Shown here one piece after another: positions 1 through 64,000 of a stretch of DNA of 64,000 nucleotides. Source of the DNA: Dasania marina DSM 21967. Its GTDB lineage: Bacteria > Pseudomonadota > Gammaproteobacteria > Pseudomonadales > Dasaniaceae. The position numbers and the translations under genes are program-made. The notes beneath the pieces were generated by a model that made no database searches, was not told the origin of the DNA, and saw only the letters and a program-made list of their open reading frames with translations. The stretch spans positions 122,086-186,085 of the forward strand of contig NZ_KB891587.1 in the NCBI RefSeq assembly GCF_000373485.1, written 5' to 3'. The stretch's first letter is position 1; each line of letters opens with the position of its first letter.

Positions 1-158
1 CCTGCCACTAAACTATCCCTTAGCCAACCAGGTCCTTTAACTAAGGCTATAGAGTTATAATTTTCGCTATTGATGCTCATGCATAAGTTTTTAAATACTG
101 TCTCGGCGCCACCAACGCCTCCTGTATCTATAACATGTAGTATGTTTTTCTTTTCCAA
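1..158 (-). CDS. Glycosyltransferase family 4 protein, N-terminal fragment
   Basis: Only the first 52 codons lie in the window; the gene runs off the left edge. The start is taken as TTG at 158-156, preceded by a GGGTGG ribosome-binding site 9 bases upstream. The peptide begins LEKKNILHVIDTGGVGGAET. The hydrophobic strand followed by GGVGGAE is typical of the N-terminal Rossmann lobe of GT4 (GT-B fold) glycosyltransferases, which add sugars from nucleotide donors to lipid-linked glycans. It is transcribed away from the deacetylase at 234 and probably belongs to the exopolysaccharide locus. Donor and linkage cannot be judged from this fragment. Confidence 0.7.
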   Translation of the reverse strand, partial: MEKKNILHVIDTGGVGGAETVFKNLCMSINSENYNSIALVKGPGWLRDSLVA

Positions 159-233
159 GCTAAATTTCCACCCTATTTAGACCACCAACTTATTCCAGTT
201 TTCTAGTATACTTATCTTTATTTTATTAAAGAC

Positions 234-1343
234 ATGAACTCAATGAACCTAACAAAAAAAATAATGCGCCAACTTTTAGACTCACTTTCTTCAGCGTCTA
301 TTACCTTTGCCTACGCAAGGCCCTATTCTAACCTTCGTATATTAATGTACCACCGTATACTGCCCAAAACAGACCCACGTTATGCCAGCGAAGAGCCGGG
401 CATGATTGTAGAGCCCGACACCTTTAGCCAGCACCTACAACTCATTAAACAATACTTCACCCCCATACACCTGAGCGAATGGGTGGATCGCCAGCAAAAA
501 GGCCTACCTTTGCCAGCCAAGGCCTGCGCCATTACCTTTGATGATGGCTGGGCCGACAACTATGAATATGCCTACCCTATTATTCAACAGCAACAAGTGC
601 CCATCACCTTGTTTGCCGTTAGCGACATGATAGGCACCCAACAACAATTTTGGCCCAACCAAATTAACCAGCTGCTGCGCCAACAGCTGGCCGCGCAACA
701 AGGCAATAGCGCTGAGGGCTCACTCGCTCTTGGCTCTGGCTCTAGCCCTGTCTATTCCTATTCGTCAGCCCCTGAGTGGCTAAAGCCCCATTTAAGTGAC
801 TTAAGCGACCCCAGAGAAGCTGCCGCCTATACCATTAACCAACTCAAGCAATATAGCGACGAGCAAATTCACCGCTGGCTTGCTGAGCACCTAGCTTCAT
901 CACAAGCTAGCAGCAACACTGATAGCAAAAATACCAACACCGGCAGCAGCAACACCACCATCAATCCTGGCTTAATGAGCTGGGCGCAATTAAAAACCAT
1001 GAGCCAAAATAACTTGGTGGAGATAGGCTCGCATACCTGTAACCACTTTCGGCTTAATAGCCAGCTTAACGAGCACGCACTTAGCCAAGAAATTATTAAC
1101 AGCAAACAGCGCTTACAAGACGAGCTAAGCCAGCCCGTTAATTTATTCTGTTACCCCAACGGCGATGTATGCCCTAAAGCCATTGAGCTAGTGCAACAAC
1201 ACTATAAAGCGGCGGTAACTACCCAGCGCGGTATTAATAAGGCCCACGACTGCCCATTACACACACTAACCCGCATAGGCATACACCAAGACCGCAGCCA
1301 TTCAGCCACGCTATTTAAAGCGCGACTGGCGAATTGGTTTTAG
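234..1343 (+). CDS. Polysaccharide deacetylase (NodB-type, carbohydrate esterase 4)
   Basis: A 369-residue NodB-fold deacetylase, expected to remove N- or O-acetyl groups from a polysaccharide. LMYHRIL (residues 37-43) and TFDDGW (101-106) mark the first metal-binding motif. A later GSHTCNH motif supplies the two zinc-ligand histidines, and CYPNGD follows further on. Two low-complexity inserts rich in Ser, Asn and Thr (about 155-178 and 222-245) interrupt the fold. No clear signal peptide is visible, but the N-terminus has a weakly hydrophobic stretch. Start is the first ATG; its ribosome-binding site is weak and ATG at 243 is an alternative. It converges on the FemAB-like gene with an 18-bp gap, which places it in the exopolysaccharide locus. 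Confidence 0.85.
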   Translation: MNSMNLTKKIMRQLLDSLSSASITFAYARPYSNLRILMYHRILPKTDPRYASEEPGMIVEPDTFSQHLQLIKQYFTPIHLSEWVDRQQKGLPLPAKACAITFDDGWADNYEYAYPIIQQQQVPITLFAVSDMIGTQQQFWPNQINQLLRQQLAAQQGNSAEGSLALGSGSSPVYSYSSAPEWLKPHLSDLSDPREAAAYTINQLKQYSDEQIHRWLAEHLASSQASSNTDSKNTNTGSSNTTINPGLMSWAQLKTMSQNNLVEIGSHTCNHFRLNSQLNEHALSQEIINSKQRLQDELSQPVNLFCYPNGDVCPKAIELVQQHYKAAVTTQRGINKAHDCPLHTLTRIGIHQDRSHSATLFKARLANWF

Positions 1344-1361
1344 GCCCTCACCCTTATTTAC

Positions 1362-2822
1362 TTAGGGCAAACTTTTAACTATGTGTGGGCCTAGTATTTT
1401 GGTGAGCCATACCGGCAACCTTTGCCACGCCCAAATCACCATTTTATATTTGGGGTTATTGGGGTTTAGCTGCGGCAGCGCGCCGCCCTCAGCCAGCCAA
1501 TAATGCCAGTGCAACTGCACCGGTTTTGCACCCCACTGTTTTTTAAACTTGTAGGTGCTGGCATCAACCGATGAGCGGCCAAAATCAAATACTTTATAGC
1601 CCTGCTCGCAAGCAAATTGCAGCATAGACCAATACAGCAACATATTGGCGTTGGTGCGGTTTTCTTTTTTAAGGGTAGATGCCCAAGGCACTTCTAACTG
1701 CTGCTTATGGCCTAGTAAAAAAGAGGCCGACACGGGCTGCCCTAGGCTATTTTTTAACAACACAATATTGGCTTTGCCTATATGGCTAGCGAGTATATTT
1801 TGAAAAAAGCTTTTAGCGTATACCGGCGTGCCTAGGTCGCGCATGTTAATGGCGAACACTTGGTAAAAATCATCTAGCAACTCTGCACCGCCTATATGCA
1901 CGGTAAAACCATGGGGCTTTGCTTTATTCACTTGCGCCCTTACTTTGGCGCCCAGCGCCTGCCATAGCTGCTCTGATGCGCTGGGCAAGCCCAACCACAT
2001 GGATATTTTATCTTGATGGCCGGGGTGCTTTGCTAGGGGCTGCAGGCAGCGATATTCAATATGGCTTAGCTTGCTGTTAGCGGCCTGCTGACTGGCCGCC
2101 GCTACCAAGGCTTCACACACTTGCTCGGTTTCGCCTATGGGGCCGCCGTAATTAAAATAGGGCATGGATACCGCAAACGCGCCAAACAAGCGGCTTTTTA
2201 AGTGTATGAGTGGCAGCACGCCGACAACCTCACCACCCATATGCGCCACGTAATAGTGGGGCTTATGGCTAAAGCTTTGCTCTATTAAGCCGCACCAACC
2301 GGGCTGATGATATAGCGTAGCCCGTGGCGATTGCTGCAGGTATTGCTCGCAGGCCGGTTTTAACGCTGCGGTTAATAGCTCTACCTGTAAGGCGCTGTAA
2401 TCGATATCACGTTGCGCAAGCTGTTGCTCTGGCTTAGGCGTGTTATTGCTTGGCTTGGGCTGTAACTGTGGTGCAAGTAAAGCGGTGATTGCGGCTTCAG
2501 CCTCGGCTATGGTTGCCTCTACGTCTTTTAGGCTGCTTTTATAGCCTTTCATTTCGGCAATAAGGCTTTCTGCTGGCTGGCCTGCTTTTTTTAAAGCGCC
2601 AATCTCACGGGATAATTTGCCGGTTTTGACTTTGTAGCTGCCTTTTTCTTGTAAGGCTTGCTCACGCGCTAACAAGTGGGGATTAACGTCTACGCTGAGT
2701 GCCGAGAGGCTGTGCTGCGCTAACCATTGCTGCGGTGCCTGGAAAAAGGCCTTACTTAACTCTGCCTTATTCATCAGATTGGGCATCGAGCTATCCATTG
2801 AACTAGCCTCTGAATTGGGCAT
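1362..2822 (-). CDS. FemAB-like aminoacyl/GNAT transferase, XrtA-associated, with SerRS-like N-terminal arm
   Basis: 486 residues. The C-terminal two thirds resembles the FemAB-related protein found in exosortase A clusters, a GNAT-fold family that includes aminoacyl-tRNA-dependent peptidoglycan transferases; GYKVFDFGRSS near the C-terminus is typical. Residues about 45-120 form a charged helical hairpin (KVKTGKLSREIGALKKAG and onward) that resembles the tRNA-binding arm of seryl-tRNA synthetase. The start is supported by GGAGG 9 bases before ATG at 2822, inside the end of the upstream deacetylase gene, so the two genes overlap by 20 bp and are probably translationally coupled. Function is inferred: transfer of an aminoacyl or acyl group onto the exopolysaccharide or its lipid carrier. 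Substrate unknown. Confidence 0.75.
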   Translation of the reverse strand: MPNSEASSMDSSMPNLMNKAELSKAFFQAPQQWLAQHSLSALSVDVNPHLLAREQALQEKGSYKVKTGKLSREIGALKKAGQPAESLIAEMKGYKSSLKDVEATIAEAEAAITALLAPQLQPKPSNNTPKPEQQLAQRDIDYSALQVELLTAALKPACEQYLQQSPRATLYHQPGWCGLIEQSFSHKPHYYVAHMGGEVVGVLPLIHLKSRLFGAFAVSMPYFNYGGPIGETEQVCEALVAAASQQAANSKLSHIEYRCLQPLAKHPGHQDKISMWLGLPSASEQLWQALGAKVRAQVNKAKPHGFTVHIGGAELLDDFYQVFAINMRDLGTPVYAKSFFQNILASHIGKANIVLLKNSLGQPVSASFLLGHKQQLEVPWASTLKKENRTNANMLLYWSMLQFACEQGYKVFDFGRSSVDASTYKFKKQWGAKPVQLHWHYWLAEGGALPQLNPNNPKYKMVIWAWQRLPVWLTKILGPHIVKSLP

Positions 2823-3756
2823 AGTCGCAGGCCTCCAATGTGTTTTGGCTGGCGTATTGCTCGATAACCTCAGCCATGGTGGTAAACGAAAACTGCTGGA
2901 GTAAGGTATTCATCCTAGGTAGGCATTTATCGAGATTGTTGTAGTGCCTAAAGCGGCTTAGCATGGAGGCGCCTTCAACCCTAGGCTGGTTTTCGTCTAT
3001 CTCCCAGGGGTGCAAATAAAACACAAAGGGCTGATTGAGCTCTTTAGCTGCTTTTTTTAGTAATAATTGGGTTAGCCAATACGGGTATAAGCGAAAATAG
3101 CCACCACCAGCAGCGGGCACACGCTGGCCTAACACGCTGGCCGAAGTAAGAGGAAACTCTGTTATTGCGGCACCCCCATTCACCCTTGCTTGGTGTATTT
3201 GTAATGGCGCGCCGGGCATGCCATAGCGATCGTGCTTAACGGGGAAGATGCTGGAGTCGTAGGTAAAGCCGGCCTCTATTAAGGTTTCTAGCGCCCATAT
3301 TGAGTTTGGCGTTATGGAATAACTAGCCGCCCTGTAGCCGTTAACGCGCTCGCCGATAATATCTTCAAGCAGTTTTTTTGAGGCTAGCGTTTCTTCTTTA
3401 AATACAGCGGGGCTTTGGCCATAAACTAATTGGTGGCTCATGCCATGGCTAGCTATTTCGTGCCCTTGCGCATGGATGGCACGCACTAGCTCGGGGTAGC
3501 GCTGCGCCACCCAACCCAACACAAAAAAAGTTGCCTTGGTTTGGTGCTCGGCAAATAAATCCAGCAACACCTGTGTGGATGCCTCAACGCGCGAAGGCCA
3601 ATTATCCCAATCATCAATGTCGATATTTTTTACAAATGCGCCCACATGAAAGTAGTCTTCCACATCGACGGTTAGTGCATGCTGCATTGCTTGCGGCGCT
3701 GATTGCGGTATGGGTTTTTGCGTTGTTTGCTGCGCTGGCGGCTGCGTTGCCTGCAT
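2803..3756 (-). CDS. XrtA-associated polysaccharide deacetylase (DUF3473 family)
   Basis: 317 residues from ATG at 3756, chosen because AAGGGA lies 7 bases upstream. The open frame extends to 3834, but that part falls in the divergent promoter region. LTVDVEDYFH supplies the first metal-site Asp and EIASHGMSH the His pair of a NodB fold. GYRAASYSIT, FTYDSSIFPV and the C-terminal FYLHPWEID are characteristic of the deacetylase that accompanies exosortase A loci. There is no signal peptide. It is divergent from the exosortase gene and overlaps the FemAB-like gene downstream. Expected role: deacetylation of an exopolysaccharide precursor. Confidence 0.88.
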   Translation of the reverse strand: MQATQPPAQQTTQKPIPQSAPQAMQHALTVDVEDYFHVGAFVKNIDIDDWDNWPSRVEASTQVLLDLFAEHQTKATFFVLGWVAQRYPELVRAIHAQGHEIASHGMSHQLVYGQSPAVFKEETLASKKLLEDIIGERVNGYRAASYSITPNSIWALETLIEAGFTYDSSIFPVKHDRYGMPGAPLQIHQARVNGGAAITEFPLTSASVLGQRVPAAGGGYFRLYPYWLTQLLLKKAAKELNQPFVFYLHPWEIDENQPRVEGASMLSRFRHYNNLDKCLPRMNTLLQQFSFTTMAEVIEQYASQNTLEACDYAQFRG

Positions 3757-3849
3757 TGAAAAATCCCTTAAATACTTTTTATGCGAGTATACCCTTAATT
3801 GGCTATAGTCTGTTAAAGTTAAGGCCCACTCCACTAATAATAAAGCCCA
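3757..3849. promoter_or_regulatory. Divergent promoter region between XrtA and the deacetylase/FemAB pair
   Basis: This AT-rich 93-bp gap separates two divergent translation starts, so it must hold the promoters for both directions unless transcription enters from further away. No strong -35/-10 pair or inverted repeat stands out by eye. Confidence 0.4.
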
Positions 3850-5436
3850 ATGATTAGCCTTAAAAATATTTACTTACTTGCCAGCGGATTGGCCCTGTTT
3901 TTATGTGGCTATTTATTTTACCCCTCTGCTGCCACCCTTGATAACCGCTGGAGCACTAACCAAGAGTCGTACTCGCACGGTTATTATTTGCTTATTGCCG
4001 CTGTTCTTTTAGCACTGCGCCAGTGGCGCAGCATTAAATTACTGCCCGTAACCCCCTACCCGCTTGCTAGCTTACCATTAGCACTTTGCAGCCTAGCTTG
4101 GCTAGCTGCACATATTGGCAATATTCAGGTGGGCGAGCAACTTATGCTACCGGCCATTGCACTGAGCTTAGTGTTTTTGCTTGCCGGTAAAGCGATAGGC
4201 AAGCTTTTGGTATTTCCGTTTTTATTAATCTATACCGTTATACCTGTTTGGGATGTATTAAACCCCGCGCTACAGTACCTAACCACTATTGTAAGTTCTT
4301 CATTGTTAAACTTATTTGGGGTGCCTGTTTTTATAGAGGGCAACTATATTAGCATTCCTGCCGGTAATTTTGTGGTGGCCTCAGGCTGCAGCGGCCTTAA
4401 TTATTTACTGATGTGTGTGTTTATTTCGCTAGTGTACAACCACTTGTATTTGCATAGCCTTAAGCGCCAATTATGTATGTTGGCCGCTGGTATATTAGCA
4501 GGCATAGTTTGCAACTGGGTAAGGGTAACCACGATTATTGCCCTAGGCCAAATAACCGACATGCAAAGCCCCATGATTCGGGACCATGAAAGCCTTGGTT
4601 TAATTCTTTTTGGTATTTTTACTATTCCACTGATGTTTTTTGGCCGCTATTTAGAAACCGGCCAAGCCGACGAAACCGTACACAATAAGGTAGGCGTAAG
4701 CCATAGCCATATTAACTGGTTAACATGGCCCGCTATGGCCATTGCCATTATGTTGTTTGCTAACCTATGGCATAACAGCAACGCCAATAACACTAACCCG
4801 CAAACAGCCGCCGTTATCGTTAAAAAAGAGCTAGCCACACTTAAGCTTATACCTAGCAGCCCACCCTCGTGGGGGCCGGAGATTCAAGGCGCTGATATAC
4901 ATTTAAATTATCAACAGCTAGCTCAACAACCGCTCGGGCAGTTATCAGATCAGCAGCTAAGCCAGCAACCAGGCCAGCCGCCAAGCAAACAACAGAGCCC
5001 GCAGCTCAGCACCGAGAAACAGCCCGCACTAAGGGTTACTATTAGAGGGTTTTTATTCGAGGTTCAGGGTAAAGAGCTCATCCATGAAAATAATAAGCTG
5101 CATAGCAGTAGCTGGGTAAAAACAAACTCTTCCGCTAGGCTCACTGCCCTCAACAAGCCCGTGCAAGTTATCACCCTAAAAGATCAGCGCAGCAACCAAC
5201 AGGCTTTGGTGCTTTATACCTACCTTATTGGCGACCGTATTATTAATAACACACGATGGGTTAAGCCTAGTCAAATTCATCAAAGCTTGTTACATCACGA
5301 CGGAGCTTCGTTAATCACTGTAAGCTTACTGTGTAATGGTGAATGCTCTGAGAGTAATGACCAGCCTTTATTGACGCTGGCCGACCGCCTTATCGATAGC
5401 TATAGCTTGTCGTTACATGAAGCGCTAAATCAATAA
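3850..5436 (+). CDS. xrtA: Exosortase A with C-terminal EpsI domain
   Basis: 528 residues. The N-terminal half is a polytopic membrane protein with about eight hydrophobic segments and the exosortase catalytic set: Cys180 in SGCSGLNYLL, Arg225 in NWVRV and His246 in RDHESLG. Exosortases cleave the PEP-CTERM sorting signal of exported proteins in the inner membrane. After a further membrane segment (about 290-306), residues from about 325 match the EpsI domain fused to type-1 exosortases (SWGPEIQGADI). This domain is interrupted by a Gln/Pro/Ser-rich insert at about 356-394. The gene lies between two minus-strand units and ends 6 bp from the convergent NRPS-like gene. No PEP-CTERM protein is encoded in the window, so its substrates lie elsewhere. 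Confidence 0.93.
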   Translation: MISLKNIYLLASGLALFLCGYLFYPSAATLDNRWSTNQESYSHGYYLLIAAVLLALRQWRSIKLLPVTPYPLASLPLALCSLAWLAAHIGNIQVGEQLMLPAIALSLVFLLAGKAIGKLLVFPFLLIYTVIPVWDVLNPALQYLTTIVSSSLLNLFGVPVFIEGNYISIPAGNFVVASGCSGLNYLLMCVFISLVYNHLYLHSLKRQLCMLAAGILAGIVCNWVRVTTIIALGQITDMQSPMIRDHESLGLILFGIFTIPLMFFGRYLETGQADETVHNKVGVSHSHINWLTWPAMAIAIMLFANLWHNSNANNTNPQTAAVIVKKELATLKLIPSSPPSWGPEIQGADIHLNYQQLAQQPLGQLSDQQLSQQPGQPPSKQQSPQLSTEKQPALRVTIRGFLFEVQGKELIHENNKLHSSSWVKTNSSARLTALNKPVQVITLKDQRSNQQALVLYTYLIGDRIINNTRWVKPSQIHQSLLHHDGASLITVSLLCNGECSESNDQPLLTLADRLIDSYSLSLHEALNQ

Positions 5437-5442
5437 CTCCGC

Positions 5443-8043
5443 TTAAAAATGCTCTTTAAAGCTTGCAGCAAAGCCATCAGACTCTAAAAAACGCTGGTGG
5501 CTACCTTCGGCATAGTGCACCTGCGGCGGCGGCGTTATTACCTCACCCCAGCCGAGATATTTATCGGCATAGCCGCCCTCTTTTTGCAAAGGCAGGCGAA
5601 ACAACACCACATTACCTGCGTATTTTTTGCAGTAATGCGCGCTGGCTAAATATTTATTGAGGGCGAGGTGATTTGTTAGGGTAAGGTATTGATAGCGCCA
5701 CAGGTTTGATATGCGCTTACCGCGTATAAAAATTACTTTGGCGTTAAGCTGCATCCACTTATCAGCTAGCCTCAGTTTTAGCCCCCGCACTATGGCGCGC
5801 GCCGTTACAGAACGTAATTCGCCTTGGCCGTTGGCAACATTACCCACAGCATCTAATAAATAAACGGTTTCTACCTGGATATTTTGCGCTGTAAGTTGTT
5901 TGGCCGTTTCCACCGCCAAAACCCCGCCCATAGAGCCGCCCAACAAGCGAACAGCACCGGCGTTGAAACACTGCTTTATTAATGCGGCATAGCACTGCGC
6001 CATTAGCACCACATCATATAGCGGCTCGCCACCATCATAGCCTTGCGCTTGCACACCATAAACAGGGATGCCCTTGCCCAAGTAGCCTGCCAGTAAATTG
6101 TAATGAAATACGCCACCGCCAACAGGGTGTATACAAATTAACGGCGTACCCTCGCCTTGCTGCAAGGTGATTAGCTGTGGCCCAGACTCGGTTAGCGTAG
6201 AGCCCGCCCCTTGTTTTTTGTGAGCCAGCTCTTGATCATGCTCTAACGCTTCGGCTATTTGCGCTAAGCTGGTGTGGCTGTAGATAAAGCTCATGGGCAA
6301 ATTAATATGCAAGCGCTGCTCTATGGCGACTAATAGGCTGACGACGCTTAAGGAGTCCATGCCCCGGCTAAATATATTGGCTTCGGCGTTAATGTTTTCA
6401 TCAAAAATATCACCCCAAGCCAAGCTTACCTGCTGTAAATAATAGCTAGCCCGCTCTATGGCTATAGCTGGCCTGGTATCTGGATTTGGGGTTGGGCTTG
6501 GATTTACATTGGTATTTTGTTTGAGTTGCGCCACGGCCATCTTGTGTAGCGCAGGGCGATTAACTTTTTGATTATGGGTTAATGGTAATGTTGTTACCGC
6601 TATGTACTGTGTAGGCAGCATATACCACGGCAATTTAGCTACGAGCGCTGCTTTAATACTTTCTTCAATAGTGGCCTGATTATTTGACGCTAGGTAAAAG
6701 CCCGTTAGCTGCCCCTCAACCACCTCAGCAATAAAACGCTCAACCCCAATAACACTCTCAGCCACGGCCTCTATTTCACCTAGCTCTACCCTGTGGCCGC
6801 TCAACTTAATTTGATTATCGGCCCTGCCCACGTAGCTTAGTGACATATTCTCAGTGTACTGGAATATATCACCGGTTTTATACGCGCGATGTTCAGCGCC
6901 AGCCACGCTGAGCTGTATAAACTTCTCTGCTGTTAAATCATCGGCTCCTACATAACCTTGGGCTAAACCTTGCCCGGTGATTAACAGCTCGCCTTTTGCA
7001 CCCGCCTGCGTTAAACATTCGCCATGCTCATCAACCACATAAAAGCCATAGCCGGGCAAGGGTGAGGCAAACGATAACCCTTGGCGTTCGTCATATTGGT
7101 TGATAGCCGCCCATACGGTTGCCTCTGTTGGGCCGTAACAATGCCAAAGCGCTTTTACTTTTTGGCTTAGCGTTGCCGCCAAGCTTAGCGACACTTTATC
7201 GCCGCCCACTAGCAACTGTAATTGTGGGCAACCTTGCCAGCCAGTGTCGTTAATAGCTTTTAAGGTGCTAGGCGTTGCTTGCAGTAAATTAATTTTTTGC
7301 TGTGTTATTTTGTTAGCCAAGCTTTGCGGTGACGATGTGGTAGCGCCTTCATCTAGCACACAGCACCCCCCCACTAATAAGGGTAAAAATAAATCGGGGA
7401 TAACAAGGTCAAAAGCAAAAGAGGTAATGCATAACTGCCGTAACGACGCATCTAGCGACAAGCAATCGCGCATTGTCGTTAGTAAATGCCAGAGCGAGTG
7501 ATGGGATATTTTTACCCCTTTAGGCTGGCCAGTAGAGCCTGAGGTAAAAATAATATACGCAAGTTCATTAACAGCTAGCTCTGCCTTTTTTCCAGTGCTG
7601 TTTTTATGCGTGTTTTCAGGGCTGTTTTCATGGCAGCTTTCAGGGCTGTTTTTAGAATGCGGCGGCTGGCTGATTAAATCAGCGGCTAACAAAGCGCCTG
7701 CCGTTATTTTGTCGGCGGTGACCGCTGCCACAACCACCTTGCGGCAAGATGCTTGCTGTAAAACGGATGCTAAACGCTGCTGGGGCCAAGACGGATCAAC
7801 GGGAAGATACACGGCACCCGCTTTAAAAATACCGAAAATAATGGGCCACACATCGATAACGCGCGGCATACACAGCGCGACAACATCACCAGGTGCAATA
7901 TTATTGGCCCTAAGATTTTGCGCTACATTATCCGATAAATGATTCAGCTGCTCATAGCTTAATTCGGCCTGTGCAGACTGCACGGCAACTGAATGCGGCT
8001 TGCTTACCGCCCAATGAGAAACAGACTCAACAATTGACTGCAT
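5443..8043 (-). CDS. Single-module NRPS-like protein (adenylation - carrier - thioesterase)
   Basis: 866 residues. The adenylation domain (about 1-510) has FTSGSTGQPKG at 166-176, Asp212 in the A4 motif SFAFD (which binds the amino group of amino acids), YGPTE at 303-307, the GRADNQIKLSGHRVELGEIE block and the A10 lysine K493. The carrier domain (about 535-605) has phosphopantetheine Ser564 in GMDSLS. A type I thioesterase (about 635-866) has GGSMGG with Ser704, Asp731 and a late His in GSHQRF. There is no condensation domain. An 8-residue repeat (KNSPESCH/ENSPENTH) lies at 131-146. The enzyme should activate one amino acid, hold it as a thioester and release or transfer it. Its place beside XrtA suggests a role in decorating the polysaccharide. 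ATG at 8043 follows an AAAGG site. Confidence 0.85.
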   Translation of the reverse strand: MQSIVESVSHWAVSKPHSVAVQSAQAELSYEQLNHLSDNVAQNLRANNIAPGDVVALCMPRVIDVWPIIFGIFKAGAVYLPVDPSWPQQRLASVLQQASCRKVVVAAVTADKITAGALLAADLISQPPHSKNSPESCHENSPENTHKNSTGKKAELAVNELAYIIFTSGSTGQPKGVKISHHSLWHLLTTMRDCLSLDASLRQLCITSFAFDLVIPDLFLPLLVGGCCVLDEGATTSSPQSLANKITQQKINLLQATPSTLKAINDTGWQGCPQLQLLVGGDKVSLSLAATLSQKVKALWHCYGPTEATVWAAINQYDERQGLSFASPLPGYGFYVVDEHGECLTQAGAKGELLITGQGLAQGYVGADDLTAEKFIQLSVAGAEHRAYKTGDIFQYTENMSLSYVGRADNQIKLSGHRVELGEIEAVAESVIGVERFIAEVVEGQLTGFYLASNNQATIEESIKAALVAKLPWYMLPTQYIAVTTLPLTHNQKVNRPALHKMAVAQLKQNTNVNPSPTPNPDTRPAIAIERASYYLQQVSLAWGDIFDENINAEANIFSRGMDSLSVVSLLVAIEQRLHINLPMSFIYSHTSLAQIAEALEHDQELAHKKQGAGSTLTESGPQLITLQQGEGTPLICIHPVGGGVFHYNLLAGYLGKGIPVYGVQAQGYDGGEPLYDVVLMAQCYAALIKQCFNAGAVRLLGGSMGGVLAVETAKQLTAQNIQVETVYLLDAVGNVANGQGELRSVTARAIVRGLKLRLADKWMQLNAKVIFIRGKRISNLWRYQYLTLTNHLALNKYLASAHYCKKYAGNVVLFRLPLQKEGGYADKYLGWGEVITPPPQVHYAEGSHQRFLESDGFAASFKEHF

Positions 8044-8140
8044 AGCGCCTTTGATATTCCATATTATTAGGGCATTCCATGTTATCGGCTACACCGCTCA
8101 CTAGCTTAGCGATACATGTACAAGTCTAGCAGGCCAAGTA

Positions 8141-9472
8141 TTAATCAAAGCTATAACGCACATTGGCGCCACCTTTTAGCTCGTCATAATCACGAGCTTG
8201 CAGGTCGAATTCGCGTTCTTCATAGGCCACATAGACGCCTGCTGATAATTTTTCGGCTAACTGCCAGTTTAGGCCGGTACGATAGCTTACACTTTGGTAA
8301 TCGCTTTGCGCTAAGCCGGTACTGCTAAAGCTTACATCCTGCCACTGCACACCTAAGCTGAGGGACATTAACCGTGTTAAGCGGTAAGCAAAGTTTACAT
8401 TGGCTCGCAGCTCTTCATTATCACGCGGTAATACCTCGTAGGTTTCTTCTTCGTACATTAACGACACATTCAAGTCGCAGGTGCCGCATAAGTTGCTATT
8501 TTGATAACCCAACTCAACGCTGGCGCGCTCAAATACATCAACCTCGTTAAAGCTTGCTGAGTTTTCGCTTAAGCCCTCGTTATTGCTACCGCGCGAGGTG
8601 TCTGTTAGTTCTTGCAATATATTTAAGGTGATTGCCGAACTGCTTAGCTCATAGCTGGCATTGGCGTTTATGTATTGGCCGCTATAGTCTGCGCTTTCTC
8701 GCTGTGATTCGTTCACCCCAACCTTAATGGAATAATTCAGTTTTGACAGCTGCGCCTGATAACTTAAGGTATAGAGATAGTATTCGTAATCAAATTGGTC
8801 GTTATCGAACGTCACGTCATCGTAAGTCACTTGTGCGCCAAAACCATCGATTTTGCTAAGGGCATGATCCCAGCTTAAACTTGCCCCTATGCGCTCTGAA
8901 TCTTGGCCGTCGGTATCTTCATACTTTATTGCGGTGTAACTTGGCGACAAGCTGAGGCTATCAACCTCGGAGGGGTGCATTATTAAATCGGCTCTTACTG
9001 AGGATATGGAGCGATCTTCGCGGTTATCTTCTACATCATTAAGGGTTTTATTTTTAATAACGTTTTTACGGCTATTTTCTAAGGTCCAAATTAGCTGCTT
9101 TTCAATTTGCTCATAGACTAATTTACCCGAGCCTGTTACCCGGGTTTGATCCTCGTAGCTATCTTGCTGATAAGTAGAGCGAGCCGCACTGTAATTGGCT
9201 GCTACCTGAACTTTGTCGCCGCTATGCTCGGCATTAACCGACGCTGACACGGTAGTTTTGAGGTCGCTTTGTTCATTAACAGCCTGCTTGGTCATATTGT
9301 CGCTATGCTCGGCATCCAAACCCACCGTAGCACTTAACTCTAAAGCATGGCCCGTAGAGCTAAACACAGCCGCTATGGCACAGGCCATGCTAAGTTTTTT
9401 AAATACAGCTACATCGATAGTTTTGTTCTTTATAGTTGTACACTTTATAGTTTTAGATGGTTTTTTTAACAT
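8141..9472 (-). CDS. Outer-membrane beta-barrel protein of XrtA/PEP-CTERM loci
   Basis: 443 residues from ATG at 9472, supported by AGGG about 8 bases upstream; the frame opens earlier, at 9523. The N-terminus has a long basic n-region, the hydrophobic stretch MACAIAAVFSSTGHA and probable cleavage before LELSATV. The rest alternates polar and aromatic residues in strand-length blocks and ends NVRYSFD, as expected for an outer-membrane barrel. It resembles the uncharacterised beta-barrel family repeatedly found in exosortase A exopolysaccharide operons, and may form the outer-membrane part of export or anchor the glycan. Only its family and location are supported, not its mechanism. Confidence 0.78.
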   Translation of the reverse strand: MLKKPSKTIKCTTIKNKTIDVAVFKKLSMACAIAAVFSSTGHALELSATVGLDAEHSDNMTKQAVNEQSDLKTTVSASVNAEHSGDKVQVAANYSAARSTYQQDSYEDQTRVTGSGKLVYEQIEKQLIWTLENSRKNVIKNKTLNDVEDNREDRSISSVRADLIMHPSEVDSLSLSPSYTAIKYEDTDGQDSERIGASLSWDHALSKIDGFGAQVTYDDVTFDNDQFDYEYYLYTLSYQAQLSKLNYSIKVGVNESQRESADYSGQYINANASYELSSSAITLNILQELTDTSRGSNNEGLSENSASFNEVDVFERASVELGYQNSNLCGTCDLNVSLMYEEETYEVLPRDNEELRANVNFAYRLTRLMSLSLGVQWQDVSFSSTGLAQSDYQSVSYRTGLNWQLAEKLSAGVYVAYEEREFDLQARDYDELKGGANVRYSFD

Positions 9473-9526
9473 GACCTTCGCCCTTATTCTTAACACAGCA
9501 TACACGTTTGTTTTTATTATCATTGC

Positions 9527-9582
9527 CAGTCTTTAGTCTTTAGTCTTTAGTCTTTAGCGACTAGAGACTACCCACTAGCGAC
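9527..9582. repeat. Heptamer tandem repeat, eight units
   Basis: Eight consecutive 7-bp units: CAGTCTT, TAGTCTT three times, TAGCGAC, TAGAGAC, TACCCAC, TAGCGAC. They fill the spacer between the ATPase gene (ends 9588) and the outer-membrane protein gene. The TAG anchor and 7-bp period match repeats at 20937-21052, 23902-23929 and 23989-24044. Confidence 0.9.
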
Positions 9583-9587
9583 TTACC

Positions 9588-10310
9588 TTATTCATTATTA
9601 AACACTAACCCAGCAAAGCGCTCTTCGCCCACCGCATCAATACCCGCCAACACCTGATTGACACTAACTTTGCCAAAGGGCACAACTAAAACCGCTAAAT
9701 CCACTTCGCTAGACAATATACGCGCCAACGATGATTCACTGACTGGCGGCACATCCAATACAATAAACCTATCATTATAACGGCCCTTTAAAGAGCTAAT
9801 AAGCTCGCGCATACGGCTTGAGGCCATGCGCTCTACTGAGGTATCACTGCCCATGCCTGGCGGAATAACTCTTACCCTAGGGATACCTGCTGAGTAAATT
9901 ATATCTTTGGCGTCTAGGGTTTCATCTTCTAGGTAGTCCACTAAACCATAGCCTTCTAAACCACCCAGCACGGTTGCAGCAAAGGAGTGCTCGTGATTAC
10001 AATCTATATAAATAGCCGTTTTACCTTCATCCAGTGCAAATGAAGCTGCCGCATTCATGGCTACAAAGCTACCGCCGCCACCAGCGCTTAACGAGCTTAC
10101 TAATAAGACGAAATTATTGCCTTTATGCTTTTGTACCAATTTTGCCCGTAAGTCACGAAAAGCATTAAGCACCTCCCGCTGCTGCATGCCGGGATAAATT
10201 AATTTTAACGCGGTGAGCTCTTCTAAAGACTTCTGCGGCACCTCAGCCATGTCGCGAATATCGTTTTTGTCTTCTACTTTTGCTTCTGCTTTTGCTTCTA
10301 GTCTCGTCAT
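9588..10310 (-). CDS. CpsD/BY-kinase-like ATPase of XrtA locus, degenerate Walker A
   Basis: 240 residues with the fold pattern of the ParA/MinD-like tyrosine autokinases that partner Wzc-type proteins. The Walker A region reads SSLSAGGGGSF (residues 72-82); the invariant lysine of GKS/T is replaced by Gly80. Walker A' is IYIDCN (100-105), with Asn where the family has a second Asp. Walker B VLDVPP (184-189) is intact. The C-terminus ends GLVFNNE with no tyrosine cluster. It follows the chain-length gene by 12 bp, so it is cotranscribed. It probably regulates chain length through contact with the Wzc-like protein, but kinase activity is doubtful. AGGA lies 9 bases before ATG at 10310. Confidence 0.8.
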   Translation of the reverse strand: MTRLEAKAEAKVEDKNDIRDMAEVPQKSLEELTALKLIYPGMQQREVLNAFRDLRAKLVQKHKGNNFVLLVSSLSAGGGGSFVAMNAAASFALDEGKTAIYIDCNHEHSFAATVLGGLEGYGLVDYLEDETLDAKDIIYSAGIPRVRVIPPGMGSDTSVERMASSRMRELISSLKGRYNDRFIVLDVPPVSESSLARILSSEVDLAVLVVPFGKVSVNQVLAGIDAVGEERFAGLVFNNE

Positions 10311-10322
10311 GCTAGCGCTTCC

Positions 10323-11843
10323 TTATATAGAGCCTGAGATACGTGCATAGGCTATACCGGCATAAACCACTGCCCCCGCCGCTAATAACATCGCTAATAG
10401 TAGTATGTCTTTACGCAGTAAACGTTTTACAAAAGGGGTGTTTACATGCGGCACTACTGCCAGTATTTCTATGCCTTCTGGCAACGCCTCTCTAAGCTGC
10501 ATAGCAGAGCGCACCCGCGGGTCCAACATGACATAGGCAATGATTAAGCCTATAGGCAATAACAAACCGATTAACGGCCCGGCAATAACAAAATGCAAAA
10601 ACTGTAAGCCTGATGGTTTTAAAGGGTACACCGCTGGCTCTTGAATTTTATAGCTTACGCCCTGCCCTTCGATATCCAAGGTCATCGAAAGCCTTGCTTT
10701 CTCTTTGCTCTCTAGCATATCTTCATAGATGTTTTTAGTGACGTCATAGTCGCGAACTAACTCAGAGAGATCAGCAGTGCGCGATGCCACTCGCTCTGCC
10801 CGCGCGTACTCTTCTTCTAGCATTCTGCCCATCGCCTCTAGGCGTTTCTTTTGGCTACGAACATCGACAGCGCTTTCGGACAGCCTTACCCGCAACTCTT
10901 CGTATAGCGGGTTTTCTTTAGAATTATTATTACTACTGGTGCCTATATAGGTATCACCCTGTAGCGATTTAATAATATTTTGTTGCTCGGCGATTTGCTC
11001 TTTTAAGGTCACTACATCGGGGTATGTTTCTTGGTAGCTTAAACGCAATAGGTCTAAACGCTCACTAAGAATGGCAAGCCGCTCACGCTGCTCATCAACT
11101 TTATCACGGGTAGTGAGGTAAGCACTTTCGTTCTCTATCTGCTGCTCTAAGGATGATTTTCTTGCAGAACTTTCATCAATCGTCAGCTTCAACTCTTCAA
11201 TTTGCGTACGCAATGTTCCTATCCGCGAGTTAACACTGGCCTGGGTGCCATCTAAACTTTTAGACTTAAACTCCTTGAGCTGTTGCTCGGCCAATACTAA
11301 CTGGCGCTTATAGCCTTCTACTTGCTGGGCAATAAACTCATAGGCGTCACGGCTTTCTTTACGGCGGCGGTCAGAGGTATCTTTAATAAACGCATCAACT
11401 ACGGCATTTAATACCGTAAAGGAGCGCTCTGGTGATGGATGCCGATAAACAATGCGCAAGAAGTTTTTGCCGGCATTCTCTACCCCTATTTGATCGCGCA
11501 GGCCAGAAATTACCGCTTCCTGACGATTGAGCTCCATGTCAGGATCGATTAAACCCACATCATCGGCCACGCGCTTTAAGATGCGACGCGTGTAAATAAT
11601 TTCACTGACTTCGCTGGTGCGGTCAATATTAGTGACCTCGGCCTTACCTTTTAATAAGGGCTGAATAATGTTGGTGACATCGGCATAGAGCAAGGTATCG
11701 GTTTCGTATTGCTCTGCCCAAAAAAAACCTGCACCTAATACCGCAAATGCACCCAGCAGCACGGTTGCAATAACCCACTTTCGCCACTGTATTATTTCTC
11801 GCCAAACAGCTTGCGCCAACTCAGCTAAAAGAGCTGTTTCCAT
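10323..11843 (-). CDS. Wzc-like chain-length determinant (GNVR type), XrtA-associated
   Basis: 506 residues. A first membrane helix (about 22-45) is followed by a Wzz domain, a long periplasmic coiled-coil region (about 165-370, rich in Glu, Gln, Lys and Leu), and then a Pro-rich Wzz motif around QEPAVYPLKPSG before a second membrane helix (about 405-430). A third hydrophobic segment lies close to the C-terminus. It lacks a kinase domain; that role would fall to the separate ATPase encoded just downstream. Such polysaccharide co-polymerases set chain length and bridge the polymerase to the outer-membrane export protein, whose gene lies just upstream. ATG at 11843 follows the export gene's stop by 16 bp. 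Confidence 0.88.
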   Translation of the reverse strand: METALLAELAQAVWREIIQWRKWVIATVLLGAFAVLGAGFFWAEQYETDTLLYADVTNIIQPLLKGKAEVTNIDRTSEVSEIIYTRRILKRVADDVGLIDPDMELNRQEAVISGLRDQIGVENAGKNFLRIVYRHPSPERSFTVLNAVVDAFIKDTSDRRRKESRDAYEFIAQQVEGYKRQLVLAEQQLKEFKSKSLDGTQASVNSRIGTLRTQIEELKLTIDESSARKSSLEQQIENESAYLTTRDKVDEQRERLAILSERLDLLRLSYQETYPDVVTLKEQIAEQQNIIKSLQGDTYIGTSSNNNSKENPLYEELRVRLSESAVDVRSQKKRLEAMGRMLEEEYARAERVASRTADLSELVRDYDVTKNIYEDMLESKEKARLSMTLDIEGQGVSYKIQEPAVYPLKPSGLQFLHFVIAGPLIGLLLPIGLIIAYVMLDPRVRSAMQLREALPEGIEILAVVPHVNTPFVKRLLRKDILLLAMLLAAGAVVYAGIAYARISGSI

Positions 11844-11859
11844 TATTGTTTACCAGTCA

Positions 11860-12483
11860 TTAAAATGAGCGTTCGGGTATAGTTACGATATCGGAAGGCA
11901 CTAACGGGTAGTTAGTCTCTAAACGGCCGGAACGTAAAATATCATCAAGGTTTACGGAATAAACTTTTACTTTGCCATCAACACGACGGTACAGCTTGGC
12001 ATCATCGCCTTTGGCGAACTCATTTAAGCCACCGGCTAATAAGACTATATCCATTACCGTCATCCCTTTGCGGTAGGGTATAGACTGCGGCGAGCGCACC
12101 GCACCGGTTACCCTAACTCTATGCTGAAAATCAGCGCTGCTAGGGTTGGCGATAATAACCGTAACCTGAGGATTTTTAATATAATTTAATAACAGCTCGG
12201 TAATGTGTTGCGATAAGCCCTCTGCTGTTTTGCCCGCCGCTAACACATCACCCACTAGTGACATTGAAATTTTACCGTCGGGGCGCACCGGCACTTGCAG
12301 GGATAACTTATCATTACCCCACACTTCAACTTTAATCACATCACCCACACCAACGGTATAAGGTTCGGACGAGTAATCTTTTACTAAGCCTTCTTCGGGC
12401 ATAACATCATACTGCTGGCCACCGCAGGCGGTTAAGCAAACCACCAACACAAACCACAGATACCTTACATATTTATTATTCAT
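11860..12483 (-). CDS. Polysaccharide export lipoprotein (Wza-like), XrtA-associated
   Basis: 207 residues from ATG at 12483 (GGGAG 5 bases upstream); a GTG further out at 12504 lies before this site and is less likely. Residues 1-20 form a lipoprotein signal ending LTAC, with Cys as the predicted acylated residue. A polysaccharide export domain follows (YTVGVGDVIKVEVWGND and RPDGKISMSLVGDV), then a SLBB-like domain (VRVTGAVRSPQSIPYRKG). It is shorter than Wza, as is usual for the XrtA-cluster export protein. It should sit in the outer membrane or periplasm and provide the glycan channel with the chain-length protein. It lies 23 bp downstream of the sugar transferase gene. Confidence 0.9.
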   Translation of the reverse strand: MNNKYVRYLWFVLVVCLTACGGQQYDVMPEEGLVKDYSSEPYTVGVGDVIKVEVWGNDKLSLQVPVRPDGKISMSLVGDVLAAGKTAEGLSQHITELLLNYIKNPQVTVIIANPSSADFQHRVRVTGAVRSPQSIPYRKGMTVMDIVLLAGGLNEFAKGDDAKLYRRVDGKVKVYSVNLDDILRSGRLETNYPLVPSDIVTIPERSF

Positions 12484-12506
12484 AGTCGCTCCCTTTAACG
12501 TCACAA

Positions 12507-13910
12507 TTACCTAACACCTTTGCCCAACAGAATAACCTCTACGGTTTGCACCACAATCAACATATCTAACAAAAGGCTATGGTTTTTTACATAATACAGA
12601 TCGTAAACTAACTTTTTTTCGGCATCGTCTATAGACGCGCCATAGGGGTAGTTTAATTGCGCCCAACCCATTAACCCCGGCTTAACCCGGTGACGAAAAT
12701 CATAATAGGGCAGCGATTGCTTTAACTCCTCCACAAACTCTGGGCGCTCAGGCCTGGGGCCTATAAAGCTCATCTCACCGCGTAAAATATTGAAGATTTG
12801 TGGCAGCTCATCAATACGGGTATTGCGCATAAACGCCCCCACCCGGGTAACACGAGCATCATTGGCGGCAGCCCACACCGCCTTGCCACCTTTTTCGGCA
12901 TCTTGGGTCATACTGCGAAATTTGTAGATTTTAAACGGCACGCCATTTAAGCCTGTGCGCGTTTGGGTATACAGCACCGGCCAACCTGACTCCAAAAATA
13001 CCGCAACCACGGCAAATAGCATTAATGGCCAGACCAACAGCAGTAGCAGCGAGCAGATACTAATATCAAATAGCCGCTTGGTAATGTCGCGCGCCAAGCT
13101 GTAATGAAAGCCATCGCCAAACACCATCCAGCCCGGATGCAGCTCTGACAGCTCTATTTGGCTGAGTTCACGCTCGTAAAACTGTACCGCTTCGGTGATG
13201 CGCACGCCTTTTAGCTTGCACTCCAGCAGCTCCTCCAACGGGAAGTAGCCTCCGTAGCTGCGCCTACGCTCATCAACGGCAATCACGATTTCATCGACTT
13301 TATATTTGTCGACTAGGTGCTGCAGGCCGCCAATGGCATCTAATAATTTTTCCTGGGGTAACACTGTTTGCTCTGGCGCTGCTGGGATAAAGCCAACGAT
13401 ATCGAAGCCTATCGCCTGCTCATTTCGCACCCTGTCTATAGCGGCGGCTTTAACGCCCGCGCCCAGCACCAAGACGTGGCGGCGCAACTGCGAGATATCA
13501 ACCAATAGATAGAACAGCTTTCTTACCAGCAGAATAATCACCAGCGACAAGAGCACAGAGCCAAATAAGGCGCGCCTGCCGATATAGAGGCCTGGTACTA
13601 AATAAAACAAGATCACCATGGCGGCACTGCCCAACAGGCAGTAGCTCACCACACAGCGCACCGCCATGCCGGCAAAGCTCTCGCGCACACCCGCTGCATA
13701 GGAGCCTAGCGAGAAGGTAGCTAGCAGCATTACCAACGCATAAACCAGTGAGTAGCGCATACCGACTTCACCGTGACGTAATTCTTCTTCACCCCAGCCC
13801 CACTGCGTCACCCCCAAATAAGCACACACAGCCAGCAACGCAAACTCGGTAAGCGCTAGAAAAATAAAAGGGGATTGTACGTAATGATTAAATATTCGAA
13901 TATGTGCCAC
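12507..13910 (-). CDS. Polyprenyl-phosphate sugar-1-phosphate transferase (EpsB/WcaJ-like), XrtA-associated
   Basis: 467 residues. Four or five N-terminal membrane helices (to about 135) and a Rossmann-like middle domain (about 140-260, HVLVLGAGVKA) precede the catalytic sugar-transferase domain. That domain holds KRLFDI, KFRSMT, RTRIDELPQ-type motif NTRIDELPQIFNILRG, SFIGPRPERPEF and VKPGLMGWAQ. It transfers a sugar-1-phosphate from a UDP-sugar to undecaprenyl phosphate, the first step of repeat-unit assembly at the inner membrane. The start is GTG at 13910; the ribosome-binding site is weak. It is the first gene of the minus-strand export operon. The divergent gene pgi begins 255 bp away. 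Confidence 0.92.
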   Translation of the reverse strand: MAHIRIFNHYVQSPFIFLALTEFALLAVCAYLGVTQWGWGEEELRHGEVGMRYSLVYALVMLLATFSLGSYAAGVRESFAGMAVRCVVSYCLLGSAAMVILFYLVPGLYIGRRALFGSVLLSLVIILLVRKLFYLLVDISQLRRHVLVLGAGVKAAAIDRVRNEQAIGFDIVGFIPAAPEQTVLPQEKLLDAIGGLQHLVDKYKVDEIVIAVDERRRSYGGYFPLEELLECKLKGVRITEAVQFYERELSQIELSELHPGWMVFGDGFHYSLARDITKRLFDISICSLLLLLVWPLMLFAVVAVFLESGWPVLYTQTRTGLNGVPFKIYKFRSMTQDAEKGGKAVWAAANDARVTRVGAFMRNTRIDELPQIFNILRGEMSFIGPRPERPEFVEELKQSLPYYDFRHRVKPGLMGWAQLNYPYGASIDDAEKKLVYDLYYVKNHSLLLDMLIVVQTVEVILLGKGVR

Positions 13911-14032
13911 GGATAACGACGTCCCAGTTTTTACCTAAAGCATGATTGCAAACATTTCACGTTAAATGCTCAGAAAACAGCCATGCTTGATGTGAATTAT
14001 TCTGATTAAACTTATACAGCCAAGTTGTCGCG

Positions 14033-14057
14033 TATACGTTATTCTTTTATACGTTAT
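14033..14057. repeat. Direct repeat TATACGTTAT, possible operator
   Basis: TATACGTTAT occurs at 14033-14042 and 14048-14057, starting 15 bp apart, with a degenerate third copy (GTGCGTTATG) about 10 bp on. It lies in the divergent spacer between the sugar transferase gene and pgi. A regulatory role is inferred only from position and repetition. Confidence 0.4.
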
Positions 14058-14090
14058 GTGTGCGTTATGATAGCACCCGCAGATAGCCGT

Positions 14091-14112
14091 GATATTATGC
14101 CCGCATAATATC
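14091..14112. promoter_or_regulatory. Perfect inverted repeat upstream of pgi
   Basis: GATATTATG (14091-14099) and CATAATATC (14104-14112) form a perfect 9-bp inverted repeat around CCCG, 53 bp before the pgi start. There is no T-run after it, so it is a better candidate operator than a terminator. No cognate regulator is evident. Confidence 0.45.
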
Positions 14113-14165
14113 AAACAATCATAGCAAAGACCTTAACAATAAAACGATAATCAGTAAGCAAACCT

Positions 14166-15812
14166 ATGCCGGCATTAATTGACCCCATCTCCTACACCAA
14201 CCCCACCCATACCTCGGCCTGGAGCCGACTTATAGGCCAAGCTGCCCGTGCACAACAGCTAAGCATAGCTGATTATTTCAATCACGATAATAAGCACTAC
14301 CAACACTTTAACTTTAGCGCCCCCCAGATACAGGCCAACCTGTCTCGGCATTTTATTAATGAGGCGATATTAGACGACTTACTGGCACTGGCAGAAGACT
14401 GCGAGCTACCCGCAGCCATCAATAGCCTAGAGCAAGGCTTAGCCGTTAATTTCACCGAACACCGCCCGGCGCTGCACAACCAGCTGCGTAGCTCAGCCAG
14501 CCAAACAACCGAACAACGCCTAGCCGCGGACTGCCGCGCTAAAATGCAGCGCATTTGCGAACAACTGCACTCACAACAGTGGACGGGCTATAACGGCCAA
14601 GCTATCACCGATATCGTCAGCATAGGGATAGGCGGCTCTGACCTAGGGCCGCGCATGGCTGCCGAGGCGCTAACCCCCTATCACAACAGCACACTCAAGG
14701 TGCACTTTGTCACCAATATAGACCCCTGCGACCTTGAACATACCCTAGCCACGCTCAACCCCGCCACCACGCTTTTTATTGTGATTTCTAAATCGTGGAG
14801 CACCCTGGAAACTTTAACCAATGCCCAGGCCGCCAAACACTGGCTAGTTGAGCAATCGCAGCAACCCGATATTAGTAAACATTTTATTGCTATTTCGGCC
14901 CGCACCGACCAATGCGAAGAATTCGGCATCGATGCCGCCAACATTCTGCCCATGTGGGACTGGGTAGGTGGGCGCTTTTCTCTGTGGTCTGCGGCGGGCC
15001 TACCGATAGCGCTCGCCACTAGCTTTAGCACCTTTGAAGCTCTATTGGCCGGCGCCCAGGAGATGGACCAGCACTTTTTTAACAGCCCGCTGCGCAACAA
15101 CCTGCCCGTTATTTTAGCGCTGTTAGAAATATGGTACGTCAACTTTTGGGGCTGCAGTAATGTTGCCGTATTACCCTACGACCACACGCTAAGGCTACTA
15201 CCTAACCATTTGCAGCAACTTACCATGGAGAGCAATGGCAAAAGCGTCGATAGGCAGGGCCACCCGCTTAACTATGCCAGCGCACCGGTACTTTGGGGCA
15301 GCGCCGGCACTATCGGCCAGCACTCCTTTCACCAACTGTTACACCAGGGCACCCAGCTGATCCCAGTAGACTTTATTGTGCCGTTAAACAGCCACAGCGC
15401 CAACCAAACACAACACCAACACATGGTGGCTAATTGCCTAGCTCAGGCCCAAACCTTAATGGACGGGCAGGGCAGCGAAGTCATTATCAAGCAGCTCATT
15501 GCCGCTGGTTACAGCCCTGACGACGCCCACTTACTGGCCCAGCATAAAGTTATGCCCGCCAACCGCCCCTCCAGTATTATCAGCGTAGAGCAACTTACCC
15601 CACAGGCACTGGGGGCACTAGTCGCGCTATACGAACATAAAACTTACGCCGCCAGTATTATTTGGAACATCAATGCCTTTGACCAATGGGGTGTTGAGCT
15701 AGGCAAAACCGCCTCTGCCACGATTTACACTGCCCTGCAAAGCGACGGTGCCGGGCTACACAACCCCGCCACACTAGCTGCAATCAGCGAATTAAAAACA
15801 AAGACTATTTAA
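14166..15812 (+). CDS. pgi: Glucose-6-phosphate isomerase
   Basis: 548 residues, close to the 549 of the E. coli enzyme. It interconverts glucose-6-phosphate and fructose-6-phosphate in the cytoplasm. Family motifs are clear: IGIGGSDLGPRMA, VISKSWSTLET, WVGGRFSLWSAAGL, MESNGKSVDR and QHKVMPANRPS. It starts the plus-strand sugar-nucleotide group, with the TviB-like dehydrogenase following after 10 bp. In this context it supplies hexose phosphates to UDP-sugar and GDP-sugar synthesis as well as glycolysis. The ribosome-binding site before ATG at 14166 is weak. Confidence 0.97.
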   Translation: MPALIDPISYTNPTHTSAWSRLIGQAARAQQLSIADYFNHDNKHYQHFNFSAPQIQANLSRHFINEAILDDLLALAEDCELPAAINSLEQGLAVNFTEHRPALHNQLRSSASQTTEQRLAADCRAKMQRICEQLHSQQWTGYNGQAITDIVSIGIGGSDLGPRMAAEALTPYHNSTLKVHFVTNIDPCDLEHTLATLNPATTLFIVISKSWSTLETLTNAQAAKHWLVEQSQQPDISKHFIAISARTDQCEEFGIDAANILPMWDWVGGRFSLWSAAGLPIALATSFSTFEALLAGAQEMDQHFFNSPLRNNLPVILALLEIWYVNFWGCSNVAVLPYDHTLRLLPNHLQQLTMESNGKSVDRQGHPLNYASAPVLWGSAGTIGQHSFHQLLHQGTQLIPVDFIVPLNSHSANQTQHQHMVANCLAQAQTLMDGQGSEVIIKQLIAAGYSPDDAHLLAQHKVMPANRPSSIISVEQLTPQALGALVALYEHKTYAASIIWNINAFDQWGVELGKTASATIYTALQSDGAGLHNPATLAAISELKTKTI

Positions 15813-15822
15813 AGGACTTTTT

Positions 15823-17100
15823 ATGGACTTTCCAGCACAACCTCGTATTGCAGTTATTGGTTTAGGCTATGTAGGCCTGCCCTTAGCGATTGAATTTGGC
15901 AAGATATTACCCTGTACTGGTTTTGATATTAATAACAAACGCATTAATGATTTAAAAGCTGGCCACGACAACACGCTAGAAAGCACTAAAGAAGAATTAA
16001 TGGCAGCCCAGCACCTACAATTAAGCAATAATGTTGAGGACTTAAAAGGCTGTGACATTTATATAGTCACCGTACCCACCCCCATAGATGACAGCAAACA
16101 GCCCGACCTAACCCCACTGAAAAAAGCCTCAGAGCTATTAGGCTCGGTGATTTCAAAAAACAATATCGTTATTTATGAATCCACGGTATTTCCAGGCTGC
16201 ACAGAAGAAATCTGCGTACCCATTATTGAAGAATTTTCTGGTTTAACCTTTAACCAAGATTTTTTTGCTGGCTACAGCCCTGAGCGCATCAACCCCGGCG
16301 ACAAAGAGCGACGCATCACCAATATTATCAAAGTCACTTCGGGCTCCACGCCAGAGACGGCACACTATGTCGATAAGCTGTATCAGCGCATTGTTCATGC
16401 AGGTACGCACTTGGCCAGTAGCATCAAAGTAGCTGAAGCGTCAAAAGTTATTGAAAACACCCAGCGCGACGTCAACATTGGCTTGGTGAACGAGCTATCC
16501 ATTATCTTTAAAGATATGGGCATAGACACCGAAGATGTACTTAAAGCCGCCGGCACTAAATGGAATTTTTTACCTTTTAGGCCTGGGCTAGTAGGCGGCC
16601 ACTGCATAGGCGTAGACCCATACTATTTAGTACACAAAGCTGAAAAAAATGGCTATCACCCGGCGATAATTTCAGCGAGCAGACGCTTGAATGACAGCAT
16701 GGGCAAACGCGTTGCCAATGAAGTGATGCGCCTGATGACACAAAAACGCATACATATAGTCGACGCTAACATTCTTATTCTAGGGCTCGCCTTTAAAGAA
16801 AACTGCCCCGACCTACGCAACACCCGCGTCACCGATATTTACCACGAGCTATCACTCTGTAACGCAAAAGTTGACGTGTATGACCCGTGGGTTAGCAACA
16901 GCGACTCTATGGAACACTACAACATCAGTTTGTCGCAAGAATTAAAAGACAATCACTATGACGCTATTATTTTAGCCGTCGCACATAACGAGTTTAAAGA
17001 ATGGCCCGCAGAGAAAACGAAAGCACTCTGCAAAGATAACTGCGTGATTTATGATTTGAAATACGCGCTACCTACAGAGATTGTTGACGGGCGGCTATAG
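15823..17100 (+). CDS. tviB: UDP-N-acetylhexosamine 6-dehydrogenase (TviB/WbpO type)
   Basis: 425 residues. NAD-binding GLGYVGLPLAIEFG lies at the N-terminus. The catalytic cysteine is in GGHCIGVDPYYL, and LAFKENCPDLRNTRV marks the C-terminal UDP-binding domain. These features place it with the TviB/WbpO branch, which oxidises UDP-GlcNAc or UDP-GalNAc to the uronic acid, rather than with UDP-glucose dehydrogenase; a true Ugd is also present (18153). It carries a good AGGA site before ATG. It overlaps nothing and is followed by the epimerase gene after 10 bp. Exact hexosamine preference cannot be read from sequence alone. Confidence 0.9.
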   Translation: MDFPAQPRIAVIGLGYVGLPLAIEFGKILPCTGFDINNKRINDLKAGHDNTLESTKEELMAAQHLQLSNNVEDLKGCDIYIVTVPTPIDDSKQPDLTPLKKASELLGSVISKNNIVIYESTVFPGCTEEICVPIIEEFSGLTFNQDFFAGYSPERINPGDKERRITNIIKVTSGSTPETAHYVDKLYQRIVHAGTHLASSIKVAEASKVIENTQRDVNIGLVNELSIIFKDMGIDTEDVLKAAGTKWNFLPFRPGLVGGHCIGVDPYYLVHKAEKNGYHPAIISASRRLNDSMGKRVANEVMRLMTQKRIHIVDANILILGLAFKENCPDLRNTRVTDIYHELSLCNAKVDVYDPWVSNSDSMEHYNISLSQELKDNHYDAIILAVAHNEFKEWPAEKTKALCKDNCVIYDLKYALPTEIVDGRL

Positions 17101-17110
17101 CGGATTACTT

Positions 17111-18115
17111 ATGATTATTTTGGTTACCGGTAGCGCTGGTTTTATAGGCTGCGAAACCACCATCCAATTATTAAACAGGGGCGACACCGTAATAGGCATT
17201 GATAATGTTAATGACTATTACGATACCCAGTTAAAGCGTGACCGTTTAAAACGCCTAGAAGATTACCCAGACTATCATCACTATGAGTTTTGCCTTTCCG
17301 ACTACTCTAAGCTTGATGCCGTTTTTAAACGCCATGCACCGCAGCGAGCCATACACTTGGCGGCACAAGCTGGGGTGCGTCACTCAATTACTAATCCACA
17401 AGCTTATGTGGTATCTAACCTCAGCGGTTTTCTCAATATTTTAGAGTGCTGCCGCCACCATCAAACGGAACATTTAGTCTACGCATCTAGCAGCTCGGTA
17501 TACGGCGCTAATACAGCACAGCCCTTTTCCACCCACCACAGCGCTAACCACCCGGTGAGTCTTTATGCAGCCACCAAAAAATCTAACGAGCTCATGGCGC
17601 ATAGCTACAGCCATTTATACAATATACCCACCACCGGCCTACGCTTTTTTACTGTTTACGGGCCATGGGGTAGGCCCGATATGGCACCCATGATTTTTGC
17701 CCGCAAAATTTCTGCCGGCGAACCTATCGATGTTTTTAACTACGGCAATCATAGACGCGACTTCACCTACATAGACGACATCGTCGAAGGGGTCATACGT
17801 AGCTGCGATAAAATTGCCCAGCCTAACCCTCTGTGGAATAGCGACGCCCCCGACCCCTCCAGCTCTACTGCGCCTTACCGCATATACAACATAGGCTGTA
17901 ATAAGCCGGTGGAATTAATGCGCTTTATAGAGCTAATAGAACAAGAGTTAGGAATAAAAGCGCAGAAGAACTTATTGCCCATGCAGCAAGGCGATGTGCC
18001 TGACACCTACGCCGACGTATCTGAATTGATTGATGAGGTGGGTTATCAGCCCAGCACCGATATAAAAACAGGTGTCGCCAACTTTATTGCGTGGTATAAA
18101 AACTACTACCCATAG
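17111..18115 (+). CDS. NAD-dependent sugar epimerase, UDP-glucuronate 4-epimerase-like
   Basis: 334 residues from ATG at 17111; an upstream TTG in the same frame overlaps the preceding gene and is unlikely. It is an extended SDR with GSAGFIG at the NAD site, SSSSVYGA, the catalytic Tyr and Lys in YAATKKSNE, and RFFTVYGPWGRPDMA, a block typical of UDP-glucuronate 4-epimerases. It would convert UDP-glucuronate made by the adjacent Ugd to UDP-galacturonate. Because it lies between two UDP-sugar dehydrogenases, action on a UDP-HexNAcA is also possible. It is 37 bp from ugd and likely in the same operon. Confidence 0.87.
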   Translation: MIILVTGSAGFIGCETTIQLLNRGDTVIGIDNVNDYYDTQLKRDRLKRLEDYPDYHHYEFCLSDYSKLDAVFKRHAPQRAIHLAAQAGVRHSITNPQAYVVSNLSGFLNILECCRHHQTEHLVYASSSSVYGANTAQPFSTHHSANHPVSLYAATKKSNELMAHSYSHLYNIPTTGLRFFTVYGPWGRPDMAPMIFARKISAGEPIDVFNYGNHRRDFTYIDDIVEGVIRSCDKIAQPNPLWNSDAPDPSSSTAPYRIYNIGCNKPVELMRFIELIEQELGIKAQKNLLPMQQGDVPDTYADVSELIDEVGYQPSTDIKTGVANFIAWYKNYYP

Positions 18116-18152
18116 CCGCAGCCCAACATGGTTGAGTGGCCTAAGGAAAAGC

Positions 18153-19457
18153 ATGAACGTTGTAATGATCGGCGCCGGCTATGTCGGCCTAGTTTCGGGC
18201 TCTTGTTTTGCAGAGTTTGGCGCAAACGTCATCTGTGTAGATTTAGACCAAGCCAAAATTGATCGCCTCAATGATGGCCGCATTCCGATTTATGAACCGG
18301 GACTAGAAGACCTAGTCAGCAGAAACGCGCAATCGGGCCGCCTCTCTTTTACCGTTGACTTAGCCAGCTCGGTAAAACAAGCTGACTTAATTTTTATTGC
18401 CGTTGGCACCCCTAGCCGTCGCGGTGACGGCCATGCAGATTTAGCTTATGTGTATGCTGCAGCCAAAGATATTGCCGCCAACCTCTCTGGCTATACCGTT
18501 ATCGTTAATAAATCTACTGTTCCTGTTGGTACCGCTAGACAGGTTGAACGCATTATTAAAGAAACTAACCCCGACGCTGACTTCGATGTCGCCTCAAACC
18601 CTGAATTTTTACGTGAAGGCGCCGCGATTAGTGACTTTATGCGCCCCGACCGCGTGGTACTAGGGGTAGAAAGTGAGCGCGCCGAAAAGCTGCTGCGCGA
18701 ACTCTACCGCCCGCTTAACCTTATTGAAGCCCCCATACAGGTCACCAATTTAGAAAGCGCCGAACTTATCAAATACGCAGCCAATGCTTTTCTCGCTACC
18801 AAAATTAGCTTTATCAATGAAATGTCACAATTATGCGAAGCTGTTGGTGCCGACGTTCAAGCTATAGCAAAAGGCATGGGCCTAGACGTCCGTATTGGTA
18901 AGAAGTTTCTTCACGCGGGGCCAGGCTACGGCGGTTCATGTTTTCCAAAAGATACCCTAGCACTGGTAAGAATTGCGCAAGAACACGGCGTATCAAGCCG
19001 CATTGTCGAAGCGGTAGTTGAAGTTAATGCCGCACAAAAAGCCAAGATGGTTAAAAAGATACGCCACGCCCTAGGCGGCAGCGAAGCAGGCAAAACCATC
19101 GCGGTGTTAGGCTTAACGTTCAAGCCAGAAACCGATGACATGCGGGACGCCCCCGCTCTTTCGATTCTGCCCCCGCTCTGTGACAAAGGCGCCCACATTC
19201 GCGCCCATGACCCTCAGGGAATGGAAGAAGCGAAAAGCCTACTGCCAGATTCCGTTGTGTATACCCAAACGGCTTATGAGGCAGTCACTGATGCGGATAT
19301 TGTGGTGCTAATGACAGAATGGAATGAGTACAGGGGCTTGCCCATGGCTAAAATTAAAGCCTTAATGCGCGGCAATATTTTTGTCGATTTACGTAATGTG
19401 TACGAGCCTGAAAAAATGCGCGAGGCCGGTTTTGTTTATTACGGCGTAGGCCGATAG
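18153..19457 (+). CDS. ugd: UDP-glucose 6-dehydrogenase
   Basis: 434 residues from ATG at 18153, preceded by AAGGA. It has NAD-binding MIGAGYVGLVSGSCFAEFG, the substrate-loop SNPEFLREG, the catalytic cysteine in GYGGSCFPKDTLAL, and LTFKPETDDMRDAPA. It makes UDP-glucuronate from the UDP-glucose supplied by GalU (gene at 21055). It is the last gene of the plus-strand group and is followed by a strong bidirectional terminator. Confidence 0.96.
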   Translation: MNVVMIGAGYVGLVSGSCFAEFGANVICVDLDQAKIDRLNDGRIPIYEPGLEDLVSRNAQSGRLSFTVDLASSVKQADLIFIAVGTPSRRGDGHADLAYVYAAAKDIAANLSGYTVIVNKSTVPVGTARQVERIIKETNPDADFDVASNPEFLREGAAISDFMRPDRVVLGVESERAEKLLRELYRPLNLIEAPIQVTNLESAELIKYAANAFLATKISFINEMSQLCEAVGADVQAIAKGMGLDVRIGKKFLHAGPGYGGSCFPKDTLALVRIAQEHGVSSRIVEAVVEVNAAQKAKMVKKIRHALGGSEAGKTIAVLGLTFKPETDDMRDAPALSILPPLCDKGAHIRAHDPQGMEEAKSLLPDSVVYTQTAYEAVTDADIVVLMTEWNEYRGLPMAKIKALMRGNIFVDLRNVYEPEKMREAGFVYYGVGR

Positions 19458-19482
19458 CAGCCCCAAGTTAAATAATCGCAAA

Positions 19483-19527
19483 CCATAAAAAACCCGGCAT
19501 TAGTGATTAATGCCGGGTTTTTTATGG
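19483..19527. terminator. Bidirectional rho-independent terminator, ugd / phosphomannomutase
   Basis: Perfect 20-bp inverted repeat (arms 19483-19502 and 19508-19527, loop GTGAT) with a GC core CCCGGC and an A6/T6 tract inside the arms. It lies between convergent ugd and the phosphomannomutase gene and can serve both. Confidence 0.95.
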
Positions 19528-19549
19528 TTGCCGTTATTTACTGTTTAAC

Positions 19550-20914
19550 TTACTCAATGAAAGATAAAAGCTCGTCTGTTTTATGCTGCATCAACGCAAC
19601 ATCACCGCGCGACTCCACATTCAAACGTATTACCGGCTCGGTGTTAGACATGCGCAAGCTAAAACGCCAATCGGCAAAACTAACACTTAAGCCATCGGTG
19701 CGGTCAACATCTAGCGCATCGGCGCAGTAGGCGGCTTCGACGTTTTTCAACACGGCGGCGGCATCTTTAACTTCACGATTAATTTCACCGCTGCAAGGGT
19801 AGGCCGCTACGCGCTCTGCCACTAGTTGCGACAAGGTTAGGCCTTTTCGCTGAATTAATTGTGCAACTAACAGCCAAGGGATCATGCCGCTATCACAGTA
19901 GGCAAAATCACGAAAATAGTGATGGGCACTCATCTCGCCGCCGTAGACGGCATTTTCTTTGCGCATACGTTCTTTAATAAAGGCGTGGCCGGTTTTACTT
20001 TGCACGGCTGTGCCGCCAGCGGCTTCGACTAAGGCGATGGTATTCCAGGTTAGGCGCGGGTCGTGGACGATTTTTGCTGGCCCCGACTTAGCTAAAAAGG
20101 CTTCGGCCAATAAGCCCACCACATAGTAACCTTCTAAAAACTCGCCGCGTTCGTCAAAGAAAAAACAGCGATCAAAGTCACCATCCCAGGCTATACCCAT
20201 ATCGGCCTTGTGTGCTTTTACCGCATCTATGGTCGGCTGGCGATTTTCAATGAGCAAGGGGTTAGGTACGCCGTTGGGGAAGTTGCCGTCAGCCTGGTGA
20301 TGCACTTTGATAAATTCAAACGGCAGATGGGATTCGATTCTATCAATCACATCACCGGCGCCGCCGTTACCGGCATTGACCACAATTTTCATGGGCTTTA
20401 ATTGCGCCACATCGACATAGCTAAGCAAGTGTTCTATATAAGCCTCTGCGGTATCCAGCGTATGCCGCTGGCCTTTTTGCGCAGCGTCGGTAAAGTTGCC
20501 CTGCTCGGCTAAGCGCTGTATATCAAATAGGCCAGTATCGCCACTAATAGGCCTAGAGCCTTCGCGTACAAACTTCATGCCGTTATAGTCTTTGGGGTTG
20601 TGGCTGGCGGTAACCACTATGCCGCCATCCATCTTGTGGCCATCCACCTCGCCCGCAAACGCAGCAAAATAAATTTCTTCGGTGCCGCACTGGCCTATGT
20701 CATAAACATCCACCCCCGAGTCCATCAAACCCTGCGCTAAGGCATTTGTTAATTCTTGGCTGGTTAAGCGTATATCGTAACCCACCGCCACACGCTTAGG
20801 CTTAATGACCTCAGCATAGGCACGACCTATACGATAGGCTATTTCAGGATTAAGTTGGTCGGGAATACGGCCACGAACATCGTAGGCTTTAAAACAAGTA
20901 AGAGGCTGAGACAT
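19550..20914 (-). CDS. manB: Phosphomannomutase / phosphoglucomutase (ManB/CpsG type)
   Basis: 454 residues, close to E. coli CpsG (456). It has AYDVRG at the N-terminus, the phosphoserine loop [14 protein letters not shown], the metal-binding [11 protein letters not shown], the sugar loop GEMSAHHYF and the phosphate loop [12 protein letters not shown]. It interconverts hexose-6-phosphate and hexose-1-phosphate and so feeds GDP-mannose and, through GalU, UDP-glucose. The upstream spacer to galU is full of heptamer repeats. Whether mannose or glucose phosphate is preferred is open; AlgC-like dual use is plausible. Confidence 0.92.
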
Positions 20915-20936
20915 TGGAAAACCTTTGCCCTGCGGG

Positions 20937-21052
20937 CAGCTTTAAGTGGTAAGCGGCAAGCTTTAAGAAAGCGATTGACTTCGAAAAACCTGCACTAATA
21001 ATTTTGTAACTTGTAACTTGTAACTTGTAACTTGTAACTTGTAACTTGTAGC
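20937..21052. repeat. Heptamer-period repeat tract between galU and manB
   Basis: Two blocks share a 7-bp period. At 20937-20971: CAGCTTT, AAGTGGT, AAGCGGC, AAGCTTT, AAGAAAG. At 21004-21045: six perfect TTGTAAC units followed by TTGTAGC. Between them is an unstructured 32-bp stretch. The tract starts 3 bp after the galU stop codon, reading on the minus strand. Confidence 0.9.
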
Positions 21053-21054
21053 TT

Positions 21055-21891
21055 TTACTTTTGTTGTTTCTTATAGATATTTTCATACACAAAATTGGTG
21101 GCTTCTATAAAGCCATCAACGCTACCGCAGTCAAAACGCTGGCCTTCAAATTTGTAGGCCATGACGCAGCCGTTTTTGGCTTGCTGTAACAGTGCGTCGG
21201 TTAGCTGTATTTCGCCGCCTTTACCGGGGGGGGTATCACGCAGGATGTCGAAGATATCGGGGGTTAGGATATAGCGACCAATAATGGCTAGGTTAGAGGG
21301 TGCCTCTTCGGGGCTGGGCTTTTCTATCATGTCATCGACACGGTAGAGGCCATCCTTTAACAACTCACCGGCAATCACCCCGTATTTTTCGGTTTGATCG
21401 GCGGGTACTTCCTGTATGGCCACTATGCTGCAGCGAAACTGTTTATACAGCTTAACCATTTGCGTCATCACGCTATCGCCGCCGTTGTTTAAGCACAGGT
21501 CATCGGACAGCACCACACCAAAGGGCTCGTTACCAATGAGGGTTTCGCCGGTTAAAATGGCATGGCCCAAGCCTTTCATCTCGCGCTGGCGGGTCATAGT
21601 AAAGCGGGCCTTGTCCAACACCTCGCGTATGCCGGTTAAATAGGACTCTTTAGCGCTACCGGCAATTTGGTGCTCTAGCTCATAGCTAATATCAAAATGG
21701 TCAGTAATTGCTCGCTTGCCACGGCCGGTAACAAAGGCCATTTGGTCCATGCCCGCGGCTATCGCCTCTTCTACCCCGTATTGCACTAGGGGCTTGTTAA
21801 CAATCGGCAACATTTCTTTAGGCATAGACTTGGTAGCGGGTAAAAAGCGCGTGCCGTAGCCTGCAACAGGAAATAAGCATTTTTTTATCAT
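21055..21891 (-). CDS. galU: UTP-glucose-1-phosphate uridylyltransferase
   Basis: 278 residues from ATG at 21891; the family normally begins MIKKCLFPVAGYGTRFLP, as here, and a GTG three codons earlier is unlikely. It has the nucleotide-binding GYGTRFLPATKSMPKEMLP, DDL for metal binding and the VEKPxPEEAPSNLAIIGRY-type motif. It forms UDP-glucose from glucose-1-phosphate, the precursor for Ugd and for glucose-containing glycans. It is upstream of the phosphomutase gene in the same direction. Confidence 0.96.
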   Translation of the reverse strand: MIKKCLFPVAGYGTRFLPATKSMPKEMLPIVNKPLVQYGVEEAIAAGMDQMAFVTGRGKRAITDHFDISYELEHQIAGSAKESYLTGIREVLDKARFTMTRQREMKGLGHAILTGETLIGNEPFGVVLSDDLCLNNGGDSVMTQMVKLYKQFRCSIVAIQEVPADQTEKYGVIAGELLKDGLYRVDDMIEKPSPEEAPSNLAIIGRYILTPDIFDILRDTPPGKGGEIQLTDALLQQAKNGCVMAYKFEGQRFDCGSVDGFIEATNFVYENIYKKQQK

Positions 21892-22110
21892 ATTTGGCAC
21901 CGGTTTTTATTGAGCCCCATAACGGGAAATTCCATTAATTGGCGGCGAGCATAGCCTATTTGGCGCTGCTTTCTCAAGGCCAAGGCGACATATTACCAGC
22001 ATTTCGCAGCCACCCTCTGGACATCAACAGCCTATAGATTACAATTGCACCCCTCATTAACCCTGCATCATAAAATAATGGGGTTACAGCCTTATCAATC
22101 GGATAGCTAT

Positions 22111-22635
22111 ATGTCAGCACCTCAGCAAAACTCATACACCAAGGAAGAGCTAATCGCCTGCGGTAACGGCGACCTGTTTGGCCCCGGCAATGCGCAGCTC
22201 CCCAAGGACAACATGCTGATGGTAGACCGTATAGTCAGCATCAGCTCTGAAGGTGGCGAATACGGTAAAGGCCAAGTTATTGCTGAGCTAGATATAACCC
22301 CCGACCTATGGTTTTTTGATTGCCACTTTAAAAACGACCCTGTTATGCCTGGCTGCTTAGGCGTTGATGCCATGTGGCAGCTAGTTGGCTTTTACCTAGG
22401 CTGGCGTCAAAACCCTGGCCGCGGCCGCGCCTTAGGTTCAGGTGAAATTAAATTCACTGGCCAAGTACTGCCCACCGCCAAAAAAGTCACCTACACTCTT
22501 AATTTAAAGCGCGTGATAGAGCGCAAGCTGATTATGGGCATAGCCGATGGCACGGTTGCCTGTGATGGCGAAGTTATCTACACCGCTAACGATTTGCGCG
22601 TAGGCTTGTTTAAAGCAGACGACGCAAACTTTTAA
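22111..22635 (+). CDS. fabA: 3-hydroxydecanoyl-ACP dehydratase/isomerase
   Basis: 174 residues from ATG at 22111 (E. coli FabA has 172); an open frame extends to 22045 but lacks conserved sequence. The active-site His is in [14 protein letters not shown] and the Asp in [10 protein letters not shown]. It dehydrates 3-hydroxydecanoyl-ACP and isomerises the trans-2 product to cis-3, the branch point to unsaturated fatty acids in gammaproteobacteria. fabB follows after 44 bp. No FabR/FadR-like palindrome was found upstream by eye. Confidence 0.97.
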
Positions 22636-22679
22636 GTAGCCATAGACTTTTACCAAGAGAATTTCAACGAGGTACCCCC

Positions 22680-23897
22680 ATGAAACGCGTAGTGATTACT
22701 GGCATAGGCATAGTCTCTTGTATAGGCAACGATATCCCCAGCGTTCTTGATTCGCTTAAAGAAGGCAAATCGGGCATACGTTTTCGCCAAGATTATAAAG
22801 ACATGGGCTTTCGCAGCCATATCGCCGGCACCATAGACATAGACTTTAAAGAGCACATAGATCGCAAACAATTGCGTTTTATGGGCGATGCGGCAGCTTA
22901 TGCCTACATTGCTATGCAGCAAGCCGTTACCGACTCAGGCTTGGCGGACGACCAGGTATCCAACCCTCGTACCGGCCTTATTGCCGGCTCTGGCGGCGCA
23001 TCCTCAGCTAACTTAATTGAAGCTGCCGATATACTACGTGAGCGCGGCCTTAAGCGTGTAGGCCCTTACCGCGTTACCCAAACCATGGGCAGCACGGTAT
23101 CAGCCTGTTTGGCCACCCCGTTTAAAATCAAGGGCATTAACTACTCCATCTCATCAGCCTGCGCCACCAGCGCCCACTGTATAGGTGCGGCGGTTGAGCA
23201 AATTCAGCTAGGCAAGCAAGATGTGGTTTTTGCTGGCGGCGGCGAAGAAGAGCACTGGTCACTCAGTGCCTTATTCGATGCCATGGGCGCCTTATCGACC
23301 AAATATAACGACAGCCCCGAAACCGCTTCCCGCGCCTACGACGCCAACCGTGACGGCTTTGTTATCTCTGGCGGCGGCGGCATGGTAGTGGTTGAAGAGC
23401 TAGAACATGCGCTAGCGCGCGGTGCCAAAATTTACGGTGAAATTACCGGCTATGGCGCCACCTCTGACGGCTACGACATGGTAGCCCCCAGCGGCGAAGG
23501 CGCGGTGCGCTGCATGCAGCAAGCCATGGCCACCACTGACGGCAAGATTGACTATATCAACTCCCATGGCACTTCAACGCCTGCCGGTGATATACAAGAG
23601 CTGAAAGCGATTAAAGAAGTGTTTGGCGACAACAGCCCCATGATAGCCTCAACCAAATCGTTAGCTGGCCACTCCTTGGGCGCCACCGGGGTACAGGAAG
23701 CGATTTATTCATTATTGATGATGGAGCACGATTTTGTCGCCGCCTCTGCCAATATTGAGAACCTAGACCCAGAAGCCGGCAACCTCAACATCGTGCAAAC
23801 TCGCCAAGACAACGTCAAGCTCAATCAAATGATGTCTAACAGCTTTGGCTTTGGCGGTACTAACGCGACACTGATCTTCAAGCGCTATGAGAGTTGA
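22680..23897 (+). CDS. fabB: 3-oxoacyl-ACP synthase I
   Basis: 405 residues (E. coli FabB has 406). The catalytic Cys is in [10 protein letters not shown], and the two His residues are in [11 protein letters not shown] and [12 protein letters not shown]. It elongates the cis-3-decenoyl-ACP made by FabA and other acyl-ACPs. It follows fabA in the same direction and has a good ribosome-binding region (ACGAGGTA). A perfect terminator lies 33 bp after the stop. Confidence 0.97.
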
Positions 23898-23901
23898 AGA
23901 G

Positions 23902-23929
23902 TCGCTAGTTAGTAGTCGATAGTAAAAAC
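23902..23929. repeat. Short heptamer-period repeat after fabB
   Basis: TCGCTAG, TTAGTAG, TCGATAG, TAAAAAC in register, between the fabB stop and its terminator. It is a degenerate member of the same TAG-containing heptamer family seen at 9527 and 23989. Confidence 0.7.
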
Positions 23930-23930
23930 G

Positions 23931-23970
23931 AAAAAGCCGTTATTCTTTTGATAAAGAATAACGGCTTTTT
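23931..23970. terminator. Rho-independent terminator after fabB
   Basis: Perfect 18-bp arms (23931-23948 and 23953-23970) around TGAT, with A5 and T7 flanks. It can act in both directions, serving fabB and, after the repeat tract, moaB. Confidence 0.95.
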
Positions 23971-23988
23971 TTGTGCCTTTGCTTTTTC

Positions 23989-24044
23989 TAGCGACTAGGA
24001 ACTAGAGACTGATAACTAGTGACTAGAGACTGGTAACTAGTGAC
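23989..24044. repeat. Heptamer tandem repeat, eight units, running into moaB
   Basis: Eight units in register: TAGCGAC, TAGGAAC, TAGAGAC, TGATAAC, TAGTGAC, TAGAGAC, TGGTAAC, TAGTGAC. The last unit contains the moaB stop codon on the minus strand. Confidence 0.9.
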
Positions 24045-24579
24045 TCTCGCTGGCAGCCTGCTGCCGGCGAGCCTTTAACACCCCGACAAAATTACAGGGC
24101 TTATGGCGACTATCCAGCTGCTCGGCAATAATGCCATGCCAAGCGGTTTTGCAGGCACCGGTGGAGCCGGGCATGCAGAATATCACTGTTTCATTGGCTA
24201 GGCCTGCCAGCGCCCGGGACTGCACGGTAGAGGTGCCTATCTCCTGATAGGATATTTGCCTAAATAGCTCGCCAAAACCCTCTATGGTTTTATCAAACAA
24301 GACCCTCAGCGCCTCAGGGGTAGAGTCGCGACCGGTAAAACCGGTGCCGCCAGTCACTAAAATTACCTGTATGTCAGCATCAGCCACCCACTGCGATACC
24401 ACCGCACGCATTTGGTAGACATCATCAATCACGATCTTTTTAGCGGCTAGGCTGTGGCCAGCCTCGGCCAAAGCCCCAACCAAATACTGCCCCGAGGTAT
24501 CATTGGCCTCGCTGCGGGTATCCGACACCGTCAGCACGGCAATATTCAAGGCTTGCTGTTTTAACTCGGGCTTACTCAT
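24037..24579 (-). CDS. moaB: Molybdenum cofactor biosynthesis protein B
   Basis: 180 residues, MogA/MoaB fold, with TVSDTRSEANDTSG, the VTGGTGFTGRDSTPEAL nucleotide-binding loop and a late MPGSTGACKTAW. MoaB-type proteins adenylylate molybdopterin or are linked to that step. The start codon lies inside the end of the upstream RmlD-like gene (8-bp overlap), indicating translational coupling. The last codons and the stop fall in the heptamer repeat, so the C-terminal tail (ESH) may be repeat-derived. Confidence 0.93.
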   Translation of the reverse strand: MSKPELKQQALNIAVLTVSDTRSEANDTSGQYLVGALAEAGHSLAAKKIVIDDVYQMRAVVSQWVADADIQVILVTGGTGFTGRDSTPEALRVLFDKTIEGFGELFRQISYQEIGTSTVQSRALAGLANETVIFCMPGSTGACKTAWHGIIAEQLDSRHKPCNFVGVLKARRQQAASESH

Positions 24580-25447
24580 CGACCACCTCTTTACAATAAC
24601 GTTTGACTACATTGACCACTGACGAGCGCCAAGGCATTTGCTTAATACCAAAGGCGCTGAGTATTTTCGAACAATTGAGCAGAGGGTATTGCCAGCTATT
24701 ATCCGGCGCCTCTACCCCCACTAAGTTCACCTGCTCGATATTGATATGCTGGGCCATCACCGCCAGCAGCGACTCAGCAAAGTGATAATAGGTGGTAGGG
24801 TCGGAGCTATTGTAGTGATACTCCCCCCAAACATTTACCCCCCATTCGTCCGTGCCACAGCCTAGCTGATCTACCAGCCCGCTCACCACTCTGGCTAAAT
24901 CATCCATATACACCGGGGCACTGTGGCCATGTAGCGACAGGCTGATATCACCCCCCTGCTTAAACTGCGCCAATAAATGGGTAAGCACATTATCGCCACG
25001 CTCGGAAAACAGCGCGCCGGTGCGCAATATAATATAGCGCTGCACATGCTTGCGGGTATAACTCTCCACCCGGCGATAGATCTGCCCCAGCTCGGTATCG
25101 GGCTCAGCTAAATCTGACACTTTATAACGACGCGGCTCGGCACTGTTAAACACATGGCTGCTGGATAGTTGTATGTATGGCAACTGTAACTGCTCAACCG
25201 CCGTTAGTAAGCTCAGTAGAGGCCCTTGCTGCAAATAGCCTGGCAATTGCGCCGCAGGCAAGCTAACCAACGAACTATTGATAACCTGCGTCACCTGCTG
25301 CTCGCTTAAAAAACTGACCAGAGCCTTGCCTTCCGGCAACTCGGCCAAAGGATAACTAATATGTTGGCAACCGCGGTCAGCAAAACGCTGCGCCATCGCT
25401 GCCCCTATAAAATCGTGCTCTGCCACTATCAGTATTGTCACTGCCAC
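24572..25447 (-). CDS. RmlD-like sugar-nucleotide-binding domain protein, catalytic residues missing
   Basis: 291 residues resembling dTDP-4-dehydrorhamnose reductase (RmlD, extended SDR). SSSHVF (95-100) matches the family SSDYVF strand and RTGALF the later RTSWVY-type motif. The NAD loop GxxGxxG reads AEHDFIG, with only one glycine, and the YxxxK pair reads Y124-RRV-E128, so the catalytic lysine is lost. It is probably not a reductase; a binding or scaffolding role, as in the RmlD-like MAT2B protein, is possible. It is coupled to moaB by overlap. True function unknown. Confidence 0.7.
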   Translation of the reverse strand: MAVTILIVAEHDFIGAAMAQRFADRGCQHISYPLAELPEGKALVSFLSEQQVTQVINSSLVSLPAAQLPGYLQQGPLLSLLTAVEQLQLPYIQLSSSHVFNSAEPRRYKVSDLAEPDTELGQIYRRVESYTRKHVQRYIILRTGALFSERGDNVLTHLLAQFKQGGDISLSLHGHSAPVYMDDLARVVSGLVDQLGCGTDEWGVNVWGEYHYNSSDPTTYYHFAESLLAVMAQHINIEQVNLVGVEAPDNSWQYPLLNCSKILSAFGIKQMPWRSSVVNVVKRYCKEVVDE

Positions 25448-25545
25448 ACCTTAAAACTTATCAAGCTACTCATTTATCCATCACGCCTTTACGTACTGTA
25501 GCTTTAGCATAGATACTTTCTAACCCTAGCGACTGCTACGCGAAA

Positions 25546-25572
25546 AAAAAGGGCCGCTCAGCGACCCTTTTT
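25546..25572 (-). terminator. Rho-independent terminator after ssb
   Basis: Arms AAAAAGGG-C-CGCT and AGCG-A-CCCTTTTT pair with one internal mismatch; read on the minus strand the hairpin is followed by T8. It sits 12 bp after the ssb stop. Confidence 0.9.
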
Positions 25573-25584
25573 ATACTGTTTTGT

Positions 25585-26139
25585 TTAGAACGGAATATCG
25601 TCATCCCAAGCGCCTGCATCAGGGGCTGCCGCCACCGGTGGCGCCTGTGGTGCACGCTGTTGAGGGCTGGCTTGTTGCGGTTGCTGCTGATAAGGCTGCT
25701 GTGGCGCCTGCGCGGTTTGCTGTGGCGCGGCCTGCTGCGGCGCTTGGCTATATTGATCATAGCCCCCCTGACCTTGCCCCGGCCCTTGCTGAGCGCCGCC
25801 ACGACTGTCCAGCATTTGCATTTCGGCACCGACGATCTCGGTAGAGTATCTGTCTTGGCCAGTTTGCTTATCCTGCCACTTGCGGGTTCTTAACGAGCCC
25901 TCTACATACACCTTAGAGCCTTTACGCAAATACTCGGCGGCAATTTCAGCGAGGCGATTAAAGAACACCACTCGGTGCCACTCGGTGCGCTCTTGCTGCT
26001 GACCGGTGTTTTTATCTTTCCAGCTTTCTGAGGTCGCAATGCTGATATTGGTGACTGCGCCGCCGGAAGGTAAAGAATTGGTCTCTGGGTCGTTACCCAA
26101 ATTACCCACTAAAATAACTTTATTTATGCCCCTTGCCAT
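25585..26139 (-). CDS. ssb: Single-stranded DNA-binding protein
   Basis: 184 residues. The OB-fold (about 1-112) starts [19 protein letters not shown] and has the conserved [30 protein letters not shown] block. A long Gln/Pro/Ala-rich linker (about 118-170) leads to the acidic tip WDDDIPF, which recruits partner proteins. It acts as a tetramer on single-stranded DNA in replication and repair. In many gammaproteobacteria ssb lies near divergent uvrA; here they are 13 kb apart. Confidence 0.97.
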
Positions 26140-26229
26140 AGTTTTCCCTGCCCTTATGTCTGCTAATGTTCGCTGTGTTTATGATGTAAAAACTATTCTA
26201 TATACCTAGTTCTAGAGACAATTCTAGAG

Positions 26230-26565
26230 CTACCGCCAGCCACCCTCGGCCATGCTATTTAACCGCCCTGGGGGCCACTGGCTATAGCGGCTAGCTACAG
26301 CATAACTGCGGCTAGTTTGAACTGGCAAGTTTCGCATATTTATCGGCTCTGTAAAAGCACTACCCCCACCTCTAAGCCATATTAACTCGCACTCAGCACC
26401 AGTCAAAATAAGTCTACCTAGATGCAACCAATCCCCTTCTAGCTTGGGCTGAGTATTATCACTACTGATCATGATTAACAGCAGCCGACGGTGCCGGCTG
26501 AACACCCCCCTTTTTATTTCACCACCCCAAGATACCCCCTCTACAGCTTTATCCCCACTAACCAT
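26230..26565 (-). CDS. Hypothetical protein, unrecognised
   Basis: A 111-codon open frame in the otherwise empty 659-bp gap between ssb and the MocR-like gene. The product has a basic N-terminal third, a plausible beta-rich middle (GDWLHLGRLILTGAECELIW) and no signal peptide or membrane segment. I recognise no family and no strong ribosome-binding site. It could be a real small gene, the remnant of a longer one, or chance; amino-acid composition does not exclude coding. Confidence 0.3.
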   Translation of the reverse strand: MVSGDKAVEGVSWGGEIKRGVFSRHRRLLLIMISSDNTQPKLEGDWLHLGRLILTGAECELIWLRGGGSAFTEPINMRNLPVQTSRSYAVASRYSQWPPGRLNSMAEGGWR

Positions 26566-26798
26566 AGCCTCAGCTCAACGACAAACTGACCCACGCCCCC
26601 CAGACCCGTAGCCCCCTACTATGACACTGGCATTTGACGTGTATTTTGGAAAGGGCATGCTACAATCGGGACAAAATAACTATCAAGCCTCGCCCCCTAG
26701 ATCTAGCGACAAGTTAAAGGTTATAGCGCTAGTGATTACCCCTTACTTAATCCTTGGCTTACATCTATTAATTATCTGAGGCACTCCCCCCCCATATT

Positions 26799-28601
26799 AT
26801 GAAAGAAATCCTCATCTATCTTGACCCTAATAGCGCACTAAGCCTGCAAGCTCAGATTAGAGAAAAACTCGTAGAAGCTATTATCTCTGGCGTATTGCCC
26901 TGCGATGAAAGGCTGCCCCCTACGCGCAGGCTTGCCGAGATGCTGAAAGTCTCTCGTAACACGGTCATTCTTGCTTATCAGAAACTCACCGATGAAGGGT
27001 ATTTGGAAAGCCGGCCACGCAGTGGTATTTATGTTAGTAATAAAATAATCTCAGATATAAACTCAGCTGCTTTAACCGATAAGCCTATAAGCCCTAAGCA
27101 AATCATTAAGCGGGGCAAAAGTGTTGATTTTAAACAATACGACCGCCCTCTTAATGAATACACTTACCCCTTCATCCATGACTGTATAGACACCGACCTT
27201 ATCCCAACCAACGACTGGCAAGAAGCCTCACGATTAGCCCACAGCTCTAATGCTGCAAAAAAATGGAGTTCTACCGACTTTGAAGAGGATGACCCCGAAT
27301 TTATCGATCAACTGCGAACAAAAGCTCTTGCACGTAGAGCCATAACCGCCAGCCCTGAAGAAATTCTTATTACAACTGGAGCGCACAACGCTCACTATTT
27401 GATAACACAGCTACTGGTCGACGCCGATAGTAAGATTGCGTTTGAAGATCCAGGCGCCCCCAAGCTACGAAATATGCTGAAAAGCAGCGGAGCGACACTG
27501 CACTATCAGCCTATAGATGACAGTGGCATGATAATCGACGACAACATCGATAGCTGCCAGCTTCTTTATTGCACCCCCAGCCACCAAGTCCCTACCGGCG
27601 TCTGCATGACCCTTGAACGCAGAAAGGCCGCAATAGCTAAAGCAAACCAACAAAACATAACCATTATCGAAGATGACGTTGATTCCGATAGCAATTACGA
27701 GGGGCAAGAATTTCCAGCTTTGCGTAGCCTAGATACGCAAGGGCGCGTTATCTACGTCTCTCAATTATCAACCATACTCGCGCCCGGTTTAAATCTTGGG
27801 TTTATCGTCGCATCACCGCCAATTATTACGCAACTCAAAGCGCTTCGAAAAAAAATCATGCCGCCGCCCTCTCTTTTGCAGCAACGCACAGCTTGCACAT
27901 TTTTTAAATTAGGGCACTACAATGCATCGCTAGCCAATATCAAGCATGTACTCTATCAACGATGGAAAGCACTATGGAAAGCGTTAAACTATCATTTTCC
28001 TTTTTTAATTATTACCGCCCCAAGCCAAGGCGGAGCCTGCTGGGTGACAATAAAAAAAGATATCGATATTGATGTAGCCGCATTGGTAGCAAGAGCGAAA
28101 CTAGCCGGCGTGCTTATCGAACCCGGCAATATTTACTATAGCGATTCATCAACCCAAGAAAAAACCCTGAGAATAGGAACCGCTGGTGTTCCTATTGATA
28201 GAATACGCCCAGGAATTAATAAATTAGGTAATTTATTACGTGAGATGACCTCTAATTATCAGGGCGCATTAACGTGCAACGCTACGTCGTGGATATCAGG
28301 GGATAAGCTCAGCACGCTAATGCCAGGCGCAATGCTTAAAATGAAAACAGTTTTTGGTAATAGTTGCCACATTCAATTGCACTCGGACGGCACCATGTCA
28401 GGCGTTGCAGAGTTAGATAAGCTAGAAACCGATAAAGGAAAGTGGTGGATTGAAGGCGACCTCTGGTATCGGCAATGGAGCACTTGGTCTTATGGTGAAG
28501 CTTTAGGCCTCAAAATAGCGATTACCGGAAAAAACATCCAATGGTACAGCCAAGACAATATGCTAGAAGATAGGGGAGAAATAATATTAGCAAAACAATA
28601 G
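26799..28601 (+). CDS. MocR-family (GntR-aminotransferase) regulator lacking the PLP lysine, with extra C-terminal domain
   Basis: 600 residues. A GntR winged helix (about 10-80; LPPTRRLAEMLKVSRNTVILAYQKL, shown here as the motif spanning residues 39-63) is joined by a linker to a fold-type I aminotransferase-like domain (about 115-480). CTPSHQVPTG and EDDVDSDSNYEG are conserved family landmarks. Where MocR proteins have the PLP-binding Lys in the pattern SK-x-L-x-P-x-L-R, this protein reads LSTILAPGLN: Thr325 replaces Lys and Asn332 replaces Arg. Residues about 500-600 form an additional beta-rich domain (LHSDGTMSG, GKWWIEGDLWYRQW). It probably regulates the adjacent hydrolase/transport genes, sensing a ligand by other means than a Schiff base with PLP. 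Start ATG at 26799 has a weak ribosome-binding site. Confidence 0.85.
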   Translation: MKEILIYLDPNSALSLQAQIREKLVEAIISGVLPCDERLPPTRRLAEMLKVSRNTVILAYQKLTDEGYLESRPRSGIYVSNKIISDINSAALTDKPISPKQIIKRGKSVDFKQYDRPLNEYTYPFIHDCIDTDLIPTNDWQEASRLAHSSNAAKKWSSTDFEEDDPEFIDQLRTKALARRAITASPEEILITTGAHNAHYLITQLLVDADSKIAFEDPGAPKLRNMLKSSGATLHYQPIDDSGMIIDDNIDSCQLLYCTPSHQVPTGVCMTLERRKAAIAKANQQNITIIEDDVDSDSNYEGQEFPALRSLDTQGRVIYVSQLSTILAPGLNLGFIVASPPIITQLKALRKKIMPPPSLLQQRTACTFFKLGHYNASLANIKHVLYQRWKALWKALNYHFPFLIITAPSQGGACWVTIKKDIDIDVAALVARAKLAGVLIEPGNIYYSDSSTQEKTLRIGTAGVPIDRIRPGINKLGNLLREMTSNYQGALTCNATSWISGDKLSTLMPGAMLKMKTVFGNSCHIQLHSDGTMSGVAELDKLETDKGKWWIEGDLWYRQWSTWSYGEALGLKIAITGKNIQWYSQDNMLEDRGEIILAKQ

Positions 28602-29001
28602 GCCACTATCTGGAAATAGCTTTTTTATAAGGCATAGGAGTGTTAAAAAATAGGGCCAACTCACTTGGCGTCTACCCGCTACTTCATATAAAGAGCTTCT
28701 ATTTCTCCACTGGAGATCAACTTTGGCATGTTAGTGTTAAATATCTCAATTGATCCCCCCTTTTTTTGCGTTAGGAAATTCCATGTAAAGATTGGATTTA
28801 GCGAGAATTTTTATTGCGAAAGCACTTTTTCTGACTAAGTGTTTTTTCATTAGGTTTTATATGGGTCCAGCATTCTAGGTACATTTATTACAAGCTAAAG
28901 AGATATTGTAGAGCCATAAAAAAGCCCATTGAGATGGGCTTTAAACTTATAGATATTGTGGCAGCCCCATCCTTGGAGCTTTTGATAATAGCTGCACTAA
29001 A
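28602..29001. other. 400-bp gap between convergent MocR-like and hydrolase genes
   Basis: No coding frame is apparent. It contains AGGGCCA followed by CAACTCACTTGG at 28652-28668; that 12-mer recurs exactly at 36196-36207 in the receptor promoter. It also holds a single GGGTCCA at 28863-28869 and the terminator at 28915-28942. The remainder is AT-rich with nothing I can name. Confidence 0.5.
28915..28942 (-). terminator. Rho-independent terminator after the 842-residue hydrolase gene
   Basis: AAAGCCCAT (28921-28929), loop TGAG, ATGGGCTTT (28934-28942). Read on the minus strand the hairpin ends in a T-tract. It lies about 60 bp beyond the stop codon at 29002. Confidence 0.88.
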
Positions 29002-31530
29002 CTAGGGGCATAATGCAGAAATCTTGTCCAACTCAATGGCAGTATTACCCCAGGCAATTTCGTCGTTATCACTAAAGTGATAAAAAACCATATCGTTGGG
29101 GAATAAGACTACGCTAATGCCTCCGAAACCAGCCATGTACGGTACCCATTTAGCGCCACTACAACCGTAGTCATGAGTAGCCTGGTCGATATCGTAGTAC
29201 CAAAAGCCATTGTTGTACTTATCAGCACTACTGCCCGCACTCAACCCGCCAGAACCTAGGTTTAAAGTGGCATTGACCATGGTGCTATCAAGAGTTTGAA
29301 TGCCATCAATTTTGCCCTCGGCCTTATTAAGAAACTCCCCTAATTTCACTACGTCATCACGCACATAAACTAAACCAAATCCCGTATGCGCTTGTGAAGC
29401 TGCATCTTGTGTACGCAAACTTGTGTATGTGGTGGGGCTGAGCCCTAAAGGCTTATATATCTCATCCACGACTACGTCACTGAAAAAATCAGCGCCACTA
29501 CCGGCTATGCCTTGATAGTAAACATTCATTGCTCGGCCTAGCAAGTAAGTGTCTGAAGTGTGGTATACAAACGTATTCCCTGGCGTGGTTTTATAAGGGT
29601 AGGCGCAGGCAAAGCTCGCCTTGTCTGCGTGCGTAGTCTTAAAGAAAAAGTCATCTAGCTTGGTTTGTGACGCCTCATCTGCATGAGAAGTAGAAGAGGT
29701 GTAGTTACCCGTAGCCATATCCATAGCATTTTCGAAGGTAGTGCTGGCCCACTGAGAGCCGTAACACTCGCTAACATAATCATCTATGCCTAAGGTGCGC
29801 TGTGTGCCTGCATACTTTTGCTCTAAACGCATTAAACCGTAAGCGCCATTCACTGATTTAGCAGTGGAGTAAGACGGTACATTCATTACTTCACAGAAGG
29901 GGTAGTCGCCATAGCGGGTGCTGCAACCACCGGAGTAGTGAACGCCATTATAAGCTACGCCATAGATGGTCATATCAGCCGCAGTTATATCGCTGCCAAT
30001 ATTACTCGTCACTACACCATTACCAGGGTAGTCCGTTGCCAATGCCGAAATGGGTTTAACGGGCATACGACGCGCCACTTCATCCTCGTAATTGGACTTG
30101 ATAGTGCTCGCTCCAGTAACGCTGTAATCCGAGTAGCTGGCACTCAGCTTACCCCAAAAGTTAACTTTCATATAAAGACAAGTTTCTGAGGCTATTTGAT
30201 AAGACACATTCGACACGGAGCCGTCATCTTTAAATAAGAAAGTCATTACCCCGTTCCAAATACAGTCATTATTTCGTTCTTGCAAAGAAAATGGAAAGGA
30301 CACACGTGAATAGCCGTTATCACTATCTTCATTCCATACTCTACCGGGCTCAAGAATGTAGGCCCAGGAAGTATGCTCGTCCTCGTATAGACCACGAGTA
30401 ACGGGAATAAAGTGGGTGCCGTGCTGCACAAACTCAAACTCAAACTCAGGCAAATGCTCAGCATCTGGGTAGTACTGTAAATTATTATCGCCCCCTACCT
30501 CGGTAGCGCTGCCGTAGGTGTATTCACCACTGAGCGTGAGCTTGCCTTCAAAAGTATTGCTTGGGTTAGCGGCGTTAGCAGGAACAGCGTAATTGCTGTA
30601 ATTCATAAGGTTAAGCGTGCCGCTGCCAGTCATAAAGCTGTAGCCAAGATTGCTACGGCTAACGTTGCCATCACCGGTAAAGGGGTCGTAAATGGAACCG
30701 CCTCCGCCATTATCGGGCACACCTGTGCCGCTAACATTCACCGTATAGGGGTTCTCGTCACTGTCATTGGAAGCAATGCTCAGCGTGTCACTGAAAACGC
30801 TTTCGGTAGTGGGTTCAAATTTAATACCCACGGTGCAATTGTTGCCTGCGGTAACAGTACTGCTGGAACAAGTGTCAGATACCACGCTGAAAGGGCTGGC
30901 CAAACCAGTAAGGCTACCTATATTGAGGTTCGAATCACCATTGTTGGTGATGGTTAATGTATTGGTTGCATTGCCGTCCACAACAACCGCGCCAAAAGAG
31001 CCTGAGCCGGCCACATCGATCTCTGGCCCGGAACCACCACTGATGGGTGTACCTGTCAGCGTGATGTTATCGCCATAGCAATAGTTGCCGTACCAAGTGT
31101 ATGCGCGCAATCGCAGCTGCACATTGGGATTGTCGTCCAGCCCGGTGGACACACTGGTGGTGTCGAAAGAACCATCGTCACCGCCATCGGTAATCCAATG
31201 TAAAATATTCCAAGAGGTACCGCTGTTGGTAGAATATTCAGCATAACAAAAATCGTAATAGACTAAATACAGTGCTGCTAGATCCATAGACAAGCTGACA
31301 CTTTCATAACCTTCGGTGGAAACAGCAATAACACCTTGCCGCAAGCCATCAGTACGCATGGAGTAATTACCCGCATAATAATTGGCGGCATCGTAGCCGT
31401 CGCCACTTATGCTCCAGTTGCTGTATTCACCGTCTTGAAAATCTTCGCTAAAAATGGTGTCTGCTTGGACGGGTAATAAACAGCCCCAAAGCAATGCCCC
31501 CATAGCGGTTAAATATTTTTTATTAATCAT
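29002..31530 (-). CDS. Exported SxxK serine hydrolase (beta-lactamase-like) with N-terminal ASH-type domain
   Basis: 842 residues with a Sec signal peptide (cleavage near VQA, residue 23). Residues about 24-165 look like a jelly-roll adhesion/carbohydrate-binding domain. About 168-270 is an ASH/choice-of-anchor-D-type Ig-like domain (GPEIDVAGSGSFGAVVVDG, TLTITNNGDSNLNIG). A Gly-rich linker follows, then a 560-residue core shared with the protein at 37518. In the core, Ser555-T-A-Lys558 is the SxxK nucleophile motif and YHTSD the likely second motif of a class C beta-lactamase/esterase fold. Reaction unknown: hydrolysis of an amide or ester is inferred. It faces the MocR-like gene and has its own upstream direct repeats. 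Confidence 0.8.
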   Translation of the reverse strand: MINKKYLTAMGALLWGCLLPVQADTIFSEDFQDGEYSNWSISGDGYDAANYYAGNYSMRTDGLRQGVIAVSTEGYESVSLSMDLAALYLVYYDFCYAEYSTNSGTSWNILHWITDGGDDGSFDTTSVSTGLDDNPNVQLRLRAYTWYGNYCYGDNITLTGTPISGGSGPEIDVAGSGSFGAVVVDGNATNTLTITNNGDSNLNIGSLTGLASPFSVVSDTCSSSTVTAGNNCTVGIKFEPTTESVFSDTLSIASNDSDENPYTVNVSGTGVPDNGGGGSIYDPFTGDGNVSRSNLGYSFMTGSGTLNLMNYSNYAVPANAANPSNTFEGKLTLSGEYTYGSATEVGGDNNLQYYPDAEHLPEFEFEFVQHGTHFIPVTRGLYEDEHTSWAYILEPGRVWNEDSDNGYSRVSFPFSLQERNNDCIWNGVMTFLFKDDGSVSNVSYQIASETCLYMKVNFWGKLSASYSDYSVTGASTIKSNYEDEVARRMPVKPISALATDYPGNGVVTSNIGSDITAADMTIYGVAYNGVHYSGGCSTRYGDYPFCEVMNVPSYSTAKSVNGAYGLMRLEQKYAGTQRTLGIDDYVSECYGSQWASTTFENAMDMATGNYTSSTSHADEASQTKLDDFFFKTTHADKASFACAYPYKTTPGNTFVYHTSDTYLLGRAMNVYYQGIAGSGADFFSDVVVDEIYKPLGLSPTTYTSLRTQDAASQAHTGFGLVYVRDDVVKLGEFLNKAEGKIDGIQTLDSTMVNATLNLGSGGLSAGSSADKYNNGFWYYDIDQATHDYGCSGAKWVPYMAGFGGISVVLFPNDMVFYHFSDNDEIAWGNTAIELDKISALCP

Positions 31531-32229
31531 GTTTTAAGCCTCGTAGTTGCAAGTATTTATTTTCTTGAGTCCTTATACTTTTTATCCATTACTTGTCATT
31601 TGTATCGACCGCAGTGCAGTGCATCTAATTTGATACATAACGCAACACTATAAAGAGGCTAGCTAATTGAAGGGTGATTAGATAGATGCCAGAATCACAT
31701 AAGGATAGGTCCAGATTGCTGCCAAGGTGCAGCTTTAAGATTGAACTTTATCGACTTCTTGGCTTTTAATCGCCAAGCATCTCACTTACCTGTTTTAAAG
31801 TTATCAACAGCTCATGGGTATGGTGTTTGACGTTATAAAAGCTCGTGATACTGACACTTCTTCCTTTTTTCGAAATTATAATTTAATCAGAACAAGTGAG
31901 TTATTGAAGTAATACTTAACGGTGTATGACATTGTTATTTTGGTGGCGCTATAGACAATTGCAATAGCTAAGGCCTGATCTTACAGATAATTGTTTTTAT
32001 CCATAACTTGTAGATAAATACTGAACTATTGCAACATATTATCCGCGCTTTCTCGATCCAAGCCTAAAATAACTTGCCAGTATAAAAATATGACAACCTA
32101 AAAACCACACCCCCATAAATACCCAGAGGAAATACGCAACATTTAAACATTATTGCATCTCATCTTTCAGGAAAAACAGAAAGTATGAAACGACCTAAAT
32201 TATAATTAAAAAACATAACTCAACTACAC
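31531..32229. other. 699-bp noncoding region upstream of the 842-residue hydrolase
   Basis: AT-rich with no convincing open frame. It must hold the hydrolase promoter. Notable items are the 22-bp-spaced direct repeat (31685-31713) and the inverted repeat CTTGGC/GCCAAG around TTTTAATC near 31760-31779. The half next to the MFS gene shows no recognisable terminator and nothing else I can name. Confidence 0.5.
31685..31713. promoter_or_regulatory. Direct repeat, candidate MocR box upstream of the hydrolase gene
   Basis: GATGCCA (31685-31691) and AGGTCCA (31707-31713) start 22 bp apart; both continue GA, so CCAGA is shared. The reverse complement of the second, TGGACCT, resembles the CTGGAC core reported for the MocR-family regulator TauR. 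It lies about 155-183 bp upstream of the gene start. This copy is the weakest of three. Confidence 0.4.
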
Positions 32230-33462
32230 CTATAACACGTTAACTTTACTCTCACGGCGGTCTAATAACAGCGCAGGATATATAGCCAGTAACAAACAAA
32301 CAAATAGGGCTACTACCGCTAAAGTAATAAGAATTTTATAGTCATCATCGCCCAACACTAACGCTGCAATCATAGGCCCTGAAGCCAACCCCAACTTTGA
32401 GGCCAAGCCCGCTAACGCAGCCATTTGCCCGGCCTTATCAAATTCTGCGACCATGCCCAACAGATAGGCGATAGAAAAGGCCCACGTAATACCGACGACG
32501 CAGTTCGCTACAAAATATACCCATTTGTATTCGCTATAGAGTAGACACCCAGTACCCACTAGCGTGACAAAAACTGCAATGACTATAGGGATGGTTCTAC
32601 CGCACTTTGTTGACGCCAAGAAGACCACCAACAGCGACCCCAAAATACCCATCCAAGCAGCAATACCTAAAGAGGAGCTAATAAAAGCAATGTCTATATT
32701 ATAATTTTTACCCAGCCCTACAATATAGGCATAGGGCCCCATATTTGACGCCTGAAATAAAAATATAGCTAACAACACTAGCAGCACAGGGCTGCGATAT
32801 AGTTTAATCTTTTTTATACCCAGCTGAAGCTCAACCGTCGCTTTACGCACAGGGAACGCGGGTAAAAAAGGCAATGTAAGCAAGGCTATTGAGCTAAATA
32901 CGATCAAGACAAAAAATACTATTTGATGGCCATAATCTGGAATCAACCCCGGTATCAGCATAACACCCAAACCACCACAACCAAATTGCACCAGCAAAAG
33001 ATAACCAAATGCTTTGCTTGCGTTTTTCGTTCTGGCGGTAATTGACAAGCCTATTCCAACTATTAACCCACCTACCGAACCGTGTACAAAGCGAACAGCA
33101 ATTAAGGACTCTGCATTCGACACAAACATAGATATTATATCTATCGAGATCAGCAACAATAGCAATATCAAACAGACAAATTTCCACTTTATTCTTTTAA
33201 CGATAAAAATAGAAATAAAAGCGCCTAATGCAGCACCATAAATATTTGCTGAGCCAATGATACCCGCCGTTTTCTGGGAGAAGCCTAAGCCCTCTACCAA
33301 ACCAGAAACTAAAACGGGCATGATATTAGCGTAAAACAAGCCTGCCGACGTTAAAAAAGCCAGAGCAATATTTACCGCCGTTCCTGTCTCTGAGAAACAA
33401 TAACGACCACTCTTAATCTCTACGTTTACACTTTCATTATTATCTTTATCATGCTTATTCAT
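32230..33462 (-). CDS. MFS transporter
   Basis: 410 residues with about 12 hydrophobic helices and a 28-residue hydrophilic N-terminus. The loop after helix 2-3 (FIVKRIKWKF) and GHSVGGLIVGIGLS-like VHGSVGGLIVGIG fit the major facilitator pattern. It lies in the inner membrane and probably carries a small solute, either importing the substrate released by the neighbouring hydrolases or exporting a product. The ligand cannot be predicted. The terminator at 33652 separates it from the receptor gene, so it should have its own promoter in 33463-33650. The ribosome-binding site is weak. Confidence 0.85.
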   Translation of the reverse strand: MNKHDKDNNESVNVEIKSGRYCFSETGTAVNIALAFLTSAGLFYANIMPVLVSGLVEGLGFSQKTAGIIGSANIYGAALGAFISIFIVKRIKWKFVCLILLLLLISIDIISMFVSNAESLIAVRFVHGSVGGLIVGIGLSITARTKNASKAFGYLLLVQFGCGGLGVMLIPGLIPDYGHQIVFFVLIVFSSIALLTLPFLPAFPVRKATVELQLGIKKIKLYRSPVLLVLLAIFLFQASNMGPYAYIVGLGKNYNIDIAFISSSLGIAAWMGILGSLLVVFLASTKCGRTIPIVIAVFVTLVGTGCLLYSEYKWVYFVANCVVGITWAFSIAYLLGMVAEFDKAGQMAALAGLASKLGLASGPMIAALVLGDDDYKILITLAVVALFVCLLLAIYPALLLDRRESKVNVL

Positions 33463-33651
33463 AACAACTACAACTCTAGGAAAATTAACAACATTCCATC
33501 CACATCAAAGCCAATAAAGATAGAGGTTCATTTGTAACACGCGACAAGTAGTACCTTAACGTTACCGCTATTGAAACTGTAGGTCATTATCACTAAAAGC
33601 TACTTTTTACTAATCGGCAATAAGACTTGAATAACAATCTGTATTTCAAAA

Positions 33652-33679
33652 AAAGGGCTGCGCTCGCACGCAACCCTTT
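33652..33679 (-). terminator. Rho-independent terminator after the TonB-dependent receptor gene
   Basis: AAAAGGG-C-TGCG and CGCA-A-CCCTTT pair around CTCGCA; read on the minus strand a T7 tract follows. It lies about 30 bp past the stop codon at 33708. Confidence 0.9.
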
Positions 33680-33707
33680 ATGAGAATACAAACATTAGCC
33701 CATCATT

Positions 33708-36092
33708 CTAAAAACTATACGTTAGTGCCACGCCAAGGGTTCTAGGTAGCACGATATAGTCCTTCGAAGAGTTGCCTAAAAAGTTTTGTGAAGGCTCTGT
33801 ACCCATATAACCCTCACTTAACGTCCCCGTCACTCCCTCTTCATTAGTGAGGTTCTTAGCAAACAGCGTCGCGGTCCAGGAGTCAGCAATCAACTGAGTA
33901 GACGCATTCCACAATTGAAAGCCATCAAAGTCAATATCAAACCTAGGGTCACTACCAATAGAGTTACGTGACGCCGACTGATAATAAACATGCAATCGTG
34001 ACGTCCAGTTGATGCCGCTATCCAACAACTGTGAGTAGTCTGCAGATGCACTCAGGATATTTCTCGCGGTGCCTGGTAGCTGCTCACCTTTTTCGGCAAT
34101 AGCACCACCGGTAGGGCTAAAAACATCTTCTCTAAGTTCAGAGTCTACATAAGCATAACCAACGGTATAGTGTAGATCATCCGTAAGCATCCCTTCAATC
34201 TCAACCTCCACCCCTTGGCTTCTGGCTTTGCCTGCGTTTATTGCCGCATAAAAACCCCATATAGGTGTGGCTGTATTTAACTGCGCGTCATCCCAGTCCA
34301 TATAAAACAATGAAACGTTATACTTCATCAGCCCTGGTGAGCCTTTAAAACCAACTTCATAGTTAATAACAGAATCTGAATCATATTGCTGCCAAGCAGG
34401 ATCTTCGGCAAAGCCTCCGGTTAAAGGCACCGCATTGGCGCCGCCTCGTCTATAGCCCTCTGAAACAGTAATATAGGCTAACTGACTAGGACCGAAATCC
34501 CATGAAACATTACCTTTTAACAAAACACCATCATCCGATATTTCAAACTCCGGTGTAGCAGGGTTGCTCCAGATAGGGGTGTCCATGGTGGTTTTGTTAA
34601 CAAATTTATTGTCAAAATAACGCGCCCCTAGCGTCGCCCTAAACTCATCGGAGATATTGAAAGTAAGCTCACCAAAGACAGCCTTATCTTCAAAGTCTGT
34701 TTTTCTATCGTAGGCAAAGTCGATCTCCGTTGAAGTGTCGGCGCCAAAAAAGTGCCCATACCAACTAGGGACGGTATTAATATAATCCGACCAACCCGGC
34801 ATGCTGTTGGTCTGAACAGCACCCATTTCCTGATCCATGTAGTAAAGACCAGCCGTCCAATCCACAAAACCATCGGTATTGGAGACTAAACGAAATTCCT
34901 GAATAACCGCCTCATCTGAATAGCTGCGCTCAGATTTAGCGATGGGACGTGGGGTGCCGCCATACAGGGTGGTAAACCAAGCAAATTTGGCATAAAACCC
35001 TGTGTTCTCACTAATGCTCTCACCCGTGTGCTCGTAGGCCGACGTACTGGAGACCAGCGTGGCAAAGCCCATATCATATTCCATCTCCAGCATCGTCATA
35101 TCGACATCTCTGGAGCTAGGCTCTAGTTGAATAGAACCATTTTCATAATCATCATAAGCCTGCTCAACACCGGTCACCCAATGGGTGCCTGTGGTTTGCT
35201 GACGACGCCCGCCAATTTCATCGGATTGCTGCTGATACGTTAGCAGCGCTTTAAATTCATCACTGGGTTGAAATAATATAGAGGCCTTGCCATGCCATAT
35301 TTCAACCGTATCGGCATCTTCTTTTTCGGTATAGATGGGATCGCCATTGGTAATATCCCCACCCGTAGCGATTGGCGCACCCTTCTCATCCAAAGCGTAA
35401 ACATTGGTGTAATCGGTGATGCCGTCGGCGTCGATCATGCCACCAGAAAGTCTAACGGCTATTTGATCATTAATAGGCATGTTTAATACTAAATCAGAAG
35501 ACCAGCTAAACCCCTCAGAGCCTTCCGTCTGGCTATAAGAACCGGAGGCCTTACCGTAGAACTCCTCTGTTTCTGGCTGTTTCATAATATAGCGAACCGT
35601 ACCCGCTAGCGCCCCAGAGCCATAGAGGGTGCCTTGCGGCCCACGTAAAACCTCAACACGCTCAATGTCTTTAAGAATGAAGTTGGCATATAAAGGGCTG
35701 TCATTAATATAAGTGGATACAGTAGGCACTGCCGATAGGGGGATATCACCATTGCCACCACCGTCGACATTCATACCGCGAATCATAATACCGTTGATTG
35801 CCCCAGAGTTTCGATAGCCTCTGTCCACTACATTGACGCCGGTCATAGAGCGCATCAAATCTGTAGCATCGGTTATTTGTGCGGCCTCAATACTGTCACC
35901 ACTTACGGCGGTAATATTGTAAGGGATATCCATCACCATTTCGGCGCGTCGAGAAGCGGTAACAATCAATTCTTCCATGCCTGCAGCATAGGTTGGGCTG
36001 GCAACACCAGCCATTAGGACATTTACTGATGCCAAGGTTAAAGACATCATCCGGCCATACGGAAATTTATTTTTATAATACTTAGATTTCAT
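33708..36092 (-). CDS. TonB-dependent outer-membrane receptor
   Basis: 794 residues from ATG at 36092, supported by GGGGA 6 bases upstream; a TTG four codons earlier is unlikely. Signal peptide cleavage is predicted near TYA. The TonB box region is EELIVTASRR, the plug domain (about 50-165) contains IRGMNVDGG and VEVLRGPQGTLYGSGALAGTVRY, and a 22-strand barrel ends in Phe (LTYSF). It resembles receptors for organic substrates rather than classic siderophore receptors, but ligand is not readable. A 22-bp direct repeat lies about 92-120 bp upstream. It likely imports the compound that the adjacent hydrolases process. Confidence 0.93.
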   Translation of the reverse strand: MKSKYYKNKFPYGRMMSLTLASVNVLMAGVASPTYAAGMEELIVTASRRAEMVMDIPYNITAVSGDSIEAAQITDATDLMRSMTGVNVVDRGYRNSGAINGIMIRGMNVDGGGNGDIPLSAVPTVSTYINDSPLYANFILKDIERVEVLRGPQGTLYGSGALAGTVRYIMKQPETEEFYGKASGSYSQTEGSEGFSWSSDLVLNMPINDQIAVRLSGGMIDADGITDYTNVYALDEKGAPIATGGDITNGDPIYTEKEDADTVEIWHGKASILFQPSDEFKALLTYQQQSDEIGGRRQQTTGTHWVTGVEQAYDDYENGSIQLEPSSRDVDMTMLEMEYDMGFATLVSSTSAYEHTGESISENTGFYAKFAWFTTLYGGTPRPIAKSERSYSDEAVIQEFRLVSNTDGFVDWTAGLYYMDQEMGAVQTNSMPGWSDYINTVPSWYGHFFGADTSTEIDFAYDRKTDFEDKAVFGELTFNISDEFRATLGARYFDNKFVNKTTMDTPIWSNPATPEFEISDDGVLLKGNVSWDFGPSQLAYITVSEGYRRGGANAVPLTGGFAEDPAWQQYDSDSVINYEVGFKGSPGLMKYNVSLFYMDWDDAQLNTATPIWGFYAAINAGKARSQGVEVEIEGMLTDDLHYTVGYAYVDSELREDVFSPTGGAIAEKGEQLPGTARNILSASADYSQLLDSGINWTSRLHVYYQSASRNSIGSDPRFDIDFDGFQLWNASTQLIADSWTATLFAKNLTNEEGVTGTLSEGYMGTEPSQNFLGNSSKDYIVLPRTLGVALTYSF

Positions 36093-36183
36093 TATTATCC
36101 CCAAATCATCTAAATGGAATCGGCACAGTGCCGACTAAATTCTCTACGAGTGTTAGATATTACTCGCCAAAATCACAATAAGT

Positions 36184-36212
36184 AGATCCAAAGTTCAACT
36201 CACTTGGGTCCA
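36184..36212. promoter_or_regulatory. Direct repeat, candidate MocR box upstream of the TonB-dependent receptor
   Basis: AGATCCA (36184-36190) and GGGTCCA (36206-36212), starting exactly 22 bp apart on the same strand. The spacer holds CAACTCACTTGG, also present downstream of the MocR-like gene at 28657-28668. Two helical turns between half-sites is typical of MocR-family direct-repeat operators. Confidence 0.5.
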
Positions 36213-36361
36213 ATCTCATGCACCAACACCAACCTCAACTATCATAGAACCAATATAGAAAAACCAACAAAATCATATAGCTATCAAGATATACAATTTA
36301 CATTATTATTAAAATTACGCGCCTTGCCAGCGACTAAGTCATCGACACTAGCCTTCAAAAA

Positions 36362-36381
36362 AGGGCGCCCTAAGACGCCCT
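36362..36381 (-). terminator. Rho-independent terminator after the nitrilase-like gene
   Basis: AGGGCG (36362-36367) and CGCCCT (36376-36381) form the stem; on the minus strand it is followed by a T6 tract. It lies 36 bp past the stop codon. Confidence 0.82.
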
Positions 36382-36416
36382 CACAGTAAACCGCTAGTAT
36401 TAATGACCCGAACAGT

Positions 36417-37265
36417 TCAACTTTCCGGCTTTTTTAACTCGCCTAGCTCATTTAATATATTGCACTTAAAGTCTTTATCGGCATATTGTGGAAACTGAAC
36501 CACACTGTCCCTAAAACTTTTAAGCGGTTGGGTTAAACCATGCCAACCATTTTTACGCACATGCCGAACATACTCTAGGTCAAGATCCATAACTATGACC
36601 TCTCTCGTACTAGTCGCTTGATGTATAACTTCACCACCAGGGCCGGCTACTATAGAGCCTCCCCAACCGATCTTACCTGCGACATTAATGTCCACAAAAT
36701 AACACTGGTTAGATGCCGCGTTAGTTCTAGCAATTGATAGCTCAATGTCTCTATCCACGGTATTAGTCATTGTTGCGTGCAGTATTACTTCGGCCCCCAT
36801 ACACGCCAATGTTCGCGTTGTTTCGGGAAACCACATATCGTAACAAATACTAACACCAAACCTGCCTACCTCGGGAACATCGAAAACAACAAATTCATCA
36901 CCCGGCGTCACCCCCGCTTCATAAGGGAAAAACGGGAACATCTTACGATAACGCGCAATAACTTCACCCTCAGGATTTATTACGGGCGTAGTATTATAAA
37001 TTTTACCGTCCTTACGCTCAAAAATAGACCCAGGTAATATCCATACTCCCAGTTCTTTAGCCAACTCACAAAATGCATCCTCTTCAGGGCCCGGTAATTC
37101 AACAGCATTCTCCAGAGCAGGCCCAAAAACACCTAACTCGCCCATCATAATCATCTTTACAAATGGAAATCTAGACTTGGTTTTTCTCATCTCATCCATA
37201 ACCAAATCCATGTTATTTTTTGCTTCCAGCTCTAGCTGCAAACCCGCAACCATAAACCTAGACAT
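36417..37265 (-). CDS. Nitrilase-superfamily carbon-nitrogen hydrolase
   Basis: 282 residues from ATG at 37265, chosen because GAGG lies 6 bases upstream; ATG at 37277 is the outer alternative. The catalytic triad is clear: Glu43 in MMGELGVFG, Lys108 in ARYRKMFPF and Cys141 in VSICYDMWFPE. Members hydrolyse amides, carbamoyl groups or nitriles. No signal peptide is present, so it is cytoplasmic. It is divergent from the lipoprotein hydrolase at 37518 and shares a 22-bp direct repeat with it. Which branch (amidase, N-carbamoyl hydrolase, Nit-like) is not settled by the sequence. Confidence 0.88.
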   Translation of the reverse strand: MSRFMVAGLQLELEAKNNMDLVMDEMRKTKSRFPFVKMIMMGELGVFGPALENAVELPGPEEDAFCELAKELGVWILPGSIFERKDGKIYNTTPVINPEGEVIARYRKMFPFFPYEAGVTPGDEFVVFDVPEVGRFGVSICYDMWFPETTRTLACMGAEVILHATMTNTVDRDIELSIARTNAASNQCYFVDINVAGKIGWGGSIVAGPGGEVIHQATSTREVIVMDLDLEYVRHVRKNGWHGLTQPLKSFRDSVVQFPQYADKDFKCNILNELGELKKPES

Positions 37266-37374
37266 AGACCACCTCATTTTTCACAACAAAAGAAAGACTT
37301 AAAAATAACACCGCCAAAAACGGGCAATGCAACCACAGTCGCACACACAATACATAAGCCTACAAATCAAAAGT

Positions 37375-37403
37375 AGGTCCAGTTAACGATACAGATAGAC
37401 CCA
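37375..37403. promoter_or_regulatory. Direct repeat, candidate MocR box in the nitrilase / hydrolase divergent promoter
   Basis: AGGTCCA (37375-37381) and AGACCCA (37397-37403) start 22 bp apart in the 252-bp divergent spacer, about 110-140 bp from each start codon. A further TGGACTT lies at about 37413-37419 on the same strand. The arrangement matches the sites at 31685 and 36184. Confidence 0.5.
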
Positions 37404-37517
37404 AAATTTATGTGGACTTGACTTGATAAGCCCTTTTAAAATCAATACTTGATTATGCAAAATAAAAACCATTATTCGAGCAGACAACACGCCCTATAGA
37501 AGTCAAGGACAAAAACA

Positions 37518-39383
37518 ATGATTAAAAAAGTACTGCTTGCCGGCCTACTAATCACAACATCAGCCTGCGCCTATAATCACAAGCTTATTAACATGGACGT
37601 TATGGAAAATAATAGTGGCCGAATTACCGCAATAACTAACGAGCTAAACAGCTCTAATCAACAAGGTTTTATTTATGGTAGTTTTAGCGGATCTGGAAAT
37701 ACGGATAGAAAAGCACTAAGCCATGACTTTTTATTAAGCTCTGACAGGCTAACATTAATGGATTACAGCCACTACAGCATTCCTAAAGCGGCAGCTAACC
37801 CAACTAATAATTTTCAAGGAAGGCTAAGCTTGCACGGCGAAAATAAAAACGGCAAAGCTATAGAGGTCAGCAAGTTTAATAATAAGCAATATTACCGCAA
37901 CGCCAATCACCTCCCCGAATTCGACTTTGAGTTTATTCAACATGGCACTCACTTAATACCCATACAGCGCGGCTTAATCGCCAGCTCACACGGTAATTCT
38001 GAATACATACTCGAACCAGGCCGCGTTTGGAATGAAGCAGGTGACTTAGGCTATTCACGGGCCGCCCTGCCCTTCTCCCTACAAGAAACTAACGCTAACT
38101 GCACATGGAACGGCGTTCTGACATTTTTATTTAAAGATGATGGCAGCATCTCAAATGCTGCTTATCAATTCGCAGGGGAAACCTGTTTTTATATGAAACT
38201 CAACTTACGGGGCAAACTCGAGGCCTCTTATACGCCGCACCTTATTAAAAAGCGCGCAGAGACTATAGCCAAATACGAGCAGGAAGTTGCCAACAGGATA
38301 CCCACGCAACCCATCAAAAATCTAATAAATAGTTATCCTCAGGTGCAACTAAAATCCTACAATAGCCAAGCAGGAATAGGCGCCGACGCTGATGAAATAT
38401 CCATTTATGGTGTGCTTTATAAAGGCATACACTATGTAGGAGACTGTAAAACACGTTTTGGCCTCTATCCGTTTTGCGAAGTTTTGAATGTGCCATCTTA
38501 CTCTACGGCAAAATCGGTTGCTGGCGGCTATGGCCTTATGCGATTGGAAAAGCTATATCCCGGTAGTAAAAATTTACTTATTTCAGACTATGTCCCTGAG
38601 TGCTCTGGCGACAAATGGCAAGGCGTCACCTTTAAAAACGCATTAGACATGTCTACAGGAAATTATATTTCTACCCAGCTAGGGGAAGATGAAGCCCTAA
38701 AATACAAGTTAAATAACTTCTTCGAAGCCAGTACCCATAAACAGCTTATCGACTTTGCCTGTGGGCATTTTCCACACAAAAGTAAGCCGGGAGAAGTCTT
38801 CAGCTATCACACTTCCGACACCTACGTACTTGGCCGCGCAATGCACAATTTTTATCAACAAAAAACAAACTCCAGCAAGGATTTCTATAACGACATTATT
38901 GTTGACGGTATCTGGAAGCCCTTGAATCTAAGCCCAACCACCTATACCTCGAAGCGCAGCTACGATGAAAGCGCACAAATTTTTACCGGCTATGGACTCA
39001 CCTTTGTGCGTGATGACATCCCCAAGCTCGCCCAGCTATTAGCCAACAAAGGAAGCATTGCGGGTAAGCGCTTATTAGATGCCGAAATGATAACAAACAC
39101 CCTCCATTTACCACCGACTGCAGGACTGGATATTTTAAACGCTGAAGACAGTGCCTGGCGCTACAACAATGGTTTTTGGTATGAAGACCTTGCCTATACC
39201 GACACCTTAGACTGCACTAAGGGCAGCTGGGTGCCTTATATGGCTGGCTATGGCGGCATAACTATTGCCGCCCTGCCCAATGGTATGATTTATTATCATT
39301 TCGGCGATGCCAACCACAAACAAACTGGCTGGATTAATGCCGCGATGGAGCTCAATAAGATATCGCCTCTCTGCCAACATTAA
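37518..39383 (+). CDS. SxxK serine hydrolase (beta-lactamase-like), probable lipoprotein
   Basis: 621 residues. The N-terminus [17 protein letters not shown] is a short signal with a possible lipobox (Cys17), although -3 is Thr rather than Leu. Residues about 45-620 match the core of the 842-residue protein at 29002. A shared module of about 280 residues ([39 protein letters not shown]) precedes the hydrolase domain with Ser329-T-A-Lys332 and Tyr430 in SYHTSDTY. It lacks the ASH-type domain. It is probably anchored in the periplasm or outer membrane and hydrolyses the same class of substrate. It is divergent from the nitrilase-like gene and followed by uvrA after 138 bp. Confidence 0.8.
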
Positions 39384-39521
39384 GACGCCAAATCGCGCCC
39401 CCTCACGCTTATCCATGGCCAAACCGCAAGCTGCACTACCGCCAAATTAACAGCCCGCAAACTTTGCTTACTGTGCGTACAAAGATTTATACTAGTGCGT
39501 TTTGCATTGCGGTAATTTTCT

Positions 39522-42344
39522 ATGGATACAATCTTGGTCAGGGGCGCACGTACCCACAACCTAAAAAACATCGACCTCGATATCCCCCGAGATAAATTAG
39601 TGGTCATTACCGGGCTTTCAGGTTCCGGTAAGTCCTCTTTAGCCTTTGACACCCTTTACGCTGAAGGCCAGCGCCGCTATGTGGAATCACTGTCTACCTA
39701 TGCGCGGCAATTCCTATCGATGATGGAAAAGCCCGATATGGATCATATCGAAGGCTTGTCCCCCGCTATTTCCATAGAGCAAAAATCTACCTCCCATAAC
39801 CCCCGCTCCACCGTGGGTACCATTACCGAAATATATGACTACCTGCGCCTACTCTATGCCCGCGTAGGTGAGCCGCGCTGCCCCGAACACGGCCAGCCGT
39901 TAGAGGCACAAACTATTAGCCAAATGGTGGACTCGGTGCTGGCCCTGCCCGAGGGCAGCAAGGTAATGCTACTAGCGCCCACCGTACGCGAGCGCAAGGG
40001 TGAGCACTTACATGTATTTGATCAACTGCGCGCTAGCGGCTTTGTCCGTGCCCGTATTAACGGCATAGTTTGCGACTTAGACGATACTCCCGATCTGGAT
40101 AAAAAGAAAAAACACACCATAGAGGTGGTAGTAGATCGCTTAAAAATACGCGACGACCTGCAAACTCGCTTAGCGGAATCCTTCGAGACAGCCCTAGAAC
40201 TCACCGGTGGTATCGCTGTGATTAACTTTATGGATGGCGAGCGCGAAGACTTAGTGTTCTCCTCACTCTTTGCCTGCCCCGAGTGCGGCTACAGCATTAC
40301 TGAGTTAGAACCTAAGCTGTTCTCCTTTAACAGCCCAGCCGGCGCCTGTGGCGGCTGTGATGGCCTAGGCATTAAGCAGTACTTTGACCAATCCCGGGTA
40401 GTGCAACACCCCGAAGCCAGTTTGGCCGAAGGGGCCATACGTGGCTGGGACAGACGCAGCGTCTATTATTTCCACATGCTCAAGTCCATCGCCGAGCATT
40501 ACGACTTTGCCATAGAAACACCTTTTGAGCAGCTACCTAAGTCCACCCAAAAGGTCATCCTGCAGGGCTCGGGCGATGAAGAAATCAACTTCAACTACGC
40601 CAACGACCGCGGTGACATCTTTCAGCGCAAACATAGCTTTGAAGGCGTCATCCCCAATATGGAGCGCCGCTACCGTGATACCGAATCACAAATGGTGCGC
40701 GAAGACCTTAGCAAATACCTCAGCACCCAAGCTTGTTCGGACTGCGGCGGCGCTAGACTTAAACACGAAGCTCGCCATGTGTTTATCGATAACCGCACCT
40801 TGCCCAGCATTACTCAAATGCCCATAGGTGAAGCGCTGGATTACTTCCACGGCTTAGAGTTTGCCGGCGGTAAAGCGAAGGTCGCCAGTAAAATACTGAA
40901 AGAACTTAAAGACCGGCTACAGTTTTTAGTGGATGTGGGGCTCAATTACCTGTCCCTTAGCCGCAGCGCCGACACTCTCTCAGGGGGCGAAGCCCAACGC
41001 ATACGACTGGCCAGCCAAATCGGCGCAGGCCTAGTAGGCGTGATGTATATTCTTGATGAGCCCTCTATAGGGCTACATCAGCGCGATAATGAGCGCTTAC
41101 TTCGAACGCTTAACCATCTGCGCGACATAGGTAATACTGTGATCGTGGTAGAGCATGATGAGGACGCCATACGCAGCGCCGACCACATTATAGACATAGG
41201 CCCCGGTGCCGGCGTACATGGCGGTGAAGTCATCGCCCAGGGCAGCTATCAGGACATCATTGATAATAAGCGCTCACTTACCGGCCAATACCTATCAGGT
41301 GCGCTCTGCATAGCCGTACCTAAAAAACGCCACACCAACAATCCCAAACAACAGATTGAGGTGCTCAAGGCCTCTGGTAACAATCTACAAAATGTCGATT
41401 TAAGCATACCCATAGGCTTGATGACCTGCGTGACTGGCGTTTCCGGCTCGGGCAAATCTACGCTGATTAACGGCACACTACACCCGCTTGCGGCTACCGC
41501 GCTCAATGGCGCCACCACCCTCACCGCAGCCCCTCATAAGGCCATTAAGGGCTTGGATTTGGTGGATAAGTGTATAGACATCGACCAAAGCCCGATCGGC
41601 CGCACGCCGCGCTCTAATCCAGCCACTTACACCGGAATATTCACGGCGGTAAGAGACTTGTTCGCCGGCACCCAAGAAGCGCGCTCGCGTGGCTACAAGC
41701 CAGGCCGCTTCAGCTTTAATGTTAAAGGTGGCCGCTGTGAAGCCTGCCAAGGCGATGGTGTCACCAAGGTAGAAATGCACTTTTTACCCGATGTGTATGT
41801 GCCCTGCGATATCTGCAAGAGCAAGCGCTATAACCGTGAAACCTTAGAGGTGCGCTACAAAGGCAAGAACATACACGAAGTCTTAGATATGACGGTAGAA
41901 GATGCCTGTGGCTTTTTTGAGAACATCCCCGCCATCCATAAAAAGCTACAAACCCTTATTGATGTAGGTTTGTCTTACATACGCTTGGGCCAATCCGCCA
42001 CTACCTTATCAGGCGGTGAAGCACAGCGGGTAAAACTCTCTAAAGAGCTATCCAAGCGCGACACCGGCAAAACCTTATACATATTGGATGAACCTACCAC
42101 CGGCTTGCACTTTCACGATATACAGCAATTGCTCAATGTACTACACAGGCTGCGCGACCACGGCAATACTATCGTGGTAATAGAGCACAACCTCGATGTG
42201 ATAAAAACCGCTGACTGGGTTATAGACCTAGGCCCCGAAGGCGGTAGCGGCGGCGGCCAAATTATTGCCACCGGCACACCAGAACAGGTAGCGGCTAACA
42301 CTGACTCGCATACTGGGCGCTTTTTAAAACCCTTACTTGATTAA
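39522..42344 (+). CDS. uvrA: Excinuclease ABC subunit A
   Basis: 940 residues, the same length as E. coli UvrA. Two ABC modules are seen: Walker [15 protein letters not shown] near residue 31 and [14 protein letters not shown] near 642, with [10 protein letters not shown] signatures and [10 protein letters not shown] and [10 protein letters not shown] Walker B regions. Zinc-finger cysteines are in CPECGY and CEACQGDG. It recognises DNA lesions with UvrB in nucleotide excision repair. No convincing LexA box was seen in the 138-bp upstream gap. Confidence 0.98.
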
Positions 42345-42430
42345 GCGCAAACTTTTTTAAACCCTGTTTAGTACTTTATCTTCTATACTTGATCGGAAGC
42401 ATAACAATAGCCCAACCCTCGGAGCAGACC

Positions 42431-43312
42431 ATGAAGGAACTACTCGTTATTGCCGACCCCCAGGGCGGCAAAAACACAGCCCTAATTAGGGCGCTAGCTA
42501 TACAACAAACAACCGCCGCCAAAATCACCGTATTTGGGTTTTGTTTTGCGGACATACACAATCTAGCCGGCACGCCTTACGCCAACCTTAGCCGTAACGC
42601 GCTGCAAAAAAAATTACTACAGCAACGCAAAGAACAAGTAGAGAAAACCCTAAAAGAGTTAAAGGCGCCCAGCAAAAACATCAAAGTAGAAACGCTGTGG
42701 TGTAAACATATCGCCAGCGCAATTGTTGCCCACTGCCAACAGCAGCCCATAGACCTGGTGATAAAAACCGGCAATAAAACCGGCCATCGCCTATACACCT
42801 CCACCGATTGGCAGCTACTGCGGGAGTGCCCAGCACCGGTAATGATTACTGCCAGCAAAAGCTGGAAGAAAAAGCCCACGGTTATTGCCGCCGTTGACCT
42901 AGCTACAGCAACCGCCAGCAAGAGCAAGCTCAATCACTTGGTTATGCAGCAAGCCAAACAACTGGCTGCCGCCACTGGCGCAAAAGTACAAGCCTGCTTT
43001 GTTATCACCGTGCCTCAGGCCTTAGTGGATATGGATATCGTTGATGCCAGTGTTTACGTTAAAAACAAGAAGCAGAAGCTACAGCAAGTCATTGCCGATT
43101 TTTGTGCGCAACATGAACTAAGCAAAGAGCAATTCATTGTTCGACAAGGCAAGCCGGAGAAAATTATCCCCAGCTTAGCCAGCAAACTCAAAGCTGAAGC
43201 GGTAGTCATAGGCACCGTGGGCCGCAAAGGCGTGAAGGGTAAACTGCTGGGCAATACCGTTGAAGCGATACTGCAAAACTTATACACCGATGTAATCGCC
43301 GTAAAACCCTAA
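42431..43312 (+). CDS. Tandem universal stress protein
   Basis: 293 residues from ATG at 42431 (GGAG 7 bases upstream); the open frame extends to 42389 without conserved sequence. Two UspA-like domains of about 140 residues are visible. The second ends with RQGKPEKIIPSLASKLKAEAVVIGTVGRKGVKGKLLGNTVEAILQ in pattern, the G-2x-G-9x-G(S/T) nucleotide-binding motif read here at residues about 253-272. It is similar to the UspE type. It lies between uvrA and the rplQ operon, which it faces, with a shared terminator. Role in stress survival is inferred from the family. Confidence 0.85.
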   Translation: MKELLVIADPQGGKNTALIRALAIQQTTAAKITVFGFCFADIHNLAGTPYANLSRNALQKKLLQQRKEQVEKTLKELKAPSKNIKVETLWCKHIASAIVAHCQQQPIDLVIKTGNKTGHRLYTSTDWQLLRECPAPVMITASKSWKKKPTVIAAVDLATATASKSKLNHLVMQQAKQLAAATGAKVQACFVITVPQALVDMDIVDASVYVKNKKQKLQQVIADFCAQHELSKEQFIVRQGKPEKIIPSLASKLKAEAVVIGTVGRKGVKGKLLGNTVEAILQNLYTDVIAVKP

Positions 43313-43344
43313 GGCAATATAGCCCCTGCCTAAACGCCAGACAC

Positions 43345-43373
43345 AAAAAAGCCGAGCTAAGCTCGGCTTTTTT
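43345..43373. terminator. Bidirectional terminator, usp / rplQ
   Basis: AAAAAAGCCGAG and CTCGGCTTTTTT pair around CTAAG, with a T7 run. It closes both the Usp gene and the long minus-strand ribosomal protein region. Confidence 0.95.
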
Positions 43374-43388
43374 TATGAAGACTAAACC

Positions 43389-43775
43389 TTAATCTTCACT
43401 ACCTTCGGCTTCAACCTGAGGGCGATCTATTAGCTCTACATAAGCCATAGGTGCTTTATCACCGGTACGGTAACCGCATTTTAAAATACGGATGTAGCCG
43501 CCTGGACGCTCTTTAAAGCGAGGCCCTAGATCGGTGAATAACTTGCCAACAGTTGCTTTGCTACGAGTTCTATCGAAAGCTAGGCGACGGTTAGCAAGGC
43601 TGTCTTCTTTACCCAATGTAATAAGAGGCTCAGCATAACCACGGAGCTCTTTAGCTTTAGGCAAAGTTGTTTTAATCAACTCGTGCTCAACCAAAGAGTT
43701 AACCATGTTGCGGAACATCGCTTTACGATGCGAGCTATTACGGTTTAACTGACGGCCACTATGACGATGACGCAT
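43389..43775 (-). CDS. rplQ: 50S ribosomal protein L17
   Basis: 128 residues (E. coli 127), starting [20 protein letters not shown], the family signature. L17 binds 23S rRNA near the exit of the peptide tunnel. The C-terminal extension is acidic (VEAEGSED). It is the last gene of the alpha operon, 97 bp after rpoA, and the shared terminator lies 16 bp beyond its stop. Confidence 0.98.
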
Positions 43776-43872
43776 GGCTATATTTCCTTACCTTTTCTTT
43801 GCGATGACAGTGTTGCTATCACAGCAATAAATAACGCTTATGGACGCCGATAATCGGCCCCGGCTTATAACA

Positions 43873-44877
43873 TTAAGATGCTAGAACTTTATCGTCGTTC
43901 TTTAAGCTGGCAGGTGGCCAGTTGTCTAGGCGTAAGCCCAAAGACAAACCACGTGACGCTAATACATCTTTTATTTCTGTTAGTGATTTCTTACCTAGGT
44001 TAGGAGTCTTTAACAACTCAACCTCAGTACGCTGTACCAAATCACCAATGTAGTAAATATTTTCAGCTTTCAAGCAGTTAGCCGAGCGTACTGTTAATTC
44101 AAGATCATCAACTGGACGCAGTAAAATAGGATCAACTTGATCTTCTTCCTCAACAGGCTCAACTTCTTTTTCGCTTTCAAGATCAACAAACACCGATAAT
44201 TGCTGCTGAAGAATAGTCGCTGCACGACGTATGGCTTCTTCAGGATCGATAGTGCCGTTAGTCTCGAGATCTAATACCAACTTATCTAAGTCAGTACGTT
44301 GCTCAACACGGGCGCTTTCAACCACATAAGCTACACGGTGAACTGGGCTATAAGAAGCATCCAGTTGCAGGCGGCCTATGGTGCGGGTTTCATCGTCTTC
44401 TGTCTGCCTAGCGCCAACAGGAACATAACCACGGCCACGGCCGACAGTCAGTTTCATGTTAATTTCGCCAGAATCATTTAGATGAGCAATAACATGACCA
44501 GGGTTTTTGATCTCTATATCATGATCAACCTGGATGTCAGCCGCAGTTACTACACCGGGGCCTTTCTTGCTTAAACTCAGAACGGCTTCATCTTTACCGT
44601 TCATCACTATCGAGACGCCTTTGAGATTTAATAGAATCTCAATAACATCTTCTTTAACGCCTTCGATTGCACTGTACTCGTGCAAAACACCGTCGATTTC
44701 TGCTTCAATAATGGCGCAGCCAGGCATTGAAGACAATAAGATACGACGTAAAGCATTACCTAGAGTGTGGCCGAAGCCACGCTCTAAGGGCTCTAATGTA
44801 ACTTTTGCGCGCGTAGAATCAGTTTCTTCAACTTCAATAACACGCGGCGTTAAAAATTCGTTCACTGCACTTTGCAT
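43873..44877 (-). CDS. rpoA: RNA polymerase subunit alpha
   Basis: 334 residues (E. coli 329). The N-terminal dimerisation domain holds [20 protein letters not shown]. The C-terminal domain contains [14 protein letters not shown], including the Arg that contacts UP-element DNA, and [14 protein letters not shown]. An acidic linker of about 15 residues ([15 protein letters not shown]) separates them and is a little longer than in E. coli. It lies between rpsD (53-bp gap) and rplQ. Confidence 0.98.
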
Positions 44878-44930
44878 ATAGGCACCTGTGTAGTAGTCGT
44901 CTCTAGTTTATCGTTGTTATTCGTACTGAA

Positions 44931-45551
44931 TTACTTCGAGTACAATTCGACGATCAAGTTTTCATTAATTTCAGAAGGCAAGTCAGCGCGATCTGGCTGT
45001 GACTTGTAAGTACCTTCCATACTACCTTCATTAACATCAATCCACTCAGCGTCAGCACGCTGTGCAGATAGCGCTAAAGCCTGCTTAATACGTAATTGAG
45101 TCTTAGACTTCTCACGTACAGAAACTTTATCGCCTGCTTTAACTTGATAAGAGGCAATGTTTACCACTTGGTCATTTACCAAAATCGACTTGTGCGCAAC
45201 CAATTGACGAGATTCGGCACGCGTTGAGCCAAAGCCCATACGGTAAACAACATTATCTAAACGACTCTCTAAAAGACGTAACAAGTTTTCACCTGTAGCA
45301 CCTTTAAGACGCGCAGCTTCTTTATAGTAGCCACGGAATTGCTTTTCGAGTACACCATAGATACGACGAACTTTTTGTTTTTCACGTAGCTGAACACCGT
45401 AGTCAGATAGACGACCACGACGGGCACCGTGCATACCGGGTGCTGTTTCAGCTTTACATTTTGAGTCCAATGGACGGACGCCGCTCTTCAAGAACAGATC
45501 CGTGCCTTCTCTTCTGGACAGTTTACAAGTTGGGCCTATATATCTAGCCAT
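44931..45551 (-). CDS. rpsD: 30S ribosomal protein S4
   Basis: 206 residues, equal to E. coli S4. It has [20 protein letters not shown] and an S4 RNA-binding domain ([32 protein letters not shown]). It nucleates 30S assembly and, in enteric bacteria, represses the alpha operon at the rpsM leader. Two cysteines in the N-terminal 35 residues (Cys9, Cys32) are the remnants of, or an incomplete, zinc site. Confidence 0.98.
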
Positions 45552-45578
45552 GTTTGCATTCCTGATCTTAAATTAAAG

Positions 45579-45971
45579 TTAAACGCGACGTTTCTTAGGA
45601 GGACGACAGCCGTTATGGGGAATTGGCGTCACATCGTTGATTGCGCCAATTTTGTAACCGCAGTTGTTCAATGCACGAACTGCAGATTCGCGACCAGGAC
45701 CAGGCCCCTTAACTTCTACGTCAAGGTTTTTCAAACCGTAATCTAGGGCGGCGGTACCGGCACGTTCAGCAGCAACCTGAGCAGCGAACGGGGTACTTTT
45801 ACGAGAGCCACGGAAACCAGATCCACCAGCGGTAGCCCATGATAAGGCATTACCTTGACGATCGGTTATAGTAACTATGGTGTTGTTGAAAGATGCATGA
45901 ATGTGCGCGATGCCATCCACTACAGTCTTTTTGACCTTTTTACGGGTCTGCTTTGCACTAGGCTTAGCCAT
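45579..45971 (-). CDS. rpsK: 30S ribosomal protein S11
   Basis: 130 residues (E. coli 129). Signature blocks are [40 protein letters not shown] and the basic tail RPPKKRRV. S11 forms part of the 30S platform that contacts the mRNA at the exit site. It is 27 bp upstream of rpsD and 81 bp after rpsM. Confidence 0.98.
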
Positions 45972-46052
45972 GTTTAATTCCTACTCTAATATCGACACTA
46001 CACTTATAAATACCATTAGTGTGTAGCTACACTAGGGTTACTGTCTACGTAC

Positions 46053-46409
46053 TTACTTGCGTATAGGCTTACGAGGGCCTTTACGAGTACGAGCGTTGGT
46101 TTTTGTGCGTTGACCGCGTAGAGGCAAGCTCTTACGGTGACGCAAACCACGATAGCAACCAAGATCAAGCAAACGCTTAATGTTCATTGACACAGAACGA
46201 CGAAGATCACCTTCTACGGCTAACTTCGCAACTTCAGTACGCAAAACGTCGAGTTCAGCTTCTGACAGCGAACCGATTTTTGAGTCTTCAGCAACACCAG
46301 TGGTGGCGCACAGCTGTCTAGCAGTTGTACGGCCTACACCGAATATGTAAGTCAATGAAATCACGGCATGTTTGTGATCTGGTATATTGACACCAGCAAT
46401 ACGAGCCAT
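46053..46409 (-). CDS. rpsM: 30S ribosomal protein S13
   Basis: 118 residues, equal to E. coli. The start [19 protein letters not shown] is at 46409; the frame extends 12 codons further into the leader but this is not part of the protein. The basic tail [18 protein letters not shown] contacts tRNA and the 50S bridge. It is the first gene of the alpha operon, with a candidate promoter about 70 bp upstream. Confidence 0.98.
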
Positions 46410-46476
46410 CCAATTTACTCCACAAAATCTAATATTTACCTGCACGCACGTTAACCACCTGCGCGAAAGGCGCGAC

Positions 46477-46505
46477 AGTCTAGCGTCAGACTAATCAAAA
46501 ATCAA
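46477..46505 (-). promoter_or_regulatory. Candidate promoter of the alpha operon (rpsM)
   Basis: Read on the minus strand: TTGATT (46505-46500), 17-bp spacer, TAGACT (46482-46477), followed by the GC-rich GTCGCGCC. It lies between rpmJ and rpsM, 68 bp before the rpsM start. It matches the layout of the promoters at 57434 and 62247. Confidence 0.55.
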
Positions 46506-46550
46506 GCTATTCCTAAGAATGCCTGAAATGAACCAACTTGTTGCTACTGT

Positions 46551-46667
46551 TTAGCCTTGACGCTGCTTGTGGCGTGGCTCAGAGTTACAAATAACTCGAA
46601 CAACACCCTTGCGGCGTACTACCTTACAATTACGACAAATTCTCTTCACAGAAGCACGAACTTTCAT
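46551..46667 (-). CDS. rpmJ: 50S ribosomal protein L36
   Basis: 38 residues: begins [20 protein letters not shown]. Cys11, Cys14, Cys27 and His33 give the zinc-binding C+ form. It is short enough to be missed by ORF length filters. It lies 25 bp downstream of secY, in its usual place between secY and rpsM. L36 binds 23S rRNA near the base of the L7/L12 stalk. Confidence 0.97.
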
Positions 46668-46692
46668 ATCACTTCCCCAATGGGTAAATGGC

Positions 46693-48021
46693 CTAGCGCG
46701 GAGCGCCAGATTTACCATAGTTTTTCAAATTGGCCTTTTGCATCAAGCCATCGTACTGATTAGACATCAGATGAGATTGCACTTGCGCCATAAAGTCCAT
46801 AACTACAACTACGACGATCAATAATGATGTACCACCTAAGTAGAATGGTACATTCCACATCACGACGAGAAACTGTGGCAACAAACAGACTAAGGCGATA
46901 TATAACGCACCAAACATGGTTAAGCGCGTCAATACATTATCTATGTACTTAGCTGTTTGCTCGCCAGGGCGAATACCCGGCAAAAAAGCACCGGATTTCT
47001 TCAAATTATCTGCTACATCTTTAGGGTTAAACATCAACGCCGTATAAAAGAAGCAGAAAAATACGATCAACATTGTGAACAATAATATGTTCAAAGGCTG
47101 ACCTGGTCCGATTTGCAGAGCAAGCTCTTGCAACCATTCCATATCATTACCTTGGCCAAACCACTGCGCTATAGAGGCAGGGAATAGCAAGATAGAGCTT
47201 GCGAAAATAGCAGGTATTACGCCCGCCATATTCACTTTTAAAGGTAAATGGCTTTGCTGCCCCTGCACCATGCGACGACCTTGCTGACGCTTGGCATAGT
47301 TAACAGTAATGCGACGTTGACCGCGCTCGATGTAAACCACCAAGTAAATAACAGCTATCGCTAGCGCCAAAATAAGCAATAACACTAACGCATTGAGCTC
47401 ACCCTGTCTGGCCTGCTCTAATGACTGACCTACCGCAGAAGGCAAGCCTGCAACAATACCCGCAAAAATCAATAGCGAAATACCGTTACCAATACCGCGT
47501 TCAGTGATCTGCTCGCCTAGCCACATCATGAAAACAGCACCGGTCACTAGCGAAACTACGGCCACAAAATAGAAACTGGCGTCCGCAGAGTAAGACATGC
47601 CCTGATTGCTTAAGCCAGCAACCATACCCGCTGCCTGTACGGTAGCTAATAGCACCGTTAGGTAACGTGTATATTGGGTAATCTTGCGCCTACCCGCCTC
47701 ACCTTCTTTCTTCAATGCCTCTAGCTGAGGGCTAACCGCCGACATTAGCTGCATAATAATAGAGGCAGAAATGTAAGGCATAATCCCTAAAGCCAAGATA
47801 CTCATACGCTCTAGTGCACCACCAGAGAACATATTGAATAAACCTAATACCGTACCTTGGTTTTGATTAAACAAAGCCGCTATTTGGTCTGGATTGATAC
47901 CGGGGAGTGGAATATGCGTACCGACTCGGTAAACAATTATTGCCATCAGAACAAAACGAAGGCGAGCCATAAGCTCGCCCAGTCCTGATTGAGATCCTGC
48001 AGATGCCAATCCTTTCTTCAT
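46693..48021 (-). CDS. secY: Protein translocase subunit SecY
   Basis: 442 residues (E. coli 443) with ten predicted membrane helices. It has the plug-helix region [20 protein letters not shown], the cytoplasmic loop with [19 protein letters not shown] and the conserved [14 protein letters not shown]. It forms the SecYEG channel for export and membrane insertion. Its ATG directly abuts the rplO stop codon, and rpmJ follows after 25 bp, so expression is tied to the spc operon. Confidence 0.98.
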
Positions 48022-48468
48022 TTAGTCTTCGACCTTGCCGCCAGCTTTTTCGATAGCCTCACGAGCGCCTTTAGTTACTGCCAAGCCTTTAATAGTTACG
48101 GCTTTAGTAACGTCACCCGAAAGAAATACTTTCGCACGCTCGATGTGAGTAGCAATGATATCGGCACGCTTTAACGCATCTATATCGATCACTTCATCAG
48201 CGATTAAATTTAATTCGCTAGTGCGAACTTGTGCAGTAATACGAGCAACGCGAGACGTAAAACCAAACTTCGGTAAACGTTTCTGCATAGGCATCTGGCC
48301 ACCCTCGAAACCTGGACGAACTGAACCGCCAGAACGAGATTTTTGACCTTTATGGCCACGACCGCCAGTTTTACCTGTGCCGCTACCAATACCGCGGCCA
48401 ACGCGTTTTGCATTTTGCTTGGCACCCGGTGCTGGGCTAATAGTATTTAAACGTAAATCTGAGGTCAT
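48022..48468 (-). CDS. rplO: 50S ribosomal protein L15
   Basis: 148 residues (E. coli 144). The Gly/Arg-rich N-terminal region ([21 protein letters not shown]) threads into 23S rRNA, and [18 protein letters not shown] is the family signature. Its stop codon is immediately followed by the secY start. Confidence 0.98.
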
Positions 48469-48470
48469 GA

Positions 48471-48650
48471 TTAATCCTCAACTCTCACAATGTAATGAAC
48501 TTTGTTAATCATACCGCGAACTGAAGGAGTATCCTCTAGCTCAACTGTATGATTAATGCGTCGCAGGCCTAAACCAGCAATACAAGCTCTGTGTGCAGGT
48601 ATACGTCCGTTAGAACCTTTTACCTGTGTAACTTTAATTTTCTTGGCCAT
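48471..48650 (-). CDS. rpmD: 50S ribosomal protein L30
   Basis: 59 residues, equal to E. coli L30: begins [20 protein letters not shown] and contains [20 protein letters not shown]. It falls just under common ORF length cut-offs. It fills the 204-bp space between rpsE and rplO with 22-bp and 2-bp gaps. Confidence 0.97.
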
Positions 48651-48672
48651 GATATGTAATCCTGACTACCGC

Positions 48673-49185
48673 TTAATTCAAAATGTCTTCGACAGTTTTG
48701 CCGCGACGGTTAGCAACTTGCTCTGGAGAATTCATCGTCTTAAGAGCGTTAAATGTTGCACGAACCACGTTCACAGGGTTCGTAGAGCCGTAACATTTGG
48801 CCAATACGTTGTGTACGCCTGCTAATTCTAGCACCGCACGCATTGCACCACCGGCTATGACACCCGTACCTTGAGAGGCTGGCTGCATGTAAACTTTAGA
48901 AGCACCGTGACTGGCTTTGATGGGGTATTGAATAGTATCACCATTCAAGTCCACATCTATCATATTGCGACGCGCAGCTTCCATAGCTTTTTGGATAGCG
49001 ACTGGCACTTCACGCGCCTTGCCTCGACCAAAACCTACTTTACCATTACCGTCACCAACTACAGTCAGTGCTGTGAAGCCGAATATACGGCCACCTTTTA
49101 CTACTTTAGCAACACGGTTGACCTGAACCAGTTTTTCTTGCAAACCTTCAGAATCATCCTGTTTTTTAGAATCATTAAATGCCAT
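48673..49185 (-). CDS. rpsE: 30S ribosomal protein S5
   Basis: 170 residues (E. coli 167). The N-terminal double-stranded RNA-binding fold has [21 protein letters not shown] and [18 protein letters not shown]; the second domain has [20 protein letters not shown]5 contributes to decoding fidelity. The extra N-terminal residues (SKKQDDSEG) are acidic and unconserved. Confidence 0.98.
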
Positions 49186-49196
49186 CGTTCAAAACC

Positions 49197-49547
49197 TTAG
49201 AATTGAAGGCCGCCTTCACGGGCAGCGTCTGCCAAGGCCTTTACACGACCATGGTATTTAAAACCGCTACGATCAAAAGCGACATCAGTAACACCTGCTG
49301 CTTTTGCACGCTCTGCAATCAACTTTCCAACACTCGCGGCCGCATCTATATTGCTAGTTGCAGCGCTGCGCAAATCTTTATCTAAAGTAGAGGCAGAAGC
49401 CAAAACCTTATTGCCATCAGCAGAGATGATTTGTGCGTATATGTGTTGTGATGTACGGTTCACACATAAACGTGTTACCGCAAGTTCACGCATCTTAAAA
49501 CGGGCACGGCGTGAACGGCGAATTCTTGAAACTTTCTTAGCGCTCAT
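49197..49547 (-). CDS. rplR: 50S ribosomal protein L18
   Basis: 116 residues (E. coli 117). It has the 5S rRNA-binding pattern [20 protein letters not shown] near the N-terminus and the C-terminal [24 protein letters not shown], the family signature. It carries 5S rRNA into the central protuberance. It lies between rplF (8-bp gap) and rpsE (11-bp gap). Confidence 0.98.
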
Positions 49548-49555
49548 AACCTTAC

Positions 49556-50092
49556 CTACTTCTTCTTAGCTTCTTTACGACGAACAAGCTCATCAGCATA
49601 ACGTACACCTTTGCCTTTATAAGGCTCGGGCGGACGGAAAGCACGAATCTCTGCTGCCGCTTGTCCAACTTTTTGTTTATCAATACCCTTCAAAACAACC
49701 TCTGTTACTGAAGGAGTTTCTGCTGATACGCCTTCTGGCAATTGATAATCAACAGGGTGTGAAAAACCTAAGGACAAGTTCAAAGACTTGCCATCGGCCT
49801 TAGCACGATAACCAACACCGTTTAACAACAACTTCTTTTCGAAGCCTTGGCTACAACCGGTAACCATGTTGTTCACTAATGCACGAAAAGTACCAGCCAT
49901 AGCCCAACCTTGGCGGTCACTTTCGTTAGAAGGAGCAAACACTAACGTGCCTTCAACTTCTTTAATAGATACTTTTTCGCTGATATCCATGCTTAAAGAA
50001 CCTTTAGAGCCTTTAACAACAATAATCTTGCCGTCTAGCTTTATTTCGGTTCCTGCAGGGATAGCAACTGGGGCTTTCGCTACTCGAGACAT
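49556..50092 (-). CDS. rplF: 50S ribosomal protein L6
   Basis: 178 residues (E. coli 177). Two similar RNA-binding domains are present; the second holds [17 protein letters not shown] and the diagnostic [16 protein letters not shown]6 sits near the elongation-factor binding site of the 50S. It starts 24 bp after rpsH and ends with a lysine-rich tail. Confidence 0.98.
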
Positions 50093-50116
50093 AGTACTAA
50101 CTCTTCAAAGCCAAAA

Positions 50117-50515
50117 TTAAAAGACTGTGCAAAGCACTTCACCGCCGACACCGGCAGCGCGCGCAGCGCGATCAGTCATTACACCTTTACTGGTCGACAC
50201 GATAGCCACACCTAATCCACCACGTACTGATGGAATATCGCCTTTGCCTGCGTAAGAACGCAGACCTGGACGGCTAACGCGGTCGATCTCAACAACAACT
50301 GGCTTTCCGTCGAAATATTTCAGCTCAATGCTCAAGTTAGCCTTGCCGTCTTCAGTTTTAGCAACTGTATGACCAGCAATAAAGCCTTCTTGTTCTAGCA
50401 CGTCAGCAACCGCCACCTTCAAAGTAGAAGAAGGCATTGCTACAGTTGGCTTACCCGCCATCTGCGCATTACGGACCCTAGTCAGCATATCTGAGATTGG
50501 ATCTTGCATACTCAT
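50117..50515 (-). CDS. rpsH: 30S ribosomal protein S8
   Basis: 132 residues (E. coli 130). [21 protein letters not shown] opens the protein, and [26 protein letters not shown] closes it; both are family signatures within residues 1-21 and 107-132. S8 binds 16S helix 21 and in E. coli represses the spc operon. The second Met (codon 3) is an equally possible start. Confidence 0.98.
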
Positions 50516-50576
50516 AGTTTGTGCTCCTAAGCCACTTCCGAATGAAGTGCGCTTTATAAACTCTTTAAATTCTTAA

Positions 50577-50882
50577 TTACCAGCTAGCTTTAACTAAGCC
50601 TGGCACATCACCGCGCATTGCTGCTTCACGTAACTTGTTACGGCACAAACCGAACTTACGGTATACACCGTGAGGACGGCCAGTAATCTGACAGCGACGA
50701 CGCTGACGGACTGGACTTGCGTCGCGAGGTAATTGCTGCAATTTTATTTGCGCATCCCACACTTCTTCATCGCTAGCGTTAACATTGGCGATAATTGTTT
50801 TTAAAGCAGCGCGTTTTGCGGCAAACTTTTCAACAGTTTTTGCACGTTTAACGTCGCGTGCGATCATTGATTTCTTAGCCAT
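50577..50882 (-). CDS. rpsN: 30S ribosomal protein S14
   Basis: 101 residues, equal to E. coli S14 and of the zinc-free C- form: no CxxC pairs. The C-terminal block contains [20 protein letters not shown] and the ending PGLVKASW. It binds the 30S head late in assembly. It lies 11 bp after rplE and 61 bp before rpsH. Confidence 0.98.
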
Positions 50883-50893
50883 TACTGTCGACC

Positions 50894-51433
50894 TTAACCT
50901 TTAAATGGAAAGTTAAACGCTTTCAACAATGCACGACCTTCGTCGTTATTGCGAGCCGTAGTAGTAACAGTAATGTCCATACCACGTAACGTATCAACTT
51001 TATCGTAATCGATTTCTGGGAAGATAATTTGCTCAGTAACACCCATAGCAAAGTTACCGCGACCATCGAAAGACTTAGGGCTTATGCCACGGAAGTCACG
51101 AATACGTGGAATCGCGATAGTGATTAAACGCTCCAGGAATTCATACATACGATCGCTACGCAAAGTCACTTTACAGCCTATCGGCCAGTCTTCACGCACC
51201 TTAAAACCAGCGATAGATTTGCGAGCTTTAGTAACCACTGGCTTTTGACCAGAGATTTGCTGCATATCACGCACCGCGTTATCAAGTACCTTCTTATCGC
51301 CCAATGCCTCACCCACACCCATATTCAGGGTGATTTTAGTGATACGGGGTACTTCCATTACATTATCCAAACCCAGCTCTTCTTTAAGCTTGGTGCGGAG
51401 TTCTGTATTATAAAGATCTTTCAAATTAGCCAT
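50894..51433 (-). CDS. rplE: 50S ribosomal protein L5
   Basis: 179 residues, equal to E. coli. It has [40 protein letters not shown] and [19 protein letters not shown]. It binds 5S rRNA and the P-site tRNA in the central protuberance. It is 31 bp downstream of rplX. Confidence 0.98.
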
Positions 51434-51464
51434 TACTTATTCCCAGCTCGCCTTACCGAAGGTC

Positions 51465-51773
51465 TTAAATCGCTTCGCCGTTAGACTTAAAGACACGTGT
51501 TTTCTTACCGTCTTCAACTTTAAAACCAACTCGATCCGCCTTATTCGCAGACGAGTTATAAATCGCTACGTTAGAAACCTGGATCGGCGCTTCTTTTTCA
51601 ACTATGCCACCAGCCACACCCGCTTGCGGGTTAGGTTTCTGGTGCTTCTTAATGATGTTAATACCAGAGACAAGCACACGCTTTTCATCAACCAAACGTT
51701 GAACTGAACCACGTTTGCCCTTGTCTTTACCGGTTAAGACGATAACTTCGTCGCCTGTAATAATCTTACGCAT
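51465..51773 (-). CDS. rplX: 50S ribosomal protein L24
   Basis: 102 residues (E. coli 104). The KOW motif near the N-terminus ([20 protein letters not shown]) binds 23S rRNA domain I and helps start 50S assembly. [18 protein letters not shown] is typical. It lies 32 bp downstream of rplN. Confidence 0.98.
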
Positions 51774-51805
51774 TTCCGATCCTCAGTCTCTATTTACTCG
51801 CCGAC

Positions 51806-52174
51806 TTACAATACTTCAGGCGCTAAAGAGATAATTTTCATAAACTTTTCGCTACGCAGCTCACGAGTAACTGGACCAAAGATACGAGTACCTATGGGAG
51901 CATCTTGAGCATTTAATATAACCGCAGCATTATCGTCGAACTTGATCAGTGAGCCGTCTGGACGACGAACACCTTTCCTGGTGCGAACCACTACCGCAGT
52001 CATTACCTGACCTTTTTTCACTTTACCGCGAGGTATAGCTTCTTTAACGGTAACTTTGATCAGATCACCTATGCGCGCATAGCGACGGTGTGAACCACCT
52101 AACACTTTGATACACATAACTCGGCGTGCACCGCTGTTATCCGCTACCTCTAAATATGATTGTGTCTGAATCAT
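51806..52174 (-). CDS. rplN: 50S ribosomal protein L14
   Basis: 122 residues (E. coli 123). [20 protein letters not shown] and [19 protein letters not shown] are signatures; the C-terminus ends ISLAPEVL. It forms an inter-subunit bridge. It is the first gene of the classical spc gene order, 53 bp after rpsQ; no separate promoter was evident in that gap. Confidence 0.98.
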
Positions 52175-52227
52175 TTCCTACTCCAAAATGTTAGTAACTA
52201 CCGCCACCAACTATATCTATCTCGGAC

Positions 52228-52494
52228 TTAAATCTGAGAAGCACTCTCTTCGATACGCTCTAACTTCCAAGATTTGCTTTTGGAGTAAGGGCGCGTCTCA
52301 CAAACAGTTACTACATCACCAAGTTTGCACTCATTAGCTTCATCATGTGCGTGAAGTTTGGTAGAACGAGTGATGTACTTACCGTATACAGGGTGCTTTA
52401 CCCGGCGTTCAATAAGAACAGTGATGGTTTTATCCATCTTGTCGCTAACAACTTTACCAGTTGCTGTACGAGCTGTATTTTCTGTTGCTGACAT
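52228..52494 (-). CDS. rpsQ: 30S ribosomal protein S17
   Basis: 88 residues (E. coli 84) from ATG at 52494; the frame runs 17 codons further, into rpmC, but that part is the rpmC 3' end. OB-fold with [19 protein letters not shown] and [14 protein letters not shown]. It is a primary 16S-binding protein. It starts 1 bp after the rpmC stop codon, so the two are coupled. Confidence 0.97.
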
Positions 52495-52495
52495 C

Positions 52496-52687
52496 TTAAT
52501 TACCTGCCTTCTCTTCGAGAACCGTCTTAACACGGGCAATTTCACGACGAGTCTGCTTCAACAGATGCGTCTGACCCAACTGGCCTGTCGCCTTCTGCAT
52601 GCGTAACTTGAATTGAGATTCAAGTAACTTTAGCAACTCGGCATTTAAGTCTTCTGCAGACTTTTCGCGTAGTTCAGTAGTTTTCAT
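52496..52687 (-). CDS. rpmC: 50S ribosomal protein L29
   Basis: 63 residues, equal to E. coli L29. It is a helical hairpin with [20 protein letters not shown] and [18 protein letters not shown]. It sits at the tunnel exit next to L23, where nascent-chain factors dock. Its start codon shares one base with the rplP stop. Confidence 0.98.
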
Positions 52688-53100
52688 TACATCACCAATC
52701 TTTTAACGAATGCAGTGGCAACTGGAATTTTAGCGGCCGCCAAAGCAAATGCTTCGCGCGCTAGCTCTTCACTAACACCTTCTACTTCGTATAAAACTTT
52801 ACCTGGCTGAACTTGAGCAACCCAGTATTCAACATTACCCTTACCTTTACCTTGACGTACTTCTAAAGGCTTACTGGTAATAGGTTTGTCTGGGAAAACT
52901 CGAATCCAAATTTTACCGCCACGTTTAATGTGGCGAGTCATCGCACGACGAGCTGCCTCGATCTGCCTAGCAGTGATTCGACCACGGCCGATTGCTTTAA
53001 GACCGTATTCACCGAAGCTGATGCTGCTGCCCCGGTGAGCCAAGCCGCGATTGCGGCCCTTCATCATCTTGCGAAATTTTGTACGCTTAGGTTGAAGCAT
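52687..53100 (-). CDS. rplP: 50S ribosomal protein L16
   Basis: 137 residues (E. coli 136). [41 protein letters not shown] and [16 protein letters not shown] are diagnostic. The arginine in the loop near residue 82 region of the family (hydroxylated in E. coli) lies within PLEVRQGKG. It contacts the A-site tRNA and 5S region. Confidence 0.98.
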
Positions 53101-53131
53101 TTGCGTAACCCTTAACTCTTAAATTAATAGC

Positions 53132-53809
53132 TTAGTTAGTAGCTGACTTCTTACTGGTTTTTGCTTCCACTTGTTCAGTGCCTGGCAAAACCTCGCCTTT
53201 GAAGATCCAAACTTTTACGCCAATAATGCCGTAAGTGGTAGATGCTTCATGAGCTGCATAATCGATATCAGCACGCAGTGTGTGCAAAGGTACACGACCT
53301 TCACGGTACCATTCGGTACGGGCAATTTCTGCACCGCCAACACGACCGCTAACCTGTACTTTGATACCTTCCGCACCTTGACGTAGAGCGTTTTGAACTA
53401 CACGCTTCATCGCACGACGGAACATAACACGACGCTCTAATTGGCCAGCAACGTTAGCCGCTACCAATTTTGCATCCATGTCTGGCTTGCGAATCTCTTC
53501 GATGTTGATGTGCACAGGCACGCCCATTCTCGAAGATAATTCTTTGCGAAGCTTATCGACATCTTCACCTTTCTTACCAATCACAATGCCAGGACGCGCT
53601 GTATGAATAGTTAGCTTAGCTGTTTGCGCAGAGCGCTCAATAACAACACGGCTTACAGAAGCGTGCGCCAACTTCTCTTCAACGTATGCACGTACGCGCA
53701 GATCGTTTACTAGATTTTCGGCGTAGGCACTGCCGTCTGCATACCATATAGAGTTATGCTCTTTTACTATGCCTAAACGGATACCCGTGGGATGTACTTT
53801 CTGACCCAT
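53132..53809 (-). CDS. rpsC: 30S ribosomal protein S3
   Basis: 225 residues (E. coli 233; a shorter C-terminal tail). [20 protein letters not shown] opens it. The KH-type domain has [18 protein letters not shown] and the C-terminal half contains [20 protein letters not shown]. It lines the mRNA entry tunnel and helps unwind mRNA. It lies between rplV (15-bp gap) and rplP. Confidence 0.98.
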
Positions 53810-53824
53810 TTGGTCGTCTCCTAC

Positions 53825-54163
53825 TTAGCCTTCGCTATCAGCAACTGTAACTGTGATGTGACAAGAACGCTTTAAAATGCGATCCGCACGGCCCTTGGCG
53901 CGTGGACGAAGACGTTTCATAGTCATGCCCTCATCAACGAAGATAGTTGAAACAACCAACCCATCGACATCCGCACCCTCATTGTGCTCTGCATTAGCAA
54001 TCGCAGAGTTTAATACTTTCTTGATTATATCGGCGCCCTTTTTAGGGCTGTAGGCTAGAAGATCTAATGCCTCCTCTACACCTTTACCGCGAATCTGATC
54101 AGCAACCAAACGGGCCTTCTGAGCAGATAATCGGGCACCTTTCAATTTTGCCGCAACTTCCAT
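53825..54163 (-). CDS. rplV: 50S ribosomal protein L22
   Basis: 112 residues (E. coli 110). [20 protein letters not shown] starts the globular domain. The extended beta-hairpin that lines the peptide tunnel is [20 protein letters not shown], conserved including the Arg-rich tip where macrolide resistance changes occur in other species. Confidence 0.98.
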
Positions 54164-54185
54164 CTTAATAACCTCTTAAAACCGT

Positions 54186-54461
54186 TTAGCGCTTCGCTTT
54201 CTTATCAGCGACGTGGCCGCGATAAGTGCGTGTAGCTGCAAATTCGCCCAACTTATGGCCAACCATGTCTTCAGTAACAAAAACAGGAACGTGCTGACGA
54301 CCATTGTGAACAGCGATAGTCAAACCCACCATATCTGGGGAAATCATTGAACGACGCGACCATGTTTTAATGGGACGCTTGTCATTGCTTTCGATCGCAG
54401 TTTCAACCTTCTTAACTAAATGAAGATCAATAAATGGACCTTTTTTCAGTGAACGTGGCAC
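54186..54461 (-). CDS. rpsS: 30S ribosomal protein S19
   Basis: 91 residues (E. coli 92). [40 protein letters not shown] and [13 protein letters not shown] are signatures. It binds the 30S head with S13. It follows rplB by 49 bp. Confidence 0.98.
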
Positions 54462-54510
54462 AGCCCTATCCTCTTACTAATAACTTTCTACAGTTAGCTT
54501 CCGCCGCTAT

Positions 54511-55338
<828 letters not shown>

Positions 55339-55353
55339 CTAACCTAACTCCCC

Positions 55354-55650
55354 TTACTCAGCTACAGCGAAGTCAATTTCATGACCTTGCTCTAGACGAA
55401 CATAAGCTTTTTTCCAGTCTGCTTTTTTGCTCAAACCAAATTTATTGCGCTTAACTTTACCGTTAACATTTAGTGTGCGAACTTCTGACACTTTAACGCT
55501 AAACAGTTTTTCAACCGCTCTTCTGATTTCTAGCTTAGTCGCAGTAACTGCAACTTTAAAAACAAACTGATTGTTTAAATCTGCGCTGTAAGCCGCTTTT
55601 TCGGAAATGCGCGGCCCCTGCAGAACTTGATAGATACGCTCTGTATTCAC
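55354..55650 (-). CDS. rplW: 50S ribosomal protein L23
   Basis: 98 residues (E. coli 100). The conserved docking surface for trigger factor and SRP is in the N-terminal half ([27 protein letters not shown]), with [12 protein letters not shown] in the extended loop. Its start overlaps the rplD end by 4 bp (ATGA-type coupling). Confidence 0.98.
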
Positions 55651-56264
55651 CCTAACATCTCCTCAAATTGCTTAACAGCAGAAACCGTCATCACAACCTT
55701 ATCAAAAGAGATAAGACTTACCGGATCCACAGCCTGCACGTCGCGAACATCAACTTTATGCAAGTTACGTGAAGCCAGGTATACGTTTTCTGTTACTTCA
55801 TCAGAAACAATTAACGCACCCTGCAAGCCCAAACCCGCTAACTCAGCGACCAGCGCTTTCGTTTTAGGCTGCTCAAGAGCGAACTCTTCAACAATAACTA
55901 AGCGATCTTGCCTAGCTAATTCAGACAAGATAGAACGCAGCGCAGCGCGGTACATTTTCTTGTTAACTTTTTGCGAATGATCTTGCGGCTTGGCGGCAAA
56001 TGTAACACCACCTGAACGCCAGATTGGAGAGCTAGACGTACCAGCACGAGCACGACCCGTACCTTTTTGACGCCAAGGCTTCTTACCACCACCAGACACA
56101 GCGGCGCGATTTTTTTGCGCACGCGTACCTTGGCGAGCGGCTGCTAAATAAGCAGTCACAACCTGATGCACTAGATCTTCATTAAATTCTTTTGCAAAAG
56201 TAACATCTGACACTTCAACTTTACCAGCGGCAGCGTTACCGGGTTTCGCAATACTTAATTCCAT
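55647..56264 (-). CDS. rplD: 50S ribosomal protein L4
   Basis: 205 residues (E. coli 201). The tunnel-lining loop is [20 protein letters not shown]-like (here [20 protein letters not shown]) followed by [13 protein letters not shown]. In E. coli, L4 also represses its own S10 operon through the leader RNA; the leader here is shorter and that control cannot be assumed. It starts 3 bp after rplC. Confidence 0.98.
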
Positions 56265-56267
56265 TGC

Positions 56268-56909
56268 TTATGCCCCCTTAACCTTAACAGCAGGACGTAC
56301 AATTACGTCACCACCAGGAGCGCCAGGAACAGCACCCTTAATCAATAATAAGTTGCGTTCAGCATCTACACGCACTACTTCTAGCGTTTGCACAGTTACA
56401 CGCTCAGCACCCATATGACCGGACATTTTCTTACCTTTGAAAACGCGACCTGGAGTTTGACACTGACCAATAGAACCATTTGAACGGTGTGAAATAGAGT
56501 TACCGTGCGTTGCATCTTGCATACGGAAGTTCCAGCGCTTAATACCGCCCTGAAAACCTTTACCCTTCGACTGGCCAGTCACATCGACTTTTTGACCAAC
56601 TTCGAAAGTAGATACAGTCAACTCAGCACCCACTTCAGGAGCCTCATCGCTGTTTACGCGGAATTCCCAAAGACCACGACCAGCATCAACACCCGCTTTC
56701 GCGAACTGACCAGCTTCAGACTTAGCTACACGAGACGCTTTACGCGCACCGGTAGTAACCTGAATAGCCGAATAGCCATCGTTATCTTCAGTTTTAACAC
56801 AAGTAACGCGATTAGGATCAACCTCAATCACCGTTACCGGAATAGATATGCCGTCTTCTGTAAAAACGCGAGTCATGCCGCTTTTACGACCGACTAAACC
56901 AATAGTCAT
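56268..56909 (-). CDS. rplC: 50S ribosomal protein L3
   Basis: 213 residues (E. coli 209) from ATG at 56909, with GAGG 8 bases upstream; a GTG one codon earlier is the alternative. [20 protein letters not shown] opens it and the branched-loop signature is [14 protein letters not shown] with [16 protein letters not shown]. The Gln in the [15 protein letters not shown] region is the position methylated by PrmB in E. coli. Confidence 0.97.
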
Positions 56910-57040
56910 CACTTTAACCTCACAGTGTACGGGGCTTCACCCTCTATGGCCGCACTAAACAAATTAATGCGTTACACAGCTCAGGGATCGACCCCCGAGC
57001 GGGCCTTACTTTTAATTTTCCAGCTCGATTAAGACTTTTC

Positions 57041-57391
<351 letters not shown>

Positions 57392-57433
57392 CTAGTACTT
57401 TATGCCTAGAACTACCCCAAAAATGGAAGGCGC

Positions 57434-57462
57434 ATTCTAAAGAGCGCCCCACCTACTGTCAA
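57434..57462 (-). promoter_or_regulatory. Candidate S10-operon promoter
   Basis: Minus strand: TTGACA (57462-57457, perfect -35), 17-bp spacer, TAGAAT (57439-57434), then the GC-rich GCGCC discriminator. It lies between the tuf terminator and rpsJ, about 82 bp before the rpsJ GTG. Confidence 0.7.
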
Positions 57463-57561
57463 CATGATTCTCGCTTATTTCCAACTATTTCAAGCTGCAT
57501 CGGGCAAACACCCAAAGTCAATACCTGCGAAAACACTACCATGCCATGACAGCTACCAAAA

Positions 57562-57602
57562 AAGGGGCCGAAGCCCCTTGACTGTGCCGCCCTAGGACGG
57601 CA
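57562..57602 (-). terminator. Terminator after tuf, with a second hairpin
   Basis: AAGGGGC-CGAA-GCCCCTT (57562-57579) is followed on the minus strand by T6. A second stem, TGCCG/CGGCA, lies at 57585-57602, between it and the tuf stop. The first is a canonical rho-independent terminator; the second may aid it. Confidence 0.88.
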
Positions 57603-57616
57603 GCCATCAAGCAATA

Positions 57617-58840
57617 TTACTCGATAACTTTAGCTACAACACCAGCACCAACGGTACGGCCACCTTCACGGATAGCGAAGCGTAAGCCGTCGTCCATCGC
57701 GATAGGGTTAATCAAAGTAACAACCATCTGTACGTTGTCACCAGGCATTACCATTTCAACACCCTCTGGAAGCTCACAAGCACCTGTGATGTCAGTAGTA
57801 CGGAAGTAGAACTGTGGACGGTAGCCTTTAAAGAATGGCGTGTGACGACCACCTTCATCTTTACCCAACACATACACTTCTGCTTCAAACTTAGTGTGTG
57901 GAGTAATAGAACCAGGCTTAGCCAATACTTGACCACGTTCAACGTCTTCACGTTTAGTACCACGTAACAAGGCACCAATGTTCTCGCCAGCACGACCTTC
58001 GTCTAGCAATTTGCGGAACATTTCAACACCTGTACAGGTAGTCTTGGTAGTATCGCGTATACCGATGATCTCAACTTCGTCACCTGTATTAACAATACCG
58101 CGCTCAACACGACCAGTAACAACCGTACCACGACCAGAGATAGAGAACACATCTTCGATAGGCATTAAGAATGCACCATCGATAGCACGCTCAGGCTCAG
58201 GAATATAGGTATCAAGAGTTTCAAGCAACTTCTTAACAGCAGTAGTACCTAACTCGTTGTCATCTTCGCCGTTTAGAGCCATTAATGCAGAACCAGGAAT
58301 GATAGGAGTATCATCACCAGGGAATTCGTAAGTATCTAATAACTCACGTAATTCCATCTCTACTAACTCGATCATTTCAGCGTATTCTTCAGAGTCCGCA
58401 CCGCCACAGTCTTCAGCCAACAAGTCAGCCTTGTTTAAGAAAACTACGATGTAAGGAACGCCAACCTGACGAGACAACAAGATGTGCTCGCGAGTTTGAG
58501 GCATAGGACCATCAGTGGCGCCACATACTAAGATAGCACCATCCATTTGAGCAGCACCCGTAATCATGTTTTTAACATAATCGGCGTGTCCTGGGCAGTC
58601 TACGTGTGCGTAGTGACGCGCAGTCGTATCATACTCAACGTGAGATGTAGCGATAGTAATACCGCGCTCACGCTCTTCTGGAGCATTATCGATGTTAGCG
58701 AAGTCTACCGCTTTACCACCAAATACTTCAGCTGCTACGCGTGTTAGCGCAGCTGTTAATGTAGTTTTACCATGGTCAACGTGCCCGATAGTGCCAACGT
58801 TGACGTGCGGTTTGGTCCGTTCGAATTTTTCCTTAGCCAC
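57617..58840 (-). CDS. tuf: Elongation factor Tu
   Basis: 407 residues, longer than E. coli EF-Tu (394). [10 protein letters not shown] is the P-loop, RGITI the switch I threonine region, [11 protein letters not shown] the G3 motif and NKAD the G4 motif. Compared with the E. coli sequence from memory, about ten extra residues (around [12 protein letters not shown]) follow NKAD. It delivers aminoacyl-tRNA to the ribosome. It lies 32 bp after fusA in the str operon and has its own terminator. Confidence 0.98.
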
Positions 58841-58872
58841 AGCTAATTACCTCGTCAATTGTTAAAAGAAAG

Positions 58873-60981
58873 TTAACCTTGGGTTTTTGCGATTATCAAA
58901 TCCGCAACATTTTTTGGTGCCGGAGAATATTTCTCAAACTCCATGGTGAAGGTTGCCCGCCCTTGGGTTGCGGAACGCAAATCAGTGGCATAACCAAACA
59001 TTTCACCAAGTGGCACCTCAGCATTAACGACCTTGCCTGAGGCATTTTCGTCCATACCTAAAATCATACCGCGACGACGGTTCAAATCACCGACAACGTC
59101 ACCCATATTCTCTTCAGGAGTTACCACTTCTACTTTCATGATGGGTTCCAGCAGCTCAGCGCCACCTTGTTGAGCTAGCTTTTTAGTTGCCATTGACGCC
59201 GCAACCTTAAAAGCCATCTCGTTAGAATCCACATCATGGAAAGATCCATCATACAGAGTTGCCTTCAGGCCTAGCAGGGGGTAACCCGCCAACACGCCAT
59301 TCTGCATTTGCTCTGCAACACCTTTTTCTATCGCCGGTATATATTCGCGAGGAACAGTACCACCAACGATTTCATTGATAAACTCTAATTTCTCAGCATT
59401 GGCATCTTCGCCTGGCTCAAACTTAATCCAAACATGCCCATACTGGCCGCGACCACCCGACTGACGAACAAATTTGCCCTCAATCTCTATGGTCGCAGTA
59501 ATGGCCTCACGATAGGCCACCTGCGGCTTACCGATATTCGCCTCAACGCCAAACTCGCGGCGCATCCTATCAACCAATATATCCAGGTGCAATTCACCCA
59601 TGCCCGATATAATGGTTTGACCCGACTCTTCATCGGTTTTTACCCTAAAAGAAGGGTCTTCTTGCGCCAATTTGCCCAAGGCTACACCCATTTTCTCCTG
59701 GTCGGGAACCGATCGTGGCTCTACCGCAACGGAAATAACGGGCTCTGGAAACTCCATACGCTCCAACACAATGACATTGCCGGGGTCGCACAGCGTATCG
59801 CCTGTCGTTACATCCTTCAGGCCGATGGCAGCGGCTATGTCGCCCGCCAACACCTCTTTAATTTCTTGCCTGTCATTCGCGTGCATCTGCACCATACGGC
59901 CGACACGTTCTTTTTTCATTTTTACCGAGTTATACACCGCGGTGCCGCTCTCCAATCTCCCCGAATACACTCGAAAGAAAGTCAGCGTACCCACGAAAGG
60001 GTCGGTAGCAATCTTAAAGGCCAAAGCAGCAAAGGGCGCATCATCATCTGCAACTCTAGTTGCCGGAGTCTCATCTTTGTCGTCGAGGTGACCCTCGATA
60101 GCTTTAACCTCTTCGGGCGAAGGCATGTACTGAATGACTGCATCCAACATAGCCTGCACACCCTTGTTCTTGAAGGCCGAACCACCAAGAACCGGTACAA
60201 TTTCGTTCGCTAGCGTGCGCTTACGTATGCCAGCAATAATCTCTTCTTCGCTCAGCGCTTCGCCTTCTAAGTACTTATTCATTAGCTCATCAGTGGCCTC
60301 AGCCGCCGACTCCACCATGAACTCACGCATCGCTACACACTCATCCATAAGGTCAGCTGGAATTTCGCCGTAATCAAAGGTCATACCCTGATCTTCGGCA
60401 TTCCAGTGTATGGCTTTCATTTTGACGAGGTCGACTACCCCTTCAAAGCCTTCCTCAGACCCTATGGTCATCTGCAGAGGCACTGGATTTGCCCCCAGAC
60501 GCGCCTTAAGCTGAGCAATCACCTTATGAAAGTCAGCCCCGGCTCTATCCATCTTGTTGACGAACACTAGCCGTGGCACTTCATATTTGTTGGCCTGACG
60601 CCACACGGTTTCAGTTTGCGGCTGAACACCGGAGGAACCACACAACACCACCACCGCACCATCTAATACCCGCAGCGAACGCTCCACCTCTATAGTGAAG
60701 TCGACGTGCCCAGGTGTATCGATAATATTGATACGATGCTGATCAAATTGCTGCTGCATACCCGCCCAAAAACAGGTGGTAGCCGCGGAGGTAATGGTAA
60801 TACCTCGTTCTTGCTCTTGCTCCATCCAATCCATGGTGGCCGCGCCATCATGAACCTCACCAATTTTGTGTGACAGACCCGTATAGAACAACACGCGCTC
60901 GGTAGTTGTGGTTTTACCCGCATCTACGTGCGCACAAATACCGATGTTCCGGTACCGTCTTATGGGTGTTTTACGCGCCAC
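58873..60981 (-). CDS. fusA: Elongation factor G
   Basis: 702 residues (E. coli 704). [13 protein letters not shown] is the P-loop, [14 protein letters not shown] the switch region, [10 protein letters not shown]3 and [11 protein letters not shown]4; domain IV and V follow, with [15 protein letters not shown]. It drives translocation and, with RRF, ribosome recycling. It lies between rpsG (71-bp gap) and tuf. Confidence 0.98.
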
Positions 60982-61052
60982 TTTTATTACTCATTAGTGA
61001 TGAAAACAAGAACAGGGGCGCGACCAGCGCACCCCACCTAAACAAACCACAC

Positions 61053-61523
61053 CTAGAAACGGTAGTGTGAGAATGCCTTGTTCGCTTCAGCCATGCGATG
61101 TACATCTTCACGCTTTTTAACAGCAGAGCCCTTGCCCTGTGTTGCGTCGATGATTTCACCCGCCAAACGCTGACGCATAGATTTTTCACCACGACCACGT
61201 GAGTACTCAACCAACCAACGCATAGCCAAGGCATGGCGACGAGAAGGACGCACTTCTACAGGAACCTGATAGGTAGCACCACCTACACGGCGAGACTTAA
61301 CCTCAACCATAGGCGCGATAGCATCTAACGCTTCCACAAAAGACTCAATAGGATCTTTACCCAAACGCTCTTGAACAATTTCCAAGGCACCGTAAACAAT
61401 GCTTTCAGCGACGGATTTCTTACCACTAATCATTACGTGGTTCATAAACTTAGCTAGCGTCAAATCTCCGAACTTAGGATCCGGTAGAATTTCGCGCTTC
61501 GCGACAACTCTTCTTCTTGGCAT
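61053..61523 (-). CDS. rpsG: 30S ribosomal protein S7
   Basis: 156 residues from ATG at 61523, preceded by AAGGG 7 bases away; the frame opens ten codons earlier. [40 protein letters not shown] and [18 protein letters not shown] are diagnostic. It nucleates the 30S head and, in E. coli, represses the str operon by binding the rpsL-rpsG intercistronic RNA; that region here is long and structured. Confidence 0.98.
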
Positions 61524-61751
61524 GATATAGCCCTTTTCTTCAGGTTTGCCCAAACACCAACTTCGCCATATCCCAGAATAGGGAGTGTGGGTGGCAGAGG
61601 TCTGGCCTTACTAAGGTTGAAATATTTACCTGCTGTTAACTGAATAACCTGCAAGGTACTGTTTAAACCGTTAAAACGTATGACAGTTTAGCTGTCAGCT
61701 TTTTGCCTACAGAGGGGGCAGAGCTAAAGATCTGTCCCCGTAGCCCTACGG
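61524..61751 (-). promoter_or_regulatory. rpsL-rpsG intercistronic region, structured; candidate S7 control site
   Basis: 228 bp without a gene. Stems visible by eye: GACAG/CTGTC (61682-61696), a GGGGGCAGA/TCTGTCCCC pair with one mismatch (about 61714-61739), and TAGCC/GGCTA (61741-61754, overlapping the rpsL end). In E. coli the equivalent spacer binds S7. Whether these stems form an S7 site is inference. Confidence 0.3.
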
Positions 61752-62126
61752 CTACTTCTTAGGACGCTTAGCACCATACTTAGAGCGAGCTTGCTTACGA
61801 TCAGCAACACCCGAAGTATCTAGGCTACCGCGAACAGTGTGATAACGCACACCGGGCAAATCTTTTACACGACCACCGCGTATAAGCACAACACTGTGTT
61901 CTTGTAGGTTGTGACCTTCACCGCCGATATACGAACTTACTTCGTAACCGTTGGTTAAACGTACACGACATACTTTACGTAACGCAGAATTAGGCTTTTT
62001 AGGCGTAGTAGTGTAAACACGAGTGCACACACCACGGCGCTGCGGACAAGCCTGCAATGCAGGAACGTCGCTTTTTTGAACCTTACGTTTTCTCGGCTTA
62101 CGAACCAACTGGTTGATCGTTGCCAT
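61752..62126 (-). CDS. rpsL: 30S ribosomal protein S12
   Basis: 124 residues, equal to E. coli. The decoding-centre loops [20 protein letters not shown] and [19 protein letters not shown] are intact, with Lys at the first streptomycin-resistance position (KPNSALRK) and Lys in VKDLPGV, i.e. the sensitive form. It is the first gene of the str operon, 189 bp after rpoC, with its own candidate promoter. Confidence 0.98.
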
Positions 62127-62238
62127 CTAACAAACTCCAAATCAATAAATTTTCAACGAAACCGCTAAAAACAGGGCTTCCCCGGCGCCAGCGGCAGAGA
62201 TTTACCTGGCGCAGCCAAATAAACCTCGTTAAAAAGGC

Positions 62239-62263
62239 GAGCGCGAATTCTATAGACGCGCTC
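62239..62263 (-). terminator. Hairpin between rpoC and rpsL
   Basis: GAGCGCG (62239-62245) and CGCGCTC (62257-62263) pair around an 11-base loop; on the minus strand the stem is followed by GCC and T5. It could terminate rpoC transcription, but it overlaps the candidate rpsL -10 element, so its role is uncertain. Another stem, AGAGGGT/ACCCTCT (62287-62311), lies directly after the rpoC stop without a T-run. Confidence 0.45.
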
Positions 62264-62275
62264 AACCCTAGTCAA
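62247..62275 (-). promoter_or_regulatory. Candidate str-operon promoter (rpsL)
   Basis: Minus strand: TTGACT (62275-62270), 17-bp spacer, TAGAAT (62252-62247), then TCGCGCTCG. It lies about 120 bp before rpsL. The GC-rich discriminator is the type linked to stringent control in enteric bacteria. Confidence 0.65.
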
Positions 62276-62315
62276 GAGTTTTACTCAGAGGGTAATGCAA
62301 TATCACCCTCTCAGA

Positions 62316-64000
62316 TTAACTCCCTTCTTTTAAAGCCTCAGTCAGTGCCGCTTCTATATCAGCAGCGCTAACAGTGGCCGTGTCAACAGCCCGCCCTTCT
62401 TCCTTGCGACGCTTGCGCTCGGCATGATATGCCAAACCCGTACCCGCAGGGATCAAGCGACCCACTACCACGTTTTCTTTCAAGCCGCGTAAATGATCGC
62501 GCTTGCCGGTTACAGCAGCCTCGGTCAACACGCGAGTGGTTTCCTGGAACGATGCCGCCGAAATAAACGACTCCGTCGCCAAAGAGGCCTTGGTAATACC
62601 CAACAACACACGCTCGTAAGCTGCGGTAATTTTGTCTTCCGCGGTCAAACGCTCGTTCTCTTCCAGTACGCGGGTGTATTCCACCTGCTCACCTTTAATC
62701 AAGGACGAATCACCTGAGGTGCCTATGTCAGCCTTACGTAGCATCTGACGACAGATAACCTCTATGTGCTTATCGTTGATCTTTACACCCTGCAGACGGT
62801 AAACCTCTTGAATCTCAGTGGTAATGTAGCGAGCTAGCTCCTCTACACCCTTGAGACGCAGGATATCGTGCGGGCTTAACGGACCTTCCGATACCATTTC
62901 ACCTTTGGCTACATGCTCACCCTCAAACACGGTGAGGTTACGCCACTTAGGGATTAAGGCCTCGTAGTGGTCAGCACCTTTATAGGTAGCACCATCAGTA
63001 GGTGTAATAACTAAACGGCGCTTGCCCTTAGTCTCTTTACCGAAGGTAACGGTACCTGAGATCTCAGCCAAAATAGCCGGCTCTTTCGGTTTACGTGCCT
63101 CAAACAAATCAGCAACCCGTGGCAGACCACCGGTAATATCACGAGTCTTTGAACTCTCCTGAGGAATACGGGCGATTACATCACCTTCCTGCACGATATT
63201 ACCATCGGCTAAACCGACTATGGCGTTAGCTGGCAAGAAGTAGCGCGCGGGCATATTAGTACCTGCCAAACACAACTCTTCGCCGTTATCGTCAACCAAG
63301 GTTACCGCTGGGCGCACTTCTTTACCGGAAGTTGGACGCTCGGCAGGGTCTATCACCGAAATAGAACTCAAACCCGTCAAATCATCGGTTTGGGTGTTAA
63401 CGGTAATACCGTTTTCCATACCGCTAAACTTAACCTTACCGGCCACTTCAGTAACAATAGGGTGAGTATGCGGATCCCAAGTGGCAACCACATCACCAGC
63501 CTCTACTACACCGTTATCGGCCACCTTAATTAAGGCACCATAAGGTAGTTTGTAGCGCTCGCGCTCACGACCCGTCTTGTCAGCAACCGCTAACTCACCT
63601 GAACGGCTTACTGCCACTAGGTAGCCATCAGAGCGAGTAACAAACTTCAGGTTATGCAAACGTACCGTACCGGCCTGCTTAACTTGGATATTATCCACCG
63701 CAGTCGCACGTGATGCCGCACCACCAATGTGGAAGGTACGCATGGTTAACTGGGTACCTGGCTCACCGATAGACTGTGCAGCAATAACACCCACTGCCTC
63801 ACCTACGTTGACCACATGGCCTCTAGCCAAGTCACGGCCGTAACAGGTAGCACACAGACCATAGCGGGTCTCACACGTAATAGCCGAGCGTACTAACACC
63901 TCGTCTATACCTAATTCTTCCAAGCGCTCTACATCACGCTCGTCGAACATACGGCCTTTTTCAAAGATTACGTCATTAGTACCAGGCATGATTACATCAA
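62316..64000 (-). CDS. rpoC: RNA polymerase subunit beta', C-terminal part
   Basis: The 3' part of rpoC, about 561 codons; it continues beyond the window. It begins inside the second zinc-binding region ([19 protein letters not shown]), then [20 protein letters not shown] of the bridge/trigger-helix area with [10 protein letters not shown], then the beta'-insert region and the C-terminal [18 protein letters not shown]. It ends LTEALKEGS. It precedes the str operon in the same direction. Confidence 0.97.

Follow-up and report, generated by a model that had tools for sequence, protein, structure and literature searches.

A 600-aa MocR-type regulator of Dasania marina DSM 21967, encoded in the stretch of 64,000 nucleotides analysed here (the window), lacks the lysine that forms the Schiff base with PLP in MocR proteins and carries an additional C-terminal domain (Table 1). 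The protein is a variant of MocR and not a new kind of system. The reading that we favour, at about even confidence, is that it is a working, MocR-descended DNA-binding regulator that forms no PLP Schiff base and reads its signal otherwise, perhaps via the extra domain.

Table 1. Features of the regulator gene, its neighbours and the predicted operators (positions within the window)
Feature	Position	Strand	Description or basis
MocR-type regulator, 600 aa	26799..28601	+	wHTH ~14-80, linker, AAT-like domain ~121-485, extra C-terminal domain ~489-600
Codon 220, GCC (Ala), at GabR Tyr205	27456..27458	+	GabR 4n0b alignment
Codon 294, GTT (Val), at GabR Tyr281	27678..27680	+	GabR 4n0b alignment
Codon 325, ACC (Thr), at GabR Lys312 (PLP Schiff-base lysine)	27771..27773	+	GabR 4n0b alignment
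Codon 332, AAT (Asn), at GabR Arg319	27792..27794	+	GabR 4n0b alignment
Extra C-terminal domain, 112 aa	28263..28598	+	Common to 36 other MocR-type proteins found and to small, apparently secreted proteins
Beta-lactamase-like protein, choice-of-anchor D domain, 842 aa (cluster c5)	29002..31530	-	Beta-lactamase match below Pfam's cut-off
Weak candidate operator, period 22	31684..31715	-	Upstream of 29002-31530; score 8.7, chance level by score alone
MFS transporter (cluster c4)	32230..33462	-	Clustering and Pfam
TonB-dependent receptor (cluster c1)	33708..36104	-	Clustering and Pfam
Predicted operator, ATTGGACCCA-N12-TTTGGATCTA, period 22	36183..36214	-	Before TonB-receptor gene; matrix score 17.4
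Carbon-nitrogen hydrolase (nitrilase superfamily)	36417..37277	-	Pfam; triad Glu, Lys, Cys by eye
Predicted operator, period 22	37374..37405	-	Between CN-hydrolase gene and divergent 37518-39383; matrix score 16.6
621-aa protein, divergent from CN-hydrolase gene	37518..39383	+	Beta-lactamase match below Pfam's cut-off

Residue changes in the cofactor site

The frame of the regulator gene is open for 600 codons and the homology is full-length. Pfam detected a GntR winged helix (PF00392, E 5.4e-16, residues 17-79) and an Aminotran_1_2 domain (PF00155, E 1.5e-11, residues 165-474), the aminotransferase (AAT)-like fold being judged by sequence only. GabR (4n0b) aligns over residues 5-476, and the best named model, NCBIfam NF052282 (PdxR; residues 16-476), was passed narrowly, with 322.7 bits against a cut-off of 320. 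These results uphold the preliminary description of the protein as a full-length descendant of MocR with an intact winged helix. The fold predicted for the whole protein from its single sequence had a mean pLDDT of 32 and was useless for fold assignment.

The motif at the cofactor site reads YVSQLS-T325-ILAPGLN332LGF. Its threonine and asparagine, as well as an altered DDYDSE motif, had been pointed out in the preliminary description, and the frame reading and the GabR alignment bear this out; in the last motif, V294 stands at Tyr281 and D292 keeps Asp279, the contact to the pyridine nitrogen. That description had also considered a lysine displaced into the same site, and none was found, because the only lysines within residues 280-360 are 281, 347, 351 and 352 and the alignments are ungapped at the motif. 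It overlooked the C-terminal domain (residues ~489-600) and the loss of Tyr205. Arg at 458 and a PSHQVPTG stretch are retained.

According to the sections of a MocR survey drawn on here (PMC6677901), every MocR cluster conserves Asp279 and Lys312, and an aromatic residue at 205 seems to be a requirement. Measured against the features of MocR proteins, the regulator has the winged helix, the AAT-like domain and the Asp279 equivalent (D292), and lacks the Schiff-base lysine (Thr325) and the aromatic residue at 205 (Ala220). The change at Tyr281 alone is weak evidence, since this position is described in the same sections as often being Ala, Val or Ile outside the GabR cluster (PMC6677901). Judged from these residues, the regulator cannot form the Lys-PLP aldimine, and we infer that PLP binding has been lost; the Asp279 equivalent and Arg458, both of which remain, count against this.

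The additional domain and its bearers

The extra domain gave no match in Pfam or NCBIfam, and a comparison with PDB chain sequences yielded a single line (E 1.1); with a profile that contains the window row, the window copy scores E 1.9e-39. Its core, GxWW...W..W, is also found in small secreted-type proteins and in an adenylate-cyclase-like protein (L063), in which the domain follows a membrane segment (name and segment by eye). The small proteins with an apparent signal peptide, as judged by eye, are L057, L061, L062, L175, L177, L178, L180 and L182, and a caspase-like protein (L183; name by eye) also bears the domain. In six of the small proteins (L057, L175, L177, L178, L180 and L182), the core takes the form WW...C..W/F..WY and is accompanied by a Cys pair; this pair was not seen in the regulators, whereas the proteins that carry it are extracytoplasmic by eye. 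L057, the one small secreted-type protein searched, matched neither a Pfam family nor, beyond chance level, an NCBIfam model. A scan of genome contigs with the single regulator protein gave two weak loci, L057 among them, and no relatives were confirmed on viral contigs with either the whole-protein or the domain profile. Fold prediction from two sequences gave a short helix and eight strands (pLDDT 59.6), and because Foldseek returned no match to this predicted fold at E <= 0.001, no fold was assigned. The occurrence of the domain in apparently secreted proteins and after a membrane segment is in keeping with a role in ligand binding.

MocR-type proteins with an AAT-like domain and the extra C-terminal domain (hereafter extended) number 37, namely 20 in the order (19 of 390 genomes; threshold 1e-80), 14 in another family, f63 (14 of 217 genomes; threshold 1e-140), and 3 in the phylum (3 of 398 genomes), where the two proteins of the window's genome were not recounted. 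Lys312 is present in 24 of the 37 and is replaced in 13 (Q in three, R in three, A in three, P in two, T in one and S in one); Arg319 is present in 20 and Asp279 in 25. The nearest clade without the domain has Lys, Arg and Asp in 28 of 28 rows, and among all aligned homologues without the domain, 62 of 65 have the lysine, the others being L019 (R), L086 (R) and L096 (N). The Asp279 equivalent is missing in 6 of the 13 lysine-free extended proteins (L080, L082-L085 and L170); these six f63 proteins have also lost the equivalents of Lys312, Arg319 and Tyr205 and have kept the extra domain. Four f16 proteins (L042, L044, L045 and L050) keep the lysine and have lost the preceding Ser and the equivalents of Arg319, Asp279 and Tyr281. 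Extended regulators outside the window's order include L173, which is outside its class too, and L176, with Ser for the lysine. The second extended protein of the window's genome, on contig C17, is 43% identical to the window regulator and keeps the lysine; for the one other genome of the genus (G001), a single extended protein is listed, of the C17 type.

The wHTH of the window regulator is 75% identical to those of 16 lysine-bearing extended relatives (59 clear-consensus columns), whereas the AAT domain and the extra domain are 56 and 47% identical, respectively, to the consensus of lysine-bearing relatives. At 38 AAT positions that are identical across all 45 comparison rows (two all-gap columns excluded), the regulator keeps 32 residues, and five of its six differences concern residues other than the lysine. 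The extra domain has kept 10 of the 17 positions that are invariant in the lysine-bearing relatives.

In a maximum-likelihood tree of 76 rows, from which the six PLP-site columns were removed, at least six changes between Lys and not-Lys are needed within the extended rows and none within the 28-row clade; an earlier tree of 62 rows needed five. The changes were counted on the best tree only, with gain and loss not distinguished, and are read as losses since proteins outside the extended set have Lys as a rule. The outgroup rows deliberately include three lysine-free proteins without the domain, so that loss rates are not to be taken from the outgroup. By branch-length share, the probability that all six changes fall on extended branches is 0.053, which makes the link between the domain and lysine loss suggestive only. 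A control weakens this link: further AAT positions that do not vary in the 28-row clade change a mean of 4.6 times in the extended rows, and 18.5% of them change at least as often as Lys312. The PLP residues are thereby ruled out as the fastest-changing of the domain, and the loss of the lysine appears to be part of a general loosening of the AAT domain, since other fixed positions change too. In the extended set, the constraint on the AAT-like domain as a whole is looser or different.

The extended set was not upheld as a single clade: 32 rows form one group, and the four f16 proteins and L176 lie outside it on long branches. The domain may therefore have been present early and then lost in the other clade, or may have been gained more than once. 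The end branch of the window row is long (1.08 changes per column), so that its exact place in the tree is unsure.

Gene cluster and predicted operators

The regulator gene converges on a minus-strand run of genes for the beta-lactamase-like protein, the MFS transporter, the TonB-dependent receptor and the carbon-nitrogen (CN) hydrolase, the last of which was assigned by Pfam and by eye because the clustering slice stopped at 35000. Thirty regions with an extended regulator were compared, of which one is the C17 region of the window's genome and 29 come from elsewhere; neighbour families were formed by BLAST clustering, and the name of each rests on one or two of its members. CN-hydrolases and TonB-dependent receptors are each found in 23 of the 30 regions, TPR-sulfotransferases in 19, MFS transporters in 12 and beta-lactamase-like proteins in 7; these counts are lower bounds, as many regions are cut short by the end of the contig or by the ~6-kb limit of the flank. 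The window has the cluster with CN-hydrolase and TonB receptor that characterizes the set. Among the lysine-free regions (n = 10; without L170 and L176), 8 contain a CN-hydrolase or TonB receptor, and each of the 10 has a gene from one or more of the five cluster families. No pyridoxine genes were found by Pfam scan among the nine neighbours of the window regulator; the protein passes the PdxR model NF052282, but its predicted targets are the TonB-receptor and CN-hydrolase genes.

A direct repeat, ACTGGACTMA-N13-ACTGGCCCTA, lies upstream of receptor and hydrolase genes. The operator pattern gave 42 sites in 27 of the 30 regions (none at L103, L115 and L119), all with a period of 23, and a site is present in 9 of the 10 lysine-free regions. 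For these 42 sites, the pattern was restricted to periods 22 and 23, following an earlier 19-23 pattern, and the position before a cluster gene was checked for part of the sites only. With a first matrix (27 sites from lysine-bearing loci, gaps 8-17), the window sites did not stand out from resampled sequence; the window site scored 15.1, below an unrelated place at 15.7, and the null mean maximum was 15.6. A second matrix, built after the first had failed, used the 42 sites from lysine-bearing and lysine-free loci, with the window excluded. At periods 22-23, this matrix ranked 36214 (17.4) and 37405 (16.6) as the top two sites on both strands of the window, the next scores being ~8.7 at three places, including 31715; at periods 14-40 the same two sites still lead, followed by a score of 12.4. 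In resampled windows searched at periods 22-23, the best score was at least 17.4 in 6 of 100 and the second best at least 16.5 in 0 of 100, whereas at periods 14-40 a best score of at least 17.4 occurred in 51 of 100. The best score alone is thus not rare, and the case for the predicted operators rests on the joint pair and their location and not on either score. With the second matrix, neither the regulator gene itself nor the MFS gene was found to be preceded by an operator match. In a scan of the whole genome, the pattern matched 42 times, versus 16 in a reversed control, so that many of these matches may be due to chance.

The 23-bp operator period of the extended set was not found in the window, where 22-bp repeats precede the two genes: all three window candidates have a period of 22, versus 23 in all 42 sites of other loci, although the pattern allowed both. 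At the C17 copy, period-23 sites precede the hydrolase and receptor genes of that cluster. A further, strong period-23 site on contig C17 (L186:3511-3543, score 25.8) precedes L186:3666-6233, which encodes a second beta-lactamase-like protein of the choice-of-anchor-D type that is, by eye, a distant homologue of the window's beta-lactamase-like protein (29002-31530). Because this operator and gene lie ~38 kb from the C17 regulator, the C17 regulon seems to be wider than its cluster.

Possible modes of action and relation to known MocR proteins

The identity of the wHTH, together with the predicted operators before genes typical of the set, makes it most likely that the window regulator still binds DNA and controls the cluster. 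Presumably as a dimer, it would bind the predicted direct repeats, whose TGGACC-type half-sites are spaced by 22 bp, upstream of the TonB-receptor and CN-hydrolase genes and perhaps also of the beta-lactamase-like gene, and would thus control these genes and, with them, the uptake and hydrolysis of a nutrient, probably of the amide or nitrile type. The inducer would be sensed without PLP chemistry, most likely at the extra C-terminal domain, and the old aminotransferase domain would be retained as a scaffold and dimer interface. What makes the extra domain the sensing candidate is that the whole set carries it and that it is otherwise found in apparently secreted proteins; the stronger divergence of the window copy (compared with the AAT domain and the wHTH) counts against this assignment. 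More broadly, we propose, tentatively and with some doubt, that in this set of regulators the vitamin-B6 sensor has given way to the C-terminal domain, which would bind the inducer, with the aminotransferase domain reduced to a scaffold without cofactor; on this view, the lysine was lost on six or more occasions, and the window's copy has also shifted its operator spacing by one bp.

If the regulator still bound its operators and had lost induction, it would keep the cluster permanently repressed or activated. This is the behaviour of EnuR Lys302His, which, in the portions of the EnuR study cited here (PMC8739950), cannot bind PLP and is a constitutive repressor, and the diverged C-terminal domain of the window protein is in keeping with it. 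Such a signal-blind state is nevertheless unlikely, as the at least six changes, together with the presence of cluster genes in all 10 lysine-free regions and of an operator in 9 of them, fit a kept function better than control lost repeatedly. EnuR Lys302His, like the window regulator, is a MocR protein without the PLP lysine; it is an engineered single change that blocks induction (PMC8739950), whereas the window regulator is natural, has several PLP contacts changed and carries an extra domain. Similarly improbable is that the old pocket still serves as the sensor for a non-covalently bound ligand, such as free PLP, a PLP-amine adduct or some other molecule. The retention of D292, the PSHQVPTG stretch, Arg458 and most of the strictly conserved AAT residues (32/38) argues for this, but the equivalents of Lys312, Arg319, Tyr205 and Tyr281 are all gone, and the absence of Asp279 from 6 of the 13 lysine-free proteins indicates that the pocket is not kept across the set.

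The window's genome encodes both the lysine-free regulator and the lysine-bearing C17 paralogue, and operators of the same type are predicted at both clusters, so the paralogue might supply the PLP site in a heterodimer. We regard this as very unlikely: the operator spacing is 22 bp in the window against 23 bp at C17, and for none of the 12 other genomes that encode a lysine-free extended protein is a further extended one listed (thresholds differ and several of the genomes are incomplete), which makes heterodimers unlikely in general. In favour of a decaying pseudogene are the long end branch of the window row and its differences at strictly conserved positions other than the lysine, but 600 codons without a stop or frameshift despite that branch, along with the kept wHTH and AAT residues, leave decay hardly credible.

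With the MocR subfamily (GabR 4n0b, PdxR and EnuR), the window regulator shares a GntR winged helix joined to an AAT-like domain, a direct-repeat operator (predicted here) and uptake or catabolic neighbours; unlike these proteins, it has no equivalents of the Schiff-base lysine, Arg319, Tyr205 and Tyr281 and has an extra C-terminal domain of ~112 aa. The cited portions of the EnuR study report the lysine in 278 of 278 inspected EnuR-type proteins and describe MocR induction as using the internal aldimine, as in EnuR and GabR (PMC8739950). MpaR of Pseudomonas aeruginosa, another MocR-type protein, has a predicted PLP pocket, and its predicted cofactor-contact Lys and Tyr are required for activity, according to the excerpts of its description used here (PMC10790758); both are absent in the window regulator. 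A term search of the main text of a MocR regulon survey (PMC5320631) gave no occurrence of TonB, nitrilase or amidase, and a literature search, with subscription papers mostly outside its scope, returned no title on lysine-free, PLP-independent or extra-domain MocR proteins or on MocR with TonB and nitrilase.

The recurrent absence of the lysine, with the cluster and mostly also the operator kept, would reveal how a sensor built on a cofactor is abandoned. As relatives of one regulon occur in nature both with and without the lysine, the role of PLP in MocR signalling is directly testable. The extra domain, which is found in several families of the phylum and, in the members tested, is covered by neither Pfam nor NCBIfam, is now tied to a predicted regulon.
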